This document shows positions 1-64,000 of a stretch of 64,000 nucleotides of DNA, piece by piece. The number at the start of each line of letters is the position of its first letter. Positions within the stretch are counted from its first letter, which is position 1. Under the pieces are notes generated by a model, which saw only the letters and a program-made list of their open reading frames with translations, did not search any database and was not told the origin of the DNA. The DNA is from Crossaster papposus. Lineage: Eukaryota; Echinodermata; Asteroidea; Velatida; Solasteridae. The position numbers and the translations under genes were made by a program. The DNA is taken from positions 845,162 through 909,161 of the forward strand of contig JBAIAA010000596.1 of NCBI GenBank assembly GCA_037893245.1, in the 5' to 3' direction.

Positions 1-711
1 GGAATGACAAACGAAGCTTGCTTCTTTGTCTTATCCGCGGGTTTGGAGATGGCGGCTTGCGGCTTTCTTAAGTTTATTTTGTCCGTGGCCTTGAGGCGTT
101 TTGCTTCGGCCTCCATGGACTCCTGGAATGTTCTCGCAAATAAATCTGCGCCACAAAGGGGGAGAGTGTCCAGGCGTTTACGTGCTCCCTGTGAAGGGAG
201 GAAAAGCGCGTCGAGCACATTGGCGCGTCGCGTTGATGTTGCCAAGGTCGCCACCTTAGTAAACTGGTCGAGAACGGAGCATAAGCCGTTATCAAGACAG
301 TGGAGATCCGCCACCATCATGTCGGCTGTTACCGCCGATTCTTCTGCACATCCTAACGCCAGGTATTCGGAGGAGAAGAAGAAACAAAGTTGCACGCATA
401 CCCATGCGCGCCGACGAATCCATTTTACAGGCGAAGTCCTCCAGCTTCCCACGATTCCTGTCCGTAAAGGGGAGTTAGGAGGACGTCAATCATCTGTCAG
501 CGGTGAGCTTGTCGGTGGCCGAGTCCGGCAAGATCGGGGTGGACAAATATTTCGCGAAATCCTCTGAGGGAATACGAAAATAAGGGTCCATGCGCTTAGA
601 ATAGGCACTCCATGTCTTTGCGCGCATTACCCCGTCCATGCGGTCGACACACACGGTCCAACGGCATTGTGGGAAAAGCCTTGGCCGCGTTTGTCGCCTG
701 TCCCGACTCAC
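1..711 (-). pseudogene. Gag-like remnant, DIRS/tyrosine-recombinase retroelement type (tentative)
   Basis: On the minus strand one frame stays open from about 475 to the window edge. Its composition is coding-like: a helical segment (CSVLDQFTKVATLA), then RRANVLDAL, then LDTLPLCGADLFARTFQESM, then a lysine-rich tail. The order 'helical bundle, LP-x-LF-x-F motif, basic tail' resembles the gag-type protein of DIRS-like retroelements, the domain related to vertebrate LAP2-alpha. The frame breaks near 490, where a second minus frame (711-490) takes over, so at least one frameshift is present. A further open minus stretch at 708-1031 may be the degraded N-terminal part. No reverse transcriptase or recombinase is visible; these would lie left of the window. 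It sits where the last exon of the first OAS copy would be expected. The family assignment is from memory of the motif pattern and is uncertain. Confidence 0.4.
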
Positions 712-1039
712 GACTGACGTTCAGGAAGGGGAGGCCCGTTGACAGCGGGTAGATTCATTACTCTGATCATGTCCCGCTGGACCAAGCGTAGTTCGGTTTC
801 CGACACCGACAAGCGCTGCATATTGAGGGTCAACTCGTCTGAACACAGGGGGCGAAATGTCACCGGGGAAAGGGAACCATGCCCCGGGGACGAGATAGCG
901 CCGTCACGGTGTCCCGATACCGATCCACGATTGAACCCCAGTGACGCCGATGGGTGTAGGCTAATGCCTGGCGGAGAAGCCGGTGCACGGCTCTCCGTGT
1001 ACCGCCGTGCCCGCTGGTCTGCAGTCAACATAGTCTAGC

Positions 1040-1480
1040 CTAGTGCTTGTAATAACTCGTAACTATCCGTAAAGCCATCATAACACGACCCGAATGAAAT
1101 CGTAAACAACACGTAAGCACTCTTAATACTCGGTAAATAATCCGTAATAACAAATCGTAAACTAACCGTAACAAATCGTTAACAAAATTGTTACGAGTCA
1201 TTTACGGATTCTTGCGAGCAGTTTACGGAAGGTTGTGTGTTGTTGCGAGCGGTATACGATACTTACGGATTGTTACGAGCTATTTACGAGTTATTTACGG
1301 GAAAATCTATCTGTAGACAATCGTAAGAAGATTGTTGACATGTCAACACATTTTCCTTTCCCTTCCTTAAGAGTGTCTGTGAGTTGTTGCGAGTTGTGAC
1401 GAGTTATTTACGAATACCAGCGAGTTATTTACGGATGCTTGCGATTGACTACGAGTTGGCGATCCGTAAGGACTCGTAAG
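1040..1480. repeat. Foldback-like region built of CGTAA/TTACG words
   Basis: The left part (about 1040-1185) carries the word CGTAA many times (ACTCGTAA, ATCCGTAA, AATCGTAA). The right part (about 1185-1480) carries its complement TTACG (TTTACGGAT, TTTACGAGT, TTGCGAG). The change of orientation near 1185 (CGTTAACAAAATTGTTACG) makes the whole a degenerate inverted repeat. No clean terminal repeat or target duplication could be fixed. Similar word-based foldbacks occur at 40.9, 33 and 42 kb. Confidence 0.5.
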
Positions 1481-1914
1481 AAAAGTCCGTGTATGTGAAG
1501 AGGGTATAAGCGGCCCCCGGACTCCACCCCATTAATGGCTTTGCGCTCGCTCGGCTCTGAGTCGGCAAATTTACTTCCACACCCCTAATGAAAATGTCCT
1601 CGCTATGCCCCTGGCGTCGTGTTTTCATATAACTTTTCAAATTAGACAGAGCCCGGTTGCCTGAATTTGGCAATTGTTTTCCTTGGCTCATTTTTGTTAG
1701 TGAGGATTTCAGACAGATTTCTTGGGTCGGAAGCCGAAAATGGGATCAGTCGTAAATGAGAACTAAAGTACATTGTATAAAAGAAGGATGTCAAAGTAAA
1801 AAAGAAGGGAGTCCTTGTTAGTTTTTGCCGTTGGAATCCCAGTTTCCCTTTTATTAGGCCTTTCCCTAACTTTCACGTCGAGCACCTGACCAAAGTAAAT
1901 GAAAATTTTCTCAC

Positions 1915-4137
1915 TTTGTAAAGCCAAGTTCTTTAATCGACAGCTCTGCCAGTGCTTTGTCGTAATGCTTCACCCAGTAGGTTCTCAACTGGCTGAGATC
2001 GGTCAAGGTCTCAAGGACATCTTTCAGTCCCTGGGCCTTCTGGAAATGGTCGGGGCTCCCGGCCTTCTCCCAGCGGTGGATGGTGATCAGCTCCAGCGGG
2101 TAGGACTTACGAAGAGCCGGGTCCAGGTAGGTGTAGGCCCAGTACTTGACCAGGCGGATCAGCTCCTTGATGTAGCCCGGCTGGTCCTTTACGAAGTCAC
2201 GCTGGAGTTCTACCAAAGAGGCCGAGTAGAACCCGCGGTCGGAGCTTCTCATTGTCAGCATCTTCCTAAACAAGGGATCTGTATTGAGAGCTTGTTTGCT
2301 ATACATCTCCAACATCGCCAGGGGTTCTAATAAAAATGAGAAGCAATATAAGGCTGGTGACTGAATGCCCCATGCACAATCAGTATTGATATCTTTGTAC
2401 CAAAGATAAAAACCTAAACTTTTCTAAAAGGTCCTCGTATTTTGCTTCTCCAACGTATGATTCTCCAAACAAGCAGTTAGCGCTAAGAATACTTTAATTA
2501 AAAGGTCATGGTTATATACCGCTCCACGATTAGTTTCGATACAATCTTTTTGTGCCCCAAATAACACTCTTTTACAGGTTACAGACGCCGGAAAAGAAAA
2601 CAAGTGGAGCTTTATTTGGAATTTGAAAAAAAATAAAAATACAAATTGGACACAAATTAATGTGTTAAAAAACACGTTTTATATATACAAAGTATGATTC
2701 TCTAAATAAAATTGAACCTTCTCAAACAAAATCTCAAACCTCACTACTATTTAACAAGCTTCTTACTGGTTTACTCATCTAATCAATTTGACCGAAAAAC
2801 CTAAACGTTTTAGTGGGAAACGAGTGACACAACATTACTTACCCAAGGTAGCCTTAGGAATGTTATCGGCTGTGGGGAGGAGATCGACATCTATCCACTT
2901 AGGGGCCGCCACATCTGAGCAAACCTTCACGGAAAAGTGGACAAGATACCGGTCGATCTTTTTGATTCTCACCCAGAGATGACGGCCCAGTGCTTCCCCA
3001 AGCTCCTCCAGTACGACCTTGAGCTTGTCTTGGTAGTCCTTGGGAGGGGTTGATCCCAGGGAGGTCATGTGAGGGGAATTGATGAAGACCACTAAATCCA
3101 CGTCGGATAGATCTTTGACCATGGTGCCTTTACCGAGTGACCCTCCCTGTAAAATGTAAACGGTCGACACATGACAGCATGGACGAAGTTCCGTTCCAAC
3201 TAGAGCCGACTACACTTAACCATAGTCAATCTTGTTGTCACTCAAACGCTAGCTAGTCAAACTTGATCGACCATGCCCCTGAGGTGAGCATGGTTTCTCC
3301 AGTCAGTAGTCGCTCGCGAGTTTCTTCACGGTGTTAAGATAGAATAAAGGTAAACTGGGGCAAGTTTTCAATAGTTTACGAAAACAATTCGAATGATTAC
3401 AACTCTTTGCAATAATATATTGAATTATTTCGTTACCGTTATTACCAAGAGGCGAATTTCGCAATTCACATTCTGAACTTATTCGAGAAAATTGCGTGTA
3501 AACGTTGGTCCTTTTTTTATTTGACAATTTGAAACGTACAGATGCATAGAATGTGCAAGATTAAGATATTAGAGAAAATATAAGAGTTTAATCTTCTTAA
3601 ATGTAGCAAAATTTAAGAAGATTTAGTGATTAATTTTGCACAATTAAGCAATTAATAGAAGCGCCTCTTCATGAAAGCAACAAACCGATACATTAGAAAA
3701 TTTGCTCCTGTGGCTGTGAAATTCAGAATGTATTTTCTGCGCCCATATTCGCCCCTTCGTGAAAACACTACAGCGCCCCTCCATAAACACGTTAAGGTCA
3801 ATCACCCTTCGTGAAAATGCAAAACGGCACTTTTGCTTTTCCATGTAGGCCCAGTAGATCAAGGTAACAATGACTTGTGACACAATCCTCATCTTAGAGC
3901 TTGAAAAACGTGACCAAACCCCGCCATAAACCTGGGGCAAGTCTTACCCACCTTGATTACTTCGGAGATGTTAAACAAGTTCTTTGTTTTGGAGCAGACA
4001 CCGTGGAGATATTTGACGATCGTATCCACAGCAACACGGCAATCTGTGTCGAACTGCTTGGTTCCACGCTGTATGTTATCTTTGTACCATTGCTCAAGTT
4101 CAGCAGGGCCCTTTATTAATCCCAACCAATTCTCCAT
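1915..4137 (-). CDS. OAS: 2'-5'-oligoadenylate synthetase-like protein, copy 1 (last exon not seen)
   Basis: OAS proteins are template-independent nucleotidyltransferases that make 2'-5'-linked oligoadenylates from ATP when bound to double-stranded RNA. Three exons are visible: exon 1 4137-3952 (62 codons, donor GTGGGT), exon 2 3146-2843, exon 3 2326-1915 (donor GTGAGA). Splice phases are 0, 1 and 2, the same as in the other copies. Exon 2 starts with the P-loop GGSLGKGT, followed by SDVDLVVF (catalytic Asp 77 and 79) and VDLLPTAD (third Asp, residue 150). Exon 3 has the OAS core helices (LVELQRDF, LIRLVKYWAY) and PLELITIHRWEKAG. The expected C-terminal exon (LDPANPTNN block) is absent from 1-1914, so the gene is either truncated or continues beyond the window. 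This is the most divergent copy; its exon 3 is 39 bp longer than in copies 2 and 3. Confidence 0.8.
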
Positions 4138-4535
4138 TATCCTAAAAACTGAGGGTAAAACAACTTTGTTTAAATTTTCTAAATCTCCGTTACAGATTGG
4201 AACCTACCACTGTAATGCCACAGTAGCGGAAATAAGGGCAATTTTCTAAAAAAAATCACATCAGTTCTTTTATGACACGCAACTGATTTATATGTGTGGT
4301 GTCCCACGTAATGCAATAACTTGTATAAGGTTTATACAAAATGTATACCGGACAACATTGCTGCTTTTCTCATGCATGTCATTCTTTTTTGAACAATAAT
4401 GAACGTAATATCAACCTTTGTGCATATCTTCACCTTGTTCTCATTGTTACATTTAACAGATTATAGTTAGTAAAAAATAAATCAATATTTAAACTTGTCC
4501 TGGGAAATTCTTCCAAAGTTCGAATAATTCACTAG

Positions 4536-4604
4536 CTCGGCTTGGACTCAAACCCACGGCCTCCTGCTTTCTAGTGCTGATGTCTTACCACCGATTTAGC
4601 CGGG
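4536..4604 (-). repeat. tRNA-like sequence, possible SINE head
   Basis: The reverse complement has a near-consensus B box (GGTTTGAGTCC versus GGTTCGANTCC) and a weak A-box-like start (CTAAATCGGTGG). The outer 7-base arms CCCGGCT and AGCCGAG pair at six positions. The anticodon stem does not fold well, so this is not a functional tRNA. A tRNA-derived SINE or decayed tRNA pseudogene is the likeliest explanation. Confidence 0.3.
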
Positions 4605-5397
4605 GTCTACTGGCTGGTTCGAATCTTATTAGCAAGCAAATGTTTCATAGGATGGACTCTGCCTTGGGAGATGTAAATATAATTTTTAGACTTTGGCGTC
4701 TCAGGTTAATAAGCAATATGTTACACTTCTGTGTTGTTGTTTTTCTCGGAGAACTTGGCACAGTTTTAAATGGAAGTATTTATGTCTAGGTGTCATTTCC
4801 CAAGTCCCACTTCCAGTAATAAGTTTGGTTCTATTTCTCATCAAAGTAGTGCCATATTTTTAAATCAGATTCGAAACATTTGACATTATTTTAAACATTA
4901 TTTTGACATTTACCGAGCCCAGACCTGAAATTGTTTTTTTCAGGAACCTCGATGTGGGTAGCACACCCTGATTTTTCCGGCCTCGATCGCTCGCTCCGAG
5001 CCGGTCGCGAAATGTTTTTTCCCAAACGACATCGTCATAGAACTGGTTTTTAGCGCACCTGATTGGTTGTTGAAAGATGGACTACAACGAAAACTCACAC
5101 ATTAAATTTATTATCGGACCTTGTTTATTTTGTGTTCAGGTAACACTTTATTGTTACGGTCATGTTTTTCTCTAAATAATTTTGTTGCAATTTGACCGAA
5201 AAAATTAGACCTCGATTCTTCGATTTTGAAATTTCCCGCCCTGTACTGGTTCCCGGCAAAGATCCACTGAAAACCACAATGAAATCCACGATATAGTACC
5301 AGCGGACTTGTAAACCAGCGAAAAGTGATGACGTACTACCCATGAACAACCGAGAGTAAACAAAAGACGCCATGTTATTCCGTGTGTATTATGTATG

Positions 5398-5651
5398 TAT
5401 GGTGGCCCTGAAGGGACTACGCAGATCGTGAATATTGACGTCAATATTCACGACAAATTTCACGACTTTTCTCAAAGTCGCGAATATTGACGTCAAATTT
5501 GACGTCAATATTCACGACTTTCCAAAAAAGTCGCGAATATTGACGTCAAATTTGACGTCGATATTCACGACTTTCCCCAAAAGTCGCGAATATTGACGTC
5601 AAATTTGACGTCAATATTCGCGATCTGCGGAGTCCCTTCAGGGCCACCATA
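5398..5651. mobile_element. Short palindromic element with 20-bp TIR and 6-bp target duplication
   Basis: The ends are exact inverted repeats, TATGGTGGCCCTGAAGGGAC and its complement. The element is flanked by TGTATG on both sides (5392-5397 and 5652-5657), a 6-bp target duplication. The interior is about 210 bp of palindromic units mixing GACGTCAATATTC and GTCGCGAATATTGACGTC. The same TIR bounds the unrelated array at 10132-11383. It is non-autonomous, with no ORF. Confidence 0.85.
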
Positions 5652-5944
5652 TGTATGCGTTTTCATGGGTAGTACGTCACACACAAAGTATGAATTATTC
5701 ATGAGTTAAGGGCTTTTGCTGAAACTGAGTTTGTCTGGGTCGTAGAACGCCGATCAATTTTGGGTTTTTTTTGCATGAAGGAACAAGATTTATTGAATAC
5801 TAATGATATATTAGTAATCATTATACATTTTTTCGAACAAAAAAAGGCAACAAAGCCTTTATTATTATTCCGTTGAAGTCCATCTTTAACATCTACGTCG
5901 TCCATTCATCCATGTGTCGCATTGCATGACTTGTACTAGCGTCA

Positions 5945-6095
5945 AAAAAGCCAAGAGCCCTAGGGTCAAAAAGGGTTAGGGTTAGTGTTAGGGTTAGGGT
6001 TAGGGTTAGGGTCAATAAGTTGAAAGTCCTAGGGTCAATAAAACCCAGAGTCCTAGGGTCAATAAGTTGAGAATCCTAGGGTCAATAAATTGAGA
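5945..6095 (+). repeat. Interstitial telomere-like TTAGGG block and CCTAGGGTCAATAA repeats
   Basis: About six TTAGGG-type hexamers (5977-6012, one variant TTAGTG) sit among four copies of a roughly 23-bp unit with core CCTAGGGTCAATAAGTTGA. The unit may have grown from the hexamer. A second, weaker telomere-like tract in the opposite orientation is at 34763-34819. Confidence 0.75.
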
Positions 6096-8448
6096 GCAAA
6101 ATGTACTACCATGACGTAACAGATAGCCAATCAGATGCGCTAAAAACCAGTTCTATATGGAGATGTTGTTTGGGAAAAACAAATTTGCAAGCAGGTCGCA
6201 AACATTATTTTTGGCCTTGCTCTAATATCTGTAATCCGTTTTGAATTCCAGAAAAATACACGGCGTCGAACGCAAACTGGTTAAAAGGCAGCTTGGTGAT
6301 GTTGTTTACGCTGTTTGAAATGGAATACTTTTGCGTGGTGGTATCCCACACATGGGTTTGTTTATCCAATTTATATCCCACAAATCCCTGCGCGAACGAG
6401 ACATCGAATTGGCTTATCAATATCATCGTTAACAAATTAATATACCTCATCTTATAAAACAATTAATACACAACTGTGACATTTTTTTTCTCCAAATAAG
6501 GCATAGCATAGTGTTTGAATTGCTGTATTTACCAATAATGAGTTCACTATAGGTGATAGGACGAAAGAAACCAATGACAATAAACTCCTATCGTAATGAG
6601 CTGCCTGTACCGAATAGATTTACTGTTTTGTAATACAATTTGTCGACTATAAAATACAACACTGTACGCTCGGGTTCGTGTGCAATTATTATTTATGCTA
6701 TTTCCCTTGTGCCACTTCGGGTGCAACCGAATGCAAGTATTGATTTCAGGATACCAGGCAAATGCTGGAAAATCCCGATGAGAAATCACCAGTGTATGAC
6801 GTCATGCATCGATCGCGACGGCGCGCGTCGGGGTCGAACCTCGTTTCTAAAGTGTCGAGCAGTACGCCCTCCCCCTAGCTGGTATTGGATCACGATCAAA
6901 ACACTTTGGATATCAATGCGAATAACGCTAGTATGAGGTGGAGGGGACGTGATATGTATCTCACATGGAACATTAACATTAAAATACGCAATAAACGTCG
7001 AAGTTGCTGTTTTGAATTGCGATGCGAGTAGTGTTCAGAACTTACTATTGGAAACGTATCATAGTATGCTCTGGGCACGAAGCGGGTTAGGGTCACGAGT
7101 TAGGACTCATTTCCCTGCACGCGTGATTTTTTCCCAGCATGGTAAAGGCCAATTAACATAACTGGGCGTATCTAGACCACACTGAATGGAAGATACTTAG
7201 GTTGAACCCAAAACTTACATTCTATAATCTAACCCAATCTACTTAGATACAGTGAGAGGTCGAAAGAAGCTGTTTTTCAAAGTGTCTGAATGTACCTCTG
7301 TGCCTGCGTGTAACTAGTTCACTGAGCAATAACAATAAATTTTAGCTTCTGACAATAATTCTACAGGTACAAATAAGGGGCCTATACGCATTTAAACAAA
7401 TCAAAACCATATAAATATTTAAACTTGGAACTGTTGCTTGTGTTCTCAGATACGATAGATACACTGTTAACGAACTCGATATAAGCCTAGTGATAGACTC
7501 AACCACACAAAAATGATACCCAAAGAGCAACATGAGTGAGCACTAATCATTTTGAAATGAAAAAAGAAAAAGCACAACTTGTTTTGCTTCTATAATAGTC
7601 ACTCTTACCTGTTTACAATCCACAAATTAATGTTCACAACAGCTGTACACTATAGTAGTGTCGCACACGTAATGGCGTGTTATTGCAAACACATTCTCTC
7701 TTATCCCTATCAATCCCAAGAGTGCCATATGGACTCATTGAAGCATACACTCTCGTTACCATTGGGACTTTACGTCACACAAATACAATCGGATTTCATT
7801 CCCATTGGGCCCTGATGGCACATTGCCATTTCGCATTGAACTGAAATGTAAATAGCGCCCTCACTTTGGAGATCGGCCTCTGATTGGCGAGACCCCGCGC
7901 GCGCGTCCTCTTGCGCGCGTGGGTATGAAATATTATAGGATATAGGATTCACCAAATAGAGACGCCATATGTGAACACTCGTCACAGAAAACCAGTCATA
8001 ATGGCGGATCCATCCGACATTCTTGACGAAATATTCGCGGATAGCGGTTCGGATATATCTGATGAGACTTCCTCATCATCCACCACAGAAGAAAGTGACG
8101 ATTCGGAAGAGTTTGTCGCTACCTGCTCAAAGTCAAAGTCATCCGACAAGCCGAATTTCAGGTGAAGAGGTTACTAATAATTATAAGTAGTAAAATGCTA
8201 TGACTTGAGTAGTACTATGAGACTGAGTATGACTCGAGAACGTGAATTTAGTTACACAGGAATAAAGCGAATAAACAGTACAGTGTGTGAGCCTACACTT
8301 GTTGGGAATTTATATTAATGTAACATTATACCCTGGCTCTAGATGTATTTCGCAAAAAAAAAGGGAAAATGCCTCCCTTTCAGTTACAATAAATCAGAAA
8401 TGTGCATTCAAGTATAACAGTACTGTGTGTGCACAAAAAATTCCTATT

Positions 8449-8558
8449 CAGAAAATGAGTCTTCAAACAAACAGCGCCCTCACACATTTATCAATGTGCT
8501 TACCCAAGCACATTAAATAATGTGTGAGGGCGGTGATTCTTTGAAGACCCATTTTCTG
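8449..8558. mobile_element. 110-bp hairpin MITE in the piggyBac intron
   Basis: The ends are CAGAAAATGAGTCTTCAAA and its near-complement TTTGAAGACCCATTTTCTG. The inverted match continues through GCGCCCTCACACATT and AATGTGTGAGGGCGG to a short AT-rich loop, so nearly the whole segment can fold on itself. No clear target duplication was fixed. Confidence 0.6.
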
Positions 8559-10131
8559 ATTAGAAAAATAATATTAAAATGATGATTTTCGTGCACCCTA
8601 ATCCTTTAATTTGTTATTCAAATTAAACTATTTTTGAACTCATGATTGTCGTATGCGCTATGCCTTTGCTGTCTAGTACCATTAGGAAGAAGTTTCTCCA
8701 ATCAATATAGCGCCCTCTGACATTTCTCAATATGTTAATATTCTCACTTCAGGTCTGGATGGCCGGCACAAAACAAGCTCCTATAAGCGGCCACCTGCGA
8801 ACTTCAGTGGACAAGTTGGACCTACGCAAGATTTCAGTGGACTATCACCGATGGAGACCTTTGAACTCTTTTTTTTGCCATGCAGTCTGGCAGTTGATGG
8901 TGACCGAGACGAACCGATATGCCGATCAAAGTGTGACTGGAAATACATTGCTTCTGTGCATGGGGATCAACAAAAGGCCTCGCTATGCTATGCACTGGTC
9001 GAGGTCAGAAGTTCTGCGAAGCCCTGTGTATCCATCAACCATGTCCCGCAACCGATTTGACGCAATCCTGCGATTTTTCCACCTTGCCAACAATCGAGCT
9101 GACGAAGCTATCACTGATGATGACAAACTGTCTAAAGTTCGCCCCCTGCTAGACATCGTATTGCCCTCGTTTCGTCGAATTTATAAACCCGGACGAAACC
9201 TCTCACCAGACGAGACTATGATAAAATTTAAAGGGCGACTGGGTTTCAAACAATACATGCCACGCAAGGCTGCCAAATGGGGGTTAAAATGCTTCTCATT
9301 ATGTGAATCCGAAACTGGGTATTGTTGTAATTGGCAGGTTTTTACCGGGTCCAAGGCCACATCAGACCAATTCAGTCTGCCTTCGATCGCGTATGCTACC
9401 ACGAACCATCCACGTAACCTTTCAGCATCAGGCCAAGTAGTCATCGACCTTTTGAAAGGGCTAGAACATAAAGGACATATTGTTTTTATGGATAATTGGT
9501 ACACCAGTCCTGCCCTCGTACACAAATTATCGCAGTTAGGATTTAGTTGCCGTGGAACAGTACGCTACACATCACAAGGGATTCCGGAGATTGCAAATCC
9601 AAAGAAGTTTCCCATACGGAAAGGCGATGACCCCCAGTTTTACACGAAAGCCGGGCAACTCTGCATTGTTTGGCAGGATAGAAAGCATGTAACACTTCTG
9701 ACGAATTATGGCGACTGCAGTATGGACACAAAAGAAATTCGCTGCAAAAACACTTCCACCGGACTTCGCGAGATTCACAAACCTTCTGTCGTTCAGGATT
9801 ATAACCAGTTTATGGGTGGTTCCGATTTAGCCGCCCAATTACACCACCATAGATCCCTGATATCCTCGATATCAGTTTGCTTAACGCTACTATCCTTTTT
9901 AACTACCTGCCGAGCAACAAAAAAATAACTAGCTTGGAGTTCCGGGTGAAGGTCATCGAGGGACTTCTTCGTTCCAGCCCAGCACACCTTGGCAATGAAG
10001 CGTCACGTCTTTCGAGTCAACATTATCCTGGGAAAAGTGTGGCCGGCAAAAAGCACAACTGTGTCGTTTGTAGTACGAAAGCCAAGCGGAAGCAAACTCG
10101 TACTATGTGTAAAAAGTGTAAAAAGCCAATG

Positions 10132-11383
10132 TATGGTGGCCCTGAAGGGACATCACACATCGCAAATATCTTTGCAAATATTTGCGATGTCGCCAATATC
10201 TTTGCAAATATTTCCGATGTTTGCAAATATTTGCGATGTCGCAAATATCTTTGCAAATATCTTTGCAAATATTTGCGATGTCGCAAATATCTTTGCAAAT
10301 ATCTTTTCAAATATTTGCGATGTCGCAAATATCTTTGCAAATATCTTTGCAAATATTTGCGATGTCGCAAATATCTTTGCAAATATCTTCGATGTCGCAA
10401 ATATCTTTGCAAATATCTTTGCAAATATTTGCGATGTCGCAAATATCTTTGCAAATATCTTTGCAAATATTTGCGATGTCGCAAATATCTTTGCAAATAT
10501 CTTTTCAAATATTTGCGATGTCGCAAATATCTTTGCAAATATCTTTGCAAATATTTGCGATGTCGCAAATATCTTTGCAAATATCTTCGATGTCGCAAAT
10601 TTCTTTGCAAATATCTTTGCAAATATTTGCGATGTCGCAAATATCTTTGCAAATATCTTTGCAAATATTTGCGATGTCGCAAATATTATCGCATACTTTG
10701 TCGCATACTTTGTTGCATTGTTTGCATATTTGTGCCGGGCATGTTTTCAAGAGCCTAAAGGGCCTTAAAGTTGTTTGGGTTCCAGCCTTCATTCCATTAA
10801 CATGTACACACGGGTGGGTAGTCGGTCTATCTGGTAGTATCGCTATCAGACGAAGTAATGGGGGACACACACACGTACCTAGCTGGGGGACAGACTAATT
10901 TTGAGACTTGCCTTTCACACCGGATCCACGAGTCAAGTGCTGCAGCTGGAATCCACACAACTTTAAGACCCTTTAGGCTCTTGAAAAAATTACCGGCACA
11001 AATATGCAAACTATGCAACAAAGTATGCGACAAAGTATGCGATAATATTTGCGACATCGCAAATATTTGCAAATATATTTGCAAAGATATTTGCAACATC
11101 GCAAATATTTGCAAAGATATTTGCAAAGATATTTGCGACATCGCAAATATTTGCAAAGATATTTGCAAAGATATTTGCGACATCGCAAATATTTGCAAAG
11201 ATATTTGCAAAGATATTTGCGACATCGCAAATATTTGCAAAGATATTTGCAAAGATATTTGCGACATCGCAAATATTTGCAAACATCGGAAATATTTGCA
11301 AAGATATTTGCAAAGATATTGGCGACATCGCAAATATTTGCAAAGATATTTGCGATGTGCGATGTCCCTTCAGGGCCACCATA
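10132..11383. mobile_element. GCAAATATTT palindromic-array element with 20-bp TIR and 6-bp target duplication
   Basis: The TIR is TATGGTGGCCCTGAAGGGAC, the same as in the element at 5398-5651, with CCAATG duplicated on both sides (10126-10131 and 11384-11389). It sits inside the zinc-finger codons of the piggyBac transposase, whose reading frame continues after the right CCAATG, confirming the boundaries. Two arrays face each other: 10158-10690 (words GCAAATATCTTTGCAAATATTTGCGATGTC) and 11035-11360 (the complement). They flank a central single-copy part of about 340 bp. Long ORFs in this array are artefacts of periodic sequence. Confidence 0.88.
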
Positions 11384-11476
11384 CCAATGTGTGTACTACC
11401 ATGCTTTGAGAAGTATCACAGTTTGTGATCAACATTTAGGAGTTTTTAGATTGTGGTCCAGCTGTCCCCCCCAATA

Positions 11477-11583
11477 CCCCCCCCCCCCCCCCCCCCAAAC
11501 AATGTTGAAAAGATTGTGTGCACACCGGGGACCCAACCTTTGAAGAACAATCTTACATTGATTGGGGGGGGGGGGGGGGGGGG
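11477..11583. repeat. C20 and G20 homopolymers in inverted arrangement
   Basis: A run of 20 C (11477-11496) and a run of 20 G (11564-11583) are separated by 67 bases. The flanking bases (CCCCCCAATAC and ATTGATTGGG) extend the complementarity. The pair could form a hairpin or G-quadruplex/i-motif structures. It may be the end pair of a tiny inverted-repeat element. Run lengths may be affected by sequencing error. Confidence 0.7.
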
Positions 11584-14152
11584 TGGTGTAGTCAAGTTTA
11601 AGTAATTACCCAAACATTCCTTTCGCCAAAAAAACAAACAATACTTGTAGTAAGTTCGAATTTATGAAGCACCGCTGACCAAAACAATCTACATGTATAT
11701 TCTACTGTAATTGTCAGAACAATTAGCATTTGGGGAGTTTCAACCTTTGAAGAAAAATCTTTTATTATGCGAAATCATACTCATTTTTGCAGAGAGTGTC
11801 ACAAATAACTTTGCTACCCTACACCTTAACTTATGAAATTGTCTGTTATTAACACCTATATATTATATAAACGGGATTATTGTTTTGTTGTCTAGTACAC
11901 GATGGGCGAAACAATAACCACATGGTTTTACATCTATTTGGTCAATTTGTGGGATGTGGTGTGAAAATGAGTATGTTTTCCATCTCACGTTCATCATTTC
12001 CGTCTCACGCTCATCGATATGGGTACCAGTTATGTACACTAAGGGTTGCTTGGCAGTACAACATATTGGCGTGTTTTTGTCAATTTTGATGTCGTGTGTC
12101 TAGGGTGCCGGTAAATGAACTGGTTGACCTTCGAGCAACAATAATAAATCATTCCAAGGAATGACTTTGGGGTTCCAACAGAAATCATTCCAAAAAAAAG
12201 TCACTTCAACTAATTCATAAATGTTTTCCCACAATTGGCGGGGCCGGTAATCATAAGGTTTCGATATTTTCCCCTTCCATTTAACATTAATAAATAGACA
12301 CTAGTGGCAAAATGTTGTATGTCAATTCCATTAGTAACTTGGGTTTTATGAACCACCGCTGAACAAAACAATCAACATCTAATTACCAGAACAATTATCA
12401 TTTTTGGAGTCTCATTTAATGGGCTTGCACGAGTTGCCTTTCATGAGATTGTCTAATGAGGGCGCTATACACTGAAAGTTTTCTAAAATGTGCCTGGTAA
12501 ATAACTGAACATGCTATGCCTACAACTGTGGGAACCAAAGCATGTGTGATGAAATATGTCTTGGGGTTGATAGGGTTAAAACAGAACCGATGACCTTGAT
12601 CGTTGATATTTCGACATAGCCAGCTATTAGGAATTTCCTGGATGAGAAATCTACAAAACCTAAAGTATAATTGGTTTTCACCACAGTGCATTTACAAGGT
12701 CCCTAGAATGACATAGTAAAAGTCTTAACAATGCCTGTCGTGTAATATATTTATTCTCATATAGGCCGTCAGCCGAGTGCTCAAATTTTTCCTTTTATTT
12801 CAACAAGAGCGGGTTTATATTTTCCGAACAGAAAATACGAAAAGTATTATCAATTCCAACATGTTTAGTATATGAATGTAGCAAGTTACATGTATTTAGT
12901 TGCATGTATTTTGTTTGTTTTTATTCATAATTCTAAGTTTGTCTTTTTTTTATTATCGAGATATAATAATCAATGTACTTTATCTCCATAAAATTAACCT
13001 CAATAGCCTAACTAAATCATTTAGAAGGGAGTTTGGGATTGAATTCGTCATTATTCAATTCAGAAATCTCATTATAAGCCTAACAAAATAAAAGAAACAG
13101 AATCAGTTTAATCAATAGACCCACCAAAATATTTGGTTTTGATTTGCGGACCTCTTGGGTTTTTTGTGGAACGCGCCATTTTGCTTATTAAATATTCAGC
13201 ATTTGCTAATTGTTATTTATGTTTGTATGAGCTTAAAGCTCATATATTCTTTCAAATGCCGGTTGTTCTATTTTTTGGGGGACAATTCAAAGATATGTTT
13301 GATTAACCACAAGCACTCAAAAACGAGTGTGTGCCACTTGTAGAGAAATAATGCTTCTGGGCGTACCAGCATTTCACACATGGTTGATTGTGTAGAGAAT
13401 GTAGGCCTTATGAACATTTTCTACCTGATTAATTAACTGGACCTAATTACATAATACAAGATCAATTGAGCTATTACATAATACATGTTAACACTTTTCT
13501 GGTCTCCTTTAAAGTCCAATCGTTCTGGGTGTGAGATCTGTTTTGTTTTCGGATTAGACCTGATAATCAAACTGGAAAATGGCACAACATCGACTTTGGG
13601 TAGCTTTAGTAAAATCAGATGAAATAAAAATCATCTGAAAGCAAAATATATATATTTTTTTCCGAGTCTGTAGCTTTTTGAAAGCATGTTTTGTTAGAAC
13701 TTTATGATAACAAAAGTTGCGTTCCACTTTGGGGCCACCTTGTAATTCTAAAACCTTAACATCAGATAAGCCGTTACACCCGTTACGAAACCGACAGAAT
13801 TTTCGTAACCTCTTCCCGCATACTGTGGAGGTCAACTGTTGGCAGGTTCATAGTACGTATTAAATGTTCGTAGGGAGTCGTCGCCCAAAACATTCACGGT
13901 AAATTAAGTCGTTATATCCCACATTTCCGGAGTTGTAATCGATGCAATTCCAATAACATGTCAGGTCACATGGATATGAACAGTGGCAAAATAAAGGAAG
14001 TCGTTGTTTGTCACAGTTTATTTGTCCAAGCAAAGCTCGTGAATTAAAACGGATCCGACCCTTTCTTGTGATTGATGTGACGACCTGAAAACAACTCTGC
14101 TTAGTACAAAACTGGCTACTACTGCATAGGCAGCTTCATCCTGGTGCTAAAC

Positions 14153-15737
14153 TTACTTGACATAGCGGAGTTGCGTGATGGTCTGGTCTGCCAGTGCAGC
14201 GTCATGGAGATATGTCCAGTAGTGCCGCAACCCTCTGAAGTTGGTCAGTACCTGCAGCACGTCCTTCAGTCCTTGGGCCTTGCTGATGCGCTCGGGACTA
14301 CCAGCCTTCTCCCAGCGGTAGATGGTAATCAGCTCCAGCGGGTAGGACTTATGCAGCTTGTCCGGAAGGCACTCATAAGCCCAGTACTTCACCAGGCGAA
14401 TCAGTGCTTTCACGTGGCCGGGCTGAGGCGCCACGAACTTCAGCTGGTGTTCAGCCAGAGAGGCAGAGTAGAACTCCCGGTCGTAGCTGGAGGGCAACTG
14501 TAGCATCGCCCTGAACATGCCAGCATGATCTACACCGAGGTAAAACACCAAAACATTAATACATTTCTTTGCAGGGTCCAGTCCAAGCATTAGACTGAAC
14601 TAAAAAAAAAAAAAAAAAAAAACCAATAAGAATGTTCATGATGACAGAATTAAACCAAATTGAACAAGAGCGCAAGTCCCTCAGCAATACATATTTCAAA
14701 GATATAGTTTGCCACACTGACTATAATGTTATTGTTATAAATTACCTGAAGTTTTCAGTTACCTGAACCTGAACTTGTCAGTTTCACTAAACAGGTATGC
14801 TGTTTTCTTGTGTGAACCGCGCACCACCATAATTTCATGCACCAAACCTTCCGTGAAAATTTGCTCCTGGAGAAAAATTGTAGCATGGATATATATATAT
14901 AAGCCTACCTCGACCATGCCCGTAACAGTTGTCGGCAGTTGGCAGCAGATCAACTTCCAGGGACCGTCTGTTCACGCGGATGGTGAAGCTGACCAAGAAG
15001 GCGTTGCTTGTTACATCCTCCACGAAATGAAGTTTAGTCAGAGCGGCTTCCAGATCCTGGATTATCCCATAGAGCTTCTGTTTGTATTCCGCTGGGCCCA
15101 GCTCCACAATCGATTTCAAGCAGGGTAGGTTGATGAAGGCAACCAGGTCCACATCAGACAGATCCTTGACCATAGTGCCTTTGCCAAGTGAGCCACCCTG
15201 GATAAACACCGATCGAGAAACTTTTCTAGTTTGATAAAACAGTGAAATATTCCCTTCTAGCTTCTAGCCTGGGGGTTTCTTCCCTTTCTGTATACCACCA
15301 TTTTAATTCTCGATCTCTACCGGATATCGAGGTAACGCGTTAAGCACATTGGGTCTGTTTTCTTGGGGTAAAATTTGATGGTTTTGGTGGGCGATAATTT
15401 TGTTTTCGCGCTCAAGAAAGATTCCGTATCACCAAATCCGATGAAAATGGTAAAAGGGCGATTTGTTTACACGTACATTACTTATGAAATACAAACAAAA
15501 ATATGTTCGAGGGGCACTCACCTTAACTACCTTGTCCACATTAAACAGGAGACCCTTCGATGAGCACATTCGGTGGACAAAGAGTACTACCTCGTCCACG
15601 GCTCTACGACAGTCTCTGTCGAACTCCTCGGTCCCGTGTTGGATGTTCTCGTTATACCAAGTCTCCAATTCTCTCGAGACCATGGATCTGCACCAAGGCA
15701 AGTCCGTCATTTTAGCAGCAGCATTAACACTGGCCAT
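14153..15737 (-). CDS. OAS: 2'-5'-oligoadenylate synthetase-like protein, copy 2, lacking the last exon
   Basis: Three exons match copy 3 closely: exon 1 15737-15522 (72 codons), exon 2 15197-14909, exon 3 14529-14157, with splice phases 0, 1 and 2. Exon 2 has the P-loop GGSLGKGT, SDVDLVAF (Asp 87 and 89) and EVDLLPTAD (third Asp, residue 155), so the catalytic triad is intact. Exon 3 has LIRLVKYWAYE and PLELITIYRWEKAG. The C-terminal exon carrying the LDPANPTNN block is missing: sequence flanking it in copy 3 (28860 and 29738) is directly joined here near 13795, a deletion of about 0.9 kb. If exon 3 is not spliced onward, translation reads through the donor and stops at TAA 14155-14153, giving 293 residues. 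It may be a pseudogene or a truncated protein; no frameshift is visible in the three exons. Confidence 0.85.
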
Positions 15738-15890
15738 CGTTGCTCAAATTCAAGAAACACAATTTCAATAACAGACTCCTGGGTATTTCGATAGAAGTGC
15801 GTCCACGCGAAGAATTGATCTGAATGAAGCTATGAGTAACAGTTGCGGGGAAAAGAACATACAACTCTAAAAACCAGTCTTGAGCAGACG

Positions 15891-15900
15891 TTTTATATGA
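15891..15900 (-). promoter_or_regulatory. Candidate TATA box of OAS copy 2
   Basis: The minus strand reads TCATATAAAA about 155 bases before the exon 1 ATG. The aligned position in copy 3 (32051-32060) also holds a TATA-like word, and the surrounding promoter sequence is shared. No interferon-type element was identified with confidence. Confidence 0.4.
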
Positions 15901-16079
15901 TGTTGCACTTCATAATGATTACCACAGCGACAGGTGTACTGGTGATGAAATGAGCCAGTACACCTGATGACCGAGTTAGAGTACCAGCCAAAGCAGGGAA
16001 AAACCCAGATGAGAAATGTACTTTTTTCTTTGTTTAGCAGTAAGTAATGTACAAACATATTATTTTAGTACATGACGTT

Positions 16080-19000
16080 ATGGGGAAATTCCGTTGGGTT
16101 TGTGTGCTTAAGGAACATCTCTCTAAACTGAAACTCTAAAAAATATTTGCGAACTAAATTTGTCCACATCACCCTAATTTATCTTCTTTTCTATATTTTC
16201 TTTCATTATACCCTAATCCAATTCTACCTCTAAACCTTTTTACTGGAGAACCAAAATGTTATGGGTTCACACAAATGTCCCAACAACTTGGTCAGATTTT
16301 CTTTAACAAATGGAAGTGTCCCCGCACGTCCACTATTTCAATGCGGATACAAACTTACACACACAATATTGCATTAGAAACCTGACCGAGTGGCAGCCAA
16401 AGCAGGGGAACCCCAATTTTATTTAATTGTGCAGTAAGTTAATCGTACCCTTCGGACAAGATCGATCCGCCGAGGCAGTTATTTATATTATACTAAGTAT
16501 AATACAGATCAGAGGTCTGCGGGCTGTAATACCGATGAGAAATACCAGTCTCAAATACATAATTGTTTTGTATCAATTATACATTTAAAAAGTCGCGTCT
16601 CAGCTCTAATAATACGGAAATGCTGCTATAACAATTATAGCGTCTATATGATATTGGGAATTATGCAAAACAAGACTGTGTCTTGACATTACGGGTAATT
16701 ATGTCAATTTAGCGGGCGCCTTTCATCGTTTCTAATGGTTACCCGTTGTTACGTGCTACAAAAGCGTGGAACAACAGATTTCTGAACAAAATTACATCAC
16801 AAGTTGACAAAAACAAACAAAATGCCCAAACAAAAAAATATCTCATCTAATCTACCTATTTTGAAATGTAGTCGGAAGCAGAACTTTTTGGGGGCCTTAT
16901 CGATAATAGGGACGGCACATATTTATTACTGTATTTGTTGAGAATGCATCATGCAGGTATACTTATACATACACCATTCGTGTTGGCCACTTGTAAGTTG
17001 TAACCATTCCATCAAATACTTCAATCAATTTTCTTCTATATTACTAAAGGTATTTTTCGAAATGCTGCAGAAACCAAGAAGGGTGATGATGTCCTTATGT
17101 AAGTACGGGATAAAGATTGCGTGTCGCTGGAAGTCAGGTATTAGTCAGGTTCTTAATGTACATATTGAAAGTTTCGTTCACATTTTTGTAGATTTGCTAA
17201 ACTTTACATTTTTGGAAATGTTAGGATAATTCAACATGAAAACCAATGTTTAGATTTGGTTTTTTAGGAAAATAAATATGATTGTGAGCATCCATAATGC
17301 GTGGGCATACCCGGCCCGTTGACCAGCCAATTACTAGGTCGGCTGGCCATAACGGGTGCCTAAAGGGAAGACTTCGATCCTAATGGTGGGGAATTGTGCA
17401 GGTTTTCGATTCCGATGAATGTAGAGCCTGGAATGGTGTTCGTTTTAGGAAACAAGGTAGGAGATATCTAAATCCTTGCCGGTGGTCGAACATGACACTG
17501 GTAAGGAGGTAAAATTTTATGGAGCAGCCATGTCATTTTGTCAATGTGAAATTTGATTATGTTTATTCGGCTGCGGAAGGTCATAATAAGAATTTGGGCA
17601 AGTTCTTGTTTAAAATTTGTTCTTTTGAATACCATTTTGTGTGTTTTCAAATAATACCATGTAGGAATTCCTCCATGTATATACGTACGTAGAGGCTGAC
17701 AGGGTCAGCGCGACGGGCGTGGTACACTAGGTAGGCGTACGCAGTCTTTGTATTGTACAGAGCTATTGTACAAAGCTATTGCACAAAGCTATTGTACTTT
17801 GAATAATTAATAGCATTCGCTCAAGCATGCACGGCACGACATTTAACTCCGAGACGAAGATGGCCTCGCCTTCCTGCGGAATTTTCACGAAGGCGTGGGT
17901 ATTGTCCAAAGGTATGTGGATATGGGAACTTGGTTATTTATCAGTAGGCCTATGTGGACCGGGTTTTATCATGGTTCTTATAGTAGTACTCTTTGGTAAA
18001 GATAATGTCGGTCCAGTTATCAGAGTATAACAAATATATGAGTAATGAAAGGGTGTCTAAAACAAAGAAGACGTAAGGTGGCTTTCAAAATGCAAAGCAG
18101 GTACATGTACATTTTATTTGTAATCCTTAGCGTCGCCTTGAGTAAATTAGTGGTAGCTTTGGCACAGTATAGTACGGCTACTACGTATGTTCGACGTTCG
18201 TGACAATTCTGAGATTTGAGAAAGTAAGGCCGACGGCAGTTAAACCCAGCAGTTTTAGTAAACCCTTCCTGGATATGAGTATAGGATAAATGGTTGTTCT
18301 CCTTTGTTTCACAATTATTGATTTGTTCTTTACAAAATATGATTCACGTTCATATCTTCGTGACAATTGTGCATACAAAGGAAACTTGATCCCCAATAGG
18401 CTGATCGAAATAATGAATTTGGCAAACCGTTGGGCAGTTTTGCGGAGAATAGCTGTGAAACGGCATATAGAACATTTTCAAGCTCTTAGGCCACCGTAGC
18501 GCCAGCTTATGCAATTATGTTAGTGGAACTTCATGGACACTAGCGGATGTTTCATATCAGAAGCGGCAAATGAGTCCGTAGGTAGCCAAGTGACTACCAG
18601 ATGAGGGGTTGTTTTTTCCAAACTCTGTCTAAATTCAGATTGAGTGGTTTATCTCAGAGGAAAACTTTGTAGTCCTATATAAGGACATATGTCAGACCTT
18701 TTCTGAATTTAAAATATTATCACTGGTGACTATGAAGGCAGTTCGCCATGAATATGTGTATGCTGGTAGCAAGGGGTAGGTTAGAAAGATGGATTTATCC
18801 CTCTGTGATTTAACAGACACAGCACCGTTTATGTATTTCACGTTTCTCTTGATTTAATCCCATATGTGACGACTATAGTATGGCAAGGGTCTGGTGAAGC
18901 AGAATCTTCATTACCAGAGGCACTAACACAATGGAGGAGGTCCTTAGAGCGATAGAGGGGTAAAGCTTTGGCCTGGGTCTCCAAGGTTTAGGAGTGATAA

Positions 19001-20920
19001 TAGGCCCCTAGAAAGGGTATTTATAGCTAGTCCCTGAAATATGCTTTATATTTGGCACAGCCCAGGCGATCAGACCTTGATTGTCATGGGAGCGTGTATT
19101 TACAAGGCGGCGAAGCCCCATGACAAAGCCCCATGGCATGAGATGGGTTTAGAACCACGCGTTGTTCCTTACGAGGCAAGTTGGATCATGTTAACCTGCA
19201 AACAGGAATGAGAGGATGGTGAAGTATACGTGCATATGTACATTAACATTCCGTTTATGATATCCAAAATTCACCAAAGAAACAGACTCAGAAACGGTGA
19301 ATTAATGCGATTGGCTATCGGTTGCAATCGAAGTTCAATATTTTAACCAAAGACAGGGGCCGCATTTGCGCTGCCTTGCAATAGCACATTCCATCCGTTG
19401 AATTATATTCGCTCTTTTAAAGCATGTGGCTCAATGTATTCCAAGCGAGATTGGAGAAAATTCGCACTTGTGGACCGGGAACAGCCATGCCTCCTCATGC
19501 GTTGCCGTTAAACAATATTGTATAGAGTAAGATTATCCAAGAGATAGATATTAATCAAGGATTAGACGCAAAGGTAGTTTATCTTGGTGAGAGGAAGGTC
19601 CCAAACGGTGTTGGTGGAAAGTAAAGTAGGCATGTACGATGGGAAAATGTACAGTAAAAGCAACTGTATAGGCCTAAGGAGAATATATTAATTTATTTTC
19701 AGTTGTGGTTGCACTTGCAGGATTTGGTTGCTCTGTTTGACCATAGTCTTGGCAGAGTGTAACAATGAACAACAGAAGGTACGGGTCAGACTCAAGTGTG
19801 GTCTCTCGACGGGGTTGGGCGCCCCGATGTTGGCAAATATTACCCAGAAAATGGTGTCTTGGAAATGCCTATAGTTGGTAAATGCCCTTAAAGTGATAGT
19901 GATAAATGTAACGCTTGGCTCACAACTAAATATGTGAAAGTGATGCCTGTGAAAGAACTGCAACCAAGTATCTGCGAAATTTACGTGGGAACAATTTTCT
20001 ATTTACAAATTGTATGTGCATATCAGACAAGCAAATTTCGGTGTCTGGCGATTTATATGACATTGTGGTCAATTCCTTGGAAGAGTATTACTGAAAGTAG
20101 ACAATTTTTGCTGTCTAATAAACGGCAAGCATTACAGTAATGGACACTGAGCGTCAAAATCGGAAGGGGTTTTTGATCTTTTGTTGGAGTATACGTGCTG
20201 TACCTATATGATATGGGAAATAGTAGTGAAATGGTAACACTTTTACCAACTAAGGCATGTTTAGAATGAGTCGGTTTTAGCCGAACAAATTTGCTGCAGT
20301 TAAACTGTTTGAAAAAATAATTAAAAAAATATAAAAAAATAAAACAAATTACAGTTGATATTATGCAGTAGATGCGCGTGTCAAGATGCAAAATGCTAAA
20401 CAAAGGTTACCGGTGATAAGCATTTGCATAAATAATTTAGGTACGTCAGTGTGGATGAAGTAGTTCAATTTAAGCCCGATGTCAAGAACTTCTAACTGTG
20501 AATCTTATTTTGTGGATCCCTATGTCTTAAACTGACTCCTGTTAGCGGATACTGCTGCTAATCCAAGATATGCGGTACATAATGTGTACAGGTACAGATA
20601 ATGCACGTGTACATAGGCAGGGCAGTGTTTTGGCATGAGCAGAGTAACATACCCCATGGGGAGGTGTGTTTGGGCTAGGGTTTAAAATAGATAAGAGGGC
20701 TGGCAAGTTTTGCGGTTGGTTTTATTGTTTTCCCTAACAAGTTTCATGTTAAGCAAGAGATGGAACAGATGTAACAGAGGTAACCCCCCCCCCCCCTTTC
20801 TTTTGTGGCGTTTAGTGTTTTCCGGAGTTTTGTGGTTTCTCCGGAATTCTGCTTAGATTTTTGGGGGATGCTTTAGGTAACAATGGTCTAGACAGTGAAA
20901 AGCCCCGTTTATACAAAATG
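16080..20920. other. No assignable gene
   Basis: This is AT-rich, mostly single-copy-looking sequence. I see no protein family, RNA gene or clear mobile element. Small items are a GACCAGCC...GGCTGGCC inverted pair at about 17318-17347, exon-like short words near 17064-17098 (acceptor CTGCAG, donor GTAAGT) and a possible short N-terminus MASPSCGIF near 17861. None can be supported as a gene. Confidence 0.5.
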
Positions 20921-20929
20921 AGATGAAAA

Positions 20930-21235
20930 GCCATTCATAAAATGAGGTGAAAAGTCATTCATAAGAAATGATGTAAAAATCCCCATTCATAGAAATGAGG
21001 TGAAAATCCCCATTCATAGAAATGAGGTGAAAAGCCCCATTTGTAGAAATGAGGTGAAAAGTCCCATTCGTAGAAAAGAGGTGAAAAGCCCCATTCGTAG
21101 AAATGAGGTGAAAAGCCCCATTCATAGAAATGGGGTGAAAAGCCCCATTCATAGAAATGAGGTGAAAAGCCCCATTCATAGAAATGAGGTGAAAAGCCCC
21201 ATTCATGAAAATGAGGTGAAAACCCCATTCATGAT
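20930..21235. repeat. 27-bp minisatellite
   Basis: About eleven tandem units of GAAATGAGGTGAAAAGCCCC plus ATTCATA occur, with point variants and some shortened units. The period is a multiple of three, so open frames run through it on both strands; nothing suggests these are proteins. Confidence 0.88.
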
Positions 21236-21354
21236 GTGAAGAGCAAAATGTTTTATTTTTATTTTTGACAGGTGGAAAACCTGATTTGTAGACATGAATG
21301 GTCAAAAGCACCGTTGATAGGCATGAAATAGAAAGCCCCATATACAAAGATATA

Positions 21355-22290
21355 AATTGAGGCGAAAGGCCAGAGATGGGTGTTGGGAAAGGCCCCGGAG
21401 ATCGATGTGGGAAAAATCCCCAGAAATAGATGTGGGGAAAGGCCCCAGGCTGAAAGGTGGGTAAAAGCCCCAGAGAAATAGGGGAAAAGACCCATAGTTA
21501 AATGTGAGGAAAAACCTAGATTTTAATGTAGGGAAAAGCCCCAGGCAGATATGTATAGAAAACCTCCAGAAATAGATGTGGGAGAAAGCCTGAGATTAAT
21601 GTGGGACAAAAACCCAGAGATTAATGTGGGGAAAAAAACCCCAGATATCGATGTGGGGAAAAACCCCGGAGATCGATGCGGGGGAAAAATTCCCAGAAAT
21701 AGATGTAGGGAAAGGCCCAAGGCAGGGATGTGGGGGAAAAGCCCCATAGTTAAATGTGGGAAAAGCCCCAGACAGATATGTATGGAAAACCTCTAAAAAT
21801 AGATGTGGGGGAAAGCCGGAGATTAATGTGAGACAAAAACCCAGAGTTTAATGTGGAAAAAACCCCAGATATTGATGTGGGGAAAGGCCCCAGGCAGAGA
21901 GGAGGGGGACAAGATCTAGGCAGAGATGGGGAAAGGCCCCATAAATAGATGTGGGGAAAGGCCACAGAAATAAATGCGGAGAAAGGACCCAGAAATAAAT
22001 GCGGGGGAAGGCCCCAGGCAGAGATGTGGGGAAAAGCCCCAGGCAGAGATGGGCTATGCCCCAGAAATCGATCTGAGGAAAAGCCCCAGAGACCGATGTT
22101 GGGAAAAGCCTCAGAAATAAATGCGGGGGGAAGCCTCAGGAAGGGATGGGAAAAGGCCTGGAAAGAGATATGGGGAAGAACCCCAGAAATAAATGTGGGG
22201 AGAGGCCCCAGGCAGATATGTGGGGAAGAGCCCCAGATATTGATGTTGGCAAATGCACAAGGCAGAGATGGGAAAAGCCCAATTTGTAAT
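21355..22290. repeat. Degenerate minisatellite with GAAAAGCCCCAG core
   Basis: Roughly 35 imperfect units of 22-28 bp follow the pattern GGGGAAAGCCCCAGAAATAGATGT or GGGGAAAGGCCCCAGGCAGAGATGT. Two alternating unit types (AGAAATNNATG and GGCAGAGATG) form higher-order runs. The GGGGAAAAGCCCC core is shared with the 27-bp array just to the left, so both probably descend from one unit. Confidence 0.85.
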
Positions 22291-22919
22291 AATGTTTAGC
22301 TGAGCTAACCGATTTGCATAAAATACTTTGCAGGAAGGACTATGATGCATTGAAGTGGGAGAGTGCTGTAGCAAGCACTGACCTCGTTCGGCATACAAAA
22401 CCGACGGCCGTGTGATAAAACGCTTACGAGGGACGGAGGAAGGATGCAAGTCAGGTTTAGAACTTTGGCACATCAGAAGTAAACGCACAGCATCGGGTAC
22501 TCTTCAAGACAATGGCCTCGTCTGGCGCACCAATTGAAGGGGTAACGATGAAGAAGGGACATTTGGGAAGGTATTGGAGATTGTGAGTATTGTTTGAAAC
22601 GAAATAACACGGAGATGCTGCCCAGCAGTCCAGTGAGGCTGGTAAGTAACAGCTCAGACTCAATTCGTCCACTTTGTTTTGCCGTCGAAGCTTGGTGCTC
22701 CCCAAGCTTGTTTCTTTTTGTTGCTTGTACCACTTTCTCACAATTTTGGGAAGGAAGGACTAAAGGTAAATGTTAGTGTTGGCTGTGATTTCATTTGATT
22801 TGTTCGTTGTTCCCCCTGCGCAGTCAAGTAATGTTTTGGTTTCAGGACGGTAGGTTTAATTTTAACAATGTTGTGGAGGATTTTGTATAGGTAGGTGAGT
22901 TGGTTCGCTTTCCTTCTTT

Positions 22920-23265
22920 CTTCCAGTGATTACCAGTCTGAGTTTGCCAGCATTTTTTGAGACGCTACTTCTTCTTGAGAAATCACCACAGACAAAGCGG
23001 GCAGCACGTTGCTGAACCTTTTTCAAGAGCTCCTATGTTCTTTGATGTGTGTGGGCTCCAAGCAAATACTCAAGGTTTGGTCTAACTAAGGCAGTGTACA
23101 ACTTCTCCTTGACAGCCTTTTGAGGCTGGTAGAAGTTTCGCATGAGGAAGTTCAAGATGCGGGTAGCTTTGAATGCTGCATGTCGGGTCTGACTGTTCCA
23201 GCTCAGATTACTCTGAATGTTGATACCTAGATGTGATCTCAGATTTCTGATCGATCGAAGATAGA
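22920..23265 (-). pseudogene. LINE reverse transcriptase C-terminal remnant
   Basis: The minus strand translates to blocks typical of the end of a jockey/CR1-like non-LTR reverse transcriptase: NLRSHLGINIQSNLSWNSQT, then RHAAFKATRILNFLMRNFY, then LYTALVRPNLEYLLGAHTHQ, an in-frame stop, then LKKVQQRAARFVCGDFSRR. The stop and lack of upstream domains mark a dead, 5'-truncated copy. Flanks 22300-22920 and 23265-24640 show no further LINE sequence or other gene. Confidence 0.75.
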
Positions 23266-24651
23266 GGGAGTAGTCGGCGCAGCTGAAAGGGAAATGGATC
23301 TACTTGTATTCGGTTGGGGTTGATTTATTTATGATGCTCTTTGTTAAATCTACACAAGCCCAATTTATAGGTACAACATATCATTTAGCATTTGAGGGAA
23401 TTGGAAAAGCGCTGGTCGAATGGGATGAGGATGACCTTTAATTCGAAGCAACCTGGAGGTATAATGGGCGGCGGCCAAATTTTGCCGATGGATGGGCTCG
23501 GTGAGAAAGCGGTTTTCACTCGAAATTTGCTGACGGGCAGGGCGAGAGGTCGTTTTAGGCAGCTCAAATTTCAGCATGTATATAGGTCGTCGAGACGAAG
23601 ACAAACTATGTGCATTGTAAGAATGGTCAAGATGCTACAATCCATTTCGGGGTAGTCCAGGCCTTTACTATTTTGCAACATGCCAATGGCTGATGAGGCG
23701 ACACCGTGTGACAAAGCGAAATTAAGAATTGGTCGGCTACAGCAGTAAGGGTACAATGAGAAAAGGTACAATGCAGAAAGGTAAGGCAGCTGGAGACCGC
23801 TCTATGAGGAATAGTGTAAGTTGCCAAACTTCTTGCGTCAGTGTGCAAACAAGGATGCCTACCTGCAAAACATGGTCTTGGCCTCATTTGAGGGTTAGCG
23901 GCTAGAGGAGTCTGTCGGCAGGGAACAACACATCAAGACCCTTAACTGGTAGACAAATGGATACAGAAACTATTGGTGGCATAGACTGTGTATCCCGAGG
24001 AGAATCACTGGTAAGATTAGGGCTGAGAAATGGGATGAGATATGGGATGAGATATGGGATGAGATGGGGGTTGTTAGGTAGAGGAAGAGAGAATAGTGGA
24101 TTGGATTGGGGGTCCAAGATCGGAGCGAAGAATCCTTCTACCCATACCTAAGATCAAATGTGGACTCTGGAGTCCGAACAAAGCAGCGATGCAAATACTT
24201 TACTATCGAGCTAGCGTCACAGCAGGAAATGTTGTTAACCTTGTCAACTGCAAAAATGTGTCTTCACGTTCAAATATGACACATGACACTTCCAAAAATT
24301 ATTCTCAGATTTACATAATTTATCTAACCACGTTAAACTATCTTCATGATCAGCCTTTGCAATTTCAATCTGGCAATGCCTAGACATAATAGTGTGACGG
24401 AAATTGCAAGGACTTAGTGCCAGTTTATGTTATTGTAATTCTAAAGTTTATGAATGAACTGTAACCACGGGCGGACGTGACCTGTAGTTGCGCCCCCTGG
24501 CTGGGCGGAGCTTACCGCTCAGTGACTCACTGCGTGATTGCACGCGATTGGGTAACAAAGCCCATATGCTTAAGTACATGTATGTGTTTTACATGGTGTG
24601 CGTGTTTACCTAGTGTGGTAGACACGTAATATGATTTTTCCCCGAGCACAG

Positions 24652-24807
24652 TCGACGCCTGTTGCCGGGGAGACGGATGATCCAAACGAGGATCTGATGT
24701 CGGTTATCCCTGAAGCCAAGGTGGCATTGAACAAGCCAAGGCAAGCGCCAACCCGTTCGTGCGCCACGATATGGGACCCCGCTGTACATGATCATGGCAT
24801 ACTTTGA
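24652..24807 (+). CDS. Possible terminal coding exon, unknown protein
   Basis: After an acceptor-like pyrimidine tract ending CACAG, 51 codons stay open to a TGA, with even, coding-like composition (GETDDPNEDLMSVIPEAKV, then CATIWDPAVHDHGIL). An AATAAA signal follows about 80 bases later (24888-24893). No upstream exons of the same gene were recognised and the protein is not familiar to me. It could be a real last exon or a decayed fragment. Confidence 0.25.
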   Translation, partial: STPVAGETDDPNEDLMSVIPEAKVALNKPRQAPTRSCATIWDPAVHDHGIL

Positions 24808-24899
24808 TTGAGTGTTAAAAATGTTAAGAAAAAACAAGAAACTGCAGCATTTTTATTGAAGAACCATTAGCATAATTTTTGTGAGGTAATAAACGTCAC

Positions 24900-26770
24900 A
24901 TAATGCTATACACAATTAGTCCTAGTGTTGCTGGAGCGAAACGCATTTTACAGCCAATTTTTAAGGTTCAGCAGACGGCCTAATATTTGGGTTTTAATTT
25001 TTGTATTATTTAAAAAAAAAGTTAATATGGTGATTCTACTTAACACATCCTTACTCCAATAACATTTTATAAAGCATATGTGACTGAATAATTATGAGAA
25101 CACTGTAAGGTTCCAACATGACTACTATTATATGCGCGCATTTACATTATCTCCAGATATCATAATACATTATCTTTAGGGAAACAATGGGAGTTTACAA
25201 CTGCTTGAGTGCACAAAGCTACTTATTTCGGTGTAACATTTACAAATTTGTGTCGCATGTTTGCACATCATAGTTGTGTAAGAAGTTTACCCATGTGACG
25301 ACCATGTTCATTTTAAAATTATTATGGGATAAATTTTACACAACCCTGATTTTACCCATGTGTTGTGTCAGTTTCTTACCTAGAAACTTTTTTTCTAGCT
25401 ATTGCGTACCTTTGTTGTGTGACCTTCAAGGTTTATTCAACTTTGGCCTCTGTAATTTGAATTGCCAGAGACAGCATTCGCGATGGCTTTTGACAAGCTA
25501 GGGGTTTCTGTTACCGATTCATAGTTTTGAAAGTCAGTGATGATATTTTCCAAAATATGATGTCAATGCATGATGATTACCTTCAGAACTTGGATCCAAT
25601 TGTTCTGATTGAATATACTGAAGGGTTTGCTTTTACAATAGGCGAGGGGTTTTGCAACTTTTATTGTTATTCAAATCAATTGTTCAAACTGAATTTCGGT
25701 CACGTCACGGTGTAAATGGCGACGCAAAAAATTAATTGGCTATCGCTACAAGCATTGGATGGCGCGCGCAGTTGTTATCGATGATCCTAGACCATCAATT
25801 ATATGCACAGAAGTAGAAAAAAACAGTTTTCGAAAAAATATAAAATATAAAAAAAAATTGGGACGAAGCTAAAAATCGGGACGGACGGTGATGTAAACCT
25901 ATTTATTAATTTTAAATGGCCTAATAATAAGTCACTTTTTCAAAACCCCCGATTTTAATCCTCACACACCAGCATCATAATGAAAAAAGACACAGAAATT
26001 CACTCCGAAACACGCGAATACGGCTTTAAAAATGTTGTATCACCGTTGAATGACCGAAGTAATCATCCGAGTGTCGACACGAATAAATCGTTTGTAACGC
26101 TGTGTGATATTTGTTGACAGAGGGCGCTTGTCATATACGGCGATAAAAGTTCCGGAATGCTGAAACGTGTATCAGTTTGCAGGCAAATTTTGAGCATGTT
26201 TTGATAGTTAACAAACGCTTTCGAATTTGTTTGTATTGGTATATTTGGGTCATGTCTGGGTCAAGTACGGTTTAAAACCACTGTACTTGTGTAATAATAG
26301 TGGTTTGGACTCTCCGCCTGTGTAGCTGGAACTTGTAGCCAATGTTAGGCAATATTTTATACATTTTGTGTGTATCGGATATGACAAAAGTAGGAGGCAC
26401 AAGCAACACGTTATTTTACTCAATATTAAAAAAAAAATATAATTTGTGTACCCAACAGTTTTACACAACAATAATGTATTCTTCTTTTTTAGAGTGTAAG
26501 AGATAGTTGAAGAATGGTGGAGAAATACAAACTTATGAACTCAATGTAAACAAAATAATCATGGTTAGCCCACTGCTGTCCCCACTAAAGACAAGTTTGC
26601 ACGACATTTTTGGCAATAACAGGCATCCATGCTAGATCAATGCTAGATGTGGGTGGATGCTGTCGTACATTTTGAAGTTGAAAGTTATTTTCTAGGTCAA
26701 ATGAGGTCAAATTTTGGAATTGTTTAAATTATGTAGCAAATGTTATCTACATTGTCAAAACAGTGATTCT
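24900..26770. other. No assignable gene
   Basis: AT-rich sequence without recognisable coding potential, RNA gene or bounded element. Only simple A/T runs were noted. Confidence 0.5.
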
Positions 26771-26773
26771 TCC

Positions 26774-27037
26774 AAATAGGCACTTGGGGAGACAAATTAG
26801 CGCAAGTTTTTAGGTAATAAGGAGACAGTGGCACTTAGGGAGACATTTCAGTGTCTCCCTAAGTGTCTATCTACCATAACAAACGATATTTAGGAGTTAT
26901 TTTTGTCCTAGAACGACAGATTTTGGTCTAATTAGCATAAATCTCGAAGATCTTAGAGAAAAGGGTTAGGGTAAACAAGTTAGGACTGTTTTAAGTTTGT
27001 GTACATCCCTATGGGATTGTCTCCCCAAGTGCCTATT
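26774..27037. mobile_element. 264-bp MITE, copy 1 (CACTTGGGGAGACAA ends)
   Basis: The ends are inverted: AAATAGGCACTTGGGGAGAC on the left and GTCTCCCCAAGTGCCTATT on the right. Inside is a second palindrome, CACTTAGGGAGACATTTCAG with its complement. A second copy in the opposite orientation lies at 38500-38764. No coding sequence. Confidence 0.8.
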
Positions 27038-27819
27038 CTGCACGTAAATTAGCAACAGACCGTGTATGATTGGTCCAGTCTCTGAGTCTGGTTCCCTTCT
27101 CACAACATAGCATATGTTATCTACTTTGTCAAATCAGTGAATTAATTTTCATTATCATTTGTCCAAAAGTTATTAAATTACAAAAATAACTTTTCTTTTG
27201 AAACATTTGCGTTTCCTAAGGCATACACAGTATTTTTGTATAATACTTTTTTTATTCTGTGTGCACAATACTTATAAAGCTGGCAGGGTTTTACTTAAAA
27301 CAGTCACTGTGAGGCAAACAAGCAAACTTGTTTACTTTGTTATACATTGTATATATAAATGCAGTGGAATACTTCAACATATCAAACCAATTGTGCATCT
27401 TGTGAAAAAAATGATTTGCTGATTTGCAAGCAAGCCGCCAATCTTCTTGTTTTTCCTGTCGAGAAGAACAGAGTCAATAATTATTAGATATCACCTAATC
27501 AATATCAGCATGGAATTCCCTGTACCTGGTGATGTCCGTACAGCAAGATCTGAGTTCCGAGTCAAGGTGGGCTATATTCTGGTTGAGGTCCTGAAGTATA
27601 AATTGACACTGTTGATAAAGGATATTGGCGAGTTAATATAGGCATCATGCAGAACTTGATTCAATCTCTTTTGCAGGTGTGGTGAGAGGGTTATTAATTA
27701 AGCAGAGAGAGGGGAATAGTTGTGAACCTTTAGGCATTAATCCCCTGTGTTCTTTTGAGCTGTCCATGCCAGTGTTCCCCACCATCTCTATTATTTAACA
27801 TTCAATTTTAGTTTCGTGT

Positions 27820-28510
27820 ACATACAAAACGGTAAGTATTAAACATTTCAACCCGTTTAGTGTATGAATGTTGCAAGTTACACGTATATAGCTGCATTAC
27901 ATATTTTGCTTGTTTTTATTCACATTTCAACATTCGCCTTTTCTTTTCTTATCTGTAATACGAGATATAATAATCCATGTATACTTCCTCTTCAAACAAT
28001 TACATTTAATAGCCCAACTAAAGCATTTAGGAAATAGTTCTAAGTTGAATTCGTAATTATTCAATTCAGGAATCTCAATATACGCCCAACCAAATAAAAT
28101 TAACAGAATCAGTTTAATCAATAGACCCACCAACATTGTTTGGTTTTGATTTTCCTGTCACTAGGTTGTCCCAAAAAAGAGTGCAAGTGGAACGCGACAT
28201 TTTGCTTATTAAATATTCAGCACTTGCTAATTGCTATTGATGTTTGTATGAGCTTGAAGCTCATATCTAAATAATCTTTCAAATGCCGGTTGTTCTATTT
28301 TTTATGTTTTTATTATTATTATTATTATTATTATGTGTTTTTTTTTTTTTGGGGGGGGGCAATTCAAAGATATGTTTGATTAACCACAAGCACTCAAAAA
28401 CGAGTGTGTGCCACTTGTAGAGAAATAATGCTTCTGAGCATACCAGCATTTCACAGATGGGTGATTGTGTAGAGAATGTAGGTCTAATGAACATTTTTTT
28501 GAAACCGCTT
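27820..28510. repeat. Segmental duplicate, copy C
   Basis: This aligns with 12830-13430 and 62660-63880 and, like copy A, stands beside an OAS gene. It carries an (ATT)n tract (28309-28335) and a T/G homopolymer junction absent from copy A. The match to copy A resumes at about 28730-28860, just beyond the 3' end of the OAS gene. Confidence 0.8.
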
Positions 28511-28544
28511 CATAATTACCTGAACCTTATTACATAATAGATCA

Positions 28545-28728
28545 AGGTGGATTGGGTTTTCAGTCCCTGCCTGACTCCCACCTCTAAAACTGTACCTTCT
28601 TCTCATTGTCTTCTCTCTATAGGTTTCCTCAGGCTTGCGAGCTACAGTGCCTTGGGCGCTTTTGAGGGGTCCTTGGTTTCATTATCAGAAATATATAAAA
28701 ATAAAAATAATAATAATACAATATCAAT
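28545..28728 (+). mobile_element. Possible retroposon 3' tail
   Basis: This stretch is absent from the aligned position of copy A (about 13460-13650). It ends in A-rich short repeats (AAAATAAAAATAATAATAAT), as LINE or SINE 3' ends do, and is preceded by GTGCCTTGGGCGCTTTTGAG. The family was not identified. Confidence 0.35.
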
Positions 28729-29022
28729 TTCTTTCCGAGTTTTTAGCTTTTTGAAAGCACTTTTTTGTTATAACTTTATGATAAAAAAGTTGCGTTCCAC
28801 TTTGGAGACACTTCGTAATTCTGAACCCATTTAACATCAGATAAGCCGTTACATCCGATTAGATTTGTTCGTCAATACATTCTTAATTAAATTATACTTT
28901 TCACGCGCCAATATTATGATCTTTCAGGAGACAATACAATACAATTTTATATGTTACTACGTTGCTATTTCAAATTGCTGTTTAACGTTTTTCGGCCTAG
29001 GTATATAGGACTCTTGAGGTCG

Positions 29023-31911
29023 CTATTTCCAGTTGGCAGAGACGACGACGTCTTTGAGGAGCTTGGACTTCAGTGTCTCACGGGCGGTGCGCTGAATCGT
29101 TTCGATGTTGTCGTCTTTCTGGTAAGCCCAGCACGCGTTGTTGGTTGGATTGGCCGGGTCCAAAACTATTGGACTGCATACAAAAGAGGAAAAGCAAAAA
29201 TATCGCTAGTTACAAACACAAGATTAAGGTTAAATTAAATTAGATCGCTGAGCCAACATTCAAATGTTTCATAAATTCACATTCAGAGTCTGTCCTACCT
29301 TCCATACGTATTGTGGACATTCCTTTGTATTTGTGTAGTTAAGAACATGTTGACTAAAATTCTAATTTTTCTAGCTTACTGTAAATCTTTAAAACCTCAA
29401 ATGTTGCTTCTGGGCCTCTCACTATAGTGTTCACATCTTCATTTTTCTATACAAAGAACCCTAACCCATGTTCCTCTCAATCTCTTTTTAACCAGCTCGC
29501 GCCGTAGAACGTATATACACGCAAAGTTTGTCCGAGATTCAAAGCGGATGACGCAAAAAACACGCCACAAGCAAGACCGAAAATGTCTGTCAGCAGCGAC
29601 CAAGGCCGGAAATGTCATGGGTGTGCTTCCCGATACCATCGGCCTGAACCCGCCTCGGATCCAGTTTCGTTAAAAAATAATCCCGCGCTTCGGCTCGGTA
29701 ATTGTTAAAAAAATCCCGGCGCGAACTGGGAAAAGACGAAACCAACAGAATCCTCGTAACCTCTTCCCGCATACTGTGGAGGTCAACTGTTGGCAGGTTC
29801 ATAGTACGTATTAAATGTTCGTAGGGAGTCGTCGCCCAAAACATTCACGGTAAATTAAGTCGTTATATCCCACATTTCCGGAGTTCTAATCGATGCAATT
29901 CCAATAACATGTCAGGTCACATGGATATGAACAGTGGCAAAATAAAGGAAGTCGTTGTTTGTCACAGTTTATTTGTCCAAGCAAAGCTCGTGAATTAAAA
30001 CGGATCCGACCCTTTCTTGTGATTGATGTGACGACCTGAAAACAAATCTGCTCAGTACAAAACTGGCTACTAGTACTGTATAGGCAGCTTCATCCTGGTG
30101 CTAAACTTACTTGACATAGCGGAGTTGCGTGATGGTCTGGTCTGCCAGTGCAGCGTCATGGAGATATGTCCAGTAGTGCCGCAACCCTCTCAAGTTGGTC
30201 AGTACCTGCAGCACGTCCTTCAGTCCTTGGGCCTTGCTGATGCGCTCTGGACTACCAGCCTTCTCCCAGCGGTAGATGGTAATTAGCTCCAGTGGGTAGG
30301 ACTTGTGCAGCTTGTCTGGGAGGCACTCATAAGCCCAGTGCTTCACCAGGCGAATCAGGGCTTTCACGTGGCCGGGCTTACTCACAACGAACTTCAGCTG
30401 GTGTTCAACCAGCGAGGCAGAGTAGAACTCCCGGTCGTATCCGTTTGGCAACTGTAACATCGCCCTGAACATGCCAGCATGATCTACACCGAGGTAAAAC
30501 ACCAACACATTAATACATTTCTTTGCAGGGTCCAGTCCAAGCATTAGACTGAACTACAAAACAAAAAAACAATAAGAATGTTCATGATGACAGAATTAAA
30601 CCAAATTTAACAAGAGCGCAAGTCCCTCAGCAATATATATTTTGAAGATATAGTTTGCCACACTGACTATATGTTATTGTTATAAATGACCTGAAGTTTT
30701 CAGTTACCTGAACTTGTCAGTTTCAATAAACAGGTATGCTGTCTTCTTATGTGAACCGCGCATCACCATAATGTCATGCACCTAACCTTCCGTAAAAAAA
30801 TTATCCTAGGGAAAAATTGTAGCATGGATATAAATAAGCCTACCTCGACCATGCCCGTAGCAGTTGTCGGCAGTTGGCAGCAGATCAACTCCCAGGGACC
30901 TTTTGTTCACGCGGATGGTGAATTTGACCAGGAAGTCGTTGCTTGTTACGTCCTCCACGGGAGGTTTAGTCAGGAAGTCGTTGATTGTTACGTCCTCGAC
31001 GTTCTTAGTCAAAGCGGCTTTCAGATCCTGGATTATCCCATGGAGCTTCTGCCTGTAGACCGCTGGGCCCAGCTCCACGATAGATTCCAAGCGGGGCGGT
31101 TTGATGAAGGCAACCAAGTCCACATCAGACAGATTTTTGACCATAGTGCCTTTACCAAGTGAGCCACCCTGGAGAAACACCGATCGAGAAACTTTTCTAG
31201 TTTGCTAAAACAGTGCAATATTCCCTTTTTAGTTCAGCTTCTAGCCTAGGGGTTTCTTCTCATTCTAGATTTTTCATAAGGATGTTTGGAAATTTAGTGC
31301 GTGCACGCAAACACAATTAGGCAATTCGAATGAGGAATTTGAACGAACAAACTCTTTTTTGTCGAACCTCAAGTTAACTTTTAGTACCGCCATTTTAATT
31401 CCCGATGTCTACCGGATATTAAAGTAAGCTATTTAGTACTTTGGTTCTGTTTTCTTGGGGGTTAAATCTGATGGTTTTGGTGTGCGATAATTTTGTTTTC
31501 GCGCCCAGGAAAGGTCCTACATCACCAAATCAGATGAAATGGTAAAAGGGAAATTTCGAGTCTATGTACTCGGACTAATTGTGTACAACTAAACATGTTA
31601 TAGTTGGAAATATCTAAACTTTCTTAAAAGAAATCTTGTTTACACATAACTAATGAAATCGAATGCAAACAGAAACATGTTCGAGGGACACTTACCTTAA
31701 CGATCCTGCCCACCTTAAACAGGGGATCCTTGGATGAGCACATTTTTTGGACGAAGTGTACTACCTTGTTCACGGCACTACGACAGTCTCTGTCGAACTC
31801 ATCGGTCCCGTAATGGATGTTCTCGTTATACCAAGTCTCCAATTCCCCCGAATCCATGGATCTGCACCAAGGCAAGTCCGTCATTTTAGCAGCAGCAGTG
31901 ACACTGGCCAT
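29023..31911 (-). CDS. OAS: 2'-5'-oligoadenylate synthetase, copy 3, complete
   Basis: Four exons: 31911-31696 (72 codons), 31168-30844, 30483-30111 and 29173-29023, spliced in phases 0, 1 and 2, giving 1065 nt or 354 codons plus stop. That is close to the usual single-unit OAS length (about 350-400). Exon 1 gives the N-terminal helices. Exon 2 opens with P-loop GGSLGKGT, then SDVDLVAF (Asp 87 and 89) and VDLLPTAD (Asp 167), the expected catalytic triad. Exon 3 has LIRLVKHWAYE and PLELITIYRWEKAG; exon 4 has PIVLDPANPTNNACW. Known role of the family: dsRNA-activated synthesis of 2'-5' oligoadenylate; whether a downstream RNase L-like effector exists in this organism is unknown. Exon 2 is 36 bp longer than in copy 2 because a VEDVTxNDFL segment just before the third Asp is duplicated. 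It appears intact. Confidence 0.88.
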
Positions 31912-32050
31912 CGTTGCTCAAATTCAAGAAACACAATTTCAGTAACAGACTTCTTGGTATTTCGATAGCAGTGTATCCACGAGAGTGTTTTATCTGAATG
32001 AAGGTATGGGGAAAACAACCAACAACTCTGAAAACCAGTCTTGAGCGGAC

Positions 32051-32060
32051 GTTATATATG
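32051..32060 (-). promoter_or_regulatory. Candidate TATA box of OAS copy 3
   Basis: The minus strand reads CATATATAAC about 140 bases before the ATG. The position is conserved with the TATA-like word of copy 2, and both are followed by a shared CTCAAGACTGG sequence that could contain the start site. Confidence 0.4.
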
Positions 32061-32349
32061 ATGTTGCACTTTATATAATTATGACAGCGACAGGATGACA
32101 TCAGCCTGCATTTGTTTTTACAGATCACACACTTTGCGCAATGTCATAGCTGTACATTTAATGTGGACGGGAGCATATACGCTGGTCTCAAAATCTTGCA
32201 TACACAAAATTGATGACCGAAGAGTACCAGCCAAAGTAGGGAAAACCCAGACGAGAAATGTATTTTTGTCTTTGTTTGGTAGTAAGTTTAATGTACACAC
32301 AGATTATTTTAGTACAGGACGTTAAAGGGACATTCAATAAGGTTTGTGT

Positions 32350-32872
32350 GCTTAACCCTACGAGCTGCAAAGCCAAAATAACTTACGCCGCGTCGCGGAG
32401 GTGTCCACGCGGGCGGCAGTTTCGGTTTCGCGTTTAAAATACTGTTTGAAACAGCTGAGACAGCATCAGTACAGTATACAGACTGAAGACCTTTCTGTGA
32501 TTATAAACAGCCGTTGTTTTTATTTTCTATGGCTCTAAACGGCTGTCACTGGGCCATGATCGATGATGTTGTTGTGAGGGCAAAGCCAACTATGCAGTGA
32601 AACACAAATAACTTTTTTGTGTGCACAAGTCAATGGGCTTTGGCTGAACGACCAACTTCCCAAGGGTCGGCTGACCGCGACTGAACTCTTACATGAAAAG
32701 CGACAATACCATTTCAAACCACAAGGTTCCCTTGAAGATTACATGTAGTTTTAATGGAATTGGGCGAAAGCTTGATACAAATACGCACTATTAATCTTGA
32801 GTATGTCATTCTAGGAACCTTATAGAAATGCACTGTGGCAATTGCTCAACGGCGCACCCAGGATGTTGTGTT

Positions 32873-32908
<36 letters not shown>

Positions 32909-33043
32909 CAAAGAAAACCTTACTCTCGCAAATCAGCTAGGCCTCCTATTCAGGCATGAGAATGGGTGATTACAAAAAAACATGGACAAATTGTGAAGTT
33001 GGAGTGCAACTTGTTAGAGTCCCAAATTTAGCGAAGTCGCTAA
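32350..33043. other. No gene; contains a G33 homopolymer (32874-32906)
   Basis: No coding or RNA feature recognised. The 33-base G run follows GGCGCACCCAGGATG; it is a strong G-quadruplex candidate and also a likely site of length error. Confidence 0.6.
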
Positions 33044-34082
33044 TGGCCCTGTCACACCAGAACGTTTTAGGCCAACGCGTGAGTAGCGCGTTAAAAATAG
33101 TTGATACGCTGGCAAACGCTGAACTTCCACAGAAAAAGTCAAGAGGAACCGTGATTTCAGCGTGTCCATAATGCGTTGATAACGGGTTCATAGCGTTCGC
33201 CAGCGCGTGAGTAACGCGTTAGTAACGCGCTTGACGACTGATGAACGACTTCCCAGCGCGTGAGTAGCGCGTTCCAACGCGCACCAGCGTACTGCAACGA
33301 CCACATAATTAGTTGTATAAAAATCCGACGCGCTACTACAGTAATGGCTCTGTCACCCTAGAACGTTTTAGGCCAACGCGTGAGTAACGTGTTGGAATTT
33401 CGGCAACACGCGGGTAAACGTTGACTAACACGCTTAGCGCGTTACCCACACGCTGGAACACGCTGTCACACGCTGAGGCAAAAATACATTTGTCAACATA
33501 CCTACAATTTACAGCGTTTGCCAGCGTGTGACTGCACACGCTGGCGGCGCGCATGAATATCGTTACTCACGCGTCGAATGCGCTAGACGATCGTTACCAA
33601 CCCACTACTCACACGCTGGCGACCCGCTGTAGTAGTTTTACTATCTGTGATGCGTTCCTCACACGCTGAGCGCGTTCCTCACACGCTACTCACGCGCTGG
33701 TATACGCTATGAAACCTTTATCAACCTGTATGGACACGCTGAAATCACGGTTCCACTTGCCTTTTTCTGTGAAAGTTCAGCAATTGCCAGCGTATTAACT
33801 ATTTTTAACGCGCTACTCATGCATTGGCCTAAAACGTTCTGGTGTGACAGGGCCATAACCAGCGTGTCGCCAACGTACGCCAACGTACGCCAGCGTGTGA
33901 GTAGCGGGTTGATAACGATTGTCTAGCGTGGTCGACGCGTGAGTAACAAACCTTTGTTCCTCAGCGTGTGACAGCGTGTCCCAGCGTGGGAGTAACGTGC
34001 TCATCGTGTTGCTAACGCTGGCCTAGCGTTGGTAAGCGTTTGCTCACGCGTTTGCCTAAAACGTTCTGGTGTGACAGGGCCA
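33044..34082 (+). mobile_element. Composite inverted-repeat element with interleaved ends, copy 1
   Basis: The outer ends are TGGCCCTGTCACACCAGAAC and its complement. The same end sequence recurs internally at 33345 (rightward) and 33855 (leftward). By sequence of the adjoining arms, 33044 pairs with 33855 (arm A, with ATAGTTGATACGCTGGCAAA) and 33345 pairs with 34082 (arm B, with CACACGCTGTCACACGCTG), so the two inverted pairs overlap rather than nest. Flanking triplets are TAA at the left of both starts and TAA or TTA at the right ends. Arms are made of variants of CGCGTGAGTAACGCG. No transposase. The same structure occurs inverted at 42005-43157. Confidence 0.85.
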
Positions 34083-36158
34083 TTACGGCCGGAGTCTAGG
34101 GCCCGCTTAGGGGCACTGGAAGCTCTGGGTATTTTAGACGCTCTATGGTTGGTCTCCGATGCATTTTTGAAACCTGTTTTTCCAGGTAGAAGTGAACTAC
34201 ACTGGTAAGATTTTTCTTTTTTTGAACAACAAATAATAGGTTTAATGGAAAATACAGAATGTAAAATTGTGCACTATTTTTGCTTTTTATTGATGTAAAA
34301 TACTCAATTGTCGCTTCGAGCCACTCACATTAAGCTTTCCCAGGTTCATAACGTTTTCGAAAGCAGTCTCCTGCAAAGACTCTTGTCACACTAGGCCTAA
34401 ATCTATTTATTTTTAACACTCCAGTCGATAAGTTTAGCATCGGTATCGCCACGCATAGCAAACCACAAAACATGCTGCCTTGCCGCCATTGTTAATATTA
34501 CTTTCCACCATTAATGATTTTCGTTGGTTCCCAATAAATCTTTCGCTAATTGTGAGGCTATAACAGGTACCAGTTTCCCATGGCCTGTGATTTCAGTCGT
34601 GCCGCGCCGCTCATTGGTTCGTGTACATGTATTCGCATTTTTGTATCACTGTGGAGACATGGTTTGTTCTCGTGTACAAAATGGTTAGAAAGTCGAGCAC
34701 GTTTTTTAAAATGCTCCCATTTTAACCACAATTATTTTCCTGGGTTGAAATTTCGACCCATTATACCCTATATTATACCCTAACCCAAACACTAACCCTA
34801 ACCCACATCCTAACCCTAGTTTTTGAGTAATTTGAATAAAATTCAAAAATCTTATTCGTGAAATTCCTAATGGAGACCTATTCATCTATAGAAATTAACC
34901 TTTGGAGACCTTCACTCCCATTGTATTCATTGTGTTCACGTCTCCAGAGGGTACCGTATTTTGCACCAAACTTGCACGTATTTAATTAAACACGGTACAC
35001 AAAACACGTGCATTGTTTTGTCAATAGACTTTTAAAAGTCTACACACGTGTATCTTTGCTGCAGCAGTAAACGTATTACGGGCAAACATTATTGAACCGT
35101 ACCGTTAACGAAGCGAGGAATGAGACAAGTCTATAGATCCATCGCGTCTCTAGCTGCGTGTACAAGTATGCGCGGTGCATGGAAGACCGCAAGCCGCATA
35201 TCGGGCCAGCTGGCGGGCGGCAATTTATTGTTAAAGTGCCGTTTTTTTCACGAACGCCGTGTGGATCCGCGATATACGATTACAAAGGTAAACTTACAAT
35301 TTCTAAAGGTAAACTTACAATTTCTGATTAGGGAATAGGAATTAGCAAAATCCAAATGTATACCCTCTACAACTCACCCCCAAATTTTATATCGAATTCA
35401 CACTGAACTCCGAGATCACAAATTTGAACGGAAAAAACGGAATCCCCGTTAAAACCGGAAGATTCTCCTGCCTGAATATTATGTATGTAATGTTAGGTTA
35501 TATTGCATGTATAATATGTATGGATATATCTTCCCATTAGGAACTCGATAACCCCCTCCCCCCCCCCCCCGCCCCCCTCCCTCTCTCCACCCACCCCCTT
35601 ATTTTTTAGTTGCCTAACCAAATCATTATTAATTTGTAAAAGGAACATTTATGTCCCTGGTGCTCGCCAATTTTGGTTGAATAAGTAAATACCTAGGAGA
35701 GTTGATGGCTTCTGATTGGTCGAGACTCGATCGCATGGAGGGCATTATTTTGTAGTAATTGCCCGGCTTTCAAGAAAAGGCGATTGTCCCCTGAACCAGC
35801 ATTAATCAAGCATCATGTAAGACAATGATTGGCCGAATGCAACAGTCCTACGGTAACTTGTAACAAGAACGCGTCACTGTTATTCCCTAAATATTAATTA
35901 TAGTTATAGTTTTTAGAAAATTCTGCATTTGTAAAAAGAATTAGGCCAAACTCACTTGTTACGAACGTTAATGTACAGTCTGTATAAAGCTATATGCGTG
36001 CTTGAAATAAAGTTTGCTGACAACAATAATCACGTGACGCAAATATTGACTTCAATCTTCACGATGTGAGGGGAAAGTCAGGAAATTTGTCGTGACTAAA
36101 TTGACATCAACATCCACGATTTGAGAAAGTACAACATTTTGAGAAACGTATTAGCACC
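34083..36158. other. No assignable gene; weak telomere-like tract and a short direct repeat
   Basis: A CCCTAA-like tract is at 34763-34819. A 21-bp direct repeat (AAAGGTAAACTTACAATTTCT) occupies about 35285-35326. A short plus-strand ORF (35120-35338) begins MRQVYRSIASLAACTSMRG, basic and without acidic residues like a mitochondrial presequence, and meets a possible donor at the repeat; with no further exons it is not called. A C-rich stretch lies at 35552-35592. Confidence 0.4.
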
Positions 36159-37010
36159 GTTTGTTCGTTCGTTTGTTCGTTCGTTCGTTCGTTCGTTCGT
36201 TCGTTCGTTCGTTCGTTCGTTCGTTCGTTCGTTCGTTCGTTCGTTCGTTCGTTCGTTCGTTCGTTCGTTCGTTCGTTCGTTCGTTCGTTCGTTCGTTCGT
36301 TCGTTCGTTCGTTCGTTCGTTCGTTCGTTCGTTCGTTCGTTCGTTCGTTCGTTCGTTCGTTCGTTCGTTCGTTCGTTCGTTCGTTCGTTCGTTCGTTCGT
36401 TCGTTCGTTCGTTCGTTCGTTCGTTCGTTCGTTCGTTCGTTCGTTCGTTCGTTCGTTCGTTCGTTCGTTCGTTCGTTCGTTCGTTCGTTCGTTCGTTCGT
36501 TCGTTCGTTCGTTCGTTCGTTCGTTCGTTCGTTCGTTCGTTCGTTCGTTCGTTCGTTCGTTCGTTCGTTCGTTCGTTCGTTCGTTCGTTCGTTCGTTCGT
36601 TCGTTCGTTCGTTCGTTCGTTCGTTCGTTCGTTCGTTCGTTCGTTCGTTCGTTCGTTCGTTCGTTCGTTCGTTCGTTCGTTCGTTCGTTCGTTCGTTCGT
36701 TCGTTCGTTCGTTCGTTCGTTCGTTCGTTCGTTCGTTCGTTCGTTCGTTCGTTCGTTCGTTCGTTCGTTCGTTCGTTCGTTCGTTCGTTCGTTCGTTCGT
36801 TCGTTCGTTCGTTCGTTCGTTCGTTCGTTCGTTCGTTCGTTCGTTCGTTCGTTCGTTCGTTCGTTCGTTCGTTCGTTCGTTCGTTCGTTCGTTCGTTCGT
36901 TCGTTCGTTCGTTCGTTCGTTCGTTCGTTCGTTCGTTCGTTCGTTCGTTCGTTCGTTCGTTCGTTCGTTCGTTCGTTCGTTCGTTCGTTCGTTCGTTCGT
37001 TCGTTCGTTT
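36159..37010. repeat. (TTCG)n microsatellite, about 850 bp
   Basis: About 212 tandem TTCG units occur, almost perfect except for two TTTG variants at the left end. All frames are open because the unit contains no stop in either direction, which explains the long spurious ORFs. Confidence 0.97.
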
Positions 37011-37666
37011 TTTTAGCACGATTACGGAGGAATAGGAACACAACTAAATAGCTCATTGGTTAAGAATGATTACATTGCATTTTCAGATTTATCTGAATCC
37101 AGATCAGGATTCTGGATCACTTTGAGTATTATTTTACATTGGTAGATCGGTCGTTGTGCTGGGTCTTAAATAGCGCACTCTGTTTGGGGCGGAGGTACTA
37201 TTGAGTGCCCTGTTAGCGAATCTTGTCTTAAGCTATAACAAGAACTGTTTAAACTTGACGTGTCTAACAACATGCTTTGTCTATTGTCAGTCTTTTGAGA
37301 CGAACAAATGCTGCTGCTCTAAATGTTAAGCTTGTACGCTGGTAGACGCCTAAGTTTCAGGAATGTTAAGCGTTGCATGGTGTCAAGAAAGTGCACCGAT
37401 CTGTGGGGAAGGGGTTCGCAACCCCGGTTCAGAAGATACTATGATACTACCAAAATAGGCCCCAAAAGTGACAGAAGGTTCCTAAAATTGTCTTAGAATT
37501 CAGGCCGAAGCATTCTAGATTTAAAAAATGTCCATGGGGTTAAGAAGGGTTCCCCCAGACACCCTGGTAGGGCGTGCCTTTAGCATCAAGCTAGATCCGC
37601 GCCTGTACTGTGCTTCAGGATATATTTGAACAATTCGGTCTTTTTCTTCATCTTTATTTTCCCCAG

Positions 37667-37823
37667 CCCCATCTTGTTGGACCCTGCTAATCCTACCAAC
37701 AACGCATGCTGGGTTTACCAGAAAGGTGACAATATGGATGTCATCGCGAAGGCCGCCGAGTCTGCTCTCCTGTCTACGCTTCTTTTTGACGTGTTGTCTA
37801 TGCAAATTGGCCCAATAGTTTGA
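37667..37823 (+). pseudogene. Orphan last exon of an OAS gene
   Basis: After an acceptor (TTTATTTTCCCCAG) the sequence encodes PILLDPANPTNNACWVYQKG and continues to TGA, in the same phase 2 as exon 4 of copy 3. Length and content match that exon, but the strand is opposite to the other OAS copies. No exon 1-3 sequence is recognisable upstream on the plus strand, where the (TTCG)n tract lies. Most likely it is a remnant of a fourth OAS copy. Confidence 0.7.
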
Positions 37824-38499
37824 CTCGGATGCTTAATTGTTTGTTTCACATGGATAGAAAGTAAAGGATCTAAATGTCATTATAAGCGCTTTGTGTTTGT
37901 ATATGAAAGATCTTTCTCGGCATAGTATATTGAACTAGAATGTTAATCATTTTGTATTTAGATAAGTACATCTTCTGAAAATAATGTGCTGAACACAAAT
38001 GTTGTATTAACATTCGAACCCCGCTAAGTCTGGTTCCCTGATTCCACAGCGTCTCAGTTTGAAAAATCGTTGGTAAAGTAACCATAAAAAAGGATATGGC
38101 GCAACCATCATGTTTTCATTCGCACCACGGCTTTTACAGGCAATATGATAAGTTGCATTTAATGCATTTTGCCTGTTTCCGATAATACCACCACTAAAAT
38201 TTTAAGACAAATGTCTCACCTCCTAAAGTCAACGGATATTACACTCGTTGACAAAACAGTAACAAATCTTGCGGAGACACATGTTTGTCCACTATTTTCA
38301 AAATGCCATCGCTAATCGTTTAAAACCCCCAACATTTCTTGATTTATTCTAAATGACAGCTATCCAAATGTAATACACAGTCTTATGATGTGTTTATAGG
38401 CCAATATAATAGGCCTGTTTAAATTTTTGGAACAATTACAAGATATCTAGCGAAATCATTTTGCTGGATAATAATAATACTAATAATAATAAAACGCCC
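37824..38499. other. No assignable gene
   Basis: AT-rich sequence with a short TAATAA run next to the following MITE; nothing else recognised. Confidence 0.5.
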
Positions 38500-38764
38500 A
38501 AATGGGTACTTGGGGAGACAATCCCATAGAGTCGTACAGAAAATGGAAACTGCCCTAACTTTTATACCCTAACCCTTTTTTCTATGATCTTCGAGATTTG
38601 TGCTATTTAGACCCAAATCTGTCTTCTCCGAGCAAAAATAACCCCCAAATATCGTTTTGTGGGGTAGCTAGACACTTAGGGAGACATTGAAATGTCTCCC
38701 TAAGTGCCACTGTCTCCCAAGTGAATCAAAACTATCGCTAATTTGTCTCCCTAAGTGCTCATTT
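38500..38764. mobile_element. 265-bp MITE, copy 2 (opposite orientation)
   Basis: This has the same ends and internal palindrome as 26774-27037, read in reverse: AAATGGGTACTTGGGGAGAC on the left and TTGTCTCCCTAAGTGCTCAT on the right. It inserted next to the 3' end of a LINE fragment. Confidence 0.8.
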
Positions 38765-38831
38765 AGTAAAATAAACCGTTCTTATTAAGCGCATTACACA
38801 CAGAGTCCCAATGCGCTGTACATAGGGGAAA

Positions 38832-39062
38832 TTAATCAACATTGAATAAATTGGTTTTGAGAAGGCATTTAAATTGAACCAAGGTTTGTGCATCTTTGAC
38901 GCTTTGGGGGAGTTTGTTCCAAAGATTGGGAGATGACGTAGAAAAAGCACGCTGGCCGTATGTCTTTGTCGATGACGATGAACAGGTGAGTAGGGATTGA
39001 GATTGTGAGCGCAGTTTTCTAGGAGGTTCATATTTGTAAATCAGATCCTTACTTACTTTCAA
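38832..39062 (-). pseudogene. LINE reverse transcriptase C-terminal end
   Basis: The minus strand encodes the terminal block seen at the end of CR1/Rex-like LINE proteins: KTYGQRAFSTSSPNLWNKLP, then FKCLLKTNLFNVD and a stop. The pattern 'G-x-R-x-F...P-x-LWN-x-LP...FK-x-x-LKTxLF' matches the plus-strand LINE end at 59282-59428. No upstream domain is present, so it is 5'-truncated. Confidence 0.75.
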
Positions 39063-39353
39063 ATAAGTAAGATATTTTTTATTAATTCGGTAATAACATT
39101 TTTCGATATCTGCAAATGGTGGATCCTACCTTTAAGTTGTGTTAGGTGTTATATGTTAGGTGTTTTTGTAACACCAAAATCAAGAAATAGAACAGCAGGA
39201 AATTCCGATAAATGGGTTATTTAATTAGTATTGGGTAAAGTGGAATACCCATAGCAATATGTGCCATGTCGTTGGTGCTTTTTTTCCGGGGTAAAGTGGA
39301 TTACCCAGTTTAGTAATGGGTAATATGTACCATGTCGTTTGGTGATTTAACAA

Positions 39354-39529
39354 TTTTTACTCTTCTTTTTGGTTTGTAGGCCGTTTATTTTACCACTCTC
39401 TCACAACAACTTCACAACTACAACTTCGTCAGGAACCTGTTTTTTACTCTTCTTTTTGGTTTGTAGGCCGTTTATTTTACCACTCTCTCACAACAACTTC
39501 ACAACTACAACTTCGTCAGGAACCTGTTT
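39354..39529 (+). repeat. Tandem 87-bp duplication
   Basis: The sequence TTTTTACTCTTCTTTTTGGT through GTCAGGAACCTG is present twice in direct repeat with a period of 87 bp and no visible differences, indicating a recent event. A looser direct duplication of about 60 bp with core GGGTAAAGTGGA lies just before it (39228-39350). Confidence 0.85.
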
Positions 39530-39599
39530 TAACAAAGAAAGTCCTACTGCGCCGTCGCCCTGCAGCAGCGATATTCCCAAGCTGACAAGCAGGGACCCG

Positions 39600-40700
39600 A
39601 AAGTTACAGTTTACTATCCCCTATAGACTGCTGTGATAAGTCGCTGGCGGCCGTTCTTTTATACTTTTAATCCTGAAGATGGACATGGTTGGCGCCATCT
39701 TGTGGACGGTTCCGCGTGTGCCGTGTACCTCTTTGCGCGTGGAGGGTGGGAGGGAGCCCGTCTATTTTGCCGGGACCTGGGCCGCGCCATTTTGGGTGTG
39801 GTGTCCTGTTTGCCCGGCGCGGTACGGTGTGGGGTAGCGGACATGGGAGCCCGTCTTTTGCACAGGCCCTCTGTCGGCATTGCGCGGTGTCTGCGCTGGT
39901 CCCGCACCGGTTTGCGGTGGCGAGGCAGAGTATGGAAAGGGAGCCTGTCTATTTTATGTATTGTCGCGCTACACAGCTACACCGCTATAGCGCTTCGCAT
40001 CGTCCAGGGTTTCGTCCTTCTTTTAGCGGAAAACAAAATAATGTTTTATTTCCGCTTTGTAGAGGATGATTAGCGTGACTAACAGGATCGAATCAGTCGT
40101 CTATTATTTTCAGTTCACAGGCGAGCTCGGATTACCGGTATGTTGAAGACTGTTCTCGAAGTCGTGTTCGTGGTTTTATTGCTCCCGTTTGAACAACTGT
40201 ATGTGTTCCTTTCTCTATGGATGAACGTGCTCGCGGCGCTAAATATGCGTGATTCCTCAGAGGAGTGCCATGATGGAGATACTATAAGCATCGGACAACT
40301 GCATGCTTACAAACTCTGGTGAGTTCGTCCTTTCTTTAGCGGATTGTTTTGATTGTATAAGTAATATAAGTTGCTTTTTAAAACGTATCCCTTCCTCTAT
40401 GCGTATTTTAATACATGTGTTGTTCATGTGTTGTTTGCTTGGAACACCATCGGACCACACACAGACCAATACAATGTTTACACACGGGATGCGTAATCTT
40501 AAAAGGCTTGACTCCACCGACTGTGAATAAGTTATGCTTATTATTTTGTTCACGGTTTCGTTCAGTCTATTGGGAGCTTAAACCACTGTTTTTTGTTTTT
40601 TTACTTCTCCACACAGGACTTGTGATGACACCTTCAAGTTAACATCACGATATACCTGCTCAAACCAGTTCATACAACGATAGTTTAAACGGCAAAGAAG
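39600..40700. other. GC-rich island with open frames, unassigned
   Basis: 39640-40020 is much richer in G, C and CpG than the surroundings and contains GGCGCCATCTTG and GCGCCATTTTGG, words often seen near animal promoters. A 146-codon plus-strand frame (39633-40073) overlaps another open frame of 126 codons, so GC content alone may explain it. A donor-like GGTGAGTTC follows near 40318. This could be a promoter with a first exon; no protein family is recognised. Confidence 0.25.
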
Positions 40701-40889
40701 AATCAGCATCTCCTTCCCGGCTACAACTGCAGTTATGTGCTGCTGATTTGACATGAGATTTGCATTATTTTACACTTTTGGAGGATTTGTTAGCTCTGTA
40801 CAATAATACTCAAGAGTAATTCAAATGGAACAATTTCTAGAAACAGTATAATTCCCACAATGCAGACTGATTCGATACTGTTACCCTTA

Positions 40890-41220
40890 CAAAAATATCT
40901 GAATGGTAACCATTGAGATACCATTATGCATTATCATTGAGATACCATTCAAAAGTACCATTGTGATACAATTTTAAAGTACCATTGTGATACCATTAGT
41001 ATCCCAATGGTGTTTTGGAACGTTTTTGTTGAATGGTAAAATATGGTATTACCATTAGCGCTACCATTAATTTACCATTGTATGGTATCTTCCAATGGTA
41101 ATTTAATATCAATGGTAAAGATTCAGTTTTACCATTTGCATTACCATTCATGAAATATGAATGGTATTTTCCAAGGGTAAATTCATCTTTACCATTGACA
41201 TGGTAAATGCCACCTACAAT
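40890..41220. repeat. AATGGTA/TACCATT foldback-like region
   Basis: At least 16 copies of TACCATT or its complement AATGGTA occur in alternating orientation, including GAATGGTAAC, TTTACCATTG and GGTATTACCATTAG, forming many short dispersed palindromes. Terminal repeats were not fixed. Confidence 0.6.
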
Positions 41221-41631
41221 ATCTGTTTCCTGTGGTTTTAAACCACCTAACAATTTACAGAACCAAAAGTATTTTCTTCTGGTAAATAAGAACTTAATAT
41301 AAAAGTCTAAACTTTACTGGAAGTACTATTATTATGTTTGCTTACAAAGTACACAATTACTCAGGATGCATAACCCACGCGCTAAAATATTCTCATCACT
41401 AAAATTCAATTTGGTTTTATGTTATTTTGTTTGAACGCAGACAATATGCCGATTGTGGGGCTATAATCGGTCCCAAAAAACGGAAACAGTGTATAAATAC
41501 AATGAGAACTGCGTATATATTATCTCAAATAATCAATTTTTAGCAAGACCCAGTAGATTTCTGCACAATGCAGCTCACGAATATTGTGGCTGTAGTGGCA
41601 ATCACGCCATACCAGTAAGGTAGCTGTCCCA

Positions 41632-43720
41632 TGGCGCCGGCTAAGCCTATACCGTGTGCCACCGTGTGGTAGGTTTCGTGCGGACGGTGAAACACGGTGA
41701 GGCACACGATGGGGGCCGGTGAAAGTTTTGGGCATGTCCAAAACTTTCGCCGTGTGCCACCGCTTGTACCCACACGGCGAGAACCCGGTACGAGGACGGT
41801 AAGAGGACGGTATAAAGACGGTGTGCCGGTACGAGGCCGTTATAGACCGGTTCGTGGGGCGGTGAGAACGGTGACGACGTGTCATATTTTGTCCAACAAG
41901 TTGTTATCGTGTTCATACCGGCCTCGTACCGGGCTCTCGCCGGGATCTCGCCGAGCTCTCGCCGGGCTCTCGCCGTTCGCTCAACGTTGACCCACCGCCT
42001 CATATGGCCCTGTCACACAAGAACTTTTTAGGCCAACGCGTGAGTACCGTGTTGTAATTTTGGCAAGACGCTGGCAAACGCTGACCAACGCTAGGCCAGC
42101 GTTAGCAAAACGCTGAATGCGTTACTCACACGCTGGGACACGCTGTCACACGCTGAGGAAAACATATTTTTAACATACCTACAATTTTCAGCGTTTTCAG
42201 CGTGTGACTGCACACGCTGGCGGCGCGTTGGAGGTTCGTTACCCACGCGTCGAACACGCTAGAAGATCGTTATCAACCCGCTACCCACACGCTGGCGTAC
42301 GCTGGCGACACGCTGGTTATGGCCCTGTCACGCCAGAACGTTTTAGGCCAACGCATGAGTAGCGCGTTAAATATAGTTGATACGCTGGCAATCGCTGAAC
42401 TTTCACACAAAAAGTCAAGTGGAACCGTGATTTCAGCGTGTCCATACAGGTTGATAACGGGTTCATATCATATGCCAGCGCATGAGTAGCGTGTGGGGAA
42501 CGCGCTCAGCGCGTGAGGAACGCATCACTGATTTATAGTAAAAATATGACAGCAGGTCGCCAACGTGTGAGTAGGTTGGTGGGTTGGTAACGATCGTCTA
42601 GCGCGTTCGACGCGTGAGTAACGACCCTCCTGCGCGCCGCCAGCATGTGCAGTTACACGCTGGCAAACGCTGACAAGTTTAGGTATGTTGAAAAATGTAT
42701 ATTTGCCTCAGCGTGTGACAGCGTATTCCAGAGTGTAGGTAACGCGCCCAGCGTGTTGCTAACGCTGACCTAGCATTGGTCAACGTTTACCCGCGTGTTG
42801 CCGAAATTCCAACACGTTACTCACGCGTTGGCCTAAATCGTTCTGGTGTGACAGGGCCATGATAGTAGCGCGTCGGCTTTTTATACAACTAATCATGTGG
42901 TCGTTGAAGTACGCTGGCGCGCGTTGGAACGCGCTACTCACGCGCTGGGCAGTCGTTTATCAGTCGTCGAGCGCGTTACTAACGAGTTACTCACGCGCTC
43001 GCGAACGCTATAAACCCGTTATCAACGCGTTATGGACACGCTGAAATCACGGTTCAACTTAACTTTTCATGTGGAAGTTCAGTATTTGCCAGCGTATCAA
43101 CTATTTTTAACGCACTACTCACGCGTTGGCCTAAAACGTTCTGGTGTGACAGGGCCAATACCAGCTACATGCCGGCCCCTCACCGGTCTATTAACGTTCA
43201 ACTGCTTTCTCAACGACATATTAACGTCGTTTTACTGTTCCACTGTCCTCATAACGTCTCCATACTGACCTGTTGCCGTTTGTTTTACATCCGTCCGTTC
43301 AGAAACCATGTCAGACACCGTGACTCCATATTTTACTGTATACAAACGACGACAATGGTCAAAGCTTCAGTGTGACCAGCCGGGTGAGTGCCCAGCTTGT
43401 ATATACGGTGTGTGACGTCTTCAAGGCGGAGCGAACGTTTAGCGAACGTTTAGTGAACGGTATGGGTGCGTTCCGGGCGGTAAGCGGGCGGTAAGCGCCC
43501 GGTGCCCACCCGGTAAGGACCCGGCGAGGACCCGGCGAGACCAGGCGAGGGAACGATCAACACGGTGACACTAGCTGGTACAAGGACGTTGTAGGCGGTA
43601 AGGACCCGGTATGGAGACGGAATGGAAACGTTGAGGACACGGTGGAAAAGTTTAACAAAAAATAAAATCTTTGCGGCCGGAGAGAATTTCACCGCTTGTC
43701 ATTTAAGTCAAACGGTATGG
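41632..43720. repeat. CGGT/ACCG-word region interrupted by the composite element
   Basis: 41632-42004 and 43158-43720 are rich in variants of CGGTGAGGAC, CGGTAAGGACCC and GGCGAGAACC. Both orientations are present (for example CTCGCCGGGCTCTCGCC at about 41937-41975). The composite element 42005-43157 has inserted between the two parts. This looks like an older element of the same word-based foldback type; ends not determined. Confidence 0.5.
42005..43157 (-). mobile_element. Composite inverted-repeat element with interleaved ends, copy 2
   Basis: Outer ends are TGGCCCTGTCACACAAGAAC and its complement, flanked by ATA on both sides (42002-42004 and 43158-43160), a 3-bp target duplication. Internal copies of the end lie at 42320 (rightward) and 42859 (leftward). 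The arm order is B-left, A-left, B-right, A-right, exactly the reverse complement of the order in 33044-34082, so the two loci are the same composite in opposite orientations. Many sub-words are variants of CGCGTGAGTAACGCG. Confidence 0.85.
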
Positions 43721-44929
43721 GCCCGTTGGGTTAAGGTACATACTATAAACATTATTGATTAGAGACAGCATAAATGCATCCTCTCATCTTATGGGATTTT
43801 CCTGATTGTTATTTAGGTACTCCATATTTGTGTATAAACTAATCATTTTCAATAGCTATCATGTAACACAAAGCCGTATTGTATACATTTACTATTATTT
43901 TTTGTTTATTTGCAGTTTGTTTGGGTGAATTAGGTTCCAGTAAATCGAGGGTCTTCGGAATTGTTGATATCATGTGTAGAAAATCCTAACATAAATCTGA
44001 CCAGTGACCCACCCACCTTTGCCAGAATTTTGTGTGCAACCGAATTATCTGGATGGAGACCCACCTTTTTTCCCATGATTTGTTTTCTAGTGCAAACTTT
44101 GAGATCCAGACCTCGCGGGGAAACATTTCATTGTGAGGTCAGTTACTACAAGACCTACCCCTAGCTCGCAGGAAAAATAGCATTGAGAGGTCAATGCTTC
44201 CAGACCACCCCTCCGGCCCTCAGGCATGTTCATTTTTCCATTCTAGTCATTTTCACATGAAGTTTATGAATGGTTGCGGAATGGAAGATCCCGATCTGAA
44301 GCCTCCATCACTTCAGCATTAGTGAGCATGCATGCATTGAGCCAATAAACTGCCACATGAATCGACATAAATAAAAGAAAAAATAATGAAATGTCTTACG
44401 TACAGATGTCCAGTTGATTTCCAATCCGCAGTCGGGACATGTATGTCGTATTGTCGCCATTTAACATGTTTGTATTGTGAAAAGTCGCTCTATGAGGAGC
44501 GTAATCACACAATCGCGTAATTAGCTACATCCGGATTCCAGTGTAACTGGGAAATCATTGTGGTAGCAGCCACATACTAACGCAGACTAACGCTGCAAAT
44601 CGGCATTATTGGGCCTTTTTTATACAAAAATGCCGGAAAGTTAAATTCAATCAACTTGATTTTTGACAATTTGGATGATTTGAAGCCTTCTCAGCTAGTT
44701 GGAGTCGGAGTTCGTCACATTTGTGAACCGAGTATCCTCAAGCGCAATCATCATGAACAGCCAAACCAATATTCTGGAGAAACCCCACAAAATCAAAGTA
44801 GGACTAAAAACGAACTATTATAATGTGGGCAAACAATTAGGTGGAAATCAGACCGCAGCTGCCACACAAGGCGAGGAAAGTAACCACAGTGCAAAGTTCT
44901 CTCCTAAATGGTTAGACATACATGTATTT
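43721..44929. other. No assignable gene
   Basis: Nothing recognised. A short plus-strand open frame from 44699 runs into the LINE fragment and is probably fortuitous before 44930. Confidence 0.5.
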
Positions 44930-45123
44930 TACGACTATTGTAACTCTCTCTTGGTTGGTCTGCCTGACTACCAGTTGGCCAGGGTCCAGAGAATTATGAA
45001 CGGTGCTGCCCGTCTCATTTTCTGTCTGCCCAAATTCTACCATATTAGTGACACTCTCAGGTCTTTTCACTGGCTGCCAGTGAAAGAAAGAATCGAGTTC
45101 AAGCTCATACTCCAGGTGTTTAA
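44930..45123 (+). pseudogene. LINE reverse transcriptase 3' fragment, first half
   Basis: The frame encodes DYCNSLLVGLPDYQLARVQR, then GAARLIFCLPKFYHIS, then LHWLP-like SFHWLPVKERIEFKL, the usual order at the end of CR1/Rex-like LINE reverse transcriptases. It stops matching at GTGTTTAA, where a TTAA-flanked element begins (45124). The second half of the same reading frame resumes at 59160. Confidence 0.85.
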
Positions 45124-45726
45124 GACTGAGTTGCTCTAAAAATCAAAGAAGTGGTGGCAGATTTTTTTAAATGGATTTCGTTTATTCTTTGCACATGTGA
45201 AGGTCTTCAACCAAAGTGTAAAAAGAAAGCATATTTATTGTATCCACACTTCGGTTGCCATGGCAACGGGTGAAAATAGAAAGTTACCAATTTTACCTAA
45301 TTTAGCTCTTTTCAGTAAAAATGACCGAAGGTTGTGAGCTTCACTGTATAAAGACCAAATAGTTTACCTACCTCTCAGCTAAACATAGTAAAGATACATC
45401 CTTAATCTTTCCAAAAATGCACTTTCAAATATGGGTGTTTTGAGCAAAAGTCAATTTGGGAAATACAGGTGGTTGCTAAAATAGTCAGAAGTCTGAAAGT
45501 GGCATATTTGGGAAAGTTTTGCTTCCAAGATTGAAAGATAAGATGCTGGTCTGTAAGAATAAGGAAACAACAGTTTTGGTATTTTTTGTACGGGGGAGCA
45601 GTGTTGCCAGAAACTTCAGAAACTTTGATTTGTTTAATGTATATTTAAACGTAGCATTTTTAATGTAGCATTAAACGACCGAAACTCGTAAACAAAACTA
45701 AATTTACATAGTTGTGTGACAAAGTT

Positions 45727-45856
45727 GGCAGTTACATTGTTAGTAGTGACACAATTGGCAATGACGCAGTTGGTAATAACAAAGTTGGTGATGACATAAT
45801 TGGCAATGACATAATCGGCGGTTACATAATTGGCAATGACATAATTGGCAGCAACA
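45727..45856 (+). repeat. 15-bp minisatellite
   Basis: About eight degenerate tandem copies of ACATAATTGGCAATG occur, with variants in the GGC and AAT positions. Confidence 0.75.
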
Positions 45857-46314
45857 AATGTTGAACAAGTCTTTCAAAAAGGCTTTAGCCATACATTTAC
45901 AATAACCTTCAAGTTCAATAGTGCGTCTGTTCATATGCAGTTTATACACTAGATTTTGCATAACAAGTATACATTGCATGATAACATTTGGACATGCTGG
46001 AAAAGCTTCTCAATTGAAACTCGCAGGAAGATGCAACAATGCCAAAGCATATTTAAAGTTCATTCACAGATAAAGTGTTTAAAATAAATGGCCTCATTTC
46101 CCCCATAAAACAGTTCAAAACACTGTATGCAAAGTTTACCCCCATGTTGTGGACATCTGTTACTTGCCTTTGCACAGAGTAGAGTATGCACAAAGTCTAT
46201 ACATAAAGATACTTCCATATCCGAAATAGTACATAGAGATAATTTCCATACCAGTATCTCAGATAGTACATATAAAGTATATGATTTGAAAAGTGGATCA
46301 TTTTGATTTCAGAG

Positions 46315-47315
46315 TGTGGGAGGGGGTCATGAAATACTAGGTGGGTTCGAAACTGGCTGAAAGTTGGGTTGGAACGGTCAAGTCCAACATGAGGCAGGCA
46401 GGCAGCGTTTTTATTGACAATAACAAACATACGACAAAAGGAGAAAAAGAAAAGGAAAATCCAAAATTAATTTAAGAATTAACTAGAAATTACAGTACAA
46501 TCAAGGTTACATGAAGTATGTTGCCGCACACTGACTAGTAGTCCACCTAAATGGACGGTGACGTCACCATCTAGGCCAAACTAGTGGCTGGTAAATGTAC
46601 ATGTAATAATTCGACATAAACTCTAGCAGGACTAGGAGTAAAGTCTATTACAGGAACAACTGATTTAACTTACACATTGGCAATCATAAAATACTAAGGT
46701 GCATTATCTCAGTCTCAATAAAATAGTAAATCGATCTACATCCAACTAGACATACTTTAAAATACAATGTAGTTGTTTAAAATGCATAGTATTGTCGTCT
46801 ACAACGAGTGAGGGCGCCCTTTACTTATCACAACGTCTGACAGAGTCTAAAAACACAGGTTTGTCTTAATTTTACAAATGATACACTGCAAACACAAGCA
46901 CATAATGCGAGTCCTACTTTAACAAACCACATGGGAATATATTTCGTACACGGGTGCATAATATAAATGAATGTACATGTATCTATATCCATCTCGGCCG
47001 AAAAAAGCGTTAATAAATGGGCGGCGCCATGTTGGATAAAATGTAACGAAACAAACCTGCTTAATACTAAATTTCAGACTGGTTTCACATATAACCTAGC
47101 GTACGTGGGGAACCTATACAATAATACAATTTAGGCCCTATAAGTTTTAATGACACTAACATTATTAAAAACACCTAAAATCTCGTACCTGAAAGTTGGG
47201 TTGGAACGGTCAAGTCCAACATGAGGCAGGCAGGCAGCGTTTGCCGCCGGCCGCATGGTGGCGCTATAACCGCTCCAACGGACGGACTTCCGTGCGATGC
47301 CTTACCGACTCTACA
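46315..47315 (-). repeat. 3' LTR of the gypsy element
   Basis: 1001 bp, TGTGGGAGGG...CGACTCTACA on the plus strand. It contains an internal direct repeat: GAAAGTTGGGTTGGAACGGT through GGCAGGCAGCGTTT occurs near 46358 and again near 47191, about 830 bp apart. Confidence 0.93.
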
Positions 47316-47331
47316 TCTTCTCCCAAAGTAC
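47316..47331 (-). promoter_or_regulatory. Polypurine tract
   Basis: The minus strand reads CTTTGGGAGAAGA directly before the 3' LTR, the expected position for the plus-strand primer of reverse transcription. Confidence 0.75.
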
Positions 47332-47709
47332 AACGTCGTCGCCCCGACGACGAAAAGGCCTACAGTGGTGCGACTACTCCGGGGCTTAGCCTGGAGCAAA
47401 ACTCCTAGTATTAACTACTGTAACAGCAAAAACTTGGCAAAAATTGTTATGCACAAAACTGTAACCTCTTAAAAACATCAATTACAAACACCAGAACAGG
47501 GGCACCTGGCCCAATGAAAAATCAACACTCAGTGGAAAGTGAGTTTTCTGTGTCTCCTTTACGAAAAACTCTGCTCGTGCACAGACAGCTCTTAGTCTAA
47601 ACAGTCTGTTACATTTGATTAGCTTGCCGCTGTGCAGATCTAGCTTTCAAAAGTTAATGGTCCGAGTCGCTCTCGGAGCAAGAGTCGTACTCAGTCTCTG
47701 TTCGAGTAG

Positions 47710-50700
47710 CTATAGTCTTCTCACCTGGTCAAGTAGACGGATGACACTGCTGAACTGGTACCTGCTGGGTGGCTTTCCCTTGGTCACTCGTCTCGATCGG
47801 CGTGGTCTCATCCCTCCACGGTCCTCGGCTCTGATGTCAGGTCGCACGGTCTCTCCTGGACTCCCGGCTGTGGCCTTGGGTTGAAGTGTAACTGGTCCTG
47901 CTCCTCCAGTCTCCCTGGTCATGACTGCTTCAGCTGGCTCTGCGACAAATACCTCTGGGGCAGTGGTGGGCAACGAACTTACGCAGTTGTCTTCTTTATC
48001 AGTAAGACCCAGATCAGCTAAACCAAGTGTTTCACCCCAAATAGCGCTGCTTTCGCTGCTGGCCGTTAGGCTCGAAGAAGAAGTGTCCGGTGTCGCCAAC
48101 TCGTCAGTGGCGGTATCTGCTGGCTGGGGCTTGACCTCCCATGGACAGTGCTTTACTTCACTTCGATGGAGAACCTTTTTTCGTCCAGTTGAATTGCGCA
48201 CCTCATAGACTGGCTGTCCCTCAAAGGGTCTCCCAACTACCAAGTATGGTGATTCCTCCCAAAAATCCTGGATTTTACACCTTCCCCGGTGTGTACGGTC
48301 CCTGACCAAGACGTACTCTCCAATGCCCAGTGGTTGTTCGAATACATCCTTTCTGTGAGCCATGGTCCTGCTTTCAACTGTCTGGGCCACGTTAGCAGCT
48401 GCTAGCTTGCGGACAGTGTCCAACTGTGACAAGTGTTTCTTCACGTAGTGCTGTGGTGTCTCTCCATCTAGTTGGGGGTGGTCTACACCCAGGACAAGGT
48501 GTTGGGGCAGACGTGCTGATCTCCCGAAGAGTAGAAAGAAAGGCTCATAGCCCGTACAGCTGTGGACGGTGTTGTTGTAGGTAGCAACTAACTGTGGTAG
48601 GTAGTCAGCCCATCTTGACTTCTTCTGTGCAGGCAGTACTTTAAGTAGGTTATGCAGAGTGCGATTGAAACGCTCGCATTGCCCATTCCCTTGGGGATGG
48701 TACGGAGTGGTATGCGAGCGCCCAATACCGTACAGCTGGCAGAGTTCCTGAATGACTCCGGCTATAAAGCACTTCCCATTATCAGAGTGAAGTCTGAGCG
48801 GAGCCCCATAAGGTGTTATCAGGTGTTTGACTAGGGCACGTGCCACTGTTTCTGCCCGTTGGTCTCTCGTGGGAATGGCCCACGCGAACTTAGTGAATAC
48901 ATCGGTGAGGATTAACACGTTCTCGTGGCCACTTGATGACGGCTCGAGTACCGTAAAGTCCATCGCTACTACTTCCAATGGGGCGGTAGCCTTGAGAGTT
49001 CCCATTGGGGGTCTTGTGCAACGGTTAGGTTGCTTGCTGACACCACACCTGACACACTGCCGACACCAAGCTCTGACTGAACTCTCCATGTTTGGCCAAA
49101 AGAAGAGGGGCTGGATCAACCGGAGGGTTCGCTTTACCCCAAAGTGACCCATGTCGTCATGGAAGGATTTCAGTACAACCTCCTGCAGTCGGGCTGGCAC
49201 CACCAGGCGCTCACACTTCCTTCCCCCATGAAAGGTTGACTGCCGGTACAACACCCCATCCCTCAGCTGAAGCTGATCCCAGTGTTTTAGTACGGTAGCT
49301 ACTGCTGGAGGATCCTCATGTCTCTCTTGACGGGTCGGTCGGTAGCCTCTCCCAAAGTACGTCCTGACTCTCTGGAGTACGAAATCACCATTTTGAAGGG
49401 ATCCGAGTTCTGCTGCAGTATACCCAGGTAAGCATCGACTTCCATCTTGCTGGTTTACTCTTATCTGATGAAGTAGAACTGGTGGCACCGCCGAACTAGA
49501 GTCAGTGGGGCCACATGTGGCACGTACTGCCCCAGAGGAGACTTCCAACTCGGGACCCAGATGGAGGGGCTTAGGAGCACCATCATCCTTCTGGGAAAGC
49601 CTAGACAGAGCATCAGGAGCTTGGTTACGCTTCCCAGGTCGATATTCTAACTTGTAGTCGAAGGCAGACAACTGCTGAACCCATCTGAGCTCTGGGGCAC
49701 TGAGATTGGCCGTATCTAAGTACTTCAGTGGATTATGATCCGTGTAGATTGTGCATTGGTTCCCCATTAGATAGTCCTTGAAGGCCTGGCAGACTGACCA
49801 TCGAACAGCTAGTAGCTCTAACTTGAATGATGAATAATGCCTATCGTTGCGCTCTGCTGGCCGCAGAGATCTGGATGCATAGGCAATCACTGTCCTGGTT
49901 CCGTCACCTTGTTCCTGAGAAAGTACTGCCCCCAGCCCAGTCGCACTAGCATCAGTTTCCACACGAAAAGGTCGACTGAAATCAGCGAACTGCAGAACTG
50001 GCGCCTCAGTTAACTTTGTCTTTAGTGCCAGGAAAGCCGAAACTGCAGCACTATCCAGGTCTACCTTCCTACTCCCAGTTTTCGTCTTCGCGTTGCCCTT
50101 ACTTCCAGTCCCCTTTAGATAGGTGAACAGAGGAGACGCGACGCTGGAATACTGGTGGACAAACTTCCTAAAGAACCCTGTGAAGCCCAGGAAAGACCTA
50201 AGCTCAGTTACTGTCGTTGGTTGTGGCCAATCCTGAACCACGGATATCTTGTCAGGGTCTGGTTTCACTCCTTCACCCGCTGCTACCAAATGCCCCAAGT
50301 ACTTAACTTGAGTCTGGAAGAAGGAACACTTTGCTGGCTTGATCTTCAACCCATACTGCTGCAGACGAGAGAACACCCGCTCTAGTCGCTCAAGGTGTTC
50401 ATCAAAGGTCGATGAGAATATTATGATGTCATCTAGGTAAATCAGGAGGCTTTGCAGGGCTTGATCGCCCAGGCAACGTTGCATGAGGCGTTGAAATGTT
50501 GCTGGGCTGTTGCAAAGCCCGAATGGCATTCTTGTGTATTCATACAACCCGAACGGCGTCACGAATGCTGTCTTTTCTTGATCCTTCTCCTCCATGGCCA
50601 ACTGGTAGTATCCCGACGTCAAGTCAAGAACGCTGAAGTACTTTGCTCCCCCAAGGGCTTGGAGTGATTCATCGATCCGGGGCAAGGGGAAGGAGTTCTT

Positions 50701-52914
50701 GGTAGTAACCGAATTTAGCCTTCTGTAATCAATACACAGACGGATAGTTTGGTCCTTTTTTCTAACAACAACTATCGGCGATGCCCAGGGGCTAACACTT
50801 TCACGAACAATCCCAGCATTGACAAGTTCATGTATGTGCTGGCGAACTTCCTGATACTGTGATGGCGGAAGTGACCTGTATCGTTGCCGGATCGGGGCCG
50901 CGTCACCCGTCTCTATGGTGTGCTTCACGGTGTCACAGTAACCAAGGTCTCGGTCATGTCTTGAGAAGATGCCTTCATATTGCCTCAACATTCCCTTGAA
51001 CTTCGCTTGTTGATCTGCTGTTAACTCGACCCCTGGCTCAAAATCGCCCGTCTGTAGACCAGTGGGGTCCGGGGTCATCGATGAAGAGCAAAAGGCCGTT
51101 TGGATGACAGAAGGGTCGGGGTGATCCTGATTGGCAGCATCCGAGTTGATTAACTCTGCAAGATACAAGGTTCCTATGCAGGTATGACTTGGGACGATGG
51201 CGTCACACTCACTGTCATTTGTCAAAGCCACCAAAAACATGCCGTTTGATACTGGAACCAAACACCGCCCAATTTGCAGTGAAGAAGTTAGGTTGGACCC
51301 CTCGTCTGGTTCCAGGATTGCCTCATACGTCATGCCATCAGGCCCCGGTTGAGCAGTTGCCCAAAATGTGACAGTCTCGCCCTGAGGGACAACTGCAGCT
51401 CCTCCCTTTGGTAGATATGCACGACTTATTCCATCCCTGGCCGAAAACTTGACTCTCTTCCCTGTTGCTGCTAAGGCTCTCTTCCATGTTGGCCCTTGTC
51501 TCTCGGTGCGAAGCTGCTCTAAGTATCCCTGACCGTAGTCTCGAACCAGAAGGCTCCAACACTCCCCCAAAACATTCATTCCTAAAATGCATGGTGGGCC
51601 AACAGGCTTCGCTACCCCGTCATTCTCCTTAATAACAAGTATGAGTCGGTCAGGTATGTTGGTGCCGAGTGCGGTCACGTCTGCCTCAAAACAGCCAATA
51701 TATGGTATGTCTGCCCCATTTGCTAAAAGCAGTCGGAAGTACTCTGGAATCGCCTTTATCTCAAACCCGCGTGGTTTCAGGAACTGGTAGTAGTACTGCT
51801 CAGACACAGTGGAGACCATTGACCCTGTATCGAGCAGACACTGGACTGGATGCAAGCAATTACGTGTACCGAGCAGAACATTGACGCAGTAACAATTTGA
51901 AACAGCCGTATTAAAAAATCGCTGATCTACTGAGCCATCCCATGCCCCTTCAGCTGTCTGGCTCCCGACAACTGAGGGCGCCTGTTTTCCGACCGGGGGG
52001 GTAGCACCGGGTGGCGGTCGGCGGATGTAGGGTTGACGGGGAATCTGGCAATTTCGGGCAAAGTGCCCTGGCTCTCCACAGTTGTAGCACCGGGGGACCT
52101 GCACGGGGGAATGGTACTCTGGTGGGAATGGGCCGTTCCAGGAATTCTGTGCGGGACCAAGGGGAAGCTGTGGGGAAGCCGACTTGAGGGCGAGGGCCTC
52201 AACTGTTTGTTGGAGCTTCTCAACTTTCTTCTCTAACTGGCCGAGTGAGCTATCTTCGAGATGCATAGTCGCCATTGTCCCTTGCTTGGGCAACCTGCCG
52301 GGACGGGCACCCTCCCTTTCAGCTCTTTTGATCGCCCAGTTCTTTATTTCAGTGAAAGTCATAGTTGGGCAGCGATCCAGGAGGTCACGACACGAGTTTC
52401 GTAACCCCTCCACCTCCAGCCCGTCAACGAACTGCTCTATCAACATCCGGTCCGGTCCCTGATAGATCTTTTCCTTTTTCTGTAGCCGAAGGTAAAGGCG
52501 TTGAAGGGCTACGGAAAAGTCTCTTACACTTTCCCCTGTCTGCTGACGACGGTCAAGTAGTCGGCGCTGGAGCTCACCACTGGTCAGTCCTTCCCCGTAG
52601 GAGTCCTTTAGATAGGTAAGCACCTCTTCGGCTGTCTGTCCACTGTTGAGTAGTGCCTTGGCCTCCACCTTCGGGCTGCCCTTGAGAGAGTCAAGGAGGA
52701 ACTGCCCCCTCTGTCGTGGTAACACTGCATATCGATCGAAGGCATGCAGGATTGTCTCTACAAACTCATCAATGGGCATTGATCGGCCCGTGATGTCTTC
52801 TCTGCCCTCGTATGTTGGAACTTTGCGCTCTGGGGCCAGCACTACAGGAGCTTGACTAGGCGGTACTGCGACAGCTGGCTCTGTCACTACTACATCAAAG
52901 ACTCTCCCTCCCAT
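47710..52914 (-). CDS. gag-pol: Gag-Pol polyprotein of the Ty3/gypsy element
   Basis: One 1734-codon frame without stops. Approximate order: retrotransposon gag domain (50-190), coiled-coil-like stretch (about 220-245), CCHC zinc knuckle CYNCGEPGHFARNC (about 276-289), aspartic protease LLDTGSMVSTVS (about 360), reverse transcriptase with LRLCIDYRRLN and YLDD (about 826), RNase H with VETDASATGLG (about 985), integrase with HHCC zinc finger (1250-1285) and DDE residues in VAMDFT, LHSDNGKC and GQCERFN (about 1320, 1377, 1415), then a C-terminal extension with an acidic, Ser/Thr-rich part. Gag and pol are fused in one frame, so no frameshift is needed between them. The ATG at 52914 overlaps the end of a small upstream ORF. 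All catalytic motifs look intact, so the element may be active. Confidence 0.95.
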   Translation of the reverse strand: MGGRVFDVVVTEPAVAVPPSQAPVVLAPERKVPTYEGREDITGRSMPIDEFVETILHAFDRYAVLPRQRGQFLLDSLKGSPKVEAKALLNSGQTAEEVLTYLKDSYGEGLTSGELQRRLLDRRQQTGESVRDFSVALQRLYLRLQKKEKIYQGPDRMLIEQFVDGLEVEGLRNSCRDLLDRCPTMTFTEIKNWAIKRAEREGARPGRLPKQGTMATMHLEDSSLGQLEKKVEKLQQTVEALALKSASPQLPLGPAQNSWNGPFPPEYHSPVQVPRCYNCGEPGHFARNCQIPRQPYIRRPPPGATPPVGKQAPSVVGSQTAEGAWDGSVDQRFFNTAVSNCYCVNVLLGTRNCLHPVQCLLDTGSMVSTVSEQYYYQFLKPRGFEIKAIPEYFRLLLANGADIPYIGCFEADVTALGTNIPDRLILVIKENDGVAKPVGPPCILGMNVLGECWSLLVRDYGQGYLEQLRTERQGPTWKRALAATGKRVKFSARDGISRAYLPKGGAAVVPQGETVTFWATAQPGPDGMTYEAILEPDEGSNLTSSLQIGRCLVPVSNGMFLVALTNDSECDAIVPSHTCIGTLYLAELINSDAANQDHPDPSVIQTAFCSSSMTPDPTGLQTGDFEPGVELTADQQAKFKGMLRQYEGIFSRHDRDLGYCDTVKHTIETGDAAPIRQRYRSLPPSQYQEVRQHIHELVNAGIVRESVSPWASPIVVVRKKDQTIRLCIDYRRLNSVTTKNSFPLPRIDESLQALGGAKYFSVLDLTSGYYQLAMEEKDQEKTAFVTPFGLYEYTRMPFGLCNSPATFQRLMQRCLGDQALQSLLIYLDDIIIFSSTFDEHLERLERVFSRLQQYGLKIKPAKCSFFQTQVKYLGHLVAAGEGVKPDPDKISVVQDWPQPTTVTELRSFLGFTGFFRKFVHQYSSVASPLFTYLKGTGSKGNAKTKTGSRKVDLDSAAVSAFLALKTKLTEAPVLQFADFSRPFRVETDASATGLGAVLSQEQGDGTRTVIAYASRSLRPAERNDRHYSSFKLELLAVRWSVCQAFKDYLMGNQCTIYTDHNPLKYLDTANLSAPELRWVQQLSAFDYKLEYRPGKRNQAPDALSRLSQKDDGAPKPLHLGPELEVSSGAVRATCGPTDSSSAVPPVLLHQIRVNQQDGSRCLPGYTAAELGSLQNGDFVLQRVRTYFGRGYRPTRQERHEDPPAVATVLKHWDQLQLRDGVLYRQSTFHGGRKCERLVVPARLQEVVLKSFHDDMGHFGVKRTLRLIQPLFFWPNMESSVRAWCRQCVRCGVSKQPNRCTRPPMGTLKATAPLEVVAMDFTVLEPSSSGHENVLILTDVFTKFAWAIPTRDQRAETVARALVKHLITPYGAPLRLHSDNGKCFIAGVIQELCQLYGIGRSHTTPYHPQGNGQCERFNRTLHNLLKVLPAQKKSRWADYLPQLVATYNNTVHSCTGYEPFFLLFGRSARLPQHLVLGVDHPQLDGETPQHYVKKHLSQLDTVRKLAAANVAQTVESRTMAHRKDVFEQPLGIGEYVLVRDRTHRGRCKIQDFWEESPYLVVGRPFEGQPVYEVRNSTGRKKVLHRSEVKHCPWEVKPQPADTATDELATPDTSSSSLTASSESSAIWGETLGLADLGLTDKEDNCVSSLPTTAPEVFVAEPAEAVMTRETGGAGPVTLQPKATAGSPGETVRPDIRAEDRGGMRPRRSRRVTKGKPPSRYQFSSVIRLLDQVRRL

Positions 52915-53135
52915 CCATCAGCTGGCGGTATAACTGCTCCATTCTCGACTATCAGGATAACTTCTCCATCCTCAGTGGCATATGAAAGGCCTCGTGCTTC
53001 TGCGTAACGGACTTGTAGCGTCGACAGCAAGAGCCGGTTCTTGCGTAGGGTTAGCTGAACGGGTTTGTCCGTTGAGCTTAGCTTCACTCGAACAGTGGAC
53101 GAGTCCGGTGCCATACCTGCAGCACACTCAGACAA
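52890..53135 (-). CDS. Small ORF preceding and overlapping gag-pol
   Basis: An 81-codon frame between the primer-binding site and gag-pol, beginning MSECAAGMAPDSSTVRVKLS. It overlaps the gag-pol start by 25 nt: its last codons GGATGGGAGGGAG contain the gag-pol ATG in another frame. It has a mixed hydrophobic and charged make-up (VQLTLRKNRLLLSTLQVRYA, VILIVENGAVI), hinting at a small beta-rich fold; no family recognised. It may be an accessory protein, a translated leader allowing reinitiation, or the true gag N-terminus joined by frameshifting. Confidence 0.5.
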   Translation of the reverse strand: MSECAAGMAPDSSTVRVKLSSTDKPVQLTLRKNRLLLSTLQVRYAEARGLSYATEDGEVILIVENGAVIPPADGWEGESLM

Positions 53136-53182
53136 AGATGCTGTTGCCTACCTCAGTTTACTATTTGTCTTGTCTCGTCAGC

Positions 53183-53201
53183 CAATCCCACTTCTGACAC
53201 C
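53183..53201 (-). promoter_or_regulatory. Primer-binding site (tRNA-Leu type)
   Basis: Immediately after the 5' LTR the minus strand reads GGTGTCAGAAGTGGGATT, complementary to a tRNA 3' end AATCCCACTTCTGACACC. This resembles the acceptor and T-arm end of metazoan tRNA-Leu; the tRNA identity is inferred from memory. Confidence 0.7.
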
Positions 53202-54203
53202 TGTGGGAGGGGGTCATGAAATGACTAGGTGGGTTCGAAACTGGCTGAAAGTTGGGTTGGAACGGTCAAGTCCAACATGAGGCAGGCAGGCAGCGTTTTT
53301 ATTGACAATAACAAACATACGACAAAAGGAGAAAAAGAAAAGGAAAATCCAAAATTAATTTAAGAATTAACTAGAAATTACAGTACAATCAAGGTTACAT
53401 GAAGTATGTTGCCGCACACTGACTAGTAGTCCACCTAAATGGACGGTGACGTCACCATCTAGGCCAAACTAGTGGCTGGTAAATGTACATGTAATAATTC
53501 GACATAAACTCTAGCAGGACTAGGAGTAAAGTCTATTACAGGAACAACTGATTTAACTTACACATTGGCAATCATAAAATACTAAGGTGCATTATCTCAG
53601 TCTCAATAAAATAGTAAATCGATCTACATCCAACTAGACATACTTTAAAATACAATGTAGTTGTTTAAAATGCATAGTATTGTCGTCTACAACGAGTGAG
53701 GGCGCCCTTTACTTATCACAACGTCTGACAGAGTCTAAAAACACAGGTTTGTCTTAATTTTACAAATGATACACTGCAAACACAAGCACATAATGCGAGT
53801 CCTACTTTAACAAACCACATGGGAATATATTTCGTACACGGGTGCATAATATAAATGAATGTACATGTATCTATATCCATCTCGGCCGAAAAAAGCGTTA
53901 ATAAATGGGCGGCGCCATGTTGGATAAAATGTAACGAAACAAACCTGCTTAATACTAAATTTCAGACTGGTTTCACATATAACCTAGCGTACGTGGGGAA
54001 CCTATACAATAATACAATTTAGGCCCTATAAGTTTTAATGACACTAACATTATTAAAAACACCTAAAATCTCGTACCTGAAAGTTGGGTTGGAACGGTCA
54101 AGTCCAACATGAGGCAGGCAGGCAGCGTTTGCCGCCGGCCGCATGGTGGCGCTATAACCGCTCCAACGGACGGACTTCCGTGCGATGCCTTACCGACTCT
54201 ACA
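53202..54203 (-). repeat. 5' LTR of the gypsy element
   Basis: 1002 bp, near-identical to the 3' LTR. Transcription of the element would start here on the minus strand. The internal 55-bp direct repeat is present here too (53245 and 54078 regions). Confidence 0.93.
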
Positions 54204-55692
54204 AGAGTATCGTCTCTGTATATAAGATCACACAGCAGACTTCTATAAAGTTGAAGATAATAGACCTTAGTTACACTTTTTCAGCATTCTCAAACATTAA
54301 AAAGTATTATGAATATTTTGAGATTAAATACAACTGTTCCAACTGTTCCGATTTGCTCCAATTTTCAAGCATTTACTGGAATCTGTAAGAATAAAAATGA
54401 AGCAAAAGGTTTTACTGAAAACTATTTGCTAAAGAGTAAAAGTATTTACTTTTTAATTTCCAGCATTTGCTAGAATATTAGTATTTGCTCCATTTGGTAT
54501 GAATAAAAATGAGTAAATGCTTCAGATTTGCAGTATTAACTCGTAATTGGGTCGGGGCTATCTTGAAAAAAGAGAAGCAGACACTAATATGAACAATAGG
54601 AGCTTTTGTATATGTGGTTAGGCAGGAAAAAAACATGGAAGATGGATTGTCTAGGATTAAAATACAAGCAGTTGTACTGATTTTGGGGAAGGAAATGAGA
54701 CGTAGATGGCCGATCATTTCTTGCAATTGTTGTGGCGATTTATTGTCACTGGGTTTCACCTGTTGTGGGTTGAATTAACAGCCACCCAACAATTTAGGGA
54801 ATTTTAATCTATGAATGAAATGAATTTATACTCCTGTTTTCTTACATGTTGTTGGTTGTATAGTAAATAATTTAAGGAATTTTAATCGGGAATGGGAACG
54901 CTTTGTGATCTCAGCTTGTCGTTTCTATAGAGCTGCCCTATGGTTCGATATGGCCTGATCATGAGGCGTCTCCTCTATTCAGGATCCTTTAAAAAGGAGA
55001 TCGGATGTGAACACGTCGCACTCCGTGACGGGTCTCAAGCGGGTTCACATCACACAGGGAACTGGGTTCATCCACATTATGTAGGGACTGTTGTACATTA
55101 CTGTATAGGGACAAGAAGGGTAAGATATTAGATATGGCAACTAGGGACGTTTCCTGACACGCAGTAAGTAAATAATTGTACATTTCCCGTTAGAATTTAA
55201 CTATAAAATAAAGGCCGAAGTTGTAGTTTAGAAACCAATCCTTTTCAATTCGTGTTATTTTAGTTGTCCAATTGACATTCAGAACTCAGGAAACCGGTAC
55301 TGCTCTATCTGCTAATTCCCTAACGCCCGGTCAAATACATAGTTCCAATTAAACAATAGGGCCGGTATAACACATGGTAGAAGATCCGTTTTATTCATTT
55401 TCTAAAATGGATGCTTTGATAATGTATAGGGAGTGCCCTTGCCTCTTTTTATTCTCATTTTTTGTTAGGTAAGCCTTTAAACTGTCGTGTGTATGTCAAT
55501 GGTGATTCTGTCAATGTGATGTTTTGTCTATGGTGATTCAGACGGATAAAAATTAGTTTGTTCGATTAATAGAACACAACTGTTTCCTCGTAAAGGAAAA
55601 CAAAAAAGAGGCTTAATTGCGCACGTGTTTTCTGATATATATTATTGGTTTATTGTATTTTGTCTAGTATTGCTAGCTGAAGCTTTGAATTT

Positions 55693-57480
55693 GTGAATTT
55701 ATATCAATTGATGATTAAAAAGGAAAACTCGGAAAAGATCCGTTCAAATGAGGACTCTTCATCAGTAGATACAAATTCCTCCGATTCAAAATTAATCATG
55801 GCTTCTAAATATGATATGTCGTCATGTACAATTAGCTATTCAGGAAATCCTGATGAAGATATAGAAACTTTTCATTCCACATTCATGGATTATGCTAAAT
55901 TACGAGACTATACTGATGCCAAATGGGTTCTAGCATTTAAGACTAGACTTCATGGAAATGCTCGGGTATTCTTGGATTCAGTTTCAGTTGATCAAAACGA
56001 TTCCGTGGATAAAATTATAGAATTACTCAAGCATAATTTTGAAGGTGATGCATGGAAATGGAATATTGAAACAAAATTATTAGCTAAAAAACAGAATTCA
56101 GAAGAATTGTTGGATAGTTATGTGACTGACATAATACGGTGGTGTAATCAATTGAAGAAGACTGACACTGAACGGCCAGACTTGTTGTAGCTGTTAATGA
56201 AACGGCCAATGATACTTTGCCCACTAATACTAGTGTTAAACCGGTAGTTATCAATGCGATGCAAAATAATGCTTTGCAAACTTCGGTTAATCAGCTGTCT
56301 GAACTTATGGTTAATACTGTTGACAGACTAGATAAATTGGAGAAAAATCAGCAAAGATCATATCTTCCAAATGATAGGCCTATGTCCTACAGACAACCGT
56401 ACACGCCTCAGTGGGTCGTATGAATAAGAACTAGCAAATGCTATGAAGTACAAGCAAAAAGTAAAAGCATTTACTTCGAAGTAAAAGCATTAAGTAAAAG
56501 CAAATGCTTCCATTCGTATGAATAAAATAAAGTTTTACTGTTTAGCATTTACTGGCTGAAATAGCAGTAAATGCTTTTTACTTGCAATTGATTTCACAGC
56601 CGAATGGTTTATAACAATAGAGTCTCTATTGTGTGTACGATGCACACCCACGCACACACGCTAGTACGCTGACAGGGGTGTTTGAATGAAATCGGAACCT
56701 CAAGTTACTGCTTCGCAGTCACGATGCCGTTTTCTGTCTCAGCAATATTGCAAGAAATTATCGGCCATCTACGTCTCATTTCCTTGCCCAAAATCAGTAC
56801 AACTGCTTGTATTTTAATCCTAGACAATTCATCTTCCATGTTCATAAATTTTCCTGCCTAACCACAATATACAAAAGCTCCTATTTTTCATATTAGTATT
56901 TGATTCTCTTTTTTTAAGGTAGCCCCGACCCAACCTTGAAAAATTACGAGTAAATATTGCAAATCTGAAGCATTTACTCATTTTTATTCATACCAAATGG
57001 AGCAAATACTAATATTCTAGCAAATGCTGGAAATTAAAAAAGTAAATACTTTTAGTCCTTAGCCAATACTTTCCAGTAAAACCTTTTGCTTTATTTTTAT
57101 TTATACAGATTCCAGTAAATGCTTGAAAATTGATAGTAAAAGCAAATGCTATTTTGTATGCATACGGCCCAGTATTCTCGTGTAAATCAGAGACCATCAT
57201 TTCGTTGTCATAGGTGCAATAGAATTGGACATAAATGGCGAAAGTGCTATGCTAGAATTCATGAAGATGGTACTCCTTTAAACTAGTTGACCCATCTTAT
57301 GTCTCTCACAAGCAGTATGTAAAGAAATATGTTCAAAAACATATAGATGGGGTAAAAAGAAAGAATGAACATTTTAACCGTAATTCCCCATCAGGGAAAT
57401 ATGCGACACCGACCAAAAATAGTTCTCGCAAATTTAGCCAAAACGTCATGTCAGGAGAAACTAACTATTCTGAATATATT
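55693..57480 (+). pseudogene. Gag-like gene with CCHC zinc knuckle, frameshifted and interrupted
   Basis: The first part (55693-56188) encodes a retrotransposon gag domain: ISYSGNPDEDIETF, then WVLAFKTRLHGNARVFLDS, then SYVTDIIRWCNQLKK. A frameshift near 56185 moves the frame; it then runs to 56412, where a 758-bp element is inserted. After the 3-bp target duplication (AGT, 57171-57173) the frame resumes and gives a zinc knuckle CHRCNRIGHKWRKC (57206-57247), followed by a Lys/Ser-rich tail to about 57480. No protease or reverse transcriptase follows. 54745-55692 may hold an LTR or leader (TATAAAATAAAGG at about 55203) but no LTR pair was found. Confidence 0.72.
56413..57170 (+). mobile_element. 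758-bp MITE inserted in the gag-like gene
   Basis: Ends GGGTCGTATGAATAAGAACT and GGGCCGTATGCATACAAAAT (complement) are inverted; AGT is duplicated on both sides (56410-56412 and 57171-57173). Arms are made of AGTAAATGC and GCATTTACT words. The 3-bp duplication and GGG terminus would suit PIF/Harbinger-like elements, which is an inference. Confidence 0.82.
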
Positions 57481-59159
57481 GAAACAGAGACAGAAAAGGG
57501 CATCAGAGACAGAAAAGGGCATCATGATTGCAAAGCAGCAACTTGAGGTTCCAATTTCATTCAAACAACCCTGTCAGCGTACATGTCTATGTGTGGGTGT
57601 GTATCATACACACAATACAGACTCTATTGTTATAAACCATTCGGCTGTGAAATGAATTGGAAGTAAAAAGCATTTACTGCTATTTCAGCCAGTAAATGCT
57701 AAACAGTAAAACTTTATTTTATTCATACGAATTGAAGCATTTGCTTTTCCTTAATGCTTTTACTTCGTAGTAAATGCGTTTACTTGTTGCTTGTACTTCA
57801 TAGCGTTTGCTAGTTTGTATTCATACGACCCAATGTACATGTAGTAGCAAGTTGGTTATTACCAGTCTGCATGTGTTGAGGACAATGAGGAGCGGTCGCT
57901 ATAGCCCAAGGTGCAAGCATGTGGGTATCTAATGTAAACAGATGTCTGGGCCAGGGGGTATAATGTAAACCCTTTACTCTCAGAGTCAGTGGTCAGCTTT
58001 TTTGAGCAGATGATCAATTCATTGAGCAATTGTATTTAGTTCAAAGAACATAAACTACTACATTTTAAATCCTCTATAGGTGCCGTGTGTTAGGAATGCT
58101 AAACAATTAAAACAATAAGACAATAATTTTGTAAAAAAATGCCAAATGAAACAATAAATTTTCAAAAACATGTAGGTTTTATTCCTAAAATTTCAATGTT
58201 TCACTATACATGCTTGATATAATACTTGTTGATGGAATATATATGGGTAACAGGCAACAAACATTTTTTTGCAACTTTGTTTTATTTTGTATCCATTTAT
58301 ACTGTTATATTTTTAAATACTGTAGTCCAGGTCCAAAAGAAAATGTTTGATATAAAAAGTCACTTACCAATTCCATGTACCGGTATCTATTATATTATAT
58401 CTAACTATTATAGGCCTATATCAAGGTTCACATAAAATCATGTCTCTGGCAATACTGACTGCCTTTAATGCCATTTAAGTATTTGTTCTCTTCATATCAA
58501 CATTCATTTTATGTATTCTATTATAAATATGACCAAATTGTTATATAATTTGGCAATTAGGACTTTCTTTAATGAATACTATTTGTCCATTCATTGCGTT
58601 TGTTTCCAGCCAAAGTGCTAACTTTCCGGCAACACTGTTTTCGCGTACTTAAAAACTTGTTATTCCGTGTTTATGTAGGTTGGTATCTTATCTACCAATT
58701 ATGAAAGTGGCATTACCCACAAAGTGCTACTTTTGGCTTTATAGCCCAATTCAATACCCCATTTTTCGCTATGAGAAAATATGATGACAACACCCCTATT
58801 TGAAATAATGGTTTGATCCAAAGTGGAACACACACATTACATTTTAAAATCATTTTCTGAAAGAGTAAACATGGTTGTGCAATATGTGTGAAAGAAAAAC
58901 TTCTACTATTTCCCCTGTAGATGTACCAGTGCTTCCAATTTACCTATATTTCATTACTTAAATAGTCTAAAAACTTGAACAATTTGTTGGAAATCTTATT
59001 TTGACCGTTACCATGGCAACAAACATCTAATATCATTTTTTTTTCTATTTTTGTATTTCATGTACTTATACCTACTCATATATGGAGTATTGCCACAATC
59101 CATTTTTTTAAGTCTGCCACCTTTTTAAAAATATCTTTGATTTTTACAGCAACCCAGTC

Positions 59160-59428
59160 TTAAGTGTTTAAAAGGTCTTGCCCCTAATTATTTGATAGAT
59201 ATGATTACTGTGAGATCTAGTGCTTACATTCTTCGTTCACAGACTCGTATTGTTCTACATGTCCCTCGTATTCATCACAAGACTCTTGGTGAGAGGGCAT
59301 TCGTGTATAAGGGCCCATGGCTGTGGAATCGTCTCCCGGCTGAGCTAACTTTGGTGGAATGTTTCTCAGTAGATGTCTTTAAAGGGAAACTCAAAGCTCA
59401 TTTGTTCAGACAGGCATATCCTGTCTGA
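59160..59428 (+). pseudogene. LINE reverse transcriptase 3' fragment, second half
   Basis: From the right TTAA the frame encodes CLKGLAPNYLIDMI, then TLGERAFVYKGPWLWNRLPA, then FKGKLKAHLFRQAYPV and a stop, the normal C-terminus of a CR1/Rex-like LINE protein. It continues the frame broken at 45123. A G-rich run (59439-59454) follows the stop. Confidence 0.85.
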
Positions 59429-60876
59429 TTTTCTTGTTGGGGGGGGGGGGGGGGATTTCTTTTGTTATTCAGATCCAAAACTTCTAAATTAAACTAATAT
59501 AGGCAAGCTTATAGACGATGCGCTCTCTGACGTCACGTGTTAACATCCGTATTCAAATGTGCCCGGCATTGATGCGCACCCATCATGTTTTACATACAAT
59601 TTGCTTAAAGAGTGACATCGCAGGTCAGATCGCCTTTGAATTATGTGACCTTTAATGTCATCTCTTAACCAAATTTATGTAAAACATGATGCGTGCGCAT
59701 ATTGACGGGCATATTTGAATACACATTTAAACAGAGGCACATCGTCTATAGCGAACGAATTCTGAATGACGCCCTTTTTCATGAACAACATTAACAGTGT
59801 TTTCCGTGTTTGGTTTTATGTCTAAAAACCAAGTTGTGTTTGACAAATAGTATATTTAAAAAAATTGCATAGGTCTATCAGTGAACTACAAAATAAACAG
59901 CCGATATTTAATAATCTTTCTTCCAACCGGCTTCGGTTGATAACCAGTTCATGCGTGGGATTGTTTTTTTTACGAACCTCGATGTGGGTAGCACACCCTG
60001 ATATTTCCGGACTCGATTGCTCGCTGCGAACCGGTCACATACATATATTGTTAGCCTTGCTCTTATATCTGTAATCCGTTTTTAATTCCAGAAAAATACA
60101 CGGCATCGAACGCAAACTGGTTATAAAAGGCAGAACACCCAGCTTGGTGATGTTGTTTACGCTGTTTGAAATAGACTACCTTTGCGTGGTGGTATCCCAC
60201 AAATCCCTGCGCGAACGAGACGTCTAATTTTGGCTTATTATTGTTTACAAATTAACACCTCATCTTATACAACAATTAATACACAACTGTGACAGCTTTT
60301 GTTTCTCCAAATATAGAATGCATAGCCTATAGCATTGTGTTTGAATTGCTGTATTACCAATAATGAGTTCACTGGGCGATAGGTCGAAACAGACCGATGA
60401 CAATAAAATCCTATCGTTATGAGCAGCCTGTACCGAATAGATTTACTGTTTTGTAGTTCACAATTTGTTGACTATAAAATACCACGTTGTATACGCTCGG
60501 GTTCGTGTGCAATTATTATTAAAAGTTATGCTCTTTCCCTGGTGCCAATTCGACTGCAACAGAATGCAAGTAGTGATTTCAGGATACCAGGCAAATGCTA
60601 GGGAATCCCGATGAGAAATCACCAGTGTATGACGTCATGCATCGATCGTGACGACGGGCGTCGGGGTCGAACCTCGTTCCCAAAATGTCGAGCAGTACGC
60701 CCCCCCCCAACCCTAGCTGGTATTGGATCACGATCAAAACACTTTGGATATCAATGCGAATAACGCTAGTATGAGGTGGAGGGGACGTGATATGTATCTC
60801 ACATGGAACATTAGCATTAAAATACGCAATACACGCCGAAGTTGCTGTTTTGAATTGCGATGCGAGTAGTGTTCAG

Positions 60877-61700
60877 CAGGGATGTAGTCGAGTCCATCAC
60901 AAGTCCCTGCAAGTCCCTGTAAGTCCCTGCAAGTCCCTGCAAGTCCCTGCAAGTCCCTGCAAGTCCCTGCAAGTCCCTGCAAGTCCCTGCAAGTCCCTGC
61001 AAGTCCCTGCAAGTCCCTGCAAGTCCCTGCAAGTCCCTGCAAGTCCCTGCAAGTCCCTGCAAGTCCCTGCAAGTCCCTGCAAGTCCCTGCAAGTCCCTGC
61101 AAGTCCCTGCAAGTCCCTGCAAGTCCCTGCAAGTCCCTGCAAGTCCCTGCAAGTCCCTGCAAGTCCCTGCAAGTCCCTGCAAGTCCCTGCAAGTCCCTGC
61201 AAGTCCCTGCAAGTCCCTGCAAGTCCCTGCAAGTCCCTGCAAGTCCCTGCAAGTCCCTGCAAGTCCCTGCAAGTCCCTGCAAGTCCCTGCAAGTCCCTGC
61301 AAGTCCCTGCAAGTCCCTGCAAGTCCCTGCAAGTCCCTGCAAGTCCCTGCAAGTCCCTGCAAGTCCCTGCAAGTCCCTGCAAGTCCCTGCAAGTCCCTGC
61401 AAGTCCCTGCAAGTCCCTGCAAGTCCCTGCAAGTCCCTGCAAGTCCCTGCAAGTCCCTGCAAGTCCCTGCAAGTCCCTGCAAGTCCCTGCAAGTCCCTGT
61501 AAGTCCCTGCAAGTCCCTGCAAGTCCATCACAAGTCCTTCAGTTCCAATTCAAATCACAAGCTATTCAAATCAGCTTTGACAAAGGCATTCCATTGTCAT
61601 TGTTCATCTAGTTACTGGTGACTGCCTTTATGAAGGGACTTGTGACTGGCTTTACGAAAGGACTTGTGAAAGGACTTGCAGGGACTCGACTACAACCCTG
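60877..61700. mobile_element. hAT-like non-autonomous element with 62-unit 10-bp array
   Basis: Ends CAGGGATGTAGTCGAGTCC and, as complement, CAGGGTTGTAGTCGAGTCC; the 8-bp target duplication GTGTTCAG lies at 60869-60876 and 61701-61708. The paralogous site at 7031-7038 has a single GTGTTCAG and no element, so the insertion is proven from within the window. CAGGG termini with 8-bp duplications are characteristic of hAT elements. The interior (60901-61520) is 62 tandem AAGTCCCTGC units; only the 2nd and 60th differ (AAGTCCCTGT). The unit copies the sub-terminal sequence AAGTCCCTGC. Long ORFs through it are artefacts. Confidence 0.9.
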
Positions 61701-62890
61701 GTGTTCAGAACTTACTATTGGAAACGTACCATAGTATGCTCTGGGCTCGAAGCGGGTTATGGTCACGAGTTAGGACTCATTTCCCTGCACGCGTGATTTT
61801 TTTCCAGCATGGTAAAGGCCAATTAACACTGGGCGTATCTAGACCACACTGAATGGAAGATACTTAGGTTCTCCATAGAACCCCAAACTTACATTCTATA
61901 ATCTAACCCAATATCTACTTGGATGCAGTGAGAGGTCGAAAGAAGCTGTTTTTCGAAGTACCTGAATGTACCTCTGGGCCTACATGTAACTAGTTCACTG
62001 AGCGATAACAATACATTTTAGCTTCTGACAATAATGCTATAGGTACAAATAAGGGGCCTATATGCCTTTAAACAAATCAAAACCATATAAATATTTAAAC
62101 TTGGAACTTTTGCTTGTGTTCTCAGATACGACAGATACACTGTTAACGAACTCGATATAGACCTAGTGATATACTCAACCACACAAAAAATGATACCCAA
62201 AGAGCAACATGAGTGAGCACCAATCATTTTAAAATGAAAAAAGAAGCACAACTTCAAAATTGTTTTGGTTTCTATAATAGTCACTCTTGCCTGTTTACAA
62301 TTCACAAATTAATGTTCACAACAGCTGTGCACTATAGTAGTGTCGCACACGTAATGACGTGTTATTGCAAATACATTCTCTCTTATAACAGAACCGATGA
62401 CCTTGATCGTTGATATTTCGACATAGCCAGCTATTAGGAATTTCCTGGATGAGAAATCTACAAAACCTAAAGTATAATTGGTTTTCACCACAGTGCATTT
62501 ACAAGGTCCCTAGAATGACATAGTAAAAGTCTTAACAATGCCTAATTTGGATAAATCGTTAACACCTGTCGTGTAATATATTTATTCTCATATAGGCCGT
62601 CAGCTGAGTGCTGAAATTCTTTTATTTTATTCCAACAAGAGCGGGTTTAGATTTTCCGAACAGAAAATACGGAAAGTATTATAAATTCCAACATGTTTAG
62701 TGTATGAATTTAGCAAGTTACACGTATATAGTTGCATTAAATATTTTGTTTATTTTTTTATTCAGAATTCTAAATTTGTCTTTTCTTTTCTTATCGAGAT
62801 ATAATAATCCTCTCCATAAAATTAACCTCAATAGCCTAACTAAAGCATTTAGAAGGGAGTTTGGGATTGAATTCGTCATTATTCAATTAA

Positions 62891-63660
62891 AGGGAAACTC
62901 CACCCATAGTTTATAATTGCATAATGTTAAAGAGTGTCAATTGCCATTGTGACTTGATTTTTATTTCATTTTTATCGGTTTCGGTAATCATATAAAACAG
63001 AGATTTTCTCGCACTGCGCTTACCGTCATGAGAGCCGCCATTTTGTTTTGGTTTATCGGTACATCCGAGATATGTGACGTAGTGTCTGCACCATCAATAC
63101 GCGAAGCCCGATCGATAGCGGCCCTGCACGCGCAATGAATGCAAGTGAACCATTTTGTGTACGGTATAGTGTATACATAATGTGTACATGTACATGTGAA
63201 AGTAGGCTCAAAATCATACGGAGAAAGACCTGATACAATAATTACTAGCTCACAATTTTCTATTCTTCTCAAAAAAATACAAAAATAAACGATAGTTTGT
63301 GGCGCGTCAAATCGATATTTTGCACAGAAATGCAATACATGTACTCGTAATAGTCGGGCGTCTTACAACATACGTCTGCATAATGTAGGTGGCCGCGTTA
63401 AGTTGGAATACAAGTGCGAACAACAGGCAATAGAGCGATGTGCATTGAGGTGCAGACACTACGTCAAAATTTTCCGGGCGAGGCGGGAAATTTGAACAAT
63501 ATGGCCGCGCCCTTGTACTCCTGAATGGCAAGAAATCGTGAATATAATAAGCGCATGTGTCGTTCTCGATAACAAATCAAAACAAATTCTCTGCGGAATC
63601 AGTATGTTACCATATATTCTTTTAGACTAGGTACAATATTATTGAGCCTGGAATTTCCCT
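62891..63660. mobile_element. 770-bp TTAA-flanked MITE
   Basis: Flanked by TTAA on both sides (62887-62890 and 63661-63664), with short inverted ends AGGGAAACTCC and AGGGAAATTCC (complement). The paralogous sites near 13058 and 28062 run straight through (TTCA at the target), confirming insertion. Internal inverted words GTGACGTAGTGTCTGCACC and GGTGCAGACACTACGTCA lie at about 63074 and 63450. No ORF of note. Confidence 0.82.
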
Positions 63661-64000
63661 TTAAGAAATCTCATTATAAGCCTAACAAAATAAAATAAAC
63701 AGAATCAGTTAATCAATAGACCCACCAAAATATTTGGTTTTGATTTGAGGACCTCTTGGTTTTTTTGTGTGGAACCCGCCATTCTGCTCAATAAACATTC
63801 AGCATTTGCTAATTGCTATTGAGCTTGAAGCTCATAACTAAATTATCTTTCAAATGCCAATTGTTCTATTTTTTTTATTTTTTTAATTTATTTATTTATT
63901 TATTTAGCGGACGGTGTTTTCTCGAGCTCTGAGTAAGTCCCCTAAATTATCTGTTTCTAGACACTTTTTGTATCATTGTATTTATTTCATAGTATAGACC

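Follow-up and report, generated by a model that had tools for sequence, protein, structure and literature searches.

Six mobile elements nested at one locus of the sea star Crossaster papposus: depth of nesting as compared to order of insertion

When mobile elements are found one within another, can the depth of each layer be read as its age? The question is raised by a locus of Crossaster papposus at positions 44932-59438 of the window (the whole 64,000-nucleotide stretch of contig JBAIAA010000596.1 that was analysed), where six mobile DNA elements are nested. The nested stack is genuine, and its depth along the longest path is five levels: a LINE holds a TTAA-flanked element, which holds a MITE, which holds Ty3/gypsy element 2, which holds another MITE. 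The earlier note had the depth and the split LINE frame right, and erred in its list of parts, since there are six elements and Ty3/gypsy element 1 forms a side branch off the TTAA element, outside the longest path. The whole locus may be read as a series of ordinary transposition events; the best overall explanation, in which we place considerable confidence, is that of successive transpositions with the outer MITE carried in by the TTAA element. The features are as follows.

44932..45123, + strand: left piece of the LINE fragment, 5' end truncated, including the target TTAA (45120-45123)
45124..59159, no strand assigned: TTAA-flanked, Kolobok-like element with its entire load, having inverted ends and relatives at other flanks; its own sequence is 45124-46310, 54208-~54342 and ~57834-59159
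46315..54203, - strand: Ty3/gypsy element 1, with LTRs at 46315-47315 and 53202-54203 and a gag-pol frame at 47710-52917
46311-46314 and 54204-54207: target site duplication (TSD) AGAG of Ty3/gypsy element 1
54352..57833, - strand: outer MITE, split into 54352-54727 and ~57506-57833, right end CCC at ~57833
54728..57488, + strand: Ty3/gypsy element 2, 5' LTR at 54728-~55373, then gag region to ~57488
56413..57170, + strand: inner MITE, complete, in the orientation opposite to the outer MITE
56410-56412 and 57171-57173: TSD AGT of the inner MITE
59160..59438, + strand: right piece of the LINE fragment, starting with the second TTAA (59160-59163), 3' end lost at a G run

The left LINE piece has 26 matches in the genome, of which seven relatives (L002-L008) were fetched for comparison. 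The left and right pieces adjoin uninterrupted in all seven, overlapping only in TTAA(G), and both are 97-98% identical to them; L003 and L004 agree past the LINE end too and possibly represent one duplicated locus. The left frame ends in ...LILQVFK and the right one begins with CLKGLAPNYL, as in the uninterrupted relatives. Since the pieces abut and the frames match there, both halves belong to one subfamily, and the proposal that a single LINE frame is split at 45123/59160 by a TTAA-flanked element, and closes on its excision, is borne out. In L003 the same frame is 651 aa long and contains an RVT_1 domain (E 7.8e-32). The fragment is truncated at both ends, so that it has no readable LINE target duplication.

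The ends of the TTAA element, as predicted, resemble each other: starting from 45124 and 59159, they align in inverted orientation over ~720 bp with a score of 77.5, whereas no score above 17.5 arose from 30 shuffles. Of the 640 aligned pairs (807 columns), 446 are identical, near-identity being confined to the outermost ~30 bp. Among 11 relatives located at different flanks, 9 resemble the window copy in having TTAA directly at both ends, the two exceptions being L026, with a shortened right end, and L027, with one altered left base; genome-wide, 89 left ends occur at up to 3 mismatches. The transposase of Kolobok elements is of the DDE type and has THAP and H2CH motifs. The fetched copies of the TTAA element showed no transposase, and in the 11 copies examined the reading frames, judged by length alone, do not exceed 149 aa, except in the insert of L034. 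A THAP frame is present only within that insert, a separate element; its 3.3 kb were considered as an autonomous TTAA element and rejected, as the insert has its own inverted ends of ~20 bp and its own TTAA duplication. The insert site is empty in L029; a search of L030 and L031 for the exact empty-site string gave no match. Both termini of the TTAA element read GACTG, hence begin with two purines (GA), and its target duplication is TTAA; the Kolobok superfamily, including non-autonomous members such as T2-MITE, is described with the same TTAA target and RR terminal bases in PMC6004289, as compared to whose non-autonomous members the present element differs in its ~720 bp degenerate inverted ends and in a transposase unseen in fetched copies. 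The element thus appears Kolobok-like by its duplication and terminus, membership of Kolobok not being established because no transposase was seen in the fetched copies. It would be a TTAA-targeting DNA transposon, showing no transposase gene, that jumped into the LINE copy, presumably by cut-and-paste movement.

Inside it, the gypsy element with an AGAG duplication is confirmed. Its LTRs begin with TG and end with CA and differ by a single 1-bp indel with no substitution, and it holds one gag-pol frame of 1735 aa with reverse transcriptase (RT), RNase H and integrase in that order within one element, which is the order of Ty3/gypsy LTR retrotransposons, and nothing about it is unusual. All 12 fetched relatives of the TTAA element have an empty site at this position. 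Its insertion into the TTAA element, in the left part, was a separate event and probably a very recent one.

The inverted arms around the gag region are halves of one split MITE of 0.75 kb; both MITEs of the window belong to the same family, the inner copy lying inverted in the gag of Ty3/gypsy element 2. Free copies were sampled at 15 loci, of which L043, L045, L053 and L054 were dropped and L041 and L047 have a common flank; they measure ~0.75 kb without gag, and 10 of the 11 with both ends readable are flanked by a 3-bp duplication. The target preference of Harbinger is TWA. The duplications of this family read AAT, ATT, ACT and AGT (pattern ANT instead of TWA), and the family is therefore not filed as Harbinger; no transposase was found for it. 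It is like PIF/Harbinger-type MITEs, whose 3-bp TSD is described in PMC2213677, in being short and non-coding with GGG...CCC ends and a 3-bp duplication. The smaller element said to split the gag with an AGT duplication is indeed there, as 56413-57170 is flanked by AGT and the site is uninterrupted in 8 of 8 fetched retroelement loci (the exact searched string occurring in 6 of them). The gag frame, expected to close on excision, cannot do so, as it is also broken by the loss of 88 bp at 56173-56175.

Ty3/gypsy element 2 has also lost its pol and 3' LTR, and piece by piece the window copy is 95.8-98.7% identical to eight loci (values of 0.958-0.994). The relative L038 contains gag, protease, RT, RNase H, integrase and a chromodomain, which is the order and content of a chromodomain Ty3/gypsy element; the window copy is truncated, retaining the 5' LTR and gag region only. 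Such an element entered the outer MITE, and of it the 5' LTR and gag region survive; another member of the MITE family then entered its gag. The outer MITE resumes ~6 bases past the insertion point, beside a 19-base tandem duplication, and its own outer left end is deleted (~120 bp of MITE end and neighbouring TTAA-element sequence). With this end deleted, the right end of element 2 lost and the LINE fragment truncated at both ends, the claim of a duplication or resumed frame at every boundary is not confirmed. The scars resemble microhomology end joining, and an incomplete cDNA may have been joined in this way. It is quite possible, if not our preferred view, that element 2 inserted whole, including its 3' LTR, and that a later deletion removed the 3' part; the same copy has other deletions, namely the 88 bp in gag and the ~120 bp at the outer MITE left end, but a deletion stopping ~6 bases from the insertion point, next to the 19-base duplication, needs luck, in what is a single case.

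The order of the joins was assessed from the relatives. Of the 12 fetched relatives of the TTAA element, 8 have the outer MITE at this very site and 4 have none; genome-wide there are 17 loaded MITE/TTAA-element junctions including that of the window (16 other copies) and 32 empty sites. Within the TTAA element the MITE is bordered by ATT and AAT, which do not match each other, and a loaded site differs from an empty one by ~14 bases beyond the length of the MITE. In the element tree the window groups with 7 loaded copies (support 100/100), and in the MITE tree the outer MITE groups with 8 embedded copies (99/96), the inner MITE falling on the side of 11 free copies; both trees are midpoint-rooted, whereby MITE gain in one group and loss in the other are indistinguishable. 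The site common to 16 other copies, and the trees grouping the window with loaded copies, suggest that the MITE was most likely nested in the TTAA element before that element jumped into the LINE, the element having already held a 0.75-kb MITE gained in an ancestor common with the 16 other loaded copies. The outer layer is therefore not simply the older one.

Private divergence is alike in the LINE (7/470, 1.5%), the retroelement, i.e. Ty3/gypsy element 2 (29/1982, 1.5%), and the inner MITE (13/754, 1.7%), and nesting thus yields a partial order only. The LINE is not separated from the TTAA element (53/2398; p = 0.38), so divergence is uninformative on the order of the MITE and LINE joins; p is 0.07 for the TTAA element against the retroelement and 1.0 for the LINE against the retroelement, and within element 2 the 5' part (26/1435) differs from the 3' part (3/547) at p = 0.04. 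That the MITE entered a TTAA element already residing in the LINE, the other loaded copies descending from the window locus and nesting order equalling time order along the longest path, is improbable: the sister position of the window copy to the 7 loaded copies and 8 embedded MITEs is possible for a source locus, and the undifferentiated LINE and TTAA-element divergence agrees with it, but one locus would be required as the source of 16 other copies, 8 of them fetched at different flanks. Equal private divergence in the LINE, the retroelement and the inner MITE is also compatible with a pre-assembled stack, and it is conceivable, though doubtful, that the TTAA element had much of its cargo (the outer MITE, the truncated retroelement, the inner MITE and perhaps Ty3/gypsy element 1) aboard before the jump; if true, the stack arrived largely pre-assembled and its outermost join is among the youngest.

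The reading of the earlier note in which one inverted-repeat transposon carries gag and a smaller relative splits it, with layers becoming younger inwards, is scarcely tenable. In its favour, the gag region does lie between two facing arms (54359-54727 and 57506-57831), which correspond each to one half of the inner MITE. Against it, the unit 54728-55373 occurs twice, 6-7 kb apart, in L037, L038 and L039, LTR elements elsewhere have the gag region after this unit without MITE arms, free MITEs have no gag, and the genome contains the MITE/LTR junction once when up to 2 mismatches are allowed. The idea of a gag-carrying transposon of TIR or DIRS-like type was likewise rejected, gag belonging to LTR elements. 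By sequence comparison, then, the gag is assigned to a chromodomain-type Ty3/gypsy element inserted in the MITE, and the note had merged two elements. This is a useful correction, moving gag from an inverted-repeat element to an LTR retrotransposon within a MITE, and it indicates that two unrelated insertions can mimic an inverted-repeat element with a gag gene.

Nested insertions serve as a relative clock in TinT (PMC3014933), and nested elements are known in MULEs (PMC3903597); like them, the present stack consists of elements within elements read as strata. It differs in that a DNA transposon host here probably moved with its guest, and the assumption of an older host fails for that join. 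No direct precedent for the composite was found in the publications consulted, which does not prove that there is none. The composite is built from ordinary transposable element biology in a large genome. Nesting at this locus gives part of the relative time order that had been claimed for it; as the locus and its relatives have one join in common with copies at other loci, stack depth is not age.

The left LINE piece, when searched against the genome assembly (1.02 Gb, 1841 contigs, the window being the final 64 kb of contig C596), gave 26 matches. In 7/7 fetched relatives it abuts the right piece (59160-59438) at 97-98% identity, with an overlap of TTAA(G) only. The frame of these relatives is continuous over the insertion site and reads ...LILQVFKCLKGLAPNYL..., while the window halves, translated separately, give ...LILQVFK on the left and CLKGLAPNYL... 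on the right. This contiguity and frame agreement validate the earlier note's single LINE, split in frame by a TTAA-flanked element. A reverse transcriptase domain lies in the 651-aa frame of the relative L003. Both ends of the window copy are cut short (it begins at ~44932 and ends at a G run), due to which its own target duplication is unreadable; the relatives L002, L003 and L005 extend ~90 bases past this stop, up to an A/T repeat. L003 and L004 also match each other past the LINE end and could represent a single locus that was duplicated. A 174-bp near-palindrome (59549-59722; 80% to its own reverse complement) lies immediately downstream of the LINE fragment. Tandem arrays occur elsewhere in the window, at 60900-61526 (10-base unit, 62.7 copies, 99% matches, several frames open) and at 36158-37009 (CGTT, 213 copies, 99% matches).

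The similarity claimed for the inverted ends of the TTAA element was upheld by an inverted alignment of ~720 bp, scoring 77.5 as compared to ≤17.5 in 30 shuffles, at a modest identity (446/640 aligned pairs). TTAA lies directly at both ends, at different flanks, in 9 of the 11 relatives read, except L026 (right end shortened) and L027 (left base altered). A 35-base pattern (≤3 mismatches) located 89 left ends genome-wide and none with the reversed control. The longest frame in 11 copies is 149 aa, the insert of L034 excluded, and the copies look non-autonomous. The TTAA target and GA terminus agree with what PMC6004289 gives for Kolobok; the element is named Kolobok-like only, since no transposase was found in the copies examined. 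The L034 insert (L034:2769-6082, contig C635) is a 3.3-kb element within another TTAA-element copy; it has ~20-bp inverted ends and a TTAA duplication, and carries one THAP and one P2X7-C-like frame.

Gypsy element 1 lies directly in the TTAA element, alongside the other nested elements. Its LTRs (46315-47315 and 53202-54203) are a single 1-bp indel apart, AGAG flanks it on both sides, and its site is uninterrupted in 12/12 distinct TTAA-element loci fetched (C223, C314, C130, C532, C179, C28, C783, C140, C251, C123, C635, C553), confirming the proposed insertion. Its 1735-aa frame encodes zinc knuckle, RT, RNase H, integrase zinc finger and integrase core; an envelope family is absent among the 11 family matches to this frame. 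Each LTR also holds an exact direct repeat, ~0.83 kb apart:

46357-46410 and 47189-47242, 54-bp direct repeat, likewise in the other LTR

The gag-carrying inverted-repeat element was not recovered as one unit, as a genome search with 54204-56414 (40 of 1662 candidates scored) split into three components:

54358-54727, many copies (MITE arm)
54728-55373, LTR
54728-56412, LTR and gag region

The 54728-55373 unit is present twice, 6-7 kb apart, in the related loci L037, L038 and L039. The coding sequence of L038 covers gag, protease, RT, RNase H, integrase and chromodomain; 54728-57488 therefore represents the 5' portion of an LTR retrotransposon (retroelement 2). The gag belongs to this retrotransposon, and the supposed inverted arms are a split MITE. 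The eight distinct loci compared represent about four insertions, since L010-L013 have a common 5' flank and L014/L015 another. The window is without 88 bp at 56173-56175, present in 7/8 of these loci (in the eighth, L013, the alignment is broken there), and its match to relatives ends at 57488; thus the window gag is broken even with the inner insertion set aside.

Arms 54352-54727 and 57506-57833 each make up half of one ~0.75-kb MITE, which the retroelement interrupts. The inner element, spanning 56413-57170, is a full-length MITE of the same family in reverse orientation, with AGT on both sides, and its site is continuous in 8/8 retroelement loci (6/8 by the exact string searched), as expected of the smaller relative said to split gag. 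Free MITEs were drawn from 15 loci (L040-L054; L043, L045, L053 and L054 dropped; L041 and L047 have a left flank in common), and matching 3-bp duplications (AAT, ATT, ACT) occur in 10 of the 11 with both ends readable, L050 being the exception. L043:930-2766 (contig C616) holds several same-family pieces in both orientations, apparently a MITE in a MITE.

Two junctions are scarred. At the left end of the outer MITE ~120 bp are missing as compared to locus L025, and a short filler copies neighbouring bases; at the right end of retroelement 2 the MITE resumes ~6 bases beyond the insertion point, next to a 19-base tandem duplication. Both resemble the products of microhomology end joining. A genome-wide search allowing ≤2 mismatches found the MITE/LTR junction a single time.

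The outer MITE occupies an identical internal site in 8/12 fetched TTAA-element loci and is missing in 4/12. Genome-wide there are 17 copies of its right junction, including the window, and 32 empty sites, of which five cluster on one contig (controls 0 for both). In the element-body tree (7 loaded copies, 4 empty copies and the window; L035 left out as its right part is not fully aligned) the window groups with the loaded copies (support 100/100), and in the MITE tree 8 embedded copies form a group with the outer MITE (99/96), the inner MITE lying with 11 free copies. The common site and both groupings suggest that the MITE was most likely in the TTAA element's lineage before the element reached the LINE. 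It is possible that the MITE was lost from the empty group, as the trees are midpoint-rooted, the MITE flanks are ATT/AAT and loaded sites exceed the MITE-only expectation by ~14 bases.

Private differences, each counted against the comparison set given in brackets, number 7/470 for the LINE (7 relatives), 53/2398 for the TTAA element (11 copies), 26/674 for the outer MITE (8 embedded copies), 29/1982 for retroelement 2 (8 loci) and 13/754 for the inner MITE (11 free copies); p is 0.38 for LINE versus TTAA element, 1.0 for LINE versus retroelement 2 and 0.07 for TTAA element versus retroelement 2.

It is firm that the LINE was in place before the entry of the TTAA element, and that the MITE entered the TTAA element, the retroelement then entered the MITE, and a second MITE next entered the retroelement. 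Gypsy element 1 was likely last or nearly last to enter. The time order read from nesting holds only in part, the outer MITE being likely aboard before arrival in the LINE. The earlier note's depth of five levels stands, with one layer misread in its composition. The locus is a real but ordinary nested cluster, five deep along its longest path.
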